A DNA stretch of 64,000 bases, from the NCBI RefSeq assembly GCF_028583425.1, contig NC_072807.1, positions 29,331,001 through 29,395,000 of the forward strand. The letters run 5' to 3'. The stretch comes from Eublepharis macularius. Lineage: Eukaryota > Chordata > Lepidosauria > Squamata > Eublepharidae. The translations under genes were made by a program, and so were the position numbers. Of the stretch, positions 1 to 64,000 are shown one piece after another; position 1 is the first letter of the stretch; every line of letters begins with the position of its first letter. Below the pieces are notes generated by a model that saw only the letters and a list, made by a program, of their open reading frames with translations, had not been told where the DNA came from and ran no database searches.

Positions 1-64
1 ATCCACTTCTAAAGGATTGTGAAAGTGCATTGAAAGTGCATTATTCAACGTGTGTGGAAATGGC
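1..64. mobile_element. MITE end, cut by the window edge
   Basis: Sequence ending AAAGTGCATTATTCAACG and TGTGTGGAAATGGCC matches the right end of the MITE at 4635-4784 (AAGTGCATTATCCAACGTG ... GCC). The left part is outside the window. Confidence 0.65.
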
Positions 65-342
65 CTATGAGCAATCCCCGAGGGAGGAGGACCCAGAGAG
101 GATAGTCTGAAATTAACTCTAATAGGATTTGGTGATCAATCCTGCTTAAATTGTTCACAAAAGGTGAACCCTCTAATCTAGAATGCCGTATTCCAGCAAG
201 AGAGCCTCTGGCACGTTCTCGCCTGTCCGTTTGTTCTTAATGTTGAGGAAACATTTCCTTAAAAATATTGAAAGGGTAGCAGAACCATTATACAGAAATG
301 GCTTTGCCCTGCAGTGTCTGACGCTTGTTTCTCTTTCTGCAG

Positions 343-428
343 CTGGGCTCTTATCCATTTGGCAATGGTAAAACTAGCGCTGCACAACGTGAAGACCTTT
401 TTCCCCATTACTGGTTTAGAAATATCTG
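343..428 (+). CDS. DMXL2: DMXL2 exon, first in window
   Basis: The acceptor is a pyrimidine tract ending in CTGCAG and the donor is GTGAGT. It encodes HLAMVKLALHNVKTFFPITG followed by LEIS. The exon opens with the last base of a split codon and ends with the first base (G) of an Asp codon finished in the next exon. Length 86 bases. Upstream exons lie outside the window. Confidence 0.88.
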
Positions 429-3400
429 GTGAGTTGTGCTGTTTTATGCATGTACGCTACCCGGAAATCATGCAGCCTCTCCTGATCTTAACTGTTCTCG
501 AGTTTCTTCAGAGCCCCTTCTGATTTGCCCCTTCTTGATTCCCTGTCTCCTTTTTCTTTCATCTCATTTTCCACCTTTTCTTCAGATTCATGTTCTTAGT
601 CCTACGTCTCCTTTTTGTCCAGCTTAGTCCTACATTCGCCATCCTGGCCTCCTGCTGCCTTATGCCGTGGGCCCTCTTCCTAGTCTCAGCCTGGCTCTGC
701 ACATGGTTTCAGTACCAGCCAAACTGACAACTTATCTTCCCTCACAACTAGCCTGGTTAGTTGCGTGCCACCCACACCAACTCAGACAGTGTTGGAGGCG
801 TCATTGCCCCAAGCACGACACAGTATTTTCACAAGTTTGGGACCTGTGAGGACTCACACGAGGCAGGAAACATCATTTCCTCCATCCGTGACTGCATCTA
901 AACCCTATTTCCCTAATGGTTCTTGCTCAAGTTCCCCATTTCTCCAACCCCACCTCGGCTGCTTCCACCTCTGTCGATTTCCCTTTATTCCTCTCCCTCT
1001 AGCTCAGGGCCAAGCTACAAGTGACGAATGACACTTGAACAGCAAGTGTATTTCTCCCTGTTCACTTGCCCTCCACTCAATCCACTTGCTGTTCAAGTGT
1101 CATTCGTCACTTGTAGCTTGGCCCATAGTCATCCCTTTGGCCTCCCCATGCTATCTTGCTGTCTCTACTTCAGTTTTCTTACCCCTGCCCAGCTTCTCTT
1201 CAGCTCTTCTTCACATCTGTACTCTATATAAGACTGGAGGTCTAAGCATCATTTTGGGTTGTTTTGGCAATCCAAAATAGCTCCCAAGATGTCTTTTCAT
1301 GAGACCTTGTGTGGCATTTCTCATCACAAGGTCTGCTCATGCACAAATATCACTTCTCTGGATTGGGGCGGGGGGGGGGGGATAAAAACTCTTTTTGTAT
1401 TTTTCTTCAAATTTGGAGTTTCCATTGCCCAAAGTCTAGCTTGGCTCTAGATTGTCTCCTTCCTTAGGGCCCCTGTTACTCTCAGACTTTTTTTAAAGAT
1501 TGTCATGGTACTGTTCTTTTGCTATGAGAGATGTTTGGTCATCAAAATTACCCCAGTTTGGGTCGAGTAGTGTTTGTTTTGTTTTTATGTTGCTGTAGAT
1601 CTTCCAGTCAAGTCGCCGCTGGGAATTTCTGTGATTAAAACTTTGGAGAACTGGGAGCAGATCCTACAAGAAACAGTTGACCAGTTCGAAGGTCCACCAC
1701 CAAATTACATCAATACTTATTTCCCTGAACTTGGAACAGGCGCGGGAGCAGCTGCTGCTCGAATAAAAGCCATGGTTGACCCTGAGAACACACCCTTCAA
1801 GTATGAAAGATTTCGTTTTCGAGGAAATAATATTTGTGATGAACAAACTGAAGCTATTTACAAGGGATGCCCTGTTAGTCCGCTTTAGCAAAAATCAGCA
1901 GAGATCTTCCAGCTCCTTCAAGACTCTCAAATTTTTATTCAAGTACAAACTTTTGTGGTTTGATTGTTCGCCACCTTGGGGACTCTGGACTGGGTAGAAA
2001 GGTTGCATAAAATGTTTATTAACCATAGTAATATGTAGAACCCTCTTTGTCAGATGCACACTGTGGGTCTAAATAGATAGGTACGAGATTATGATCGTGT
2101 GGAAGGGGCCGTCAAGTCGCAGCTGATTTATGGCAGCCCCAGAGGGTTTTCAAGGCAAGAGATGAACAGAGGTGGCTTGCCATTGACTCCCTCTGCATAG
2201 AGACTGTGGACTTCCTTGGTGGTCTCCCATCCAAGTACTGACCAGGCCGATCCTGCTGATGAAATCAGGCTAGCCTAGGAGGTTATTATGATCATAGATG
2301 TCTCTAAACGAGGGTTAGACAGATTCATGGTGAATAAAGGGAGATTCCATAGTAAGAGGCAGCAAATCTCTGAACACCAGAGGAAGGCTAGACCGCTGTG
2401 CCCTGTTGGTCCTTAAGGTCAACGGGTTGGCTGATGACCACTGGTCGGATCCGGCAAGGCTGTTCTTGCGTTCCAAGGGAAAAAGTTGTGAAGAACAGGG
2501 TCAGAGGATTGTGAAATGTAGGAAGTACAAAGTAAGATGTACATTATATAAAATGCATAGGTAGTCAAGAAAAGTACAAGCGCAGTTCATAGGAACAGTA
2601 ATTGGGGTTATCATCACCACCTAGCATAGTTTTCCTGTGCTAGGTGACATCTGTCGTGGCTAAGGAATCCCAGGTCCTTTTTGTGGCCTTGGGAGCTGGT
2701 GTTTTTAGCTTTATAAGGAACTCTAATTCAGCCATGCTGGAGTCTCCCTTTGAATTTCTTTTGCTGGAAAATGAGGACTTTGAAGTTCGCAGCCATGGTT
2801 CTGGAAGGCAGAAATGTTCTCCCGCTGGTTTCTTAGCTCTTTTGTTTTGAATGTCAGACTTAGGCTTTTAATGCTGCGATGAACACAAAGTTACTGTAGT
2901 CCTTATTTAGCACAGAATTCGTTTTTTCTGTTCTCCAGTTCTTTTTTTTTTTTTAATATGTCCAGTTTAAAAGTCACGTTCCCTTTGGAAACAGAAATAT
3001 CTACAGCTGCCTCAATGTAATGCTACTATTTTAAGGAAACATCAAAAAGCAGAAATAACGTTACTCTTTTTTCAGTTTTCTTGAAGCTATGGAATGGGGA
3101 TTTGTGTATGGTTCATTCTTGTTTCTTTTCAGCAACTTCCTTTTGTTCAATGAATCTATCCTTTAATGGAAAAGAACCCATTATTTAATGGGATCCCTCC
3201 ATAATCCCGTTTCGGGATTGCCTCTTGAGTTCAGAAGGATTTTAGAGCTCACTGTAGGCTTTGATAATTTGTGAAGACACAATCGTTGACCTGCAGGACT
3301 GAACTTACTTTGAGAGTTTTCAATGTTCCATTCAGAATGTTTCAGAATGTTCCATTCTGTTTAAAATTACATCAAACATTTTTTCCCTTACATAAAAAAA

Positions 3401-6400
3401 AAATTACATAAAAGGATAATTCTATGCTAATGTCCCCTTTTATCCCACTTTCAGGTCGAAAGATTATTCTGCACTTCCCGCTAAAAGACTGTGGCATTTC
3501 CTAGTGAAACAAGAATTACTACAGGACATGTTTATTCGCTATACATTTGCCAAGAAAAGGAAGCAAAGTGAGGTACACAAAAGTCCTGGCAGACAATATT
3601 GACACATGACATGGGCCTTTTCGCGTCTTACCTTCTGCTGGAATATTGCGGAAGACAGCATCTTCGCGCACGAAATCGCACCAGGAAGATGCAATTTCGT
3701 GCAAAAATCCTGGATGACAAGTGTTTTCCTGGCGTGATCTCGCGCAAAGACGCTGTCTTCCATGATGTTCCGGCAGAAGGTAAGACATGTGGAAACGGAC
3801 GTGTTCTAAGAGTGCTCTTCCTTTACTACCTTTTTTCAAAAATGGCTGTTTTTCATGTGGATTATTTTATTTTAGCATTGTATTAAAATCAGCTTGCGGA
3901 TAGCATGGTATTATTTTGCATAAAGTATTTTTCCAGGGCAAGCATAGATGAACTTGGCAGGACATATTGTGTGGGCATGCATGTGTGTGTGTGCACATGC
4001 ACACGCATGTGTTTAAGCATGGGCGGCTTGATGTTATCAATTTGCTTGGTGTTATCAGCGCAAATAAGATCTCTAGTGCAAATGCAATGCTTTCTCCATG
4101 CACAATTTGAACATCTGGCCAGATGTATGCCTACAGCACTGGCCTAAACATTGGGTCAGATCGAGACTAAATTGGCTAAAAAAAACCCTTCCTCCTAGTG
4201 CAAAGTTTGTTTGTTTGTGTGTATTTTTCCTCGATTCATTTACTATGATGTACTTTTTTGTGTTCATCCAGGAGGCATTGTGTTCTCAGTGCTTCTGTTT
4301 AAGCGCTTGCCTGTTGTTTAGTAGACAAAAGGGTGGCGGGACCCACTATGCATTTGTCATGAGCAGACATAACTGGGTGGCCTTTTTAAAACTCTAGTTT
4401 TGGAACATTTTCATTCATTTTTCTTTTATATATTTGTTTGTGCATGTGTTGTGTTTCGTGTTTGTGGTTGTATGGTGTTTGTGTAGTCTGTAGAAGACCG
4501 TGAGGAGCAGGTCACACAAAACAGCGTAGCAGAAGATGAAAAAAACAAGGTAGTATATTTGCCTCCCAAGCGCTTCTGCGGGCCTCTCTCTTTCCTTTCT
4601 CTCTTATCTGTTGACAAGAAGACCTGTGGTCTTTGGCTGATTCCGCACACGTTGGATAATGCACTTTCAATGCACTTTATCAGTCGTTTGAGGTGGATTT
4701 TTTGTTCCGCACACAAAAAAATGCGTTCCAAATGATCTATAAAGAGGATTGGAAGTGCATTATCCAACGTGTGCGGAATCAGCCTCTGTAACATTTCTGG
4801 CCGGTACTGAACCTGTGAACTAATACTCAATAATCAGAGCCAGGCAAAGTGCTTTGGAGCACTAGAGCAGTTACCAGTTCGTGCGCTACATTTGAAATAT
4901 GAACCTTGTGGCTTCTGGAATGCCCAGGAGGGGTGCAAGAAGCCCTAAGGATCATTTTCATAAAGAATGCCACAGCTACTAAGCTTTTCTTGCATGCTTG
5001 GCTTGTAGCCTGTCTGTGGCACAGCAAAGCTTTCTGAGGCTCCCGTATTAAAACGTAGTATTGTAATTATATTTTGTAGGTTGAGGCAGAACTCGGCTAC
5101 CCAGGGGGAAAAGCAAAAATTATACACAAGGAGTCGGATATGATAATGGCATTTGCTATCAATAAGGTAAAGTTGCCCGATAGTTCACTGCTGGCCTTCC
5201 TCCACCCCACTCCTGGGTCTAGTGGGCACTAAGATAACCCACCGCCAAGCCCTCTCGAGCGGATACTTATCAAGGCAGCGTGGTCCCTGCATGTGGCTTC
5301 CTCTCCTGCTGCAGCTGCGGTGTCGCGTTCTCCATCAGCTCAAAAGGGAGGCAAGCGTAGCCACCAGCTCCTTAAATAGCCTTTGCCTCCCCTCCTCCCA
5401 TGGAGCACTTCTGTGTACACTGACGCTAGATGCCTGTACACACACCTCCCATACGCAGGCTGCCAGAAAACCCTGCCTTTCCCCCTCCTCCTCGGCTGGG
5501 GTAGATGGCCAGAGCAGCATTCTGATACCGCTTGTTGATGCACGGAGTCCTTGCCACAGGGATTTTAATTTCCACTCTTGCTTTTGTATCTCCGTTATGC
5601 AGGCCAACATAAATGAAATAGTTTTAGCTTCTACTCATGATGTTCAGGAACTGGACGTGTCAGCGCTGTTGTCTGCTCAGTCGTATATATGGATTGGGGA
5701 AGAATATGACCGAGAATCGAAAAGGTTGGCCGTTCTTACCTGGCAACTGTTTTTTTTAAACTGGAGACTTACAGATACCTAAAGTACGGATCTCTTACGT
5801 GATTTTGCAAGCATCTGTCCCCATTTCTGTCTTCTCCATGTCCAAATTCCCTCTTGTGGACTTTTTTCCCCCTCTATGAATTATAACCATGTTTTATATA
5901 TAAATGAATCTTGCTTTAGGCATTTGAGAACAAAGAAACATTTTCTCTGTCGTTTAGTTCTTTCAATTTACCCATCATTGGTCCAAGTATGGAACTCCGT
6001 CTTGCTGGAAACGTATAAAGTCCAAACTTGAGCATTATTTGGAAATTTCCATTTTGGCTTTGTGGAAATCGGAGTTTGAGGGGGAGAGAAATGGGGAATT
6101 TCAATGATACTTTAATGTAGGAAATTACTCTTCTATGTAATGAAGTCTATATGCTTTTAAATATGCATCCCAAGCATTGAAGAGGTAAATACAGATCTGA
6201 AGAAAATGGGTAATATCACACTTTTTCTGCTTTGGGGGGCAATGAGAAGCACCAGGGCAGTTGCTTGAATGCTTCAAATCAACCTTCTTGAAAACAAAAA
6301 TATTCTGTTTGTCTGTAGTGTCACATCAGCTATGGATGTGATAATAATAATAATAATAACAACTACAACATTCAATTTATATACTGCCCTTCAGGACGAC

Positions 6401-9400
6401 TTAATGTCCACTCAGAGCAGTTTACAAAGTATGCCATTATTATCCCCACAACAAAACACCCTGTGAGATGGGTGGGGCTGAGAGAGCTCTGAGAAGCTGT
6501 GACTGACCCAAGGTCACCCAGCTGGCTTCAAGCGGAGGAGTGGGGAGTCAAACCTGGCTCTCCAGATTAGAGTCCTGCGCTCTTAACCCCTACACCAAAC
6601 TGGCTGTCTGATGAGACAGCTTTTCAAGTCCTCCCTCCCATGACCCTGCCTTTCAGACCGCGGCTGGTCTTCTCAGTGCACGCTGCCACCATTTTGTGTG
6701 AACAGGGCGACGAGTATCATTTCCAGTGTCTGTCCACGCTTTCAGAAACACAGACATTTGAGGATATGCATTTTCCTATGCTGAAGTTGGACAATTCACG
6801 CATTGCCCTATCCACTCAAAATGGTAACTGTGCATAGGGAGAGGTTTGCCCCAACTCTGATCTGCCCTTACATCCGGCCAAAAGTATAATAACTGAACAG
6901 GACATTTCGCCTCCTTTTAGAGTGAAAGCTCAAGGCAGGGGCCTACTTTGTCATTACTTTGCCTGTAGCTGGAGCTGTAGAAATAAATAATTACCAGGAA
7001 CGGAGATTTACAATATTCTATCACCTTTTCCAGTTCGGATGATGTCGACTTCCGTGGTTCCACCACGACGCTCACTCAGAGCACAGCATCTTTTGGCATG
7101 GCTCAGATGCAACCGCCGCCTTCTATTTCGACTTCATCCATGCCATGGTTAGGCAGTGGGCAGACCAGTACCGGAGCTGGTGTAGTATGTACCTTTGTCC
7201 TTGTTTGTTGCTGTATCAAAGAGTAGCACAGTCAGCACAGGTTTTTTGTGTTTTGCATCATTTCTGTAAAAATTGCAAGACGATGCTATGGCCACTAGGT
7301 GGCAAGAAATGCCAAACCAATGAGCTTTACCACTTCCAATTGCAGATGTAGGGGAAATCACTTATTTAAATCGATAAAAGAACAGCACAAAATACCAGAG
7401 GAAAAAGCAAGAAATGCAGTTATCCCATTTCTATTATAACAAAAAACAAAACTCCTAGCCCTAAGTAATTTAATAAAATTAGGATGAGAATTCCAATAAA
7501 GTCTGCTTCTATGCAAACCAAACCACTCACAATTGTTTTTTTTTTTTTTTTTTTGAAAAATTTTTATTGGGTTAGAATCCATTATTTCCACATTTACATT
7601 CAATTTTCCCCAATTTTTTCATCTCTAACCCCCTCCCTTTCCCCCCCCCTTTTTGTTGACTTCCAACAGCTTTCCAACCCTTTGTCCCCTTTCCCTTACT
7701 TTTATTAGCTTCCTCTATCTAAAACAAATATATATTCTCCATTATTCTAAGCAGTACATCCTTAACTATTTTTAACATTATATGCCCAAACTGTAAGCCT
7801 TTGTTTCCATCTTAGATAAACAATTTATCCCAATTTTTCAATTTCAGGTATTTCTATATATCATAAACCATATAGATCATACATTCGTTTATATCAAACA
7901 ATTTGACTTATTCTCTATATATATTACTCATTCTATCTTTTTATAATAGTTCTATATATCTCTCCTCACGTAGTCAATCAATTTGACCCATCTATATCTT
8001 CAGACATTCAGTTTGGTACAAAACTTGTCAGAAAAAAAAGAAAATATTGTTAGTTAATCGCTCCTTATATTTAGTCCTTATAATTAATTATTTTCTCTAT
8101 GTTCTGTTTGTTAACCTATATATATATCTATATATATGTCAATCTATTAATCTGACTGCTTATTAATTCACATTTATCTCTTCTCCCCCCGGTAAAGTCT
8201 CCCCCCTCTACTTCAATACTTCAGTAGTTCTCAAACTGCCACAGTTTTCCTCCCACCTCCCATTTCTTCTCCAGGTATTGTTTCAGCTTCTCCCAGTCTG
8301 TGTTGAACTGCCCTGAGTCCAGATCTCTCAATTTTCTTGTCATCTTGTCCATTTCAGCCATATACAGCAATTTGTAAGTCCAATCTTCAATAGTTGGCAC
8401 TTCTTGTACTTTCCATTTTTGCGCATACAAAAGTCTAGCTGCTGCTGTCATATAAAATATCAACGTCCTGTGTTGGGCTGGAATTCCCTCCATTCCCAAG
8501 TTCAGTAGCAGGAGTTCTGGGTTCTTATTAATTTGAAATTGTAAAATTTCACTCATTTCTCTTATTATTTCCCCCCAGTACTGCCTGGCTACCTCACACG
8601 ACCACCACATATGATAGAGGGAGCCCTCATGCTTCTTACATTTCCAGCATTTATTAGAAGTATTCAAATTCCCTAGCGCAATCTTCTTTGGTGTCATGTA
8701 CCAACGATAGATCATTTTATAAATGTTCTCTTTGATATTAATACATGTCGTTGTCTTCATTGTAGTTTTCCACAAGTATTCCCATGCCTCCATTGTTATT
8801 TCTTTATTAAAGTTTATAGCCCATTTCACCATTTGTGTTTTAACTATCTCATCCTCGGTATACCACTTCAACAGTACTTGGTATACCTTGGATATTCTTT
8901 TCTTATCTTCTTTAAGAAGGGTCTGCTCTAGTTCCGAATTCTCTATTCGTATACCTCCCTTTACAGAGTCCGAATTATATAAGTCTCTGATCTGTCTATA
9001 CTGGAACCAATCGTAGTTAGGTGATAGTTCCTCTTGTGTCTTTATTCTAAGTTTGGATGCTTCAATTTTAGTTATTTCTTTATACGTTAAACATTGTTGT
9101 TCATTATCAACAGCTCTCGGGTCTATCACCTCATATGGAACCACCCACAAAGGGGTTCCTTCTTGTAGATAAATTCTGTACTTCTTCCAGATTATGTATA
9201 GACTTCTCCGAACAAAGTGATGCAGGAACATCGAGTTGACCTTTACTTTGTCATGCCATAAATATGCGTGCCATCCAAATATTTTTTTATATCCCTCTAG
9301 GGCTAATAGTTTCTTGTTCTTTAATGTCATCCATTCTTTCAACCAAACTAGGCAGATTGCATCATGATAAAGTCTCAGATTGGGCAGTTGCATTCCGCCT

Positions 9401-12400
9401 CTTTCCTTTGCATCTTGTAAAACTTTCACTTTCACTCGAGGCTTCTTGCCTGCCCAAACAAAATCTGATATTTTCCTCTGCCATTTTTCAAATTGTTTGG
9501 AGTCTCTGATGATTGGTATTGTCTATAGCAAAAACATTACTCTTGGTAACACATTCATCTTAACTGCTGCAATCCTGCCCAACCATGACAAATTCAATCT
9601 ATTCCATTTAATCAAGTCTCTCTCTATCTGAGTCCATAGTTTTTCATAATTGTTTTTGAATAGATCTATGTTCTTTGCAGTTAATTCGACTCCCAAATAT
9701 TTCACTTTACTTGTTACTTCACAATCCGTTGTTTCCATTAACAATTGTTGTTTCTGCTTAGTCATATTTTTGCATAATATCTTTGACTTCTTTTTGTTAA
9801 TGAAGAAACCTGCCAAGTCTCCAAACTCCTTGATCTTATCTATCACTCTTGGCATGTTCTCCAATGGGTCCTCTACAATTAACATTATGTCATCCGCAAA
9901 TGCTCTGACCTTGTATGAATAGTCCTTTATTTTTATTCCACGAATTTCATCATCTTGACGTATTTGTATCATCAGAATCTCCAATACTAAAATGAACAAC
10001 AATGGAGATAACGGGCAACCTTGTCTTGTTCCTTTACTTATCGTCAATTTCTTAGTCAATTCATCATTCACCACAATTGCTGCAGTCTGGTCTCTATAAA
10101 TTTCCTTAATTGCTCTGATGAATCTTTCTCCCAATTGTAGCTTTTCCATAGTGGCAAACATAAAGTCCCAGTTTAAATTGTCAAACGCTTTTTCAGCGTC
10201 AACAAAGAAGAAACCAACCTCTTTGTCACAACGCTTGTCATAATATTCAATAGCATTGATCACTGTCCTTAAGTTGTCTCTTATTTGTCTGTCTGGCAAA
10301 AAGCCTGCTTGTTCCTCCTCTATGACTTCCGAGAGCCACCCCTTCAATCTCTCCGCCAATATCTTCGCAAAAATTTTATAGTCATTGTTGAGTAGCGATA
10401 TAGGTCTATAATTTTTCACATTAGTCAGGTCTTGGCCCTCTTTTGGGATCAATGATATATTCGCTTCACTCCAAGTTTCTGGAATCCTTTGATCCCTTAA
10501 AACCCCATTCATCACCTCTTTTAGGAATGGTGCCAGTTCATTAGCCATTGTCTTATAGAATTTAGCCGTAAGTCCATCTGGCCCTGGCGCCTTTCCTAGA
10601 TTTGCAGATTGTATTGCCTTACTTATTTCCTCGTCAGTTACTTCACTATTCAACTTATTTCTCCAAGCTTCCGAGATTTCTGGAAGTTTGGTTTTCTCCA
10701 AATATGACGCTATTGATTCTTTGTTTACTTCTTTTTTATTATACAGCTTAGCGTAAAATTTATAAAAGGCTCTACTAATGGTAGCCTGCTCCAAATACGT
10801 TTTGTTATCTTCGCAAATTTTATTTATTATCTTCTTTTCCCTTTTCTTCTTCAATTGCCATGCCAGGTACTTCCCAGGTTTATTAGCACCCTCAAACGCT
10901 TTTTGATTCAGTCTTTTGAGATTCCACTCCAATTCTTTATTGCTCATTGCTGTTAGCTGTTCTTGAAGTATTTTAATTTCCTGGTATACCTTCTTTTTCC
11001 CTGGTCTCTTTTTTAGCTGTATTTCTTTGGCTTTTATTTTCTCCTCAATCTCTTGTCTTTTCTCCTCTTTCTTCTTTCTTGCTCTACCATTTAAGTCCAT
11101 TAGTATGCCCCTTACAACCGCCTTGTAAGCATCCCAAACTTTATTGGTTGGTACTTCTTTATTCACGTTGTATTGTATAAAAAACTTTGTCTCTCTTCTC
11201 AGTATTTCCATATTCTCTCTTTCCTGTAACAAGTCCTCATTTATTCTCCATGCTTTCCTTTTTCTCTTTTTTCCAAATTTCCACATAATTGGGTTGTGAT
11301 CTGAGCCTACCATAGGCATTATTTCTACCTCCTTAGTCCATAATGCTAAGTCTTTTGAGGCCCAGATCATATCAATTCTTGATAATGTAGAATGCCTTGC
11401 AGAATAAAAAGTAAACTGTCTGCTTTTAGGATATTCTCTCCTCCATACATCTTCAAGAGTCTCTTGTTGAATCAACTCAAAAAAAAGCTTTGGTAATAGT
11501 CCTCTTTTCTTTTGTGCCGTTGTAGTCTTTTTGTCTAGTTCCAAGTCTGTCACTCCATTGAAGTCTCCAGCAAGAATTATCTGGTCGTATGCAAGATCGT
11601 CTAAATGCTTCCTTAAATCCTCAAAGAAGCTTTCTTTTGCACCGTTAGGTGCATAAAGTCCGACTACCAACACTCTCTTTAAATTCCAAATACATTCCAC
11701 TGCTACAAATCTAGCTTCCACATCTCTCATAACAAATTTTGGCTGTAGCTCCTCTTTTATGTACAACACCACTCCTCTTTTTTTCTTGTTGGAGGCCGCT
11801 ACATATTCTTTGCCCAATTTTCCAGATTTTAAATATTTTACATCCTGCTTTCTGATATGGGTCTCTTGCAAACAAACAATGTCACATTTTTGTTTTAGTA
11901 GCCAGTGAAAAGTATTTTTCCTCTTATTCGGTGAGTTTAGTCCATTTACATTCCAAGATAATACTTTACACTCCATACTCATGATCTTGTTGGTAAGTCT
12001 TTTTCATTGTCCTTAATAAATCGCTCCATCTCTCGCTCAGATCTGATGCGTTTTTTGGCCCCTCCAAACTCAAAGGACACTCCTTCCGGTAACTCCCATC
12101 TGTACCTGATTTTCATGTCCTTCAAAATCTGAATTAGCACTTTATATTTTTTCCGGTCCAGTAACACTGATCTGGGCAGTTCCTTCATTATAATAATCGT
12201 CTTGCCATCAATCTCCAATGGATCTTGAAACTGTTTTGTCACAATCCTCTCTTTCATATTTCGTGTTATAAACTGCACAATCACATCTCTTGGTAGTTTC
12301 CTCTGGGTTGCTATTCTCGAATTCACACGGTATGCCACATCTAGGATAGCCACAACTTCCTCCTCCTCCTTCCCCAGGTACTCAGCCAACACCTCAGTCA

Positions 12401-15400
12401 TCTGTTCTTGCGCTGACTTTCCTTCCACTTCTGGCAAGCCACGAAAACGTAGCTGCTTCTCCATATGTTTAGTTTCTGCAACTGACATTCTCCCCTTCAC
12501 CAATCTCATCTCTGTTTGTTGCGTGTCTGCTAAATTCTCCATCGCGTCTTCTACTGTTTTAACTCTCTGCTGCGTTCCTTGTAATTCACTTCGTATTGTT
12601 TCCATACCTTTTTTCACTTCTGACAGCTCCGATTTTACTGTCTGTGTAACCTCTTTAACCTCTTTTATCAGCTCCAATTTCGTGTCCTTAAGTTCTTTAA
12701 TCATATCTAAAAGTTTTTTGTCCAGGTTTTTATCCAGGTTTTCTATTGCCGATTGCCACTCTTTTTTTGACATCGTGGGGCTTGCTTTAGCTCGCTCCCA
12801 CGAATCCGCTCTCTTCCTTAACTCCGTGGCGTAAAATTTAACGTTTTTCTATTTTAAATGTCCCGGTCTTCTTATAGAAATTAAATTTTAAAGAGTCCAA
12901 AATGTCGGGCGTCTTTTCTCTATGGTTTCTCTATGATTTTGTAATCCAAGATGGCCTACTTCCTCTTCCGCTGAAGCCGCGACCCTTCCCCTTTCAAAAA
13001 TGGCGATTCCCTACTTCCTGCCCTCCAGCAAGGGCCGCTTCTCTCCAGCCACTCTATTGTTATTACGCACTTCCTGTCTCCCGTCTTCCCACAGCAGATC
13101 TCGCGATGGTGTCTTTTTCTCACAGCTCCAAAGCCACAGGTATTCAAAACAATAGTCCCATTTCTTTAATAACTTCTTTAAACTTAGTCTCTTTTTAAAT
13201 TCGATTCCTGCCGAGTCTTCCCCTCCTTTTCACTAGTCTGTTGCAGTTTAAAAATCTACTTTTTTTCCTCTCTGTTTTTATCAATCTGTCCCGTCTCAGA
13301 AGATAATGATCTTTACCTTCTCTTCACTTTTCTCGGGTTGTAATCGCTGTTTCGATTTTAAGTTCCCCTCTCAGCTTCTTCCCCCAATCGATGCTTGGGT
13401 ATGTAGGTCTTATGCCAGCCGAATTGGCCCCAAAACTGCCGCAGAGATTATAGCCGACCCGTCGCAAGGTGGGACCTCAAGGATCGGGGGGAGACTTGTT
13501 GTGTAGAGCCCCCCCTCGTCCGAGATCTAGCTCACCCTAGGGTCTTGAGCGTTCTTTGCCTGCTCCCCGCCTGAGAGCAGTCGGCCGCGGGCTATTTTCA
13601 CCCCGCCGGCCGGTTAAAACGGCAGTCCGGTCAGCTCCGCAAGTGGAGCTGCGTTAGACCTCCATGGATCCCAAACAGGAAGTCCAAACCACTCACAATT
13701 GTGAGTGCTGCATTGTTTAGAAAATAAAATTACCCACAAACAGAAAAACTAGCTCAGCAAGATGAAGTCTCCTTGCTTCTACTTGCAGAGATTTTTAGTA
13801 TGGGGTTTTAATTTGTTTTGTTGCATGAACGTTCAAAAATTGGAATTTCATTCCCCTTGCATTCAGAAATCCCAATAAGTTTATGTAGGATTGCAGCCTT
13901 AAAATAAAGTAGGGAAAGGGAATATTTGAGCATCTGCACTCACATGCAGTCTCTCCTCCTTGCCATAAACATCATCAATTTACCATGTTCTTGTAGCAAA
14001 GACGATTATCAACCTCATGCAATGTTTCTTTTGCATGCAGCTCATCAAGCGAAACTTGAATAATGTGAAAAGAATGGCCTCGCATCCCGTCCATCAATAT
14101 TGTAAGTTAAGCGTATCAAATGGTGGAGGAAACGCTGAAGCATGCAACACCAAATTCTGGACTTTTTTTAAAAAAAAAATGGGTTCGTTATATGATGATG
14201 TGGCCTCTGGTTATGTTTCCCAGACCTTACGGGAGCCCAGGATGGGAGTGTGCGGATGTTCGAATGGACAAGGCCCCAGCAACTAGTGTGCTTCCGGCAA
14301 GCTGGCAACGCGAGAGTTACTCGAATGTATTTTAATTCTCAGGGGAATAAGGTCAGTGCTTTTACTTCACTTATAAAATAAGCATTTAATTTTTCTGCAG
14401 ATGCTTGGTCCTGCTTCAATCAACATGAAAACATTTGCAATCTTTAGAATACAGCAACTTGCCTCTAGAGGGGCTAGAGGGGAAAGAAAGGAGGAGGGAG
14501 GGAGGAACATTACTGCAACTACAAATTGAGTTTATTCATACGTATTGGCTGGTATCCAGCCGGCGGCAGCAGAGAAGGGAACAGTGGGTGGTCCTAGGTT
14601 TAGGGTGATAGAACTTTGAACAGGCCCAGGTCGCTAAAGCATGTTCTAATTTATGAGTGTAAGTGACTGTGAAAGGAAACTGAACACATTGCCAAGAGTA
14701 CCAAATGTTTTCTCTAATAACCCAGTCATTGATAATTATGACCAGGGCTTTTTTTCAGCAGGAACGTGGTGGGACGGAGTTCTGGCACCTCTTGAAAATG
14801 GTCACATGGCCGGTGGCCCCGCCCCCTGATCCCCAGACAGAAGGGAGTTTCAATTGCCCAGTGCGAAGGGCATTCTAAACTCACCTCTGTCTGGAGATCA
14901 GGGGGCGGGGCCACTGGCCACGTGACCATTTTCACTGAGGGCTATTTAAACTTTAACCCCTCCCTTGTTCCAGCTGACCCAAAGTGACATCATTGTACAG
15001 TCCTGAGTTCCACCACTGAGTTCCACCACCTCTTTTCCCAGAAAAAAGCCCTGATTATGACCATGTTTTTGTTAAGCCCATGAATATTGTCAACAGAACA
15101 AATGAAATCTCTCTCTTGCAGTGCGGCGTAGCAGACGGAGAGGGATTCTTGAGTATTTGGCAAGTAAACCAAACGGCAACTAATCCTAAACCTTATCTGG
15201 TAAGCAGTCAGAGAACAATTCTTTTTTGTGATTGTGTTTGAGCGTCTCTTGCTTCTCTGATTTTTAGGCTGTTGGCCTGTCCCATCCCGTGTAGCTGATA
15301 TCTGTCTTGTCTTGGCAGAGTTGGCAGTGCCACAGCAAAACCACAAGTGACTTTGCATTCATTACCTCTTCAAGTCTGGTTGCGACATCTGGGCAGTCCA

Positions 15401-18400
15401 ATGACAACAGGTGTGTTCAAAGGGCAAGGCCGAAATAGCAAAAAAAAATCCATGGCAGTGTTGCAACGATGAATAACCTCTGTGTATTTGTGTCCTGCAG
15501 AAACGTGTGTTTGTGGGACACTTTGATGTCGCCTGTGAATAACCTCATACATGGTAGGTCTATTGCTGTGTGTGGTCGGGAGGGAAGGTCCCCTAAAGAC
15601 TGAACATGCTCTGGGTGTGTGCACACACAAAATGGGTTGAACCACGTACTCTCTTTTGCTCATCTGCCTTCGAAGGAGAAGGACTTCATCTGCTGGAGGA
15701 TGGCTCTATTGTATTGGAGAAAGTCTTTGTCTAATGGAAGATGAGTTCTTCTGATGGAGAAAGACCTCCTTCCAGTGGAGGATGGCTCTATTGTATTGGA
15801 GAAAGTCTTTGTCTAATGGAAGATGAGTTCTTCTGATGGAGAAAGACCTCCTTCCAGTGGAGGATGGCTCTATTGTATTGGAGAAAGTCTTTGTTTAATG
15901 GAGGGTAGCTTTCTTCTGATGGAGAAAGGTTTCCTTCCAATGGAAGATAGTTTTCATCTGATGGAGAGAAACCTTCTTCCAATGAGGGAAAGGCTTTCTT
16001 TGTTGAAGGAATCTTTCTCTGAGAGAGGAAGGCTTTGAAAGAGAGTTGCAGGATGCAGCCCACAGTGTGTTCTCAATATAATATGCTGTGTTATCAGTTT
16101 GGAACAGTAAGAAATACAAGCCCGGTTGATCTCACATCTCTATCATACAATCCAACCGTGACCTGTCAGATATCGTTTAGGTAGGTAGCTGTGTTGGTCT
16201 GCAGTAGTACAGCAGGATTTTGAGTCCGGTGGCATTTTAGTGACCAACAAGATTTTCAGAGTGTAAGCTTTCGAGAGTCAGAGCTTCCTTCTTCAGACAC
16301 CTCTGAAGAAGAAGGGAGTGTTGGCTCTCCAAAGCTTACACTCCGAAAATCATTTTGCTGCTACTGGACTCAAATCCACCTATCAGATATGTGCCACACT
16401 GGAAGAGGGAATGAGGCTTATTCTGCAAATATCAAATAGAAGACCTTTTTTTAAAAAAACTTCACTGGCTGTTTGCCCACCTCCTTTCACTGTGAGTAAA
16501 TATTTCCCTCATTCTTGCTACAGCCAGTTGGGCTTTACAGTCCAGATGCACCACTGGCCCTCAGAAAGCTGCCGGGAGAACACAGCGGCCTCCAAGTTGC
16601 CGGCATTGGCCCTCCCTGAACTAGACTCAACATTGGCTAATCGCCGTGATAATAATTTTAAGTGCTGCCAAGTATGGGGTGATGCTGCGGCCTCAGTCAG
16701 GAGAGCTCATACTTGGCCAGGGAACTGAAAAAGTTTAATAGAAGAGACCAAGCACAGGAAAAAAAGAAAGAAAGAAAAAGCACAGGAAAAAAAAGAGAGA
16801 TAAAAGGGTGGGGGAGGGTTTAATGGAGGCCCTGCTGAAGTGAGAAGTAATTGACTGCTGTCTCCAAAGTGAAGTTCCCCTGCACTTATAAATAAAACTC
16901 TTGCTGGCCTCCCTTTCCAGCAAGAGTTTTATTTATATTTATTTATTTACTTCATTTATATCCCACATTTCTCCCCAGTGGGGTCCAAAATGGCATGTAT
17001 CAGTCTCCTCCCTTTTATCCTCACAACAACCTTTTAAGTAGATTAAGCTGAGAGCTAAACTACAAGATACAAATTACATGAGGATGCTCACGTGAAGCGA
17101 GTCACAATGTTAGCTGGGAAGCTGAGTTTTAAAAGACAGATTGGAAGGCTCTGTCAATTTCCCCTCTCTACAGAGCTGCAAAGATCACTCCTCAGAGGGT
17201 TTGTTTATTTCCTCTTTGCCTCTTAAAGGGGGAGGTGAAACTGACAGAGCCTTCCAGAGATGAAGAGGAAATTAGCAAACCCTCTGAGAAGTGATCTTTG
17301 CTGGCTCTGTAGAGAGGGGAAATTGACAAAGCCTTCCGATCTGTCTTTTAAAACTCATCTTCCCAGCTAACATTGCAACTCCCTTCATGTGCACGTCCTC
17401 GTGTAATTTGTCTCGTGTAGTTTAGCTCTGAGTATGTGTGATTGGCCCAAGGTCACCAAGTGAGCTTCCAAGGCAGAATGGAGAATCAAACCTGGGTCTT
17501 CTATATTCTAGTCCGACCACTACATCACACAGATGAACTAGATTTTATTTTTGATATCACACTGTTCCTCCAAGGACCAAATGGCAGTATTCCTGGCCTT
17601 CCCCGTTCCTCCAAGGACCGAATGGTAGTATTCCTGGCCTTCCCCGCCACACACACGTGCACACCACTTCATTTTATCCTCGCAACAACTCTGTGAGGTA
17701 GAAATGAGATGTTGGCTTAGTGGTGTAAAGCCTCTGCCATGCATGCAGGAGGTCTCAGGATCAATCTCCAGTTGAAAGGATCAGGTATTAGCCAGGTGAT
17801 GTGATAGTCCTCCACCTGAGACTCCCAAGAGCCGCTTCCAGAGTCAAGAATGCTTATAGGGATAGACCAAGGTCCGACTCGATATGAAGCAGCTCCAGAT
17901 GTTCCCTCTTAGAGGCCATGACTGGCACAAGACCTGACCCAATGAGTTGCGTAGCAGACTTGGAGATGTGAACCCAAATTAGCTCTCTGTCCATTACGCT
18001 GGTAGCCCCGTATATTCCCCAGAGGACTCTCCAATCGGGAGGAAAGAAATTGTTATCAGTCCCTGGCTCCAAGGTGGCCTGCCTGGCCTCGACTAGAGCC
18101 AGAGCTTTCTCAGTCCTGGCTCCTACCTGGTGGAACGCTCTGTCTACCAAGACCAGGGCCCGGCAGGATCTACTATCTTTCCTCCAGGCCTGTAAGAGAG
18201 AGTTGTTCCGCCAGGCTTATGGCTGAGGCTGGGCCTCCACTGGCTGGAGGATACAACATCTACCCCCCTCACTATGAGAGCTGCCCACCACTGTTCTTAA
18301 GCTGTTCTTAACTGTACCGTTGCATTATTTGTTATTGACTGTATTGCCGCCATCAGGAAAAAGAGTGCTGCTATTTTTTATATTTTTGTATGATGCTTTT

Positions 18401-19969
18401 AAATGTTTTATATGGAATGTTTTAAATGTTCTTAATGCTGTTATCCGCCCTGTGAGCAGGGAGGGTGGAATACAAATACGATAAAATAAAAATAAATAAA
18501 TAAATAACACCATTAGTCTTGGGCAGCTGAGTGAAGTGGCTCTCAAGTCAGCTGAGTGAAGTTCATCATTCACAAAAATTGTCCATTTGGGGGTTTCTCC
18601 CGCAGCCTTCGCTTGTCACGATAACGGTGCTACAGTCCTTCAGTATGCGCCAAAGCACCAGCTGCTGCTTTCTGGAGGCAGGAAAGGTTACATCTCCATC
18701 TTTGATATCAGACAGAGACAAGTCCTTCATACCTTCCAAGCGCATGACTCTGCTATTAAGGCCCTTTCCCTAGACACGTCGGAAGAATGTTTTTCTACCG
18801 GCTCGGCGGAAGGCAACATAAAGGTAAGGATGTCCAATAGCCCCGCCCCCCAAAAGGTTAGTCTGTACAAACGAGCAGTGCTTGTGATTTCTGAGACATC
18901 AGTTATTACGTGGGTGGTTAACTAAATGCTTTATAGTCTGTTAGAAAATGTGTTTGTGTGTGTCCTTAATTTTATGTTCCAAGTTTTAAGATAGAAAAGA
19001 AGGGGGCTGCACCAAGGCAAAACGAAGGGGTGGGGAGGCAAATGGAAGAGCCTTTTAAAAGAAATTTAAAGGAAATAATCTTTCAGTTTAAAGAAGTAAT
19101 CTTTTTGTGATTAGGAAACACGGAGTATATATTAATGTTCGTTTAGTTATCCATATAGTAAGCATTCGTTATGCATTGCGCTCTGAACATGCTCTGTGAA
19201 ATTGTCCTATCTTTTCATTATAAATAAGTGTTATCAATGTTTAAGGGGTTGTACTCATTATGTATTTTGTATTTCTTGATAGATCCCCCTGACGAAGCTG
19301 TTGCAAAATGCGTAGGGGTATATAATTATTAAAGGCTCTTCCCTTCGCACCATTTGCCTTTTCTAAGATGCCACATTGATTTTAAGATGCCACATTGATT
19401 TTTCTGGGTTTGGTTGCCCCATGTTTCAGAGTCCGGATTCACACAAGTCCTATACCTATAATATTGTGCATACAGAGGAATGGGAGACAGAATGTGCTGC
19501 CCCCACCCCCACCCAATACTCTTATGCACAATTGGCCCAGTGTGGGCAGAGCTCCTACGCAGCCCATACAGGTTTGTACATGTATAGGCAGTGTACCCAC
19601 CCTGGCGCATAAGTGCTGTTAGGGCCAGGGTATTAGGTCCCTCTACATGTGTACAATCAGTATACATGCACATTTATGCACACAGGATTATGGTTGGCTT
19701 TCCTCCACCCAGATAAATCTATTGACAGGACGCTTCTCTGCCATTCTCTCTCGCTCTAGGTGTGGAGGCTGACAGGCTATGGTTTAATCCACTCCTTTAA
19801 ACACGAGCATGCCAAGCAGTCTCTCTTCCGAAACCTCAGCGCTGGAGTCATGCAAATTGAAATGGCGCACGGCAATCGCACCTTCTCCTGTGGAGCGGAT
19901 GGCACCCTGAAAATGCGGGTGCTGCCCAACGCTTTCGGCATCCCTTCCAGCCTTTGTGACATGTTGTAG
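343..19969 (+). CDS. DMXL2: DMXL2 (rabconnectin-3 alpha), 3' part, 14 exons
   Basis: This is the C-terminal part (about 555 codons) of a very large WD40 protein that regulates V-ATPase assembly and binds synaptic-vesicle Rab3 regulators. Exons seen: 343-428, 1599-1800, 3455-3572, 4487-4549, 5080-5166, 5603-5724, 7034-7184, 14041-14101, 14224-14351, 15122-15199, 15319-15410, 15501-15553, 18606-18823, 19760-19969. All introns are GT-AG and the codon phases join without a break. The early exons carry the linker with SYIWIGEEYDRES; the last seven encode WD repeats (for example DGSVRMFEWTR, GEGFLSIWQV, NVCLWDT, GNIKVWRL, DGTLKMRVLPN). The 5' part of the gene lies left of the window. DMXL1 is a close paralogue; the neighbour GLDN, adjacent to DMXL2 in human 15q21.2, decides for DMXL2. 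The gene runs tail to tail with GLDN. No coding damage is visible. Confidence 0.95.
429..1598 (+). other. DMXL2 intron
   Basis: Pyrimidine-rich intron with the MITE at 1007-1124 and a run of 14 G at about 1368-1381. No conserved element is recognised otherwise. Confidence 0.7.
1007..1124. mobile_element. MITE, GAGCCAAGCTACAAG-type, 118 bp
   Basis: Near-perfect terminal inverted repeats of about 40 bases (GGGCCAAGCTACAAGTGACG and its complement) around a short centre. It is the same family as the outer element at 21780-22225 and related to 53021-53221. No clear target duplication is visible at this copy. Confidence 0.8.
1599..1800 (+). CDS. DMXL2: DMXL2 exon, DLPVKSPLGIS segment
   Basis: 202 bases. 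It begins by completing Asp and reads DLPVKSPLGISVIKTLENW, then a Pro/Asn-rich stretch (GPPPNYINTYFPEL) and an Ala-rich run. It ends inside a Lys codon at the donor GTATGA. The open frame runs on past the donor, but the join to 3455 restores the family sequence (NTPFK then SKDYSALPAKRLW), which fixes the exon end. Confidence 0.9.
2099..2290 (-). mobile_element. 5S-rRNA-derived SINE (5S-Sauria type), minus strand
   Basis: The minus strand reads a 5S-like internal promoter region (AGTACTTGGATGGGAGACCA), then GGCAATGGCAAGCCACCTCT-like sequence and the tail with CCATAAATCAGCTGCGACTTG, as in the RTE/Bov-B-like tails of squamate SINEs. The strand is set by the order 5S part then tail. Confidence 0.8.
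2290..2500 (-). repeat. Old interspersed repeat, probably CR1-like LINE 3' region
   Basis: Contains GGGTTAGACAGATTCATGG, AGAGGCAGCAAATCTCTGAA and GATCCGGCAAGGCTGTTCTT, phrases I recognise from a widespread reptile and bird repeat. The family assignment and strand are uncertain. Confidence 0.4.
3455..3572 (+). CDS. DMXL2: DMXL2 exon, KRLWHFLVKQE segment
   Basis: 118 bases after a TTTCAG acceptor; the donor is GTACAC. It encodes AKRLWHFLVKQELLQ and then a basic stretch, FAKKRKQSE, ending on a codon boundary. This segment is strongly conserved in the DMXL family. Confidence 0.92.
3613..3801. mobile_element. Diverged MITE, GGCCGTTTCCACAC-like family
   Basis: Imperfect inverted ends (CGTCTTACCTTCTGC and GCAGAAGGTAAGACATG, then GGAAACGG) and internal CGCG-rich arms like the copies at 33149-33257 and 42436-42596. 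More diverged than those. Confidence 0.6.
4487..4549 (+). CDS. DMXL2: DMXL2 short acidic exon (63 bases), possible cassette
   Basis: The 63 bases make exactly 21 codons between GTGTAG and GTAGTA, phase 0 on both sides, reading SVEDREEQVTQNSVAEDEKN plus Lys. Including or skipping it keeps the frame. It is less conserved in character than its neighbours (charged, polar, no hydrophobic core), and the acceptor tract is GT-rich rather than C/T-rich. A second AG at 4492-4493 would break the frame, which supports the start at 4487. Confidence 0.8.
4635..4784. mobile_element. MITE, GGCTGATTCCGCACACG ends, 150 bp
   Basis: Terminal inverted repeats of about 35 bases, GGCTGATTCCGCACACGTTG at the left and its complement at the right. 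It lies 85 bases downstream of DMXL2 exon 4487-4549. Partner of the fragment at 1-64. No exact target duplication. Confidence 0.8.
5080..5166 (+). CDS. DMXL2: DMXL2 exon, LGYPGGKAKIIHKESDM segment
   Basis: 87 bases (29 codons), phase 0 at both ends, acceptor TTTTGTAG and donor GTAAAG. It encodes VEAELGYPGGKAKIIHK followed by ESDMIMAFAINK, a highly conserved DMXL segment just before the WD40 region. Confidence 0.93.
5603..5724 (+). CDS. DMXL2: DMXL2 exon, LASTHDVQELDVS segment
   Basis: 122 bases after TTATGCAG; the donor is GTTGGC. It encodes ANINEIVLASTHDVQELDVS and then SYIWIGEEYDRES, and ends with two bases of a Ser codon. A longer open frame from 5222 is mostly intron reading through this exon. 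Confidence 0.93.
5725..7033 (+). other. DMXL2 intron
   Basis: Holds the SINE at 6338-6612; otherwise AT-rich with no recognised element. Confidence 0.6.
6338..6612 (-). mobile_element. tRNA-derived SINE (MIR/CORE-like), minus strand
   Basis: The minus strand starts with a tRNA-like head (AGCCAGTTTGGTGTAGGGGT, GAGAGCCAGGTTTGACTCC), has a central core (GCTGGGTGACCTTGGGTCAG) and ends in a LINE-like tail (CTGAAGGGCAGTATATAAAT) with an ATT microsatellite. Very similar to 45030-45296. Confidence 0.82.
7034..7184 (+). CDS. DMXL2: DMXL2 exon, Ser/Thr-rich linker
   Basis: 151 bases, acceptor TTTTCCAG and donor GTATGT. It encodes SSDDVDFRGSTTTLTQS and PSISTSSMPWLGSGQTSTG, a low-complexity Ser/Thr/Gln/Pro linker typical of the family. 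The intron that follows carries the 6.1-kb L1 insertion. Confidence 0.9.
7518..7536. repeat. L1 target-site duplication, 3' copy
   Basis: 19 bases, identical to 13684-13702, directly abutting the poly(A) tail of the L1. Together they mark the pre-insertion site in the DMXL2 intron. Confidence 0.93.
8221..11982 (-). pseudogene. L1 ORF2 (endonuclease and reverse transcriptase), one in-frame stop
   Basis: 1253 codons in one frame. The N-terminal APE-type endonuclease has LSWNVNGLNS, LQETHI, LAGDFNG and SDHNPI. The reverse transcriptase has FVDAEKAFD, GTRQGCPLSPLLF and the catalytic FADD. The C-terminal Cys/His motif is CWKCKKHEGSLYHMWWSC. A TAG at 9525-9523 divides the frame into 819 codons and a remainder that continues in the same frame; the family usually has Gln there, so a C-to-T change is likely. 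Endonuclease and RT lie before the stop; the C-terminal Cys motif lies after it. Confidence 0.92.
11979..12773 (-). CDS. L1 ORF1 protein (264 aa), intact
   Basis: This is the RNA-binding nucleic-acid chaperone of L1. Residues 1 to about 110 are a Lys/Glu-rich coiled coil (KKEWQSAIENLDKNLDKKLL). An RRM-like core begins near KQLRFRGLPEVEG, the L1 ORF1 hallmark, and the C-terminal domain includes RDVIVQFITRNMKERIV. It ends in TGA overlapping the ORF2 ATG as ATGA, so ORF2 is likely reached by termination-reinitiation. No damage is seen. Confidence 0.93.
   Translation of the reverse strand: MSKKEWQSAIENLDKNLDKKLLDMIKELKDTKLELIKEVKEVTQTVKSELSEVKKGMETIRSELQGTQQRVKTVEDAMENLADTQQTEMRLVKGRMSVAETKHMEKQLRFRGLPEVEGKSAQEQMTEVLAEYLGKEEEEVVAILDVAYRVNSRIATQRKLPRDVIVQFITRNMKERIVTKQFQDPLEIDGKTIIIMKELPRSVLLDRKKYKVLIQILKDMKIRYRWELPEGVSFEFGGAKKRIRSEREMERFIKDNEKDLPTRS
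13684..13702. repeat. L1 target-site duplication, 5' copy
   Basis: 19 bases, identical to 7518-7536. It abuts the first base of the L1 5' UTR, supporting a full-length rather than 5'-truncated insertion. Confidence 0.93.
14041..14101 (+). CDS. DMXL2: DMXL2 exon, LIKRNLNNVKRM segment
   Basis: 61 bases, acceptor GCATGCAG and donor GTAAGT. It encodes LIKRNLNNVKRMASHPVHQY, leading into the first blade of the C-terminal WD40 repeats. It ends with one base of the next Tyr codon. Confidence 0.93.
14224..14351 (+). CDS. DMXL2: DMXL2 exon, WD40 blade
   Basis: 128 bases, acceptor TTTCCCAG and donor GTCAGT. It encodes YLTGAQDGSVRMFEWTRPQQ and GNARVTRMYFNSQGNK. The DGSVRMFEW string is a typical WD40 strand-d signature. 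Only 122 bases of intron separate it from the preceding exon. Confidence 0.93.
14743..15053. mobile_element. hAT-like MITE with 8-bp target duplication, 311 bp
   Basis: Ends CAGGGCTTTTTTTC and GAAAAAAGCCCTG, flanked on both sides by ATTATGAC (14735-14742 and 15054-15061), as hAT transposons make. The interior contains inverted segments around GGCCCCGCCCCCTGATC. It ends 68 bases before a DMXL2 exon. Confidence 0.92.
15122..15199 (+). CDS. DMXL2: DMXL2 exon, WD40 blade
   Basis: 78 bases (26 codons, phase 0 both ends), acceptor TCTTGCAG and donor GTAAGC. It encodes CGVADGEGFLSIWQVNQT, the second half of a WD repeat. The following intron is only 119 bases. Confidence 0.93.
15319..15410 (+). CDS. 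DMXL2: DMXL2 exon, WD40 blade
   Basis: 92 bases, acceptor CTTGGCAG and donor GTGTGT. It encodes SWQCHSKTTSDFAFITSSS then VATSGQSNDN, the first part of a WD repeat finished in the next exon by NVCLWDT. Confidence 0.93.
15501..15553 (+). CDS. DMXL2: DMXL2 exon, end of WD40 blade (NVCLWDT)
   Basis: 53 bases, acceptor TCCTGCAG and donor GTAGGT. It encodes NVCLWDTLMSPVNNLIH with split codons at both ends. CLWDT is the WD dipeptide signature. The 3-kb intron that follows is full of repeats. Confidence 0.92.
15695..16030. repeat. 82-bp tandem repeat in DMXL2 intron
   Basis: Two nearly identical 82-base copies (15695-15776, 15777-15858), then a diverging third and shorter degenerate units to about 16030. 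Each unit is built of smaller blocks sharing GATGGAGAAAG and CTTCCAGTGGAGGATGG. Open frames through it are a by-product of the repeat. Confidence 0.88.
16178..16380. mobile_element. Palindromic repeat, 'GTTGGTCTGCAGTAG' family (Penelope-like terminus?)
   Basis: Two inverted arms: GTAGCTGTGTTGGTCTGCAG ... GTAAGCTTTCGAGAGTCAG on the left, CTCCAAAGCTTACACTCCG ... CTACTGGACTCAAATCCACC on the right. The minus strand of the left arm (16296-16268) reads CUGAAGA-A, a GGAAG/CUCUC-type hairpin, then GAAA. Confidence 0.6.
16925..17530 (-). mobile_element. tRNA-derived SINE split by a MITE
   Basis: SINE tail and core at 16925-17051 (ATTTATATCCCACATTTCTC, CCTCACAACAACC) and core plus tRNA-like head at 17429-17530 (GGCCCAAGGTCACC, CAAACCTGGGTCTTC). 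The MITE 17052-17428 sits between them. The order of events is SINE first, MITE later. Confidence 0.78.
17052..17428. mobile_element. MITE, GAGCTAAACTACAAG ends, 377 bp, inserted in a SINE
   Basis: Ends GAGCTAAACTACAAGATACA and the matching complement ending GTTTAGCTC, with 3-base target duplication TGA (17049-17051 and 17429-17431). Inner arms carry long inverted segments (AACTCATCTTCCCAGCTAAC-type). The end sequence is a variant of the GAGCCAAGCTACAAG family. A 3-base duplication fits PIF/Harbinger-like transposition. Confidence 0.85.
17564..17645. repeat. Two-copy 41-base tandem duplication
   Basis: GTTCCTCCAAGGACC begins at 17564 and again at 17605, each followed by the same CTGGCCTTCCCCG end, with two or three differences. 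Confidence 0.85.
17704..17905 (+). mobile_element. tRNA-derived SINE, second family, plus strand
   Basis: tRNA-like head with box-A-like TGGCTTAGTGGTGTAAAG and box-B-like GGATCAATCTCCAG, then a body ending GGTCCGACTCGATATGAAGC. The same family lies on the minus strand at 36996-37160 and 50712-50885. Confidence 0.65.
17960..18508 (+). mobile_element. L2/CR1-clade LINE 3' end, plus strand
   Basis: The plus strand encodes RAFSVLAPTWWNALSTKTRA, the C-terminal tail usual in L2/CR1-type reverse transcriptase ORFs. A 3' UTR follows, with ATCCGCCCTGTGAGCAGGG and an (AAAT)n tail at about 18482-18508. 5'-truncated. It ends about 98 bases before a DMXL2 exon. Confidence 0.7.
18606..18823 (+). CDS. DMXL2: DMXL2 exon, two WD40 blades
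   Basis: 218 bases, acceptor CTCCCGCAG and donor GTAAGG. It encodes ACHDNGATVLQYAPKHQ, QLLLSGGRKGYISIFDIRQR, then FQAHDSAIKALSLDTSEE and TGSAEGNIK. The HD, GG and FDIR spacing is that of successive WD40 repeats. Confidence 0.94.
19009..19365 (+). mobile_element. Palindromic insertion with hammerhead-like motif (tentative)
   Basis: Left segment GGCAAATGGAAGAGCCTTTT (about 19039-19058) is inverted relative to AAAGGCTCTTCCC ... ATTTGCC at the right end. At 19285-19318 the plus strand reads CCCCCUGACGA, A, GC-UGUU-GC, AAAA, then GUAGGGG, which pairs with CCCC. The boundaries are uncertain. Confidence 0.4.
19364..19402. repeat. Two-copy 19-base tandem duplication
   Basis: TAAGATGCCACATTGATTT occurs twice in direct succession, right after the end of the preceding insertion. 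Confidence 0.8.
19760..19969 (+). CDS. DMXL2: DMXL2 last exon and stop
   Basis: The acceptor is CTCGCTCTAG. It encodes VWRLTGYGLIHSFKHEHAKQ and GNRTFSCGADGTLKMRVLPN, ending FGIPSSLCDML and TAG at 19967-19969. It completes the last WD repeat; the VLPNAF tail is characteristic of the family's C terminus. Confidence 0.95.
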   Translation: MWRLTGYGLIHSFKHEHAKQSLFRNLSAGVMQIEMAHGNRTFSCGADGTLKMRVLPNAFGIPSSLCDML

Positions 19970-21660
19970 GCTTTGTGCTGCCACCACCCCCAGCTTGAGC
20001 AGGTTTTCTTTTTTTTTTAATATTCCAGGGGAAACAGCACGAGGCGAGCTGTAGCTAGGGGCTCCAGGAGGGAGGCCCCCGCACTTCGCTTTCAGCGTCG
20101 TCACGCAGTGTTTAACGCTATAGCTGAAATTGCAATGATGAGCCACGTTTTGACTTTAAAAGCAAAAACACAACACTTGTATTGTTTTGAGCACTGCATC
20201 TGTGGATTGATGGGCTGGAAATGCATGCACTGTATCGGATAGAAGTCCACATTCAAGTGACCCAAAAGCCTGGTTTATTAAGCAAGCACTCAAGAAGATG
20301 CTTGCAGATGTACAGTTGCCGCGAATCCATAAAGTTCTCTCTCTCGGGGCGGGGGAGTAATTCCTGGATATTTTTCCAAGTCCTTGACATCAATTTCAAG
20401 CATGTCTGCCCCCACCCCTTTTTGTTTCTTTTTCACATGGAAACAGTTCGCTGTAATGAAGGGAATGGGATGCCAGTATGAACTTAGTTATGATCTGGGG
20501 GATGGGTTCAATTTCTAGGGACGTGGGGATAGTCAGACAACAGGACCAATGTGCAATGAGGAATGTACTGTGGGCTAATGTGTACGCTGCTGAATGCTGA
20601 TACCCTTCTCCTCGTCTTTCCCGCCCCCTCCTCCTAATTTAGTATTAATGCATAGTTTGTACTGCAAAGTGCACAAAAGCACGTTTCTCAAGAGCGGTGG
20701 AGGCGTTTCCTGAAATTGCACTTTACTTCTGTTTTCTGTTGCTTTGGGGAGAAACTGACATTACAAAAGATGCAGGGCTGCTGCCAAAAATGGCAGTATC
20801 GTGTTGCAATTCCCCTTTCCTCCTTTCACAACGTTTAGCTCAACTTAGTGTGCCGATTTAATTCTGCTGTGCTTTCCTCCACCACTGCCCTGCTCCTTAT
20901 CTGGAGACAGACAGCAAAATGAAGTCGTAATGCAGGGGTCAGTTCCATTTGCTGTTGTGTAGGGGAGAGAGGAATGTGACCCAGGCTGCCATTTCAGCAG
21001 CAGCACTGTGTCTTGTATAACATCTACTTTTGCTTTGTGACCTTGTTTCCCCCCCTACTAATTCCTCCTGCCTTTGCATTAGGAATGTATTGTGAGCATT
21101 AAATGTTTGCAGTGAACAGAAACCTATTTCTAGCCCTCTTCTGAATTTTGATTTTTTAAAAAAAAATTATCCAAGAAATAACAAAGCTATAGAAAGAAAC
21201 TGCAGCTAGACCCATACAATGCCACATTTCAGATGAATGTCAGGTTTCCATGTGGCCAGCTAGTGGATAAACGTGGTAATTGGGATTACCACAGCATATT
21301 GTATAAAACTATGCAGAGGTCAATATTGTTTGCTTGTAATATACCAGCTACTGTTTGTCATATCTAGATGTATTTTTCTCTGTTGTAAACAGGAAAACAC
21401 GTTCTTATTTAAGATACTGGAGCTGATGTCTGTGTATTTAAATGTTAACAAACTGTATTTTTTTCCCTTCTCCAATGAGAATTTTGGTGTCTGTGGTGTA
21501 CTGTTTAAAAAACAAATACTACTACTATGACAGGATAAAAGTGCACCTTTTGTCTAAAGGCAATTTTAATTGCAAGATATGAAGTATGTATATGAAAGGA
21601 AAGCAAATGTAATTTGTTAGTTTTACCTTTGTAAGTTAAATAAATTCCTTTTATTTCATG
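19970..21660 (+). other. DMXL2: DMXL2 3' untranslated region (inferred)
   Basis: About 1.7 kb without large interspersed repeats, in contrast with its flanks, AT-rich in the last 600 bases. The end is inferred from the AATAAA at 21639-21644. An ATTAAA near 21098 could be an earlier alternative signal. Confidence 0.65.
21639..21644 (+). promoter_or_regulatory. Candidate DMXL2 polyadenylation signal AATAAA
   Basis: AATAAA lies 1.67 kb after the stop codon, and T-rich sequence follows within 20 bases. It is the last canonical signal before the MITE cluster begins at about 21780. Confidence 0.6.
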
Positions 21661-21779
21661 GAAACACCTTGATCCTTTCACATTTTGCCAAAAGATTTCA
21701 CTGTGCTGTACTGTTGAAATCATCCACAGTCAATTTAATATCTTCCCATCCCGTTGTTCTGTGCCTCCTAGAGCATACT

Positions 21780-22225
21780 GAGAACCAAGCTACAAGTGAC
21801 GAATTACACTTGTCTGGCAAGTTAACAGAGAGCGGAACTACAAGTGACAAAAGGCACGGGTTGGACACTTGTCAGCTTCCCTCAAGTTTTGATGGGAAAT
21901 GTGGGCAGCTTGGCGGAATGTTGGACAAGTGACAGTTGAAAAGTCCATTGGACAGCAGTCGGAGAGCCAAACTGCAAGACTAGGATGCCTACATTTCCCA
22001 TCAAAACTTGAGGGAAGCTGACAAGTGTCCAACCTGTGCCTTTTGTCACTTGTAGTTCCGCTCAGACTCACGTGTATTCCTTCCTGTTCACTTGCCCTCC
22101 ACTTGCGCTCCACTTGATCACGTGATCAAGTGGAGCGCAAGTGGAGGGCAAGTGAACAGGGAGAAATACACGTGAGTCTGTTCACTTGCCAGGCAAGTGT
22201 AATTCGTCACTTGTAGCTTGGCTTT
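21780..22225. mobile_element. MITE (CCAAGCTACAAG family), outer member of a nest
   Basis: Outer ends CCAAGCTACAAGTGACGAAT and its complement, with a palindromic centre around CTTGATCACGTGATCAAG near 22110-22135. Interrupted by a second MITE at 21830-22063. The family is that of 1007-1124. Confidence 0.82.
21830..22063. mobile_element. MITE nested inside another MITE, 234 bp
   Basis: Ends GAGCGGAACTACAAGTGAC and complement, inner arms with CTTCCCTCAAGTTTTGATGG inverted. Target duplication AGA at 21827-21829 and 22064-22066. Closely like 53021-53221 in its arms. Confidence 0.85.
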
Positions 22226-22264
22226 CAGTCATTATTAGGCTATGGGGTGGGAGCAGTCTTTGTA

Positions 22265-22490
22265 ATTTACAATTTTCTGCGGGCGAGAGTCATGTATGCT
22301 ACCCTGAGCTTCTTGGAAGATGTGTAGGATAAAAATGTTATAGATAGAGCCCTGAACACTCCAAAAATCTGCCTGCATCTATTTACCCTATGGCATTGTT
22401 TATGGAAATGTCCTTGAAACTTGTAATCTGCCTTGAGTCTCAGTGAGAAAGGCAGACTATAAATGACATAAATAGTGAACCATTCCACGC
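22265..22490 (+). mobile_element. LINE 3' end fragment (L2/CR1-like), plus strand
   Basis: Ends TCTGCCTTGAGTCTCAGTGA, GAAAGGCAGACTATAAATGAC, matching the 3' end at 41960-42214 and, on the minus strand, 56030 and 60805. Confidence 0.6.
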
Positions 22491-23984
22491 CGTGCCAATA
22501 AACACTTGGCTATCAAGCTTTCTATTAGAAGGAATGATTTTCTGTATCAGGGCTGCCAATCTTTTCTTTAACAAGAGCCACTTCTGAATACTGAAAAAAA
22601 TAACCCAAGCTACTTCTCTCTGCCCCTTCCTTCCCTTCTCCTTACCAAGTTTGTTCTGTCCTAGAAAGAGAACATGGACTAGGAAGAGCACTAGAAACGA
22701 AGCGCAGGACGGATTAAAAATCCTATGAAATAAGAGATCCCGTCTTTCTGCAATCCTTTCCTCCGCCTTCGTGGTGTTCTGTGAACTGCTAGACAGCAGC
22801 CAGAGAAATAACAATAGCTCACAAGCCTACATGCTGGAGGCCCGTGTATTATAAGAATGGTAGGAACAGGAATAGGCTCTGTACTTGCAAATATCTCTAA
22901 CACAAAAGTGGGCCCTGGCAGGAAACAGATGACAGTAATTTCAGAGTTGAAGGTACTACCATAAAGACGTTGTTTTTCCTAGTGGGCCTACTCTCTTGGT
23001 CACATGTTTGATCTGCTTGTTTGTTTGTTTTGGTAGAATTTTCAAAACCGGTTTGAGCAGACAAGAATTGGACACAGGAATTGTGTGCACGCACCTGTGG
23101 GTTGTGATGGATGTAACACAACATTCTCTTTAAAACTATGTTCCACCTTATACATCTTCTCATTGGAAGGGGGTATCGTTTTGAGCCTCAATAATAAAAC
23201 AATAAAAAGAGCCAACATTGGCAGTCTGCTTGGACACAGGTGTATCTATATCCCCCTTCTCAATGGCACTTAATAATACAAATATTATCACATTTCCAGA
23301 GTCAAAAGAGATTGAGGCAAAAAGTTTCATTAAACTCTGGCAGTATAAATCAGACAAGTGAACTTTGTGATGTGGAAGGGAGTTGGGGAAAGAGATGTAG
23401 CCAAGGGTTGCCAACTTTGGGATGGGAAATTCCTGGATGACTTGCAAGGACTTGTGAATGCAAAGAATTTCTTCAATGCATCTCAAGTACCTAAAAACAC
23501 AAGACCCTGGGTCACTGTGGGGACATTTTCTGGGGCCAAGGCTGAGAAGTGGTGCTCCGTATTCGCCCACAAGTTCTCACTGAATGCAGTAATAAGTGAG
23601 GGGTGTCAAAACATGGCCTCACCACTGGGTGGCAGCACTTTGGCCCTTCCCTCAAATTTTTCACAGTAGTAAGACGTTTCCTATAGAGGCTCAGCGAAGG
23701 GTTCATGGCTATGGTTGGGCAGCACAGTACAGCCCCACATGCAGCCTGCAACCTGTATGACGCTCACCCCATCTATGATGTATACCAAGGTAACACCTCA
23801 ACTCAAGACTTCAATGTCCCCTTGGCCCCATGAGACTCCATCTGACCCACGCAGGATGTGTATTATTTAAAAAAAATATGGCCAGCAGCCCCAAAAACCT
23901 CATTTGAAACATACAAGCTAGAAAAACTATATTCTGGAGATTCACTGGTCCCTTACTAGTTAAAAAACGCACATGTTGCACGTC

Positions 23985-24480
23985 CTGTGACTACAAGTAA
24001 CCCCATTGGCCTAAAAAAACCCATGGATTACCTAGACGTTTTGGAGAATGACCGCAAGTAACCCGAATGACCTAGAGTAACCCCAATGCTAATGAGAAAT
24101 TTGGGAGAATGACCGCAAGTAACCCCAATGACCTAGAGTAACCCCAGTGCTAATTGGAAATTGCAGAGAATGGCCTCTAGTAACCCTGATGACCTAGATT
24201 AACCCCAGTGCTTATTGGAAAGTTCAGAGAATGACTTCTAGTAACCCCAATGACCTAGAGTAACCCCAGTGCTAACTGGAAATTTCAGAGAATGAACTCT
24301 AGTAACCCCAGTGCTTATTGGAAATTTCAGAGAATGACCTCTAGTAACCCCGATGACCTAGAGTAACCCCAGTGCTAATTGGAAATTGCAGAGAATGACC
24401 TCTAGTAATCCCAGTGACCTACAGTAACCCCAATGCTAATTAGAGATTTTGGAGAATGGCCTCAAATAATCCCTAGACTA
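23985..24480. repeat. 61-bp minisatellite, about 7-8 copies
   Basis: Anchors (CCTAGA) recur at 24071, 24132, 24193, 24254, 24357 and 24418 (CCTACA), so the period is 61 with one shortened step. Each unit has two AGTAACCCC half-blocks joined by GGAAATTGCAGAGAATG-type sequence. Units differ by several bases. It lies between the two genes. Confidence 0.9.
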
Positions 24481-25060
24481 ATTAGAACCTTGCTAGAGTG
24501 CCTCTGCAGCGACCTGAAGAATCTTACTGATCTCCATCCCTATACCAGGATCCAGCTGCACCCTCCGAAGCTATGAACATGCTTCTTCAGCAGGATTGCC
24601 ACCCTTGCCAAGGCACGCTGACGCCTCCCTTCTTGAGTGGCTTTGTTCTTGAGCAAGAGCACCTCCATCTTGTCTAGACTGAGCTTCAATTTATCAGCCT
24701 TCTTTGAATCCACTACCTTCTCCATGCATTTGTTCAGGACCTCCACAAATCCCACAAACCCCCTGGGAAAAAACATGGCCAAGTGTCAGTCACAGTTGCA
24801 GAGCAGCCCTCCCGCTATGGTTTTGTGTAGATATTATGAAGCATAGTGGACAAGATGTACCCCCTGTGGGACCCCACCAGAGAGAGCTGAGCAGCAGTCC
24901 CCCCCGCCCAGGCCTGCAGGTAAAGCACCGTGCCTCTACCCCCAACCCAGCCAGCCCCCCAGAAGGATACCACAGCTGATGGCATCGAAATCCATTAAAA
25001 GGTCTGGGGAACACTGGCACACCCCACCACTGCCCCAGCAAAGATCAGTAGAAGCTTGGC
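24481..25060 (-). mobile_element. L2/CR1-like LINE 3' UTR fragment, minus strand
   Basis: The plus strand contains ACCTCCATCTTGTCTAGACT, CCCTGTGGGACCCCAC and AGAAGGATACCAC, typical of the complement of a common squamate LINE 3' region. It contains an 80-codon minus-strand open frame that I do not regard as a gene. Confidence 0.55.
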
Positions 25061-25440
25061 AGGGAGAGTGGGGGGGGGGGCGCATCACTGCTTCCGAGAC
25101 CTTTTTGTGGATTTTGATACAAAGGCAGTTTCTATCCCAAATCAAGACTTGGATATGGATTAAAATGGGCCTAGATCTCCTGTCTCCGGCAAGATTGTGT
25201 GAAACTGCATACACATCCTCTTCACCCCCTTGCCCCAAAATGGAATTTCCAGGTGGTAATTGTTTAGTTTTCAAGGACGGGGGTGCCTTCTTCAGGAGGA
25301 GTCTCATGCCTGCCTCTTCTAAAGTGATACGAACTACTTCATTTGACCATCGCCTTCACACTGGGTGTGTGTGTGTGCGCGTGCATGCGTGTGTGCGTCC
25401 ATCTACCCACATATCTGGCCCTATCCGAGTCAAAAGCACA

Positions 25441-25462
25441 GAGAGAGAGAGAGAGAGAGAGA
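25441..25462. repeat. (GA)n microsatellite
   Basis: Eleven uninterrupted GA units. Confidence 0.9.
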
Positions 25463-25511
25463 AGCGATACCCAGACATTCTGTGCTGTCTCCATTTACCT
25501 CTAGATCAAGA

Positions 25512-25700
25512 CAAGTAGCCGTATTAGTCTGTCTGTAGCAGTAGAAAAGAGCAAAAGTCCAGTAGCACTTAGAAGACTATCAAAATGTGTGGGAGGGTAT
25601 GAAGTGAACTGAAGAAGTGAGCTGTGGCTCATGAAAGCTCATACCCTACCACAAATTTTGTTAAGTCTTTTGCTACTGGACTCTTGCTCTTTTCCATTTA
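25512..25700. mobile_element. Palindromic repeat, 'GTATTAGTCTG' family (Penelope-like terminus?)
   Basis: Inverted arms AGTAGAAAAGAGCAAAAGTC ... and ACTGGACTCTTGCTCTTTTC. The plus strand at 25609-25636 reads CUGAAGA, A, GUGAGC-UGUG-GCUCAU, GAAA: a complete hammerhead-like core with a 6-bp helix. Other members: 16178, 49239, 51003, 53432. Confidence 0.6.
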
Positions 25701-26460
25701 CCTCTGACAGACTGAGTCTCTCTCTATGTATCTTCACAGTTTTGCTTGTGGAAAACTAAGACATTTATACTTAAAATAGGTCAAACAATTTTGGCCACTA
25801 TTTACATTATAAATTATAAACTATGCATTGTATGCTGTTAAAGGGATAAAAATAAGTTTAGGTCTGATAAGAAATATTGCATGTATTTCAAATTTTTTTC
25901 TAAAATTTCCACTTTTTTCAGAAGAAAACTGTTTTCCATGGCTTAACGATTTCCAGAAATTTTTCATCTCTATTGATAGGTTCTTGTGAGAATTTACAAT
26001 TCTTAACCATCAGGCATGGTTACAGATTTACCAGTTGGAGTTTGACAAAGAAACATTCCCACATATGCCATCACCCGTAACACAGAAAGAATCTAGAATC
26101 CATGTGAATTGTGGAGGGCTAAATTATCAAACCACACCTCTTTTCCTTATAAAAGAACCACTAAAAGCTTGTTTGGCACAAGAAGTTTGCCATAGAACAG
26201 GTGGCTTTTTCTGCATTCAAACTGGTTTGATGCTATGGATGCTTGTAAAGTTAAAACAAGTAAAAGCAGGCTGTGAAATCACTTACATCATCTCACTCTT
26301 CAGAAAACATAAGAGGAGTTTCTCTTACGATATACATAAATAGAACCAGGCACACCACAGAAAAGCAAGAGAAGTTTACAGGGAAGTTAATTCCAGAAAC
26401 TTAGCAAAGAAGTAACAGTGATAGGGCAGGAATTGAGCTGTTGACCTGTTTACCTAGGGC

Positions 26461-26895
26461 CAGGGGTCATTTCGTAGAAAAAGAGCTGGAAGAACTCATT
26501 AGCACAACTCATTAGCACAACTCATTAGCATATGCCACGACCCGTGCCATCAACGGAAGTGTGTCATTAGTATAACTGATTTGCATATGCCACACCCCCT
26601 GACATCACCTATTCTGGCTGTTTTAGACCCAATCCTGGCCATTCAGGGCCAAAATTGGGCCCAAAATGGCAAAAATGGCTGAAAAGGGGCCCAAAATGGT
26701 CAGGATTGGGCCACTGCTGAGCAGGTGAGTGATCCACCACCCGTCAGAGGCTCGATCTGGGCCATTTCGGCCCCAATCCAGGCCGAAATGGGCCCAAAAT
26801 GGCTGAGTCAGGTGGACGGGGCCACCTGTCATGTGACCTCTTTGGGGAACTGCCAGAACTGCATTCCGGCGCATTCCCCCTCGAAATGAGCCCTG
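26461..26895. mobile_element. hAT-like MITE, 435 bp, 8-bp target duplication
   Basis: Ends CAGGGGTCATTTCGTAG and TCGAAATGAGCCCTG, flanked by CCTAGGGC (26453-26460 and 26896-26903). The same family and length as 56604-57038, in opposite orientation. The interior has GGGCCAAAATGG-type repeated motifs. Confidence 0.92.
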
Positions 26896-28246
26896 CCTAG
26901 GGCTCCATTGCACTACTTGCTTCTAACTTAAACCTCAGATAAAAGGTTTCTACAGCTGTATAACTTTTACACCTTCCAATGTTTAAAAACAAAACATCAG
27001 GGACTTAATTTGTGATTCCTCCAGAACTTGAGAGCTCACGCTCTGCTTTGTACTATTTTGGTTGGTCCCACTCTAGGAACTTTGCCTGCAGACCAACAAA
27101 TTGCAACCCACCCATTAGTGCATGCAGCAAATGCTGCAGCTGCTAGTTTTCTCTAGCCAAACTGTACGCCATTAAAAGGCATACGTTGCACGTGCTGAAT
27201 TCTATTTTTGCCTGGCCTCTGTCTTAACTTTTTGCATTTCGCTTTTCTTTTACACCTAGATGGATTGCTAGTGTTGTGTGTCAGGATTGTGGAATAGGCG
27301 GGCCCTGGGACTCGCTCACAGTCAGCTGCTTCAGAATCCACGCCTTCTTTCTGCATTGTAGGTATACTAGAGTATAGTAGAGTTGCACAAGGCAACCATT
27401 GTTAGAAATTGCAGCAACAGTTCCATTTAGTCGATCAGCTGCTCAGTGGAGACAATTTAATCAGCAGAAGGATGAATGAAAGCAGAGGGGCACACAACAC
27501 AAACAGTTACACAGGCCAGAATTGGCTTTGACCAGAACTAGAGAGGTCATATTGTGAAGGTATGATGTCACCAGATTCCATCCCATGACATCACCAGACC
27601 TTGCTCCATGAAGCTCAGGGGCTGGGAAGCGAGGGATTTGGCAACACCGGGGGCCTCAAACCGAGAAGATGAAGAGCACCATTTTGTTCTGCAGAAAAAT
27701 TGCACAACAGGCTTGTTCCAGGAAGGGAGAGGGGTTTAAACCTTCATCTTCCACTTGGTTTTGGGGTCTGGAGCCTGGCTTCTGGCCTTTTTTCTTAACA
27801 GCTTGCCTCAACATGTCACCCATCTGTTTCATTGGCATCCAGGGCTCCGGATGCTACTGAGCTGCTCTTTGCTCAGAGATACAGCCACCTGGAGGCAGGA
27901 AGACCATAAATACTGGCTAAGTGACCCGATTTGGGGTAGGGTGGGGTTTACAGGCACTAGTGGGCCCTGGGGGGCCCCTGGACTATATCTTGTGCACCCC
28001 TGCAACGGAACAGCAACACACTCTTTTTGTGTTCGCTAGCACGTAGGATTGGCTATAATATTAAGCAGCCCTTCGTTCTACAGAGCCAACAACAGCCAAG
28101 AAAACCTAAACAGGCACAAATGACACCACAAGGGTCATACCTTCCCCTAAAATGCACATACATGGCTGCAGTTCCAAATTTCTTCTCTCCTTGGACAAGA
28201 GAGACGGATTACAGGAGAGCAGATAAGGGGCCTCCCCTACAAATTA

Positions 28247-28252
28247 TTTATT
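28247..28252 (-). promoter_or_regulatory. Candidate GLDN polyadenylation signal AATAAA
   Basis: AATAAA on the minus strand about 55 bases after the GLDN stop. If used, the 3' UTR would be under 100 bases. Other signals further down are possible; transcript data are needed to choose. Confidence 0.4.
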
Positions 28253-28306
28253 GCTTAACAGAGGCCAAAATAGGCTGAGCGACGGATTGTTTCCAACGGG
28301 ACGTGC

Positions 28307-28766
28307 TCAGCTGGTAAAATGGACCGGGTACTTCATCAATGAGCCCTTCTCCCACGTATAAAGGTGTTTATCTCTTGGATTGTAGGTGAGCATCGCCAGG
28401 TTGGACGGGCTCCGTTTCAGCGCGAAGCTCGCATCAATCTGCTTCTCACTCAGCAGGTCAAAAGCAAATGTCACATAGGTATCATTCTTGTCAGTGACAT
28501 ACAGCACCCCGCAGGCAATGAAGGCGTTGCCGGCTTTGGATTTGGGGTAGGTGGTGTTGATGTTCAGCAGCACCGAAAACTTCTCCTCTTCCACGTAGGC
28601 CACCATGATAGTTTCGTCAAACCTCTCCACGTACATCACCCAAAATCCCATTTCGTCCACAGCGATGTTGAAGTAGGTTTTAGAGTAAGCGAAGAGGTAA
28701 TGGCGCAAGTGGTTCCAGGCACGCTCGAGCACAAGAATTTCGGACAATTTTTTCCCCAGGTCAAAT
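28307..28766 (-). CDS. GLDN: GLDN exon 10: end of olfactomedin domain and stop
   Basis: The acceptor is CCATTGCAG. It reads [20 protein letters not shown], then [38 protein letters not shown] and [14 protein letters not shown], ending YPVHFTS with TGA at 28309-28307. The [14 protein letters not shown] string is identical in human gliomedin. The C terminus is about six residues shorter than human. Confidence 0.96.
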
Positions 28767-31700
28767 CTGCAATGGACGATCCAAAATAGTTAAGAGCACT
28801 ATGCAACACCCACTGCAAAAGTGGGTGTTGCATAGCGCAGAAAAGAGCAGCAGTTAAAGTGCCAGACTAGGGGGCTGGAGAGCAGGATTTACTTAATTTC
28901 TTTGCAACACTTACATGCCACTTTTCCACCCAAAACAGAGTCCCCAGAGGGGGTTCAAATCCTCACTTTGCCAGGGAAGCTCACTGGGTGAGCTTGGGCC
29001 AGCCAATCCCTTGCAGCCTAACCCACTTCACAGGGAAGAGACAACCTCCTGAAACATCATTCAGGGGTGCCTTTGGAGGAGTAGCAGGAAGGAGATGGTG
29101 AGGAAGTCAGGTTCTGCACTGAGGAAATCTTCCAGCCACAGAAATGTTCTCCTGAACCACACCCTCGGCCCCTTTTCCCACAAACCTGCCATAAAGATCC
29201 CAATAAGAAATTATACGTGGACATTCAAAAAGCACTTTGTAAATGTTAAGTATTAATGTTACATTACTTTAAAAAAATAGGAGCCCCGTGGCGCAGAGTG
29301 GTAAGCTACAGTACTGCAGTCCAAGCTCTGCTCACAACCTAAATTCAATCCTTGCGGAAGGTGGGTTCAAGTAGCTGGCTCAAGGCTGACTCAGCCTTCC
29401 ATCCTTCCGAGGTCGGTAAAATGAGTACCCAGTTTCCTGGGGGTAAAGTGTAGATGACTGGGGAAGGCAATGGCAAACCACCCCATAACAAAAAGTCTGC
29501 CAAGAAAACGTGATGCAACATCCCCCCATAGGTCATGGTATTTATTTACGAAAAAAGGACCTCCCCCCCCTTTCCCCACTCCATTCAGCAGCTTTAAAAC
29601 AAAGTTTAAAAGCAATTTACAGCAATCAAAGCGAAACAAACTTGCGGCCAGCAGTTCTTAAAATCATTGATTGGATGCTGCTAAACGCTGGGGAACGATT
29701 TGGTTTGATTGCACGAGCAACCTTGAGCAGGCCCAGTACAAATCTGTAAATAAATACATCTTGAAAAAAATCCCTTTCCATATCATTTGCTAAACAAAAA
29801 GGGCAGATTTCAGGATGTAGTCAGGACCAAAAGAAAAGAAGCTCATTAAAATAGTGCTGATCCTATTACAAGTTCTCCTTTTATTCCAGTAAATTCAGAG
29901 CATATTTGAGGAGGCACAACCGACCCCACCGCATTCCTCCCATTGTCCCCCAAAATAGGACTAAGATAGTCAAATTGCCCGTCCATCTATAAAACACCAT
30001 CAGTGCAATTCTATGCAGAGTTATTCCAAACTGGAACCACTGAATTCACTAGACTTAGACTGGAGTAAATCTGTGTAGGATTGCTCTGATAGTAAATCTG
30101 AAACGCCTTCTTTAATGAGCGTTTTGACTGTGCTGTTTATGATGAAAATTTGCAAAGAGGTCGCATTGCCATTCACAAACCACACCCCAAATATTTATTC
30201 ATTATATCTGGTCTACATTCCACACAGATACTCCAGTGAAGTCCACCGTGACCTTGGCAATGGCAACCTTCTGCCAAGCGCTGGTCCCAGAGACTTTTCC
30301 TCCTTCCCAGAATCTAACGCTGCTGAGATGAAAGCCCTTTTGACTGGGCCAAGCAGCTGAGAATGCTAGGAACATATTCTCCTTTGCTTGCTTATTTTCA
30401 CCAATGGAGAAACCAAAGGAGAACCTCCCACCTGCCTGCAGAGGCGGATGTTTTTGTTGGCTCACTCTTCAAGAACAATCTTTGGCTCTCTCCTATCAAA
30501 CCACCCTAATGAAACCACAGCTGGGATCTCACCATCTGCAGACCCAGGTACCATACTACACAAGCCGCCAATGCGCAAACAGCCCTCGTCTGGACCACAG
30601 TGAACTTTGGGGGAAAGACACAGCATAGAAAAGACCACAGTGACTTCCTGATCAAGCAAGTGTAGCCCCCCACTTTGGACACAGAGTTCTGAAAAGGCAA
30701 AAACAAGCCAAAAGTGGGGGTGGGAGAGCAATTAAAAACCTAATATACATTCCCCTTTTTTTCAGTCAGAAGATCTGTTTTTGGAATTCCCAACAGAAAT
30801 TAAAAACAGGTGTGTGTTAACTTCTTCCCGGAAAACAGAAGAAGTTGTATATTTCTGAACGAGTTTCTTGAATGACAACCAACCGTGGCTCATCTGTGAT
30901 ACAATTAAAACATTCGGGATCAGGGGAAACCGGGGTAAAAAATATTAGAACCCCTGATGTGGATTATGTTCTGAATAGCTATCCACATGGTACGGACCTA
31001 CTCAGACTATACCACTTCAAACATTCCAGTCAACTCAAGAGGCATCTTAGTAACAGAGGTATCTTGGTCATGTCCAACTGATGTACAGAAAAAAAACTTA
31101 AGCAGCACTGGAAAGTGAAGGAGCAATACCAAAGGATCTTAACACTTTACAGTCCTTTGCGGGGCTGACCACAATCTGTTGCATTGTTTTTACAGATTTT
31201 GGAAACAGCCTTGATTTTGATGGGCACATGCCATCAGGTGGCTGGGTTAAAAATAATAATAAATTGTGGCTCATCAGCCTCGTATCTGAGTGTTTGGACA
31301 TGGTGATGATCTCTGCCTGTAAGCTGACTTTCCACAACCTACTTACTTTACAATGGTGTTGGTCCCAATTTTCTGATAATATATTGCGTTATTATAGATG
31401 GCATGGCCACATCCATAAAAGTTCCATGGGAGCTCGATGACCTCGTAGCTGTCATTCAGCAAGGCGGTCACATCAGCGTATTCTTTTAATATTCTGCCTG
31501 TTTGGAGGGGTGGGGGAAAGGTATGGAGAAAACCAAGATGGATTATATCTAACCTCCCTTATCTTTACCCAACTAAATGCCTCCTTTTAGGGGAGAATTA
31601 ACTGCCACCGATGATACACTGGGTTTGATAAAAGACGCTGTTGAGGTCCAAGCTAGATGATACCACATTGACAGCACTGAGATTAACAGGGCAATCCTAA

Positions 31701-34700
31701 ACCGAGTTACTCCGGTTACTCCACTGAAATTAATGTGCTTAGATCGGAGTAAATCTGTTTAGTATTGCACTGTGAATCTTCTATTTGAAGTATAAATAGT
31801 AATGGGTGAGGGGAGAAAAATTCAAATCAGTGCTATGGTACCAAGGGGAGAGAAGCAACTCTTTCCTCCTGTGCCACCCACAATGGGGCAAACGCCAACT
31901 CCCATGGCCAACAGCAGTTGAGTAAATAAAAGGAGTACCCCCCTCCCCCAGTACTCCATGTCCCTAATCCAAATTGGAACTCATTGCCACTGTTTACCTT
32001 TCTATTGTACCACGCACAGACTTCTCAACATCACATTTAGTGTGACCCAAAGTTTTTTTTTGGGGGGGGGGATGTTCCAGTCTTCTCCCCCTACCCCAGA
32101 TGCCTCTGTCAGTTGCTGCTCTGAGGCTGCTTACTGCTTTTTCAAACCTTACCAATGGCTACACTTGGTCCATGAGTCTCCCTTTTGCCTTCAGTCTCTG
32201 AAACAGTGAGAGCTAAAGCCTTAATTTCAACTATCAAAGACTTAAGCCAGGGTCCCCAACCCTGGTGCCTGCTGAACGTTTTTAGAAAATGAGAAGGGCT
32301 AGGAGGAGCTTTTGCCCAGCAAGTCTTCTGATTGGACACTGGAGATTTGATTGTGTGTGCAGGTTTTTTTAAAACATTGGTTTGGCAGCAGTTGCCACCA
32401 CCACTGTGTGAGTGAAGACACGTTGGGGCAGCCATTTTGTGGCTGGCTCCATCTCCTGTGGCAGCCATTTTGTGGCTGGGCCCATCATGTTGTGTTAGAA
32501 TTCCAAAGGTGCCTGCAGGCTTCAAAAGGCTGGAGACCCCTGCCTTAAGTATTTGCTCTTCCACAGCCAACAACTAGCTCAACCGGTCATTCCCCAGCAT
32601 GTCCTTCCTGCCCCAGTCTTGTTTGCCTGATTCGGTAAATCCTCTGGAAAGAAGGGCACGTTTGCCCACGGTGAGTATGATACCTGCCTTTGGGAGGATC
32701 CTAATAGCAGCACACGTGGTCAAATGCTTTGAGATGCCCAGTTCTAAGAACATCTTCCAGAGACACCTCAATACCTGCAAAATGTTCCGTAATCCAAACC
32801 CGCTCATCGCTTCGATTTGCAGGATCCATCATCCACACTCCAAAAGTCTCTTTCATCTTCTTAACCTCAACAGGGTTTCCTACTGATTTAATGATGCATT
32901 CTAACGGAGAAAAGAAACAATTAGCACAACCAATGCAGCTAAGTAAGGAAAATAGTTGAGCACAGGTTTTGCAAACAGTTACCTGAATTTTTACGGTGAT
33001 AGAGGGTGGCCGTTTCTTCCACTTTTCCTATCAGAGTATCATCATTTGGAACATCACATGTGTCCCCTAAATTTGTGGGCAGGAGAGAGAAATACCAGTG
33101 AGTCTTTTGGCCTAAAATGTGGATTTGCAATGAGGCCCACACCAAAGGGGCCGTTTCCACACAGCTTACCTTGTTCCAGAAAACAGCGAACTCTTCCGCG
33201 AAATCCTTCCAAGATTTCGCTGTTTTTCAGAACAAGGTAAGCCGTGTGGAAACGGCCAGGGTGGGGACCAAGATAACTTGTGGGTGTACAATTGGAAACG
33301 CTGGCAAGTGTCAAAGAACTGCATTTAGAAAACAACCAATCAGATGCACAGACTTTTCCTTCATTGTGTTTAAAGTCATCAGACCATGAATGTTAACACC
33401 TCTGCCTTGCTGGACAGTGAGCTGTGCACATCACCCTGGATGCTCAGCAGACAAACTAGATCTGTCACAACTCTATTACACCACCCATGTCTCGAAGACT
33501 TTCGATTTCAGTTCCTCTCCAGGATGTGGCAAACCCTCAGCTCTCACCCCATGAGAACACTCCTAAAGACACACTTGCACTGCTAATCAGAGGATGTGAT
33601 GATTTTACTACCCGCCCCACCCAAAAAATGCATAAAATTGGGCTTGAAATTCTTTTCTTATTTTTGCAATTTTATCCCACCTTTCCTCCATGTGGAAGAA
33701 ACACGGCCCAGCCCCCAGCTACAGCCTCGTGACAACACTGCACATCTCACGGAAGGAATGAGATTGGAGGGGGGGGAGCTATGCCACAATGTGTTACCAG
33801 ACCTAGAAAAATGATGCCTGTGTCCTGCAGTCAGACAGCATTGGTAGGGGCTCAACTGGTTAAGACAAATTATAGAGGGAAATCAGGTGCTAACCTTGGT
33901 GCTGAACAAGATGGATAAAGCTAACCACGGTTTGGACTAACCATCGTTAATGACAGCACAGACACAATAGTGTACTACAGTTGAAAACCAAAGAAGAAGG
34001 GGAAGGTGGATTTACATGGGAAAGAGAAGAAGAGAGATCGGAGGGCTGAGCCCCCCCCCCCCGGCCGGGTCCCACCCTGGTCTGTAACATCTTCTAACCA
34101 CATTTATGAGCACCTCGGCATTATCCACAGCAGGCCTCAGTTTAGAAGCACTACATACCAGGTAGACTTTTCTTTCTGAGCCAGGACTTTCCTCGTTCCT
34201 CCCATATGGCCTCTTTACTATGGCATCTAAACCTCAGCTCCTCTCTAGGCAAGGGTCTACGTATCCCCACACTCACAACACAAAGCTGATCCTGGGAGCA
34301 GAATTCAGCAAAATGGAAAATCTCACCTAACTCTCTCCTTTTGGAAAGCACCCTTCTAGCTACTGAGCATGCAAAGACCAACCTGAGCTCAGAAAAGTAC
34401 AACCAATGTTGAGCGAACCCTGAGACGGCGGAGGGAAATGGAGCTGTGCAGGATTTCCAGTCCTTTGTCCACTAGGGGTAGTTATCCTACATTACTCTTT
34501 TCTCCTCGCCATGACTAGCACTGAAAGAATTCTAGAATCAAAAAACCTTCAGGTGCACACAACGCAATCTGAAAAAACAGCAGTGGATAGCAGAGAGCCA
34601 GGCCCATCAACAGGTCAAACAAAGGAATACTTTTTAAAAAAATAAATAACCAAACAGGAAATAATCACTCATACCCACTGCCAGTCAGATTATTCAATCC

Positions 34701-37700
34701 TGAGTTAGAGGCGCCAATTATCTGAAAAGTGGCACATTCATAATCTTCTAGAAAGCATATATGGATCTCCAGAAATGCAGTTCTAGGGCTTCCAGATACC
34801 CCCGGGGGCTTCCAGATAACACATGGAGAGCCACGCCTCAGGGTATTTTCTATCTCCTTTGTACACAGACTGGGAGAGCTGCTTTGGATCACAACCACTG
34901 AGTTTTATTTTTAAAAGAAAACTCTCCTGTTGTCCTAACATAGTAAGAACCAAACTAGACATTACTGAAGCCATCGGTGTCAATTTAGAGAACAATTTGG
35001 CTGTTTTAAAATGCTGTGAGGGCCTGATTCTGATTGGGACCACAGCCCACAGGGACCAGGAGAGCTCGTGCCCACCAACCCGACCACCACCACTTGAGCC
35101 TTTTCAAATGCCAAAACAGCCATTCGTGTCTGCCATCATGTTTCGTCTGGTTGTGAGTTTCACAGGCACATTCAGCATGCTTATGATTCTCAGACAGATA
35201 TCAATGATGACATCACAAAGCGATCTTCAGGCCTTGGATGACATCCAATGGAAAACATCATTGGCCTTAAGGCTGTCTCTCTTTGCTAAAGGTGGTGTGA
35301 GCCTTGACTGTTCCACAGAAAAAGATAAAAGGTTGTTTAAGGAAGCATGCTTGTACTGTACCCTCCAAGACAGGAAAAATGAGAGAGTATTTTCCCTTCC
35401 CTCTCCCATTTTGTGGTGGCACCTGATACCCTTCTTCAAAATTTCAAAGTATCAACAAGGATGGGGAGGGAGTTACTCTAACCACTACACTCTACCAGCG
35501 ACTTCCTTATAGCAGGTCACAAAGAAACCGCAATATTCTACCCATGTCTGAATATTCTGCTGTTCATAAAATCCAGGCATTTTGTAATCTGCCCCACTCC
35601 CATCGACTATTGTTTCACAGGTTTTGCATGGTGCTGCATTCCAACTCTTCCTTCATTTTGATTTAACTCAGATAATTCCAAATATTAATTCCAGAATTGA
35701 GGCATGCATAGTTTGCAGCTCTCAGATCCTTCTAGAATTGAGGCATGCATAGTTTGCAGCTCTCAGATCCTTCCAGTTCTCCCTCTACATTACCTAAGCG
35801 CCAGAATGCACAGATACAAACACTGCAAAAAAGCACTTCTGGCTGGATTGTAGTCATGGCTGCACAAAGATTTTTTTTGTGCAGTGTTTTTCTGCACACC
35901 TGATGAAACACACACACAAAGAGTTTGGGCACAAGAATAGAAACAATCACACATCAGGAGTACTTTTTTGCAGTGTTTTATTAATGTACATAGGTAACTA
36001 GGAGAAAGAGACCATCAAAAACGGCAGTGCAGCAAATCTTGTGCTGTACACGAAATTTGGGAATTAACAAAAAGGAAAGCTACCGATGCACTTCAGTAGT
36101 CAGAACAGGTGATTTGGAAATCCAAAACTGGGGCGGGGAAAACAGATGAGAAGAACTTCAAAAGCATCCCTACCTGAAAAATCACAAAAAAAGAAATGGA
36201 CAGATTTGGGCAGCAGCCTCCTAGAAGCCAAGGCCTACCTTGCACACGCTGCTAAAATCCGTATTGACAATTATCTCCTTTTCTTCTTGTTAGATAAGAC
36301 AGAAGCTAGACACAGCAGGGAAGGGGAAACAGTGGGGCGCCAGTTCTTACAGCAAACTATCAAGCAGCCCCCAAAATAGTACAAGGAGGAGAGGCCAACG
36401 TTCTCCTCCAGCATCCTTGAAGTGGCACGTTCTGTTCTGAACACTGGAAGAAGGCCACGTTCCCACTTCACAGGCTCATTACTCGACTCGCCACAGCATC
36501 CATCTTCTTCACAAAAAGGTGAGACAGTTCAGAAATAGCACCGCCGTTCTTTATGGCGTTTCGCTTTGACGGCTTTGCTTTAAGAGCACCGAACATCAAC
36601 CTGAATTTTCTCTTCAGGGGGTGGAATCGGCGTGATCAACAACTGAAGGGAACTTGTCCGAGACAGAAATCATTGCTAAGGAGAACTTGCAGAGTGGCCA
36701 CAAGGTTCACAAAGAGGACAGCAAGAAGGTGCGTGAAGCTGAGGGGGGCGTACTTGAGACCGCCCCCCCTTAGTTGGAGAGACTGCCATGAAGCCCACCC
36801 CATACTGCTCTGAGTTTCCTGAAGGAAGACTGAGGGGAGACATGAAATCATTTCAGTCCATTCTGAATGCAGAGAGAATCAGCCAACCAGTGGTGACCTT
36901 AATAGCCCAAAACACCTTGGCTAATAATGCCCACTTGGGGTAGGAGGTTAAAAATTACAAGCAGGCTGCAGAGATTGCTCTCCTGCTTCGCTAGCAATTC
37001 AGAACCTGCCTTACATCAAGACAGACCACCGGTCCATGGAGCCCCCAGTTGTACACAGCGAATGGCGGAAGGTCTTTCCTAACATTTGAGTTGCTTCAAC
37101 TGGGGATTGAACCTGTGACCATATACATCCAGAGCCTGAGCTCTACCACCAAACCTACCCCAGCCGAAATGTTGGCCTCTACTGTCAATGATGTCACAGA
37201 GGTCCCAGGAACACACAAAACCTCACTCCATCACCACCCCGAATGCTTGTTATGATGGGTGTTTACATCACCAAGATATAATTACAACTTTAAAAAAGAA
37301 AGCCGTCTTTTATATAACAGCCTTTTCAAAAAAAGCTTAAAATCTTGGATAGTATTCTCAGCTGGTCCAACCAAAGGCATTGTCCCCTTGGCCTTTTTAT
37401 CCTGCTTTTTCTAGCTTTGATGCAGAAAGTAACATTAAACTTGTTTATTTCAGTGCAGCTTCCACATTTCCCACAGAGATCCATAAAATGAGAGAAAACT
37501 GATAGCACAAAAACACAGGAGGGAAATGCCACCGGTTTTTTTATCCTCTTTGAAGGAACTTATTTCTGTCGTTCTTACAGAATTACACATCGGAGAGCTA
37601 ATGTGGTATAGCAGTTACAGTAAAGGATTAGAATCAGGCCAATTCAGTTTCAAATGTACACTCTCCCCAAAGCTTACTGGATGACCTCTGGCCAGCCACT

Positions 37701-40700
37701 TACTCTCACCCTAGCCTCCCTCACAGGATTGTTGTGGTAATAAAATGAGGAAGGGAGACTTGTGTAAACTCTGAGCTCCTTGGTGGGATAAACTTATATG
37801 AACCAAGACGTGGGACAACCCAAGCCAGCAATGAAGTTTCCAAATTTGCCTCCCTCCCCTGACAAACAACACATGGTAAGTCTTGTAAGTCGCCGTGCTG
37901 AAGCATTCCATAAGGCAGAAAAGAGAAGTTTCCCGTGTGTTATTAATGTCTCCTCCCAGTAATCTTACAATCAACAATATATTTATTCCTTATAATCAAC
38001 AATATATCTGTTAATAAATTAACCTATTTCCTATTATATTCCCAAGACATATACCACATATTACAATATAAGATAATTTCAATTATACAGGCGTCATATA
38101 TGCTCCAAAACAGTCAATTAAAGTGTCCCGTGCTCCAAATCCTATAGTAGTTACTATTAAAGTGCAAATGCTTTCTGATGTCACCTGACACAATTTATCA
38201 TTTGTAGAGTCAATTTCGCCTTATATTCCAGTTCAATATGGGTACAGTCCAAGGTAATCCCAGACACTGTGAAGGTCACAGATCACATGTAGACCTTGAT
38301 AATATTCTTTAGGTGTACATTGATAGTTCTATGACCATGAATTTTCTAATGGACGGTCCAGATCCCCATAAAGGTCCGTTTCCAAAGTTCTTTCTCAAAG
38401 AATACAGTTGCATCGTCCGCGTCAAGCCCCGCGATGTCAACACGCCCCACAGCACTGCGCGTCTCGCGAAATGGCCAAAGCTCATTGAAGCATTCCATAA
38501 AACAATGGTATTGTAATACTTTATAACAAAAACAGACAAACCAAAATCATCACTAAATAGCCAATTTCGGAATTCCCCACAACACTTTGCCAGTTCAGTA
38601 GAAAAATCCAACAGGGGAAGGAAAAGAGGGGGGGAAAGATGTTTCGGGGCCTGGCGAGGAAGCCCCCCCCCCGGCTCTGCCGTTTGTACCGCCTTCCAAT
38701 GGAACGCAGGCTGTGGCTGCAAATTTAGTCAGATTAGATGAGGCTGGTGCAAAAACAGGTTTTGAGATACACCAAAGGGTACTGGAAAGGACCAGTAGAA
38801 TAAAGGGGGGCTCACTCTGCAGGAATATACAAGTCAGCAGTTAATCAGATTTTTCCGAGCATTAAAAAGAACACGCTGGCCCCTCGGTACAGCAGATAAT
38901 GGGGAGAAAGCGATAGCCCTTATATTAACAAAACAGATCCGTTTCAGGCAGAAATTGCTTCTGTGTTTCAGCATATCTTGCACCTATCCGGTTCTGAAAA
39001 ATATCCTCTATCCTGTTTTAAATAGTACAGACCAGGTGTTTTTTTTTTTAGCAACTGGAAACACTCTCCCCCACAAATACACATTTTTTTTATTACAAAA
39101 CGTTCTGGAAGGCACATAAACTTGTTCGCTATTTTGCAATATTTTGGTTAGTCTGAACAAAATGGCTGTTGTACTTGGTACAGCTTTACTCTGGGCGGCA
39201 CAACACACTTTACTTGATATAGGGATGCCGCCTGAAATGGGAACTCTTGTGTTGAGTTCTCCCCTATAATAAAAGGATCACTTGGCCTATTTACTGATGT
39301 CATAATTTTCCCTCTCACCTGCCAGACAACCATGTAGACGGTAGTGAAGAAAGCACGTCATGGCCCAAGCTGTATGACACATTATTGGCAAGAACTCAGA
39401 GATGCCATTTTCAGCAGCAGTCCTGCGCTGAATGTAGTTTGTGATTTGGTCTTCGTAAGATTAAAGCTAGTTTCAACGGGAGAACTCAGACCAGTAGCAG
39501 TGGGTGGGGGGGGGGAATTGGTAGACGTGGGTCCACAGCTGAACCCCAAAACAAAAGCCACGTAACATTCTTATTTAAAGGCCCACCAAAGTAACACAAC
39601 ACAGTGTGCAAGCTTTAGCTTCGGATTTCCAATGTACAGTTGAAGACAAGAACAAGTTGACCTTAAAATTAACTCACCTACACACTTGGCACTGAACATG
39701 TTCTCCTGGACCTCGGCTTTTGCTTTTCGTTTGCCTGGGGGCCCAGGAGGACCTGGAAGCCCTGGGGGGCCAGGGGGGCCCGGAGGGCCTGGCTCACCTT
39801 TCACACCTAAAAAGACACAAGTCAAGGTCTGTATTTCCCACTCAGCAAAGTTATTACCAGCTTGAGGAACTTGCAAGAAAACCCATCTTGTTGGGGGAGG
39901 GGGGGATAAACCATCTAGCTTTGACCTGAATTTATCCTTAGTCAAATCCTAATTCTGTGATCTTCAGTCGCCTCCTCTGGAGCATCACTAGAGATGTCAA
40001 AGCAGCTACAAAAGTACTATTCCAGAACCAGTTTTGCAACGGAAGTTAAGGCCATTCCACTCGTCGTCAGCATCCTATTGGTCACTAGAGGAAATTACGC
40101 AGTTCCCATGTACTGGGTGTATGTAAATGGCTCTGGGTGGGCACACAAGCCACTGTAACAGCAGAAACTGATGGAGGAACCATCTCCCTACTACTGCTAC
40201 TTGCCAGCAAAGAAGGAAAATGGCAAGTGGTTCCTGTCAACCTTAGACCAATCAGGACAGCTGAGCGCTTTGCTTCTGTAGAGTCTCTTTCACTGCCTTG
40301 CCTTGATACGAGAGCGGCTGGGGCTGCTGGGACTTATACATGGGCAATCTGTGATTGACTCTCTAACGGTTATTGGTTTTTAAACTAAAGCTGCCATGCA
40401 AAAAGCCAAGCTGAAAAGAGCAGCATCGGTCCCTCCCAAAGCTTCTTTTCTCTAGCAAACACAGCAATTACACACATGCAATTGAAGTGTAACGTGTTAC
40501 TATTATTTAAAAGATTTATACCCCGTTTAAAAACCAACTGGCAATCAACGTTCAAAACAATACTAGGTAAGATACACACACACACACACACACAAACCAG
40601 CAGTGAAACAGCCCTAAGACTGGAATGTTTTTGGAGGCCAATCGGTATTATTCCTGTGTTGCTTAAAGAGATCGGAGATTGACTGATTCTGACTTTCCTA

Positions 40701-43700
40701 CTGTCACTTGGGGCCAGTCTTCATATTGCAAAGTCCTTGCATTTGGGAAGTTGTATGAAGCAGGCAATGGGAGTTTTGCGCCTCCCAGATACTTACCAAC
40801 CCTTTTCTGTAGGCAACAACAATGTGCAGGGAGAAGCCACTTAGACCTCTCCCACAACACTGCTCTCCTGTCCACAAACTGCCCCGTAGAACCACCACTG
40901 GCTCCCCTGCAAAATTCTATTCATTTCATGACAACTTGTAATTTTTGCAACAGAGCTAATAGCGGCTCCACAGGGCAGTTTGAGAACTCAAGAATGGGGT
41001 GGGGTGAAGATGTTTCTCCCCACACTCTGTGGTTGCCAGCAGGCACTAAACTCCTATTGCATATTAAATGCAAAAGTACTCAAGTTGTCCGCTAACAAAC
41101 ACAAGAGCTTTGTAATGTAACAACATTAGTGAACCCAAGGAGGAAGTGAGCAAATTAGATCAAGAAGTGGTATCGCTATAAACAAGGTTACAAATGCCGG
41201 CAAAAAGAGCGGTAGCCTAGGTCAGCTTCCTACATAACACTCCAGGGGAGCTCCTCGTTTCATATTTTTCAACACACATCTCTTACCTTCTGCTGTTACG
41301 TCATTGCTTGCATCTCCTTTATCTCCCTTCGCCCCTCTCGAGCCTTTTTCTCCCGGAGTCCCATTTTTCCCAGGTAAGCCGATTTCACCAGGATCTCCTT
41401 TCTCTCCAGGGTCACCTTTAGGCCCTTTATAAAAAAACAGCATGATTTAGAAAATACATTCAGAAGAACAGCTTAGATCTTCCAGAACATTGCAGAAATT
41501 TAGGCCCTCGCATGCAGGTATCATAAAAAAAATACATACTTTTTTTTTCACTTCTGCTGTAATGTTTGGTCAGGTGTTTTTTGGTGCCAATTTCAAACAA
41601 GCAAAAATAGATTCAAGGATTGCTCATTGATGAAGGAAATGCACTCTGCATGTGATTAGAGGCACTCAGGCTCACTGGTATTTCATATTTTCTAACAGTT
41701 CTGATATTAGAAATAAATTCCAGGCCTCATTTACAGAATTCTGAAGTTGGTTCAGACTAAACTCCAGTCGATTAATCTCTCTGGTTTACATCTTCTTTAC
41801 ACTCTCCTAGCTTTCTACAAATGATGCAAAACCGAATTATTCAAAAAAGATTTTGTATTGTAGGGAGGGGCTCTCAGATGCTTCGCTAAAGAATTAAGGA
41901 CCATAGACTTCACCACTATGTTGCCTTACGTACTACCTGCTGTCTTAAATATGTGCTCCTATAAGCTACTTGTGTTTCATGTGGTCTAATGTCAGCCCTA
42001 GAATTGCTTATGTTCTCTTCCAGCATTTCTTCAACTCTGTACTGGATTCTTACTAATGCTATGTCTTTGTAAAATTGTGTTTATTTACCCTATGTCATTG
42101 TTTATGGAAAGGTCCTTGATATCGACTGTACTAATCTCACATTGTGTAATCCGCCTTGAGTCTCCATGAGAAAGGCGGAGTATAAATGACATTAAATAAA
42201 TAAATAAATAAATATGTTTTATATCAGCCACTGCCAGAGTGAATACTGGGAGTTCACGGATCAGCCTACTATGTACCCAGTGGAGTGAGAACTTCGGGAT
42301 TACAGACTCAAGAATACACCACTGGGAAAAGCAGGGTCCTTAAAGCCCTCGACTGGAGGCCCCCTCAGGCTGGCCACTGGCTCCTCCTGACCTGGAAAAG
42401 CTATAAAAGTCTTCCAAGTCTCCAACTGGGATTATGGCCGTTTCCACACGGCTTGCCTTGTTCCGGAAATCTCGCACGAAATCGCGCGAGAAGATGCTGT
42501 TATCACGCGAGAAGATGCAATAACAGCGTCTTCTCACGCGATTTCGCACGAGATTTCGCTGTTTTCCGGAACAAGGTAAGCCGTGTGGAAACGGCCTATG
42601 CTTGGTGGCTACAATGCCACTTACTCCAGAGAGTGGAAGCTGCAGCTGTTTGTTGCAGCAAAATAAAACAGAAGTCTGGTGGCAACTTAAATATGTGCTG
42701 TGGCCCATTTCTGAAATGGTAGCTTCTCATGGGAAGAGTGCTTTCGACACCGTTAAAACATCACATTCTCTACATGCACTCTGAAGTGGCACAAAGGAGG
42801 ACCGTACCATGTGACTTCACTGGAGTGTTGAGTCAGCCTCAAGGAACAGGAAGGAAGGAAAGGAGATATAGGACAAAATGTCATCTACATGGGAATGTAC
42901 CTGGTTTCCCTCGTCTTCCAGGTTCTCCCTTTTGCCCGGGGAGACCAGGAATTCCATCAGAGCCATTAAAACCTGGCATCCCATCAAGACCAGGAGGACC
43001 TGAAGAAATCAAACGAAATGGGCTATCTGAGAAGCCTATCCCAGAGAATGGAAAATCCTACACCAAACATAAGCTCCACATTTACTAGCCCAGTTGAGAC
43101 TCAATAGAAAACCACAGGGAACCCCCCCCCACACACACACACACGAAGTCATGAAAAGCAGCCCACATGCAAACTAATCAAGCCAGAATACTTCAACTGA
43201 AAACTAATCCAAGCGGACTCATGCCCTGTTCTTATGGAGTAGCTTAGGCTACCCTTCAAGTGGGCAAGAGCAACGACTGCCTGTACACATGCAGAAGCTA
43301 AGCAGGACCGGCCTTGGTTAGATGGGAGACCTCCAACAAAGACCAGGGTTGCAGAGGCAGGCAATGGCGAGACACCTCTGTTAGTCTCTTGCCATGAAAA
43401 CCCCACCAGAAATGAACAAGAAAGGGCACCGCGTAGTAACAGCAACCGCAAAAAACAACCTACTGCGGTAATATCAAAGTCAAAGTACCGAAAACACTTA
43501 GGCAATATATACAAAACCTTTATGACACACAACAAGGGATCACAACACAGTCACAAGTTCTCCCATTTGGGATTAGAGAGGAGAATTTTGCCCTTGTGGA
43601 ATCTGTCTTTAGAATTCATTATGAATATGTTTGCTGGTTGTCGACACTCTTGAAAAAGCAACACCAAAACAGGAGTCCAGCTTGCGCCCTGTTGAGCCGT

Positions 43701-46700
43701 TGATAGCTGCGACCTTCTCACAGCACGTCTTCTTTCTCCACTGGAGGATCTTCAGCCAGGGAGTTGGCTTCCCCGCCTGCCTGCGGCTTCCGGGATCCCT
43801 TCAAGAGACTGAAGGAAGAATTGTCCAACGTATGTTATTGAACTATTTGGAGAACTTGTGACTGTGTTGTGATCACTTGTTGTGTGCTACTAGTCATAAA
43901 GGTTTTGTATATATTGCCTAAGTGTTTTCGATGAAAACCCCACCAGCAGTTGCTATAAGTCAACTATGACTTGAGGGCAGGATTTAATTCATTCATTCGT
44001 TCCACTGCTTCTATTCATGTATTATGTTAATGCATTATTTTCATTATTTGTTGCATCAATATTACGCATCGTTTCAGATCTCGGCTCCCCTAGTCCTAGC
44101 GTATTGTTTATTATTGTATTATATTGCTTATTATTGCATTGTAGTGCATTGTTTATTATTATTGTGTTGTATTGCTTATTAGATGTCTCCTCATCCCATT
44201 GATTGTACAGACGTACATTACATAATCCACCTCCTCAGTGGAAGGTGAGACAGAAATAAACAACTAAATCAAGGCGGTGCCGTATTCCAGCTTAACCATC
44301 TTCACTCAGGCAGATGGGAGAATGATGGCGGGATTTGACTCTAACAGGGATTGCAGCTGGATCCAGTTGGGATCCAATCAGATTTCCTTAGAGGAGAGGA
44401 GAGGACAAGAGGCTTCACTGCCCAAACATCTGTCTCAATTACATATTCCAAGCCACACTTTACACATGCTCTTGAATTTACTAATTCCACACGAGTGGGT
44501 GGAATATGAGCCTTTTCCAAGAAATAGGAAGTTCATTACACGCCATGTATGAAGGAGGTCTATGCAGAGCAAACCCGTATATGTATTGATGTGCAAACCA
44601 TTCTTGATCTGCCTGCAGGATAATACAAGAAATTCAGACGTAACTAACACATTTACATTTGGCCCTCTGACAGTCTAAAAGGAAAAGAACTGCCTTATAA
44701 TCTGAATGGGTCTCCCCAGCTTGGTTGCGAGCAAGTGGACCAATCATTACCGGGGCAATAACTGTTTAGAAGCTTGAATAAGGAAGTAATTTCAAATGTT
44801 CATCAATGGATTTGTTTCGTGATCAAACCACATCTGACTTTGAACATGTGTAGCTTTTTTCTCCAACATTTCCTTCTTTTAGATAAAGCAACATATTGGG
44901 TGGAGACTGGAGAGATAATCAGATACTTCTCGTTCCACTCTATTGCTGAATGAATCTTTCATTACTGGTGGATATTCAACCCAACATCTTCGCTTGAAGT
45001 TTGCAGATTCAAGAAGCAAAAATGCCAGAGTAATGATAATAATAATAATAACATTAGATTTATATACCGCCCTTCAGAACAACTTAACACTCACTCAGAG
45101 CAGTTTACAAAGCGTGTTATTATTATCCTCATGACAATCACCCTGTGAGGTGGGTGGGGCTGAGAGAGCTCTGGAAGAGCTGTGACTGACCCAAGGTCAC
45201 CCAGCTGGCTTTAAGAGGAGGAGTGGGGGAATCAAACCTGCTTCTCTAGATTAGAGTCCTGTTGCTGTAAACCACTACACCAAACTGGCTTTAGATGGAG
45301 AATGATCCTCCTCTCTCTTCATGTATGTTTTTTCCCCTTGATGTTCCCACCCACCATCAGGCATCTGTGATCTGCATGGAGGCTGCAGAACCATACGAAA
45401 ATCCAAGGGGGCACTTTTGCTGTGATCCCTAAATAAATGTATCACCATACAGGACTGAAGGTCAGTGAAGGAGCATTAAAAGTTATGAAGCGACCGGTAG
45501 CTAAGGGAAGAACTAAAGCCATGTCAATACAGTAATTGCATCATTAGAGTTTCATAATATCTAGGCTTTTTAATTGATGCCTTATGGAGGAAAAGGACAC
45601 CACATGCAGTAGAAATTAAAAACAGATCTACTACATTTGCTTTCAAATGGCTTTTGGTGGGAGCTGGAGATTTTGGATGATTCTATAACGCTGATGGTAA
45701 AAAAAGAACATTAAGATGCCAAGAACACCATTGCGCAAATAAATTTACTGACACTTTGTTGACAACTTTTTCAAAGGTTTCGAAAAACATTTTCACCAAA
45801 AAAAAACCTCACCCCAGGAACTGTCCTTACAAAGAAGAAAATGGGGGTTTCTCAGCTGCAAGGAGAAACAATCTAATTTTTTTTAAATTAAAATTGGATT
45901 TTGTGTGTGTGTGTGTGTGTGTGTGACTGAAATCAGATTTTTTAAAAATGTAAGCTTCCACTTTGACCTGTGGACACATTTTCCAGGCAAGGAGGGCTCT
46001 GCCATTTATCCAGTGGCAACCAGCAAGCTCCTGTCCCAATCTCAGTCCCCTGCTCTCAATAATTTTAGCAGCAGGAGAAAAAAATAGGGGGAGTATCAAT
46101 AGTGATGTTCCAGAAATTTCCCCAATCTCTGTGACAAGGACCATAGAGATCAGGAAATTCCTAGAGTGTCGCCTGGAAGTGATGTCACATTTCCCCCAAT
46201 TTCCACTCTCCCCAGGCACTGCCCCCCAAAAATCCTCCCAGCTTTTCCCAGCACAGGACTGACAACCGTAGTCTAATGCTACTGCTACCACCATTTACAG
46301 AGAAAAAAGAGAGTGCAATTACAGTTGCTGTATGGTGGCAGGCCTTCTCATTGCTCTCGGGCCTTGGAAAATGACCCCAACACCTACCCCTCATGCTGGC
46401 CCCAGAATTTAACCACTGTACAGAGTACTGTAAGCAACATCAATAGTTCAACTATAACATAAGAAAAAAAGCAAATTACCTGGCAATCCTGGGGGCCCTA
46501 GAACAAAAGCAAAGAAAGAACAGAAAATAAATAGTAAGCATGACTTGATACTAAAACAGAGGAGAAAGTTCTTATCGGCAGGGCTTTGCAGCTGAATAGA
46601 AGACCACAATAGTTTGGAAAAGAATGCCTGACTCACACTTGTAAATTCTAGAGCCTGTCTATATACTGAAATCCATTTCAAACCTGGTTAACTTCATAGC

Positions 46701-49700
46701 TGCTAGCCAAAAAATCATGATTATTATAGTTTGTTAAAGGAGCCAAGGGAGGCTTAACAACTGCAGAAAACTACAGTTCCTATTAACAACGGGTTTAAGG
46801 AAAAATGTGTGTGCTGCTTCATTTATACACAAAACTATAACACCTGCATAGGACTGTATTGCCTGGGAAGAAACAAAAAAGCTTAAGTTCTTTAAAAACA
46901 ACAGCCCTGCTTATTGAAAACTAATATTTAAAAGCAAACAAACAAACCACTCTCAATCCCCATATCGGCAGCAACTTAAATTTCAGCAGACTGCTCTTGG
47001 ACAAAATACACGTTCTACAACGGAGTTTTGGTGTAGTGAAAGCAATCGCTCCAGAGTCATGGTACGTGCTCCTCTCCACAGAGGCTAACTAAGGGTCTCA
47101 CCACATGAGACAAAATACACTCGAGTTACACGGGTAATTCAAGTGTATTTTGTAATTCGAGTATATTTTAGTGTAATTCGAGTGTAATCCAAGTGCATTT
47201 TGTCTCATGTGGTTTTACCCTAAGTCACCCAATAATTATTCTGCTTAGTTTAGTGCCTCTGAACTAGCGCTTCACATCTCATCTCATACACAATTGTGCA
47301 GCAAAATTAAAATATTCTGCTAAAGCAGAACTGTGCTAACAGCCCAGGTGGTTTCAAACAATCATACCGATGGGGGGGTGAAGGGTTAAACCCCTTTTTG
47401 GCACAGTCCCCAGGTAAACTGAGGTAGCATGAGCGTACAATTTGCAATGGATCAAGGGCACATGATAATTGTCTTGCCTGTCTGAGCCCTAAGCAACAGT
47501 GACCCACCCAAGGATATTTACCAAATACCCAACAGAACAGAAGTTAAAACTTCCTACATCTTGACCACTTACACCACTTGTTGTGGCAATGGCAGTGGGC
47601 AAAGTACATTCAGCAGTTTACAACCCAATTTTTGACATCCTACCTGTTAAACACATTCCTTTCGTACCATTGCAGAGTTCCAACATCACCCGGACCTAAA
47701 AGAACAGAGGCAATGTACAAGATTAGCGTTTCAAGGCAAACGCTTCATACAGATGTCCCCCTGCTCCACCTCAATTCAGGCATCTAACTCCATGGTTCTC
47801 CAACTGGTTCCAAAGACATGCTGATGTACCACAAGGAGTAAATTAATTCACTTATTAAAGGCTCCTTTCAACTGCACCTGTACACAGAGAAGGTTACCAC
47901 ACTGTATCACTGCACCCTCTCTGTACTTGCTGCCTTCTTTCCTATCCACCTCAGCATGAGATGTAATAGACGGTCCAGGTAGCCCAATCTCATCAGCTCT
48001 CAGAAGCTAAGTGGGGTCAGCCCTGATCTGTTTGGATGGGAGACCACAAATGTCTCCCACCTCTGTTGGTCTCTTGCCTTGAAAACCCCATTGGGTAGCC
48101 ATAAGTCAGCTGTGACTTGATGGCGCACACACACCTCATCCATAGATACAGCAGAACTGGCCACTCTTGATGGAGGCTCCCTGTTGGGTCTCTCTCTGTG
48201 TCAGTGCTTTGCTCCTTGCAAAGGGGGCATTCCCAGGTCAGCAACTCAACCAGACACCCCAAGAGGTAAGCTCCTATGAAAACAGGTAGTAATTCTTTTT
48301 CTTCCGTATTCTAAAGTGTAATGATGACATAATCTGCTTTTAGAATAAAGGTATGCCTTTTTTAGTTCAAGCCATGAAAATTCGGGCAACTTAAAAGAAA
48401 TCAGCCTTTTTATAGTTTACATACTAAGCTTCTCTGGCCTAAATTCTTCCTTTCTTCCTTATATTTTCAATTATGTTTGAAGGACACTACTTAAGACTTA
48501 TAGGTCAGAAGAGTAGAGCAAGAAAGAAAGAAATATAAATCTAAAACATAGCACAAATATTTTTTAACTGAAATTTAAAGGTATTTTTAAAGGTATGCCT
48601 TGGACGTAATTCGTCTGCAGTCACCTCAGCTTTATAGAATTTTCTCTCTCTGTGGACGTCCAACTGGCCTCACCTCTCCTGTCTTTCAGAAGACACATTA
48701 AGATTTTTCTTTTAATGTTTTTAACATGGCATTTGGGATGCTGAATAGTTTTAATAGATGATATTAACAAACAAGGAAGGACTTTAACTGGGATTTTCAC
48801 TGAAGGCTCTCTAAGCTTTATTGGTTGTTTTAATTCAATGGGTTTCGTTTCGATTACCTCTGTTGGCTTTTATTATATTTCCTTTTTTTAAAAAAAACTT
48901 ACTTCGAGTAAAACTTTTGATTCTTACTAATCAATCAATCATCACTCGTCGTGATTACTGTTATTACACCTGGTGTATTATCCCGGCTCAAATGCCAGCT
49001 CTGCTACAGATGCTTGTTGGGTGACCTTGGGCCAGTCACACCCTCTCATCCTAACCTACTTACATGGTTGTGGTTGCAAGGATAAAACAGAGAAGATATA
49101 AGTCGTCGTTTAAGAAACAAAATCACGTACGATATTGCCACCATCCCAGGTTTAACTATCCATCTACCCTTGACTTTTATCCCTCCTGCAACATTAACAC
49201 ATTCTTACAAAACACCTCTCAGTCACTCAGCTCTGAACTGCAGGATTTGAGTCCAGTGACACCTGAGAGACCAACAATTTTCAGGGTATGAGCTTTCGAG
49301 AGTCAGAGCTCCCTTCTTCAGATACAAGGAGGAGTCTCTGAAGTGTATCTCTACATCTGAAGAAAGGAGCTCTGACTCTCGAACGCTCATACCCTGAACA
49401 CTGTTGGTCTCTCAGGTGCCACTGGACTCAAATCCTGCTGTTCGACTGCAGGCCAAGAAGGCTACCCACCTAAAACCCAAGTCTGAAATGAAAGCATGGC
49501 TCTCTTTTAGGCGGCTGACCTCATATGCCCTCCAGAACTCTGTTCATCCAGTGGCTGAACAGCTGTCCCTAGGGAGCCCACAAGCAAGATAACTGCAGCA
49601 GCATTCTCCCACCTACGCTCCCCAGCATCTAATATAAAGAGGCATAACTGCCTCTGATACTGGAGGGAGTAGATAACCAGCATGACCAGTAGCCATTGAT

Positions 49701-52700
49701 AGCCCGGTCCGCCACGAATTTGTCCACTCCGTTTCCTAAAGCCTTCCAAGAGAGCTGTGCCAGTTGCTCTTTGTACAGATATCAATGCTTACACAGAACA
49801 AATTGTAATGTCCCAAAATAAAGGCAAAATTGGACATTTTTTCCATATGTAAGCCAAACTAACTTTTGAAAGAAGGCCACCAGTTGACCTTACTTGTTAA
49901 GGCCATTTAAAAAATGCATGTCAAACCATGTAACAATGAGGTCTCACAGCACCCCAATCCAAAAATACGTGCCTGGATAAAGCCCTAGCAAATTCTCTGA
50001 TGTTGTGACGCGCAATGTTGTGGCTTGTGATGTTGTGGCTTGGACCAGAATGTTCGGCACACTCCAGCCTCCTCTGCCTCCCTTCTTGCTGACATTGCAC
50101 ATTTGAATGAACTAAACATTAAAAACTATGGTGGCATTAGACAAGTCAGGCCAGGCCTACACATAACCCACCAGTGTGCCCCCCAAAAGTTCTGTAAAGC
50201 ATGCTTCCTCTGTAGACACACCCATCTGGCAAAATGTGTCTCAGAGGCAGATAGTTCATTTAATGTGTGTTCAATAGGGGAAGAGACAACTTCATGGAGT
50301 GAAAACCATTGATTAGCCACGATGGCTCAATGGATCCTCCATGTTCAGAGGAAGTATACCTCAAAACAGCAGCTGCCTGTAGACAACAGCACAAGAAGAC
50401 TGTAGTGTTCTGCACTGTGTGACTAAGAGACAGCCTGGACATAACACTGAGGTAAAAACAGAAACCTCTCCTTCCCTGCCAATTTTCATAGCTTCACTGA
50501 CAGCATTTCATAGAGGCACCCGCGAACCCATCCCCTTTGCACACCATTCCCAAGTGTGTGCATACTTGCAAAATTTTGGTAGCTTCAGGAAGGAGTTTTA
50601 GAGAAGCGCGTAATGACAGAATTGCAAGCATATTGCATGGGGGGAGGGTGAGATTCCTGGATGTGACCTTCTCGCTGCCTGTTGACTCTGCCCAGCCAGT
50701 GCATGTCTGACCCATCTTATCTCACATGAAGCTGCCTTCTGCTGAGTCCAGTCCCCGGTTTATTGTGGTTGGCTTGTCTACTCTGGCTGGCAGCAGCTCT
50801 CCGGGGGCTTTCATATCTCCTGCTGCCTGATTCTTCTAACTGGAAATGCTGGGGATTGAATCTCTTCTGCTCATTTCATAAATACATTTAGTTAATTACT
50901 ACATTAAGAGCGCAATTCTAAGCGGAGTTACTCCAGTCTAAGCCCATTGAAACCACCGGGCTTAGACCGGAGTAATTCTGTTTAGGAATGCACTGTTAGT
51001 TACCAAGTAGATTTCCAGAGCATGAGTTTTTGAGAGTCAAACTCCCTTTATCAGATACCAGAGCTTCAACTCGCGAAAGCTCGACTCTTGGAAATCTAGT
51101 TGGTCTTTAAGGTGCTCGAATCTTGCTCATCTACTCCAGACCAACATGGCTACCCACATTTTACATTTAGTTAGTTGCTACATTTAAATTACATCCTTCC
51201 CTCCAACAACCTCCTGGCAGATGATTCTCCCTGCCTCCATTTTGCCCTTACAACCCCACGAGGTGGGCCAGCCACTCTCAGCCTAGCCCGAAGTCTTCCA
51301 GTGAGCTTCATGAAAGGACGGGAATTCAAATTTGGATCTTCCCCAGGCCTAGTGCATCACTCTATCCGCTATGCTGTACAGGACAAGCTTTTTACTCTTC
51401 CTTTAGATGGCTTTGAGAAGAGAAGAAAGCATTATTGAGTGATGTTCCATGATATAATAATAAAAAGCAAACAGATCATTTTGATGAGCATTGAATTTGG
51501 GCTGTGCCCCCAATCTTGCATTCCAGTCTGTGCTTTTTGCTTAACTCACAATGGGCAGCTTATTGCAAATTTAGGGTTTCATTTTTCTACTGCCTGAAAA
51601 TTCACAGCCGCAAGACCATCATTATCGGGACGCCCTGCGTTCCAGATTCCTTGAGCCTTTCAGTTCTGCAAGCCTCTATTCACAAAGGCAGCGTGATTAC
51701 CCACTCTGTGGAGCGCTTCCTCATCAGGCTATTTTGTCAACTGCAATCGCTGTGAGAGTCTATTAAAAGAAAGCACAAAAGGGGAATTGGCCTTGCAATG
51801 TTATGTTGGCAGAAGAATCAGGGGACAGCAGAAACGGCTACTGATTTTGTTTCCCCCACCAATTATCTCCTAGCCAAGAACAGTTTTGTTGCTAAAATGT
51901 CTGTGTTGAGCTCCTATTGAAGGCACAGGAGAAGAGCCAGTTTTAAAAGGAAAAAAAGTTACAGCATGTTTCACTGCACGTCTCAGTCCTGTGCCCGGAA
52001 TGAGCTTCATGCCAGCTTCGACTTCAAGCAACTTTACTGCACTTGAGCCAGCGAGATGCGTGCAGCTTACAGGAAGTAGTGGATGTGGCCTTTGCACCTC
52101 AAGGGATACAGGAGGAGCTCAGCCTTAAAGGGAAGTGGGAATAAGTAACTTTTTTGTGATTGATTGCACCGGTCGAGGTTTTAGCTGGATCTCTCCAAAT
52201 AGCTCTGGTAAAAGCATGTACTATTCCAGCAAAGTGGTGTCTTAGATGCTTCCCACAACACAATGGATATTCAACTTCTGCCACATTTCAACCTGCCCTT
52301 GGAACAATGTACCATTTTTCTGTGGCCCTGTTGCCACCTTAACTTTTCACAGTGTGGAATTTTTAGCAGCCCGATACGCTGATTCAGGCCCTGACCTGGA
52401 TAGCTCTGGCAAGCCCAATCTTGGCAGATCTCAGAAGCTAAGCAGGTTCGGCCTCGGTTACTGGGAGACCTCCAACAAAGACTAGGGTTGCAGAGGCAGG
52501 CAATGGCAAACCACCTCTGATAGTCTCTTGCCCAAAACCCCACCCGTAGGTCGCCATAAGTCAGCTATGACTTAAGGGCACTCTCCACCATCACCCTGAT
52601 TCAGTACACAACCCCCATTTCTCAACACACACACAACAGTTGCTGAAGTATTCCAAGTCCTTCCTCAAAGCTAGAGCATCAGCTTTCTCACCCGACAATC

Positions 52701-55700
52701 AAAACCTGAAAACCTCCAGCCAGCATCTGGCTTTCATATTCACCAGAGAGAACAAGCAGTTCCCCCAGAGTTCTGGGCGAGTTACGCATGCCAGGAGAGG
52801 AGCCCTCGACTGCTGCTTGTTTTGAAGTGGAGCTCACATTCCTCCCAAAGCAAAACAAGTTACTAGACTTACAGAGGCACCCCTCACTTAGGAACAAAGG
52901 CACACATGATGAGCCCAGGGCTACAGAGATCTATGGCCACAAGGGGGCGTCCTGCACCCCGCCACTGGCTCCAACACTAAAAGAAGCATTCCAAATCAAG
53001 AGAATCTCCATGTTTCTTAGAGCCAAGCTACAAGTGACGCCTGACACAGGTTGGACACTGGTCAGCTTCCCTCAAGTTTTGATGGGAAATGTAGGCATTC
53101 TGGTCTTGCAGCTGTAATGGAGAGCCAAGCTGTAAAACCAGGACACCTACATTTCCCATCAAAACTTGAGGGAAGCTGACAAGTGTCCAACCTGTGTAAG
53201 GCGTCACTTGTAGCTTGGCTCTTAGAGCTACTATGCTCTGAGCTCCTCACCTCAGAGACCCGCTTGGGAGGGGGGACTACATGAAAACAATACAGCAAGA
53301 TGTATACACTCGGACAACTGTCTTTTATTTTATTTTCTGTGTACGGGATTACATGATTTATCTGTTAGGGCCTTAATACAATTCGTAGGTGCGGTGGTTG
53401 AAAGACAACAAACATTCCCCCATTTTGATAGTTTCCGGTGAGTAGCCATGTTGGTCTGCAGTCGAAGAGCAAGATTTGAGTCCAACAGCACCTCAAAGAC
53501 CAACCAGATTTCCCAGGTATGAGCTTCTGACAGTCAAAGCTCCCTGAAGCCCATATCTTGAAAACCTGGTTGGTCTTTAAGGTGCTATTGGACCCAGATG
53601 TTATTCCCCCATTTAGTTTCTGGGAAGGGTTTCAATTCTCAGCTTTTCACTGTTGGCTTTGTAGATCAGGTTATACCATGTGCATAGGCTATATACCTTT
53701 TACGCACAGTCGATGTGGCTTAAGGAGCCTGCCATACATGACAAAAACAGGAGACAGATAATGATGCCTGGCAAGTACAGGAAGCTCCTCAATGGGCTTT
53801 AATGGCAGTGGCGAAGGAGCCCCGTCAGGGCTTGGGAGAGAAAACCCTTAACAGCTGGAAACCGAGTGAGCCAAAGAAAGAAGAAGGTTTGGGTTTTGAT
53901 GCGAAAGAGCTCAAAGGAGGGAAGGCAGGTGGCAGAAGCAAAGAAATACACTTGTAAAATAAAGGAATAAACTCAGACAACCTTTCTTTGTCATGAACCT
54001 GCTTAGGACGACCCATACCTTTTCGTTTATTTATATAATTTGTAACTATCAAGAGCCCCGTGGCGCAGAGTGGTAAGCTGCAGTACTGCAGCCCAAGCTC
54101 TGCTCACGACCTGAGTTCGATCCTGGTGGAAGCCGGGTTCAGGTAGCCGGCTCAAGCTTGACTCAGCCTTCCATCCTTCCGAGGTCAGTAAAATGAGTAC
54201 CCAGTTTCCTGGGGGTAAAGTGTAGATGACTGGGGAAGGCAATGGCAAACCACCCCGTAACAAGTCTGCCAAGAAAATGTCGTGATGCGACGTCCCCCCC
54301 ATGGGTCAGTAATGACTCGGTGCTTGCACAGGGGACTACCTTTACCTTTTTAACTATCAAGAAAATAATTCAAACTTCTACTTGGTCCTCTCCATTTTTT
54401 ACAGAGATAAAAACCAGCAAGCGTCACAAGTCTCTGAGAATCTTCTACGTCTACATAAATCCACAGACCAGTGGCCAGGAACATTTTAAGTCATGGCTTC
54501 AACAGTCTGCCTATAAGACGGGACAGGTTCCAATCAAAGCTATATAATGAGGGAAACCCCAGGAACCTCACATTTGACAAAAATATATCAAACAACTTTA
54601 ATCACAGATATCCATCTCATTCTAAAAGAATACAAATATACAAATCCAATTCATGTGATAATATACAATTCATACAATTCATACAATAACCCACACTATA
54701 TATGAACACAGCTGAAGTCCATACAATAGGACTAGGCTCGAGACCCGTGTAAGTCCAGTATATAAGTATCTATAAGTAGCTAATGCACCAATAGCGAGTC
54801 CCAAGTGGCTGTAATTCCTGTGTAAATTTCAAAACGACTGCTGCCACGCTACGCGTGTAGGAGCCCCGGTCGGGACTCTCAACGAATGGTGCGTAAATTT
54901 CAAAGCGGCTGGATCCGCGCTGAAGGTGCCAGAGCCCCCTCTGGGTCTCCCGGCAGATGGCAACGAGCCCGCCAGCTACAAATGCTCGTTTCGGAAACCC
55001 TTCTTCTTGGCCACCTTATAATCATAACAGTCAAAAGCTCAGTTTTCCGGTGGGTCAGTCTGTGCCGACACTTTCACTCCTTAGTCAACGCTAATTACAA
55101 GCTTGTAATTAGCGTTGACTAAGGAGTGAAAGTGTCGGCACAGACTGACCCACCGGAAAACTGAGCTTTTGACTGTTATGATTATAAGGTGGCCAAGAAG
55201 AAGGGTTTCCGAAACGAGCATTTGTAGCTGGCGGGCTCGTTGCCATCTGCCGGGAGACCCAGAGGGGGCTCTGGCACCTTCAGCGCGGATCCAGCCGCTT
55301 TGAAATTTACGCACCATTCGTTGAGAGTCCCGACCGGGGCTCCTACACGCGTAGCGTGGCAGCAGTCGTTTTGAAATTTACACAGGAATTACAGCCACTT
55401 GGGACTCGCTATTGGTGCATTAGCTACTTATAGATACTTATATACTGGACTTACACGGGTCTCGAGCCTAGTCCTATTGTATGGACTTCAGCTGTGTTCA
55501 TATATAGTGTGGGTTATTGTATGAATTGTATGAATTGTATATTATCACATGAATTGGATTTGTATATTTGTATTCTTTTAGAATGAGATGGATATCTGTG
55601 ATTAAAGTTGTTTGATATATTTTTGTCAAATGTGAGGTTCCTGGGGTTTCCCTCATTATATAGCTTCAACAGTCTGCCAGCACCGTGTTCAGCGAACCAT

Positions 55701-58700
55701 CACATACAGGGTGCTGAAATGGATTTTAGGAGTCTGTCTGCCTTAACGTGGGCAGAGCAGACCGTAAACACAATGGATGTTTTGCCTTGGATACACAGCA
55801 TCCCAACATTGCTTTCCTCGAGCACAAAGAGCCTTCAGAAGGCTTCTGACATCACTGAACAGATTTGCAGGATCCAACCCACAGATGATTAGCTTCAGAT
55901 GCAACCAAACCGCACCCTAACTGCCCCCTTCCTTTTTGGGCTTCTCTAAGAACAGCTGTGGGCGAGATGGGTTTTTTTAATTGTGCAATTTTTTTTCTAT
56001 TCTCTCATTCATTATTTTTATTTTCTTTACTTATGTCACTTATAGTCCGCCTTTCTCACTGAGACTCAAGGCAAATTACACAGTGTGAGATTAGTACAGT
56101 CAGTATCAGGAACACTTCCATAAACAATGCCAGAGGGTAAATAGACACAAGTTCACAAAGACACAGCATAAGCAGGAATCCAATACAACATAGTGGTGAG
56201 ATCTAGGTCCCTAACTCATTAGCAGATCGTCTGAGATCCCCCTCCCTTACAATACAGCCCTCCTATCTGAGTAAAAAGCCTTTTTGAATAATTCAGTTTT
56301 GCATCGTTTGAGGGCTAGCGGGCTGAAGTTAAATCCTTTGAAAACGGAGATCGTGTGGCTGGGAAGGACATCGACTGGGGGGGAATTTGTCACTCCCACT
56401 CTCACTGGTGGAAAGCCAGGAGAGTGGGGGCTCTCCTGACCTTCTCCGGCAGGCTGTTCCACAGGGTAGGGGTCACCAGAGAGAAAGCCCACGTATAGGA
56501 TGCTGTTGATGTCACCAATGTGCAGGGTGGCACCTGCAGGAGACCCTGTTCGGAACAGCAAAGCTGCCGTAGAGGAGCGTAGGGAAAGATGCAGTCCTGT
56601 AGGCAGGGCTCATTTCAAGGGGGAACGTGCAGGAACGCAGTTCCAGCAGTTCCCCAAAGAGGTCACATGTCAGGTGGCCCTGCCCACCTGACTCTCGGCC
56701 ATTTTGGGCCTGTTTTGGCCTGGATTGGGGCCGAAACGGCCTGGATCGGGCCTCTGACAGGCGGCGGATCACTCTCCTGCTCAGCAGCAGCCCGATCCTG
56801 ACCATTTTGGGCCCCTTTTTGGCCATTTTTAGCCCCTTTTTGCCATTTTGGGCCCAATTTCGGCCCTGAATGGCCAGGATTGGGTCCAAAACAGCTAGGA
56901 TAGGTGATGTCAGAGGGTGTAGCATATGCAAATCAGTTATGCTCATGACACACTTCCGGTGATGGCAAGGGGTGTGGCATATGCTAATAAGGTGTGCTAA
57001 TGAGTTCCTCCAGCTCTTTTTCTATGAAATGACCCCTGCCTGTAGGTACGCCAGACCAAGGCCATGAAGAGCTTTGTAAGCGATAACCAACACCTTGAGC
57101 TAAGCACAGTAACTAAGGGGTAGCCAATGGAGTGACTGTAGGATGGGAGTGATGTTCATGCTCCTGCTCGCAACGCTCAAGTTAAGAATTTTCTTCCCCT
57201 TTAACGTGGGACCCCATGGGCATTTCAAGGCTAAAGATTGTTAGAAGCATCCCCAATTCTTCTCTTTGGATTGAGAGTACAGCAAAATCCTACAGAGAGG
57301 CAGCAACTGAGAGCATCAAGCCAGGACTGAAGAAGATTTAAATCCCTACCCAGCCCTGAGACTTTGGTTGAAAGATAGTGAGCGGCCCAAGACACCTCAC
57401 AAGATCATTTTGAGGATCGAATGAAGGAAAAGAGAACCACACGTGTGCTGCCCTGTGCTCCTTGGAAGAAGGGAGACATGAAAACATGATTGATATGACA
57501 GCCATGAATGCCCTGACTTGGATAGCCCAGGTGAGCCTGATCTTGTCAGATCTCTGAAGCTAAGCAGGGTCAGCCCTGGTTAGTATTTGAATGGGAGACC
57601 TCCAACAAAGACCAGGGTTGCAGAGGCAGGCAATGGCAAACCACCTCTGATAGTCTCTTGCCAGGAAAGGCCTGCCAGGGGTCGCCATAAGTCAGCTACG
57701 ACTTGAGGGCACTCTCTACCACCACCAAGCATTGGGACATCATTTAAATCAATGGACTTTGAAGGGTGATTAAATAAATAAGTAAATCACAGCTAGGGAG
57801 ATGAAGGGTTTGAAAAGTAACTCTTCAACATTGTACAGAAGAGGTTGGGTCAGTCTCATCAGAGAGAAGCCAGAGATGCAAAGAGCCTTTTGAATGAGAG
57901 CGGCCAACGTTTTAACCAGCTTCTGCTACTGTGTCTTTAACGTATGATTTGCCTATTAGAAGTGGTGATATTTACCTCCTTCCTGTGAAAAGCTTCTCCA
58001 GTAGCACTTAGAATCGTAGCAGGCGGGGCCAACTAAATAGTTGGCAACTGTTTTGAATGTCTGCTAGGGAGATGCACCTACCTATTGGAGTTCTGAAAGC
58101 CCGCCCAGGTTGCCTATCACAGGCTGATCTTTATGGACTGTGAGTACAGCATTGACAGTGTAATTCTAAACAGAGTTACTCCAGTCTAAGCCCATTGAAA
58201 TAAATGGGATCAGACTGGCATAACTCTGCCTAGGATTGCACTGTGAATCAAATAACATTTTTGTGGGCTTTGTCTTGGCATGGACAGAGGGACATGTTCA
58301 CTCTGCTAATGCCAAACACTCTGGCCCGAAACAGATTACAAGGTAGTGCACAGTGACTGTCTCCAGCTAAATTATAACCCACATCACCAAGTAGCCTTCC
58401 ACGTACACCTCCTAAGCATGAGACTGGTGACCCAAGAAGTTAGCTGTTAGTAAGAGACTGTTTGCTGCTCTTCTTTTCTTTGCAATATGGAACAAGTTGT
58501 ACCTGCTGAAAGCATCAAGGGTCACAAACCAGAGACTGGCTTTCTTTTCAAAGCTACTGATGACGCATCAGACACACAGCAATAGCTTACACTTCTTCTT
58601 ACCTTCTCGTGCCTTCTGAGCAGAACACCTAGAACCCTACAAGGGCCAATGATGGGGAAGGAGGAGCAGGAAAGAACCAGAGAGGGCTGGACAATATGCC

Positions 58701-59763
58701 ACAGCAACTTAACCAATCATTGGTCGAGACGGGTTGCCAAATCCCTGGAGATTTGGGGAAGAAACATGGAGGAGGTGGCGCTTGGGGAAGGGAGGGACCT
58801 CAGTGAAGTATAATGGCAAGGAGTCCGCCCTCCTCTCATCATCTCTTTGGTTCGCCATTCTAGCCATATTGCTTCAACCCTGCTTTTAACCATGGTGCAG
58901 CAGCAGCTCAACAGGGGCAACATTCTCCAGTGACCGAAGGGGAACAGGGTGGCTGCTTGCTCACTCCTAGCCTAGGGCTCTTTGAAAGCCTCCTTCCCAA
59001 CTTTGCTCCCCAAGATCCTTTGACAGGCAAAGCATTAGAGGCACAGGAGCTCCTACTAAGAAAAAGGGTGTGTAGAGTTGCCAACTCCAGGTGGTGGCTG
59101 GAGATCTCCCAGAATTAGACCTGATCTCCAGGCAAGAGTGAGAAATGGCTGCATTGGAAGGTGGTCTCTATGACATTACACCCTCGATGACATCACACCC
59201 TGTGGAGGCCCCTCCCCAAACTCCACCCCCAAATCTCCAGGAATTTCCCAACCTAGAGTTGGCAACGTTCAGCTGGCCCTTTCTGCGCTTTTAGGGCTGC
59301 GAGCGGAGCAGGAGCTCGCTTGCCCCCCACCCCGCCCCGGAGCCCGGCCTTGGCCGCCAGCAGGAGGGAAGGACCCCCGAACCTTGGGGGAGGGCAGCCA
59401 GGCCAGCGCGCCCCCTACCGGCACCACGGGGTAGCCCATCAGGAGGAAGGCGTCGTCGTGCTCCAGGCGCAGCTTGGCACAGCCGCGCGCCCGCTGGCTC
59501 CGCTTGCTCCTGCCGGCGGTGGGCCCCGCAGGCTGGCCGGGGCCCGGCGGGGCGGTGGGCGCGGGCAGGTGCCGGAGCGCGCTGGGCAAGTCCCGCGGCG
59601 GCGGGAGCGGCGCCGCGTCCTCCTGCAGCCTGCGCACGGCCGCGCTCAGCTCCCGCCACTGGCCCAGCAGGAAGACGGTGCCGGCCGCGCTGAGCGCCGC
59701 CAGCAGCCCCGCCGCGCCCACCAGGCAGCGCAGCGCCCGGCCGCCGCCCGCCTGGCCCGCCAT
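28307..59763 (-). CDS. GLDN: GLDN (gliomedin), complete, 10 coding exons
   Basis: Gliomedin is a Schwann-cell type II membrane protein. Shed from the surface, it binds NrCAM and neurofascin-186 and clusters sodium channels at nodes of Ranvier. Exons in transcript order: 59419-59763, 47644-47695, 46480-46497, 42901-42999, 41287-41424, 39678-39806, 32983-33066, 32775-32900, 31347-31497, 28307-28766. The phases sum to 533 codons plus stop, against about 551 in human. Domains: membrane anchor at residues 11-34, RSKR furin-like site at 85-88, Cys pair ([11 protein letters not shown]), collagen-like Gly-X-Y at about 133-247, Cys pair (AKCVGDTC), olfactomedin domain at about 289-533. Start ATG has G at -3 and +4. 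All introns are GT-AG and no damage is seen. Intron 1 is 11.7 kb. The gene converges on DMXL2. Confidence 0.96.
28796..28838. repeat. 18-bp stem hairpin in the last GLDN intron
   Basis: Arms 28796-28813 and 28821-28838 are complementary with one mismatch around a 7-base loop (TGCAAAA on plus). On the GLDN strand the hairpin lies 30-72 bases above the exon 10 acceptor. Its loop contains a TTTTGCAG that looks like a 3' splice site. Confidence 0.85.
29278..29545 (+). mobile_element. Sauria SINE, plus strand
   Basis: tRNA-like head GAGCCCCGTGGCGCAGAGTG, box-B-like region, body TTCCATCCTTCCGAGGTCGG and tail GGGGAAGGCAATGGCAAACC ... GTCTGCCAAGAAAACGTGA (Bov-B-like). It is less complete at the 3' end than the copy at 54054. 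Confidence 0.88.
30001..30088. mobile_element. Short palindromic MITE (CAGTGCAATYCTA family)
   Basis: Ends CAGTGCAATTCTATGCAGAG and complement-like GTGTAGGATTGCTCTG. Copies at 31687, 50909 and 58156. Confidence 0.7.
31347..31497 (-). CDS. GLDN: GLDN exon 9: olfactomedin domain, middle
   Basis: 151 bases, acceptor CTCCAAACAG and donor GTAAGT. It reads [20 protein letters not shown], then [20 protein letters not shown]. The GCGH-YNN-YY block is diagnostic of the gliomedin olfactomedin fold. There is an N-D-S sequon. Confidence 0.95.
31687..31772. mobile_element. Short palindromic MITE (CAGTGCAATYCTA family)
   Basis: CAGGGCAATCCTAAACCGAG at the left, GTTTAGTATTGCACTG at the right, about 86 bases. 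Confidence 0.7.
32248..32542. mobile_element. hAT-like MITE, 295 bp
   Basis: Ends CAGGGTCCCCAACC and GGAGACCCCTG with flanks ACTTAAGC and CCTTAAGT, a slightly decayed 8-base duplication. The interior has two copies of GGCAGCCATTTTGTGGCTGG. It lies in the GLDN intron between exons 8 and 9. Confidence 0.82.
32775..32900 (-). CDS. GLDN: GLDN exon 8: start of olfactomedin domain
   Basis: 126 bases, acceptor CTCCGTTAG and donor GTATTG. It reads [20 protein letters not shown] then [20 protein letters not shown]. Human has SIGNPVQVLKVTETFGTW at the same place. There is an N-R-S sequon. The intron to exon 7 is only 82 bases. Confidence 0.94.
32983..33066 (-). CDS. GLDN: GLDN exon 7: linker before the olfactomedin domain
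   Basis: 84 bases, acceptor CAAATTTAG and donor GTAACT. It reads [20 protein letters not shown] then TLYHRKNS. Human has ETCAIPNDDTLVGKADEKA. A MITE (33149-33257) lies only 83 bases upstream of this exon in the transcript. Confidence 0.94.
33149..33257. mobile_element. MITE, GGCCGTTTCCACAC ends, 109 bp
   Basis: Almost perfect palindrome; ends GGCCGTTTCCACACAGCTTA and complement, target duplication AGG (33146-33148, 33258-33260). Both strands carry AACAAGGTAAGC, a strong splice-donor match. Family mates: 42436-42596 and, diverged, 3613-3801. Confidence 0.87.
35693..35774. repeat. Two-copy 41-base tandem duplication
   Basis: AGAATTGAGGCATGCATAGT begins at 35693 and again at 35734. The two copies look identical, so the event is recent or the site is a short VNTR. 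Confidence 0.93.
36996..37160 (-). mobile_element. tRNA-derived SINE, second family, minus strand
   Basis: ACAGACCACCGGTCCATGGA at one end and AACTGGGGATTGAACCTGTG, GAGCTCTACCACCAAACC at the other, the complement of the family at 17704-17905. Confidence 0.6.
37597..37790 (+). mobile_element. tRNA-derived SINE (MIR/CORE-like), plus strand, diverged
   Basis: Head GCTAATGTGGTATAGCAGTT, core GCCAGCCACTTACTCTCACC, and TCACAGGATTGTTGTGGTAA, as in the family of 6338-6612. Confidence 0.6.
39678..39806 (-). CDS. GLDN: GLDN exon 6: last collagen repeats and Cys linker
   Basis: 129 bases, acceptor GTCTTTTTAG and donor GTGAGT. It reads [20 protein letters not shown], then [15 protein letters not shown] and MFSAKCV. 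The basic KRKAKAE stretch after the last triplet is where the human protein has SRRAKGPRQ. Confidence 0.94.
40574..40596. repeat. (CA)n microsatellite
   Basis: About eleven uninterrupted CA units in a GLDN intron. Confidence 0.9.
41287..41424 (-). CDS. GLDN: GLDN exon 5: collagen-like repeats
   Basis: 138 bases (46 codons). The acceptor is a T-rich tract ending TATAAAG and the donor is GTAAGA. It reads [20 protein letters not shown], then [18 protein letters not shown], close to the human GEKGDKGDVSND. Ends with the interruption SNDVTAE before the collagen resumes. Confidence 0.94.
41960..42214 (+). mobile_element. L2/CR1-like LINE 3' end, plus strand
   Basis: Ends AATCCGCCTTGAGTCTCCAT, GAGAAAGGCGGAGTATAAATG and an (AAAT)n tail at about 42192-42214. 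5'-truncated. Confidence 0.7.
42436..42596. mobile_element. MITE, GGCCGTTTCCACAC ends, 161 bp
   Basis: Long palindrome with CGCGAGAAGATGC arms; target duplication TAT at 42433-42435 and 42597-42599. Larger sister of 33149-33257. Confidence 0.9.
42901..42999 (-). CDS. GLDN: GLDN exon 4: collagen-like repeats
   Basis: 99 bases (33 codons, eleven Gly-X-Y triplets), acceptor TTTCTTCAG and donor GTACAT. It reads [20 protein letters not shown] then [13 protein letters not shown]. All Gly positions are kept. Confidence 0.93.
43246..43985 (+). mobile_element. 5S-rRNA-derived SINE split by a palindromic insertion
   Basis: 5S-like part (AGAAGCTAAGCAGGACCGGC, GATGGGAGACC) at 43246-43409 and tail (TATAAGTCAACTATGACTTG) at 43947-43985. 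ATGAAAACCCCACCAG is duplicated at both sides of the insertion 43410-43930. Confidence 0.85.
43410..43930 (+). mobile_element. Palindromic insertion with 16-bp target duplication (Penelope-like?)
   Basis: Inserted in a SINE with duplicated ATGAAAACCCCACCAG (43394-43409, 43931-43946). Inverted arms at 43489-43563 and 43849-43930 share CGAAAACACTTAGGCAATAT-type ends; 79 bases at the left are outside the palindrome. At 43647-43675 the plus strand reads CUCUUGAAAA, A, GCAACACC, AAAAC, AGGAG, a decayed version of CUGAAGA-hairpin-GAAAC. Confidence 0.65.
45030..45296 (-). mobile_element. tRNA-derived SINE (MIR/CORE-like), minus strand
   Basis: Nearly collinear with 6338-6612: tRNA-like head at the high end (GCCAGTTTGGTGTAGTGGTT), core GCTGGGTGACCTTGGGTCAG, LINE-like tail and an ATT microsatellite at the low end. 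Confidence 0.85.
45902..45925. repeat. (TG)n microsatellite
   Basis: Twelve uninterrupted TG units in a GLDN intron. Confidence 0.92.
46480..46497 (-). CDS. GLDN: GLDN exon 3: 18-base collagen microexon
   Basis: Only 18 bases lie between a TTGTTCTAG acceptor and a GTAATT donor, reading GPPGLP with split Gly codons at both ends. It is exactly two Gly-X-Y triplets, so it can be included or skipped without shifting the frame or the collagen register. The flanking phases require either an exon of this phase class or a direct join. Confidence 0.82.
47093..47220. mobile_element. MITE, GGGTNNNACCACATGAGAC ends, 128 bp
   Basis: Ends GGGTCTCACCACATGAGACA and complement, target duplication TAA (47090-47092, 47221-47223), the TWA target usual for PIF/Harbinger elements. 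The interior repeats ATTCGAGTGTA-like blocks. Confidence 0.87.
47644..47695 (-). CDS. GLDN: GLDN exon 2: Cys pair before the collagen stalk
   Basis: 52 bases, acceptor TTCTTTTAG and donor GTAGGA. It reads [17 protein letters not shown] plus the first base of Gly. Human has RVMVDLCNSTKGICLTG at the same place. The N-G-T sequon and two Cys are kept. Phase 0 at the start joins exon 1 exactly. Confidence 0.93.
47974..48131 (+). mobile_element. 5S-rRNA-derived SINE, plus strand
   Basis: TCAGAAGCTAAGTGGGGTCA and GGATGGGAGACCAC of the 5S part, then TCTTGCCTTGAAAACCCCAT and AGCCATAAGTCAGCTGTGAC of the tail. Confidence 0.82.
49239..49471. mobile_element. Palindromic repeat, two hammerhead-like cores (Penelope-like terminus?)
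   Basis: Inverted arms of about 85 bases: CAGGATTTGAGTCCAGTGAC ... and GCCACTGGACTCAAATCCTG. The minus strand at 49321-49292 and the plus strand at 49357-49385 each read CUGAAGA, A, GGGAG or AGGAG, CUCUGA, CUCUC, GAA(A/C). It is the clearest copy of its family. Confidence 0.65.
50712..50885 (-). mobile_element. tRNA-derived SINE, second family, minus strand
   Basis: TCACATGAAGCTGCCTTCTG, GCTGGCAGCAGCTCTCC and GGAAATGCTGGGGATTGAAT in complement order to 17704-17905. Confidence 0.65.
50909..50994. mobile_element. Short palindromic MITE (CAGTGCAATYCTA family)
   Basis: CGCAATTCTAAGCGGAGTTA at the left and CTGTTTAGGAATGCACTG at the right, with the centre around AGCCCATTGAAACCACCGGG. Confidence 0.75.
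51003..51158. mobile_element. Palindromic repeat, 'GTTGGTC' family, diverged
   Basis: Arms CCAAGTAGATTTCCAGAGCA and CTTGGAAATCTAGTTGGTC; the right arm continues to CCAGACCAACATGGCTACCC. CGAAAGCTC remains at the hammerhead-like site. Confidence 0.6.
52395..52590 (+). mobile_element. 5S-rRNA-derived SINE, plus strand
   Basis: CTGGCAAGCCCAATCTTGGC, AGAAGCTAAGCAGGTTCGGC, then GGCAATGGCAAACCACCTCT and CGCCATAAGTCAGCTATGAC. Confidence 0.85.
53021..53221. mobile_element. MITE, GAGCCAAGCTACAAG ends, 201 bp
   Basis: Ends GAGCCAAGCTACAAGTGACG and complement, inner arms CTTCCCTCAAGTTTTGATGG inverted, target duplication TTA (53018-53020, 53222-53224). Confidence 0.9.
53432..53596. mobile_element. Palindromic repeat, 'GTTGGTCTGCAGTCG' family
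   Basis: Arms GAGTAGCCATGTTGGTCTGC ... CAACCAGATTTCCCAGGTAT and ATCTTGAAAACCTGGTTGGT ... GGTGCTATTGGACCC. Confidence 0.6.
54054..54351 (+). mobile_element. Sauria SINE, near full length, plus strand
   Basis: Head GAGCCCCGTGGCGCAGAGTG, box-B GAGTTCGATCC, tail GACTCGGTGCTTGCACAGGG and a short T-rich end. Flanked by a 10-base duplication AACTATCAAG (54044-54053, 54352-54361). Confidence 0.93.
54512..55662. mobile_element. Perfect-palindrome insertion with 16-bp target duplication (Penelope-like?)
   Basis: GCTTCAACAGTCTGCC occurs at 54496-54511 and 55663-55678. Between them are 25 unpaired bases and then a spacer-free palindrome whose arms run 54537-55101 and 55102-55666 with no mismatch by eye; the last four bases fall in the right duplication. 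Each arm has CCAAGAAGAA-GG-GUUU-CC-GAAAC (plus 55193-55215, mirrored at 55010-54988). A 78-codon frame occurs identically on both strands because of the symmetry; it is not a gene. Confidence 0.75.
56030..57200 (-). mobile_element. L2/CR1-like LINE 3' region, minus strand, split by a hAT-like MITE
   Basis: The minus strand encodes [19 protein letters not shown] (56480-56400), the usual RT-tail motif, then a 3' UTR ending near CCTTGAGTCTCAGTGAGAAA at 56054-56073. The upstream part continues beyond the MITE at 57040-57200. Confidence 0.7.
56604..57038. mobile_element. hAT-like MITE, 435 bp, 8-bp target duplication
   Basis: Ends CAGGGCTCATTTCAAGG and ATGAAATGACCCCTG, flanked by CCTGTAGG (56596-56603, 57039-57046). 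Same family and same length as 26461-26895, opposite orientation. Confidence 0.92.
57514..57722 (+). mobile_element. 5S-rRNA-derived SINE, plus strand, best copy
   Basis: TCAGATCTCTGAAGCTAAGC, AGGGTCAGCCCTGGTTAG, GAATGGGAGACCTCC of 5S type, then GCAATGGCAAACCACCTCTG and CGCCATAAGTCAGCTACGAC. The most complete copy here. Confidence 0.9.
58156..58243. mobile_element. Short palindromic MITE (CAGTGCAATYCTA family)
   Basis: CAGTGTAATTCTAAACAGAG at the left, CCTAGGATTGCACTG at the right, with the inner AGCCCATTGAAATAAATGGG palindrome. Confidence 0.78.
58731..58870. repeat. Partial copy of the GGGTTGCCAA TIR family
   Basis: GGGTTGCCAAATCCCTGGAG, GAGGGACCTCAGTGAAGTAT and GTCCGCCCTCC, the left half of the element seen at 59074-59268. 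Confidence 0.55.
59074..59268. mobile_element. MITE, AGAGTTGCCAACTCCAGG ends
   Basis: Ends AGAGTTGCCAACTCCAGG and CTAGAGTTGGCAAC with GGAGATCTCCCAG and AAATCTCCAGGAA inside. It lies 150 bases below the GLDN exon 1 donor. Confidence 0.72.
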
Positions 59764-60250
59764 CGCTCGCTCGCTCCTGCTGCCTGTGCCGCGGGACGCC
59801 TCGCCAAAGGCGCGCTCCGGCCGCGGCGCCCCGGGAGGCTCTTATGCCCGTGGGCGGCCGGCGGCCGGGCCCTGCCGGGGACGGGGCGGAAGGAATGGGG
59901 GAGGCGGGCGCCTTGGCCGGCCCCGGGGGAGGGAGGCCGGTCGGCCGGCGGGCCAGGAAGAGTGGACCGGGGGGGTGGTCGAGGTTTGTCCCGTCCATGC
60001 GCGCAGGGCGCCGCGCCGAGGTCCAAATCCCTTTTGGACAGCCTCGCCCTGGGAAACTCGGCTGGTGCCGACGGACAGTCGCCCCTGTGCATGTTTACCC
60101 CGGAGTAAGTGGCACTCAGCTCGATGAGGCTTACTCCCAAGTAAACCTTTGGAGAGGTTTGAGGCGGAAGCCTGCAGGTGGACTGTCAGAGCGGGCGGGA
60201 GCTTGCACCGTCCCTGTTGGACGTAAGCGCGAGTTCAGCCCCCGGTGGCC
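59290..60250. promoter_or_regulatory. CpG island over GLDN exon 1 and promoter
   Basis: Dense in G+C and CpG, in sharp contrast to the AT-rich flanks. It covers GLDN exon 1, its 5' leader and several hundred bases upstream. A weak TATA-like CATAAGAG lies on the minus strand at 59846-59839, about 80 bases above the ATG. The transcription start cannot be placed from sequence alone. Confidence 0.75.
59419..59763 (-). CDS. GLDN: GLDN exon 1: cytoplasmic tip, membrane anchor, furin-like site
   Basis: 115 codons from ATG at 59763, donor GTAGGG. The N-terminal tail is short, then [20 protein letters not shown] is the signal anchor. A charged helix follows ([15 protein letters not shown]), then a Pro/Ala-rich spacer and GRSKRSQR, where the human protein has its furin site. 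It ends [13 protein letters not shown]. It is very GC-rich and sits in a CpG island. Large overlapping open frames on both strands here come from the base composition. Confidence 0.93.
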
Positions 60251-60794
60251 CGCTCTCCATTCAGAAACCCAATAAAAGCACATTTTTAAAAAAAAAACCG
60301 CCGTTGGGGTATCTTTTTCGCCCGCCCAGGTCCGCAGTCGCTGATGAATTTACTTTGTGGATTTCCGCCTCAAGGTAAAAAGTGAGCTCAAGCTCACACC
60401 CCTAGACGTTTAGGGAGAAATTCTCAGCAGGGCAACTCAGAAGTAAGTCTTTTCATTCCATGGGACTTACTCCCAGGAAAGTATTCTTGGGCTTGCTGCT
60501 TGGGGCTAACTTCTGCATATACATACTGGTGTTACTTATTTTGAAGTTTTGCAGCTTTGTGATTGGGCCAGGCAGCCTGCAATATTGATTCCTCCTGGAG
60601 AGTTGCTGCCAGAGAACTAGATGGGCCAATGGACAGCTTTACATACGACATATTTTTTAACATTGGCATTTGGAGCACTGGTAGATGTTCCCCTCCACCC
60701 AGATTTCCCCTGCTTCTGCAAGGCTGGGGTCGCTGGAAACATCAGTGAAAATGCGCTTCCTTTGCAGAACTGATACCCTCTGAGCTTTTTTTTT
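60251..60794. other. GLDN upstream flank
   Basis: No repeat is firmly recognised. AATAAA at 60271-60276 is followed by an A run (60288-60297) on the plus strand. TTACTCCCAAG and GACTTACTCCCAGGAAAG fragments (60126, 60464) recall another squamate MITE. Confidence 0.45.
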
Positions 60795-61560
60795 TTAAAT
60801 GTTCAATATTTATAGTCCACCTTTCTCACTGAGACTCAAGGCAGATTACACAGAATAATTCAATGCAATCGAAGCTGTGAGATTCAATAAACGGTATAGG
60901 ATGCAGAAATTTTAAAACAAGCAGAAATCTGATACAGATATGAAACAAAGTTGAAACAAACGTAAGCAATTTGACACAACACATTCAATGGCATAGAAGC
61001 AACCAGGCAGAAACATACTTACAGTAACAGGCAGTGCGCAGTAGTATATGCTACAGTCCCTATCACTTATTAAAGCATCTCTGAATCATTTCCTTGCCGT
61101 GCAGCCTATTACCTGTGTAAGAAAGGCCTTTTGAATAATTTGGTTTTCATAGAATCATAGGGTTGGAAGGGATCTCCAGGGTCATCTAGTCCAACCCTCT
61201 GCACAATGCAGGAAATTCACAACTATCCTCCCCACACACACACACATACACCCAGGGACCCCTGCTGTATGCCCAGAAGATGTAAAAACACTGTCAGGAT
61301 CCCTAGTTGAACTGGCCAGGGGGAAATTGCTATCTGTCCTCCAGGTGGTGATTGGCATTACACTGGGCATGTAAGAAGGGGCTACAAGAACTAAGCACTG
61401 ATGTAACCCTGCCCTCCCTCTCATGATCTGCCTAGGTGGCACAGTTTGCAGAAAGTGAAGAGAGAGAGCTTTTCTGATGTCTTCAGGTAGGTCATTCCAT
61501 AAGGTGTGGGCCACTACAGACAATGTGTGTGTACAAGGAAAAGACAACCTGAAATATAAA
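60795..61560 (-). mobile_element. L2/CR1-like LINE 3' region, minus strand, with CR1 fragment inside
   Basis: Low end CCACCTTTCTCACTGAGACT (complement of the LINE 3' end); high part encodes SVVAHTLWNDLPEDIRKA on the minus strand. The sequence is interrupted at 61147-61437. Confidence 0.65.
61147..61437 (-). mobile_element. CR1 LINE 3' end, minus strand
   Basis: TCATAGAATCATAGGGTTGG, AAGGGATCTCCAGGGTCATC and CCAACCCTCTGCACAATGCA are the complement of the classic CR1 3' end, with the ATTCTATGA-type terminus at the low coordinate. Confidence 0.85.
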
Positions 61561-62119
61561 GAACATGTACCTAGCCATATGTTAAACAAATCAAGCATAT
61601 ATTTATTACTTGCTAATAACAAAAAAGAATTATATGCCCACCAGAGATGCCGAGTAAATCACTTTTTTAAGTCGCAAGCAAACCTTAAATAGGATTGCAT
61701 GTTTGAGGCCGGGGAGAGAGTGGTTCTTGATGTTTTAAATATTTATTCATTTTAAAGTATAGGGATAGACAAAAATAATCATTGCAGGTTACCATTTGGA
61801 GCATAGCAGGAGGGAAATTGCACTCCAGGTTCTCCATCTGTCTAATCTTGGGGTAGATCTGGCTTTTTAGTTTGCTGTTGCTGTTTTCTTTATTTACTAT
61901 CCTTTTTTTAAAAAAGTGGATTATTACCCAAACCCCAATTCTGAACAAACATGGCAAAGTACAAGCTACATTTCTTACCTGGGATTTCACTTGCTGTTAT
62001 CTTTAAGATCTACAATTCACAGGTATCCTGCATTTAGCTGTGGAGGATCCATTTGGCTACCCTGGCTAATGGCTGCTGAAAACCTGCCCCACTCTCAATG
62101 AATTCCACTCTGTTGACAA

Positions 62120-62290
62120 AATGGCGATGAAGCGGTTAGGATGCCAGACAAGGAAGACTTGGGTTCAGCTCGCTTCTCAGTTATGAAACCAGCAGGGTGG
62201 ATGAAGTTCACTGGTGACCTGAAGCTGTACCTACCTCACAGGCTTGTTGTGAGAGAACTAGATGAAGGGTGGGGTATTTATTGAATAAAA
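62120..62290 (+). mobile_element. tRNA-derived SINE (MIR/CORE-like), diverged
   Basis: AAGCGGTTAGGATGCCAGAC, GACTTGGGTTCAGCTCGC and ACCTCACAGGCTTGTTGTGA in family order. Confidence 0.5.
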
Positions 62291-62326
62291 CCCAAATATT
62301 TTAAGTTAATAGAATTAGCATCAGGA

Positions 62327-62376
62327 CATTTTCTTGGCAGACTTTTTGTTATGGGGTGGTTTGCCATTGCCTTCCT
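62327..62376 (-). mobile_element. Sauria SINE/Bov-B tail fragment, minus strand
   Basis: Complement of GGCAATGGCAAACCACCCCA ... GTCTGCCAAGAAAATGTC, as in the tails at 29460-29515 and 54238-54280. Confidence 0.75.
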
Positions 62377-62984
62377 CAATATGGGAGTAAGCCCCACTTA
62401 ATTTATTTGGCATTACATGCCTAGGATCCCACTTTGTATGTCCAAATCTGTGTCTACAAAATCTTTTTCTAAAACAGGGAGGGTAGAGATTTAGCATGCA
62501 CGTGTCCTGCCAAAAAATCTGACTTCTCATAAGAGGTCAGGACTGATGACCACTTTTCAACAGAGTGACAAAGACCCATAATGTTCTTACACATGACAGG
62601 AGATGCCGACGGAAGGGAAGCTGCTGGAAAGACGGGCTGTTGGCTGAAAGGCAGGAGCAAGAAGAACTGCATCTCATTCGGGCCTTGGAAAGAATTTTTC
62701 AGTGAAGTCTTAAAATGCAGATTGGAACAGCCACTAGCAGAAAACAGTAAGACAAGTGTGACAACTGATGCAATAGGAAAAAATACAGAGAGGACTGCAG
62801 GAGACAGCAAAGCAATTAGGATATTTATTTTTTAAAATCGGGTGCAGGAGGCCTACAGGGAGAGCTAGCCATACTATGAAAAGTCTAATGAGGAAATAAG
62901 TCCCGCTGGGGTTTACACTCAAGGAAATGTGCATACGATTGAAGCCTTTGGTGCACATCTCGCAACTGCCCCAGACCACTCACA

Positions 62985-64000
62985 TTCATTCATTCATTCA
63001 TTCATTCAATTTTTATACCGTTTCTCTTCAGTTAAGATCTCAAAGCGGTTCACAACAATTACAATGGTTAAAAACCAATACAAAAATATAATATTCAATA
63101 AAATCGCAATAAAACAGCCTAATACAATCATTAAAAAACCACTCTAGTCCCAACCCCAGCCTCTAAAACCCTGCGAATAACATAAAAATTGCAGGTAGAT
63201 AAAAATTTACAGCAATTTGCTCTGCCTCACAGAAGAACATTAGATAGCAAAGGTAAGCCAGAATGATTGTCGAAGGCTTTCACGGCCAGAGAACAATGGT
63301 TGTTGTGGATTTTCCGGGCTGTATCCTGATGTTTTGCCAGCAGCTGTGACTGGCCAGCTGCTGGCGAAACATCAGGAACTGCAATGCCAGGACCATGGCG
63401 ATACAAGCCCGGAAAATCCACAACAACCATCATTCTCTGACCGCGAAAACCTTCGACAATATATTGAACACCTCTACGGGGAGGAAACATTCCAACAGAC
63501 CTGGAGATTGGAAACACTTCAGAACAAGAAAGCACATCTACTCTGTTCTTTAACCTTTCTCCTAAGCCAGAACTGTTCTGCTTTACAAAGTTTCTGAAAC
63601 CTCAACTGAGCACGAGGCGGCGTAAAGGCCTCTTCCTGGTGGAAGAAAGTCATGCCACCCTAGGGCCCGGAACCACCAGCAAGCCCTGCAAAGATGAACG
63701 AAGCAGGCAGCGGGGCTCATAATGGGAGAGGCGACCATTATGAGGCTCGCAGGTTATGAAGGGCTTTAAAGGTGAGGACCAGCACCGTGAATTGGATCCA
63801 GAGACTAATTGGTAACCAGTGCAGCTGCTTCAAGATCGATGTTATAGGAGCTGACCATGGTGACGTGGTCAGCAACAGCAGCAGCAGCATTCTGTACCAC
63901 TTGAAGTCTCTGGAACGTCTTCAAGGGTAGCCCTACATAGAGTGAGTTGCAGTAGTCTAAACAAGAGGTGACCATCATATGGATCAATGTGGCAAGGTCG
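62985..64000 (-). mobile_element. L2/CR1-like LINE, minus strand, split by a Penelope-like insertion
   Basis: 3' end at the low side ((ATTC)n, then CCGTTTCTCTTCAGTTAAGA). The high end encodes SCLDYCNSLYVGLPLKTFQR and LQVVQNAAA on the minus strand, a conserved RT C-terminal motif. The 3' UTR text around 63740-63830 fits. It runs out of the window and is interrupted at 63262-63560. Confidence 0.72.
63262..63560 (+). mobile_element. Penelope-like terminus with inverted arm and ORF start
   Basis: Inverted arms (TTGTCGAAGGCTTTCACGGC ... and GACCGCGAAAACCTTCGACA) around CCAGCTGCTGGCGAAACATC, the 3' half of a hammerhead-like core. After the right arm the plus strand encodes HLYGEETFQQTW and LETLQNKKAHLLCSLTFLL, resembling the N-terminal region of Penelope-like ORFs. 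Flanks TAAGCCAGAATG (left) and TAAGCCAGAACTG (from about 63561) suggest a target duplication. Confidence 0.6.

Follow-up and report, generated by a model that had tools for sequence, protein, structure and literature searches.

The longest perfect palindrome in a 64,000-nucleotide stretch of the Eublepharis macularius genome (C18:29331001-29395000, in an assembly of 2.24 Gb and 72 contigs; hereafter the window) consists, as judged by homology, of two pLTRs (leader copies) of a Penelope-like element (PLE) joined head to head, an insertion that was probably made by priming on both target strands with a sense, spliced mRNA as the template. A search of the whole window places it at 54537-55666, with 565-bp arms that show 0 mismatches and meet without spacer or loop at 55101/55102; the symmetry ends immediately past base 565, and the second-longest perfect palindrome in the window, one of 78 bp at 22083-22160, has 39-bp arms. 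The insertion is bracketed by a 16-bp target duplication, GCTTCAACAGTCTGCC, found in the window solely as a left copy at 54496-54511 and a right copy at 55663-55678. The first 4 bases of the right copy (GCTT) belong to the palindrome too; since the palindrome thus extends 4 bases into that copy, the inserted arms are 561 bp long and the insert spans 54512-55662. At its left end lies an unmirrored piece of 25 nt (54512-54536), or 29 nt if the four bases common with the duplication are included. The preliminary description, which had reported mismatch-free, loop-free 565-base arms, a 16-base duplication, 25 unmirrored bases on the left and the same insert limits, is borne out in these respects by the palindrome search and the coordinates. 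A match of 565 bases is beyond chance and, with the recurrence of the head-to-head layout elsewhere in the genome, confirms the observation. The arms hold no frame above about 100 codons, and no poly-A was found at either insert end.

Searching the genome with one arm, and scoring 40 of the 262 candidates, recovered at least 78 matches, several arranged as head-to-head pairs; the check suggested earlier, for further copies with the same end but different flanks, was thus positive. At one of these loci (L021), arm sequence flanks a 1006-aa frame on both sides in direct order. This frame matches RVT_1 (2.3e-11) and GIY-YIG (2.5e-4; 21.7 bits, slightly under the Pfam cut-off of 22.6), and in a sister family a 939-aa frame (L071) matches RVT_1 (3.6e-11) and GIY-YIG (24.9 bits; cut-off 22.6), both above cut-off. 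The GIY-YIG domain is C-terminal and sits in the same frame as the RT in L071, and likewise in L021 with its just sub-cut-off score, while the pLTRs around the ORF are direct in L021 and inverted in L071. EN-containing PLEs are described in passages of PMC3846280 and PMC11167929 as combining an RT and a GIY-YIG domain with pseudo-LTRs; the frame with RT and GIY-YIG in the relatives, with arm sequence around the ORF, thus identifies the element as an EN-containing PLE. A PDB sequence search with the ORF gave no match, and NCBIfam returned three reverse-transcriptase matches far under cut-off. The insert itself, which holds neither promoter nor ORF, was probably dead on arrival. Several features of the relatives deserve record in their own right. 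L021 has a 257-aa frame (5548-6321, plus strand) that by eye is like the GIY-YIG part of another PLE family and gave no match in Pfam. L071 (C5:110751400-110756200) has 1034-bp inverted arms, 100% identical, around its 939-aa frame, with the intron kept and a 17-bp target duplication. L026, L036, L037 and L038 carry leader positions 138-222 once more, a minisatellite-like expansion that marks them as a subfamily. The PLE copies at C3:4195385 (L052) and C3:4224204 (L051), separated by 29 kb, are near-identical and have a common 3' flank, possibly through a local duplication.

With the reverse complement of L021 1151-5460 as the reference (R), both window arms lack R3681-3760, an 80-nt stretch with GT-AG limits (GTAAGT..TTTACAG) that is present in relatives. 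The arms thus appear to be spliced PLE leaders, the left one (54541-55101, minus strand) read outward with its exon-exon junction at 55023/55024, and the right one (55102-55662, plus strand) with its junction at 55179/55180, splicing being deduced from the genomic copies. A leader-start search, in which 26 of 26 candidates were scored, gave 28 matches, namely 27 scorable ones and a fragment (L066, at the same locus as L058), which was left out before counting, as was L051, a near-copy of L032 29 kb away. Promoter side and intron occur together in 17 of the 27, a count in which one insertion on C17 figures with both its arms and C3 with two copies lying 29 kb from each other; the other 10 have neither, end at the splice donor and represent 9 insertions, both window arms being counted. 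Fisher's exact test on matches gives 1e-7 for this association, a value that is over-optimistic, as the copies are related. The donor is preserved in 17 of 17 unspliced matches (GTAAGT in 16, GTGAGT in L057), a fitting AG acceptor is found by pattern in all of them except L057 (16/17), and one exon-exon join is common to the spliced copies, including the diverged L064 and L065. A second leader search (40 of 232 candidates scored) displays the same promoter and intron split among the matches listed and extends the spliced set by one insertion on C1 and one on C3, each cut inside exon 1; diverged matches on C7, C9 and C6 (77-82% identity) were classed neither as spliced nor as unspliced. Since the intron is missing from the arms, an RNA step is needed, and the direction of splicing bears on which RNA it was. 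Passages of PMC3846280 propose antisense-RNA self-priming for rotifer PLEs to account for head-to-head palindromes together with intron retention; they favour this route while leaving the question open, and do not exclude an unspliced sense template. Here, however, splicing of the arms obeys GT-AG when they are read as sense, and the arms stop at the start site of the sense RNA, whereas an antisense RNA would retain the intron, a prediction already contradicted by the window copy. Self-priming of this kind could still suit pairs that keep the intron, L024 and L071 among them, but as the origin of the present insert we regard it as highly improbable.

The spliced copies also tend to begin at the same place. 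Seven of the 10 spliced matches, from 6 insertions with the window included, begin at R3598-3602, and the others at R3592 (L064), R3633 and R3648; besides the window, five insertions begin within 4 nt of its centre start. The R3592 start is blurred by chance matches and is probably a chance extension, the same locus viewed as L028 having clear leader from about R3602. A TATA box, TATATAAAGG, begins at R3568, 30 nt before R3598. These positions point to a transcription start at about R3596-3602, where the cDNAs would have run off, so that the two leader starts that meet at the palindrome centre (55101-55102), sharing at most GC, would correspond to mRNA 5' ends. A hammerhead cut as the source of the leader 5' end was considered and is unsupported, there being no Rfam match to such a ribozyme and no core pattern in the leader; in L021 the core pattern has 2 matches against an expectation of 0.61, of which one falls in the ORF and the other beyond the element. 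A hammerhead motif is present in the pLTR of many PLEs but is not obligatory for every PLE. Separately, GGCCAAGAAGAAGGGTTTCCGAAACGAGC (window 55191-55219, and L069) is strongly conserved across both PLE families and resembles a broken hammerhead core in which CUGANGA is absent. The sister family offers a comparable picture: its unspliced copies L071, L078, L080 and L081 carry GTAAGT..GACAG at the place of the intron and a TATA-like box upstream, while L082 has a degenerate donor. Another sister-family locus, L076 (C5:153245700-153247600), holds at about 485-1466 an 861-bp palindrome of 99% identity, centred on 5 bases and flanked by a 15-bp target duplication; both arms are spliced, one reaching the homologous start CCTGCTTGG and the other ending a few bases short.

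The outer ends of the arms are likewise discrete. The left arm continues on the minus strand through 54512-54540, which matches L021 between leader and ORF, i.e. the region preceding the ORF in the full element, and ends at R517; by this comparison the unmirrored bases are PLE tail, that is, they mark a second reverse-transcription start site. Across the copies, outer arm ends fall at R481-501 (site A) or R513-529 (site B), where BLAST ends may overrun by a few bases, the exceptions being R455 (L029) and the rearranged L030. In the window the B end is R517 and the A end, on the tail-less right arm, is R488 plus the GCTT common with the duplication, which is also what follows site A in the element. 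Fifteen head-to-head insertions were resolved among those that surfaced in the genome searches, a set that is not a census: the window, L022-L029, L039, L040 and L053/L070 in family 1, and L071, L076 and L078 in family 2. L030 was left out as rearranged, with its left end at R3646 and a 7-base duplication only. All 15 have target duplications of 11-17 bp and a tail on one arm only, in keeping with the 30-40-nt tail that EN-containing PLEs may carry on one inverted pLTR, the three family-2 pairs being judged by eye on homologous sequence; 13 of the 15 combine an A end with a B end, and 2 (L029 and L076) combine a B end with an internal one. Perfect palindromes are a known form of assembly or read artefact, arising from a folded-back read, but here the mirror halts at the element's own ends within the target duplication, the tail is one-sided, and 14 other loci from two PLE families have the same layout with their own duplications; an artefact is therefore barely credible, and the earlier argument from asymmetry for a real insertion is upheld. 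Single copies end at A in 10 of 15 cases and at B in 5, counts in which partner arms outside the loci may be missed, and a clear target duplication was seen in L037 only, of 10 viewed (two run off the locus). Were ends chosen independently, 13 mixed pairs of 13 would have a probability of about 3e-5 to 1e-4. According to passages of PMC11167929, the start site used in vitro by a purified Anolis PLE is equal for the top and the bottom strand; the rule of one A and one B end may thus depend on both strands acting within a single event, or may not survive a larger sample.

The central junction of the window occurs once in the genome, no further occurrence being found with up to 2 mismatches allowed, and the 12 family-1 pairs compared have 12 different junctions, with an overlap of 2-8 bases in 4 and 2-39 unplaced bases in 8. 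End joining would fit this pattern and general microhomology would not. The AAGCTT at the centre was considered as a 6-base microhomology and set aside, as other copies show that at most GC can be common; at the junctions of L023 and L028, short stretches from the leader start lie in antisense, pointing to more complex centres. These data weigh on the possibility that the insert derives from a palindrome lying ready-made at another locus and copied through its transcript, or that DNA was rearranged without an RNA step. Inverted copies are indeed common in the family, but a ready-made source does not sit with a junction that is found once and differs between pairs, nor a rearrangement with a missing intron that needs RNA, and we give either version very little credence. 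Of the earlier proposal that the element was inserted as an inverted dimer, the insertion thus stands, while nothing points to a ready-made dimer.

The internal make-up of the arms is pertinent to a further route, in which one target strand alone is primed, the cDNA folds at the mRNA 5' end and copies itself, and the resulting hairpin is joined to the other target end. Such a snap-back would likewise yield head-to-head arms meeting at the mRNA start, it fits 4 of the 14 unequal pairs (L022, L027, L029 and L078), and the 5-base centre of L076, flanked by CC/GG, is a possible fold-back loop. However, the window centre has zero loop bases, and the discrete end of the tail-less arms is left without a reason. 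Moreover, a copy cannot hold what its template lacks, yet in 10 of the 14 unequal pairs (L023, L024, L025, L026, L028, L039, L040, L070, L071 and L076) each arm has element sequence that the other lacks, inner in one and tail in the other, so that neither is a complete copy. Long palindromes often lose inner parts by deletion, and a later inner deletion in one of two once-equal arms could mimic such mutually private sequence; all told, we consider snap-back unlikely.

Arm-to-arm comparison shows the partner arm to be the nearest relative of both arms in 5 of 7 pairs, whereas L023 and L024 each have an arm that lies closer to a different locus. The window arms differ at 0 of 561 positions, and the nearest other copy compared differs from both at 6 of about 331; both arms thus come from the same source. 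Taking rates of 0.5-1.5e-9 per site and year, the insertion would be at most 1.8-5.3 million years old (95% upper bound). The preliminary description had offered extreme youth or gene conversion to explain the perfect arms: a fairly recent origin holds, and conversion is unneeded, since zero differences over 561 bp amount to a bound of a few million years.

We therefore favour, as the probable origin of the insert, priming on both target strands. The cuts in the two target strands would have been staggered by 16 nt. Priming by the top-strand 3' end (..GTCTGCC) at site B would have given the left arm with its tail; the bottom strand would have primed from its own 3' end (..TGAAGC) at site A, which lies some 29 nt closer to the RNA 5' end, perhaps aided by a 4-nt match to GCUU, and would have given the tail-less right arm. 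With a sense, spliced mRNA as the template, both cDNAs could reach the mRNA 5' end as a common stopping place, after which the two like cDNA ends would be joined head to head and gap-filling repair would produce the target duplication. The identity of the element, its target duplication, the absent intron, the recurring 5' ends, the two discrete start sites and the unique junction can be read in the sequence, whereas the order of the cuts, the run-off at the capped end, the manner of end joining and the use of one RNA or of two are steps that we infer from the products. We have lowered our confidence slightly, because junction overlaps are not general and later deletions are possible; the central overlap here is only 2 bases, and the target is not AT-rich or ATT-containing, unlike the cuts that an Anolis PLE is stated in passages of PMC11167929 to prefer in vitro.

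The proposed route has an analogue among L1 elements. In L1 twin priming, two target 3' ends prime on the element RNA and the cDNAs join in inverted order within one duplication. There the cDNAs come from different parts of the RNA, whereas here they come from the same stretch, so that the arms mirror each other; features of L1 type, such as a non-overlapping inverted 5' part and a poly-A end, are absent, as the arms overlap fully and there is no poly-A. Among PLEs, passages of PMC3846280 describe EN-containing Penelope elements of Adineta vaga with inverted head-to-head pLTRs, palindromes at the junction, target duplications of 8-10 bp and a tail of about 31 bp that one inverted pLTR may carry. 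Head-to-head pLTRs, junction palindrome, one-sided tail and target duplication are alike in the gecko; the duplications are 11-17 bp in the 15 gecko pairs as against 8-10 bp, and the window copy differs in being without an ORF, with both arms spliced and meeting exactly at the inferred mRNA start. As to biochemistry, the purified Anolis carolinensis Poseidon element (PAc) cuts and extends both strands and begins reverse transcription at two adjacent internal, tail-delimiting sites near the ORF start, in passages of PMC11167929, much as we propose. PAc has a hammerhead ribozyme, whereas no intact core was found here, and in vitro its start site does not differ between the strands, whereas here A and B lie on opposite arms; a spliced template or a head-to-head product is not mentioned in those passages.

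Inverted pLTRs, tails and duplications (passages of PMC3846280) and two-strand extension from two internal sites in vitro (passages of PMC11167929) are thus already known for PLEs, and the object in the window is a known kind of element in an unusually clean product. Spliced, start-to-start PLE palindromes were not found in the parts of the openly accessible literature covered, and the template and start-site evidence given here addresses a question open since 2013. It is conceivable, at odds that we would put a little short of even, that in vivo PLE insertion is generally two-ended on sense mRNA, with sites A and B available on each RNA and used on different strands, so that head-to-head insertions have one end of each kind, and that the cap-proximal intron is removed ahead of reverse transcription. 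Leader-only copies would then be spliced, while promoter-bearing ones, derived from distal leader repeats of a longer RNA, would keep the intron. If so, a two-ended reading would replace antisense self-priming and explain both why PLEs form head-to-head palindromes and why they seem to retain introns. The genome, at any rate, keeps products that resemble the outcome of copying a spliced sense leader as far as its 5' end on either target strand, with two start sites of the sort observed in vitro (passages of PMC11167929), and two run-off cDNAs of the same RNA with their ends joined would account simply for a palindrome without spacer. Read-through of such inserts, should it occur, would yield long perfect hairpin RNA; in this regard, passages of PMC3136932 suggest that siRNAs in Drosophila virilis come from double-stranded Penelope transcripts of long inverted repeats.

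A comparison of the palindrome with Rfam gave 12 matches (10 to microRNA precursors and 2 to a bacterial sRNA), all central and below the gathering score, which we discarded because a perfect hairpin yields such matches. Folding one arm as RNA revealed nothing unusual (z 0.45), and a viral-contig scan with a 25-base motif had no match. The insert adjoins a SINE, which we take to be of the Sauria type. Elsewhere the window has a LINE reverse transcriptase (9526-12003), a WD40 exon (18560-18922) and a tandem array (24044-24473) whose 61-bp unit is rich in AGTAACCCC.
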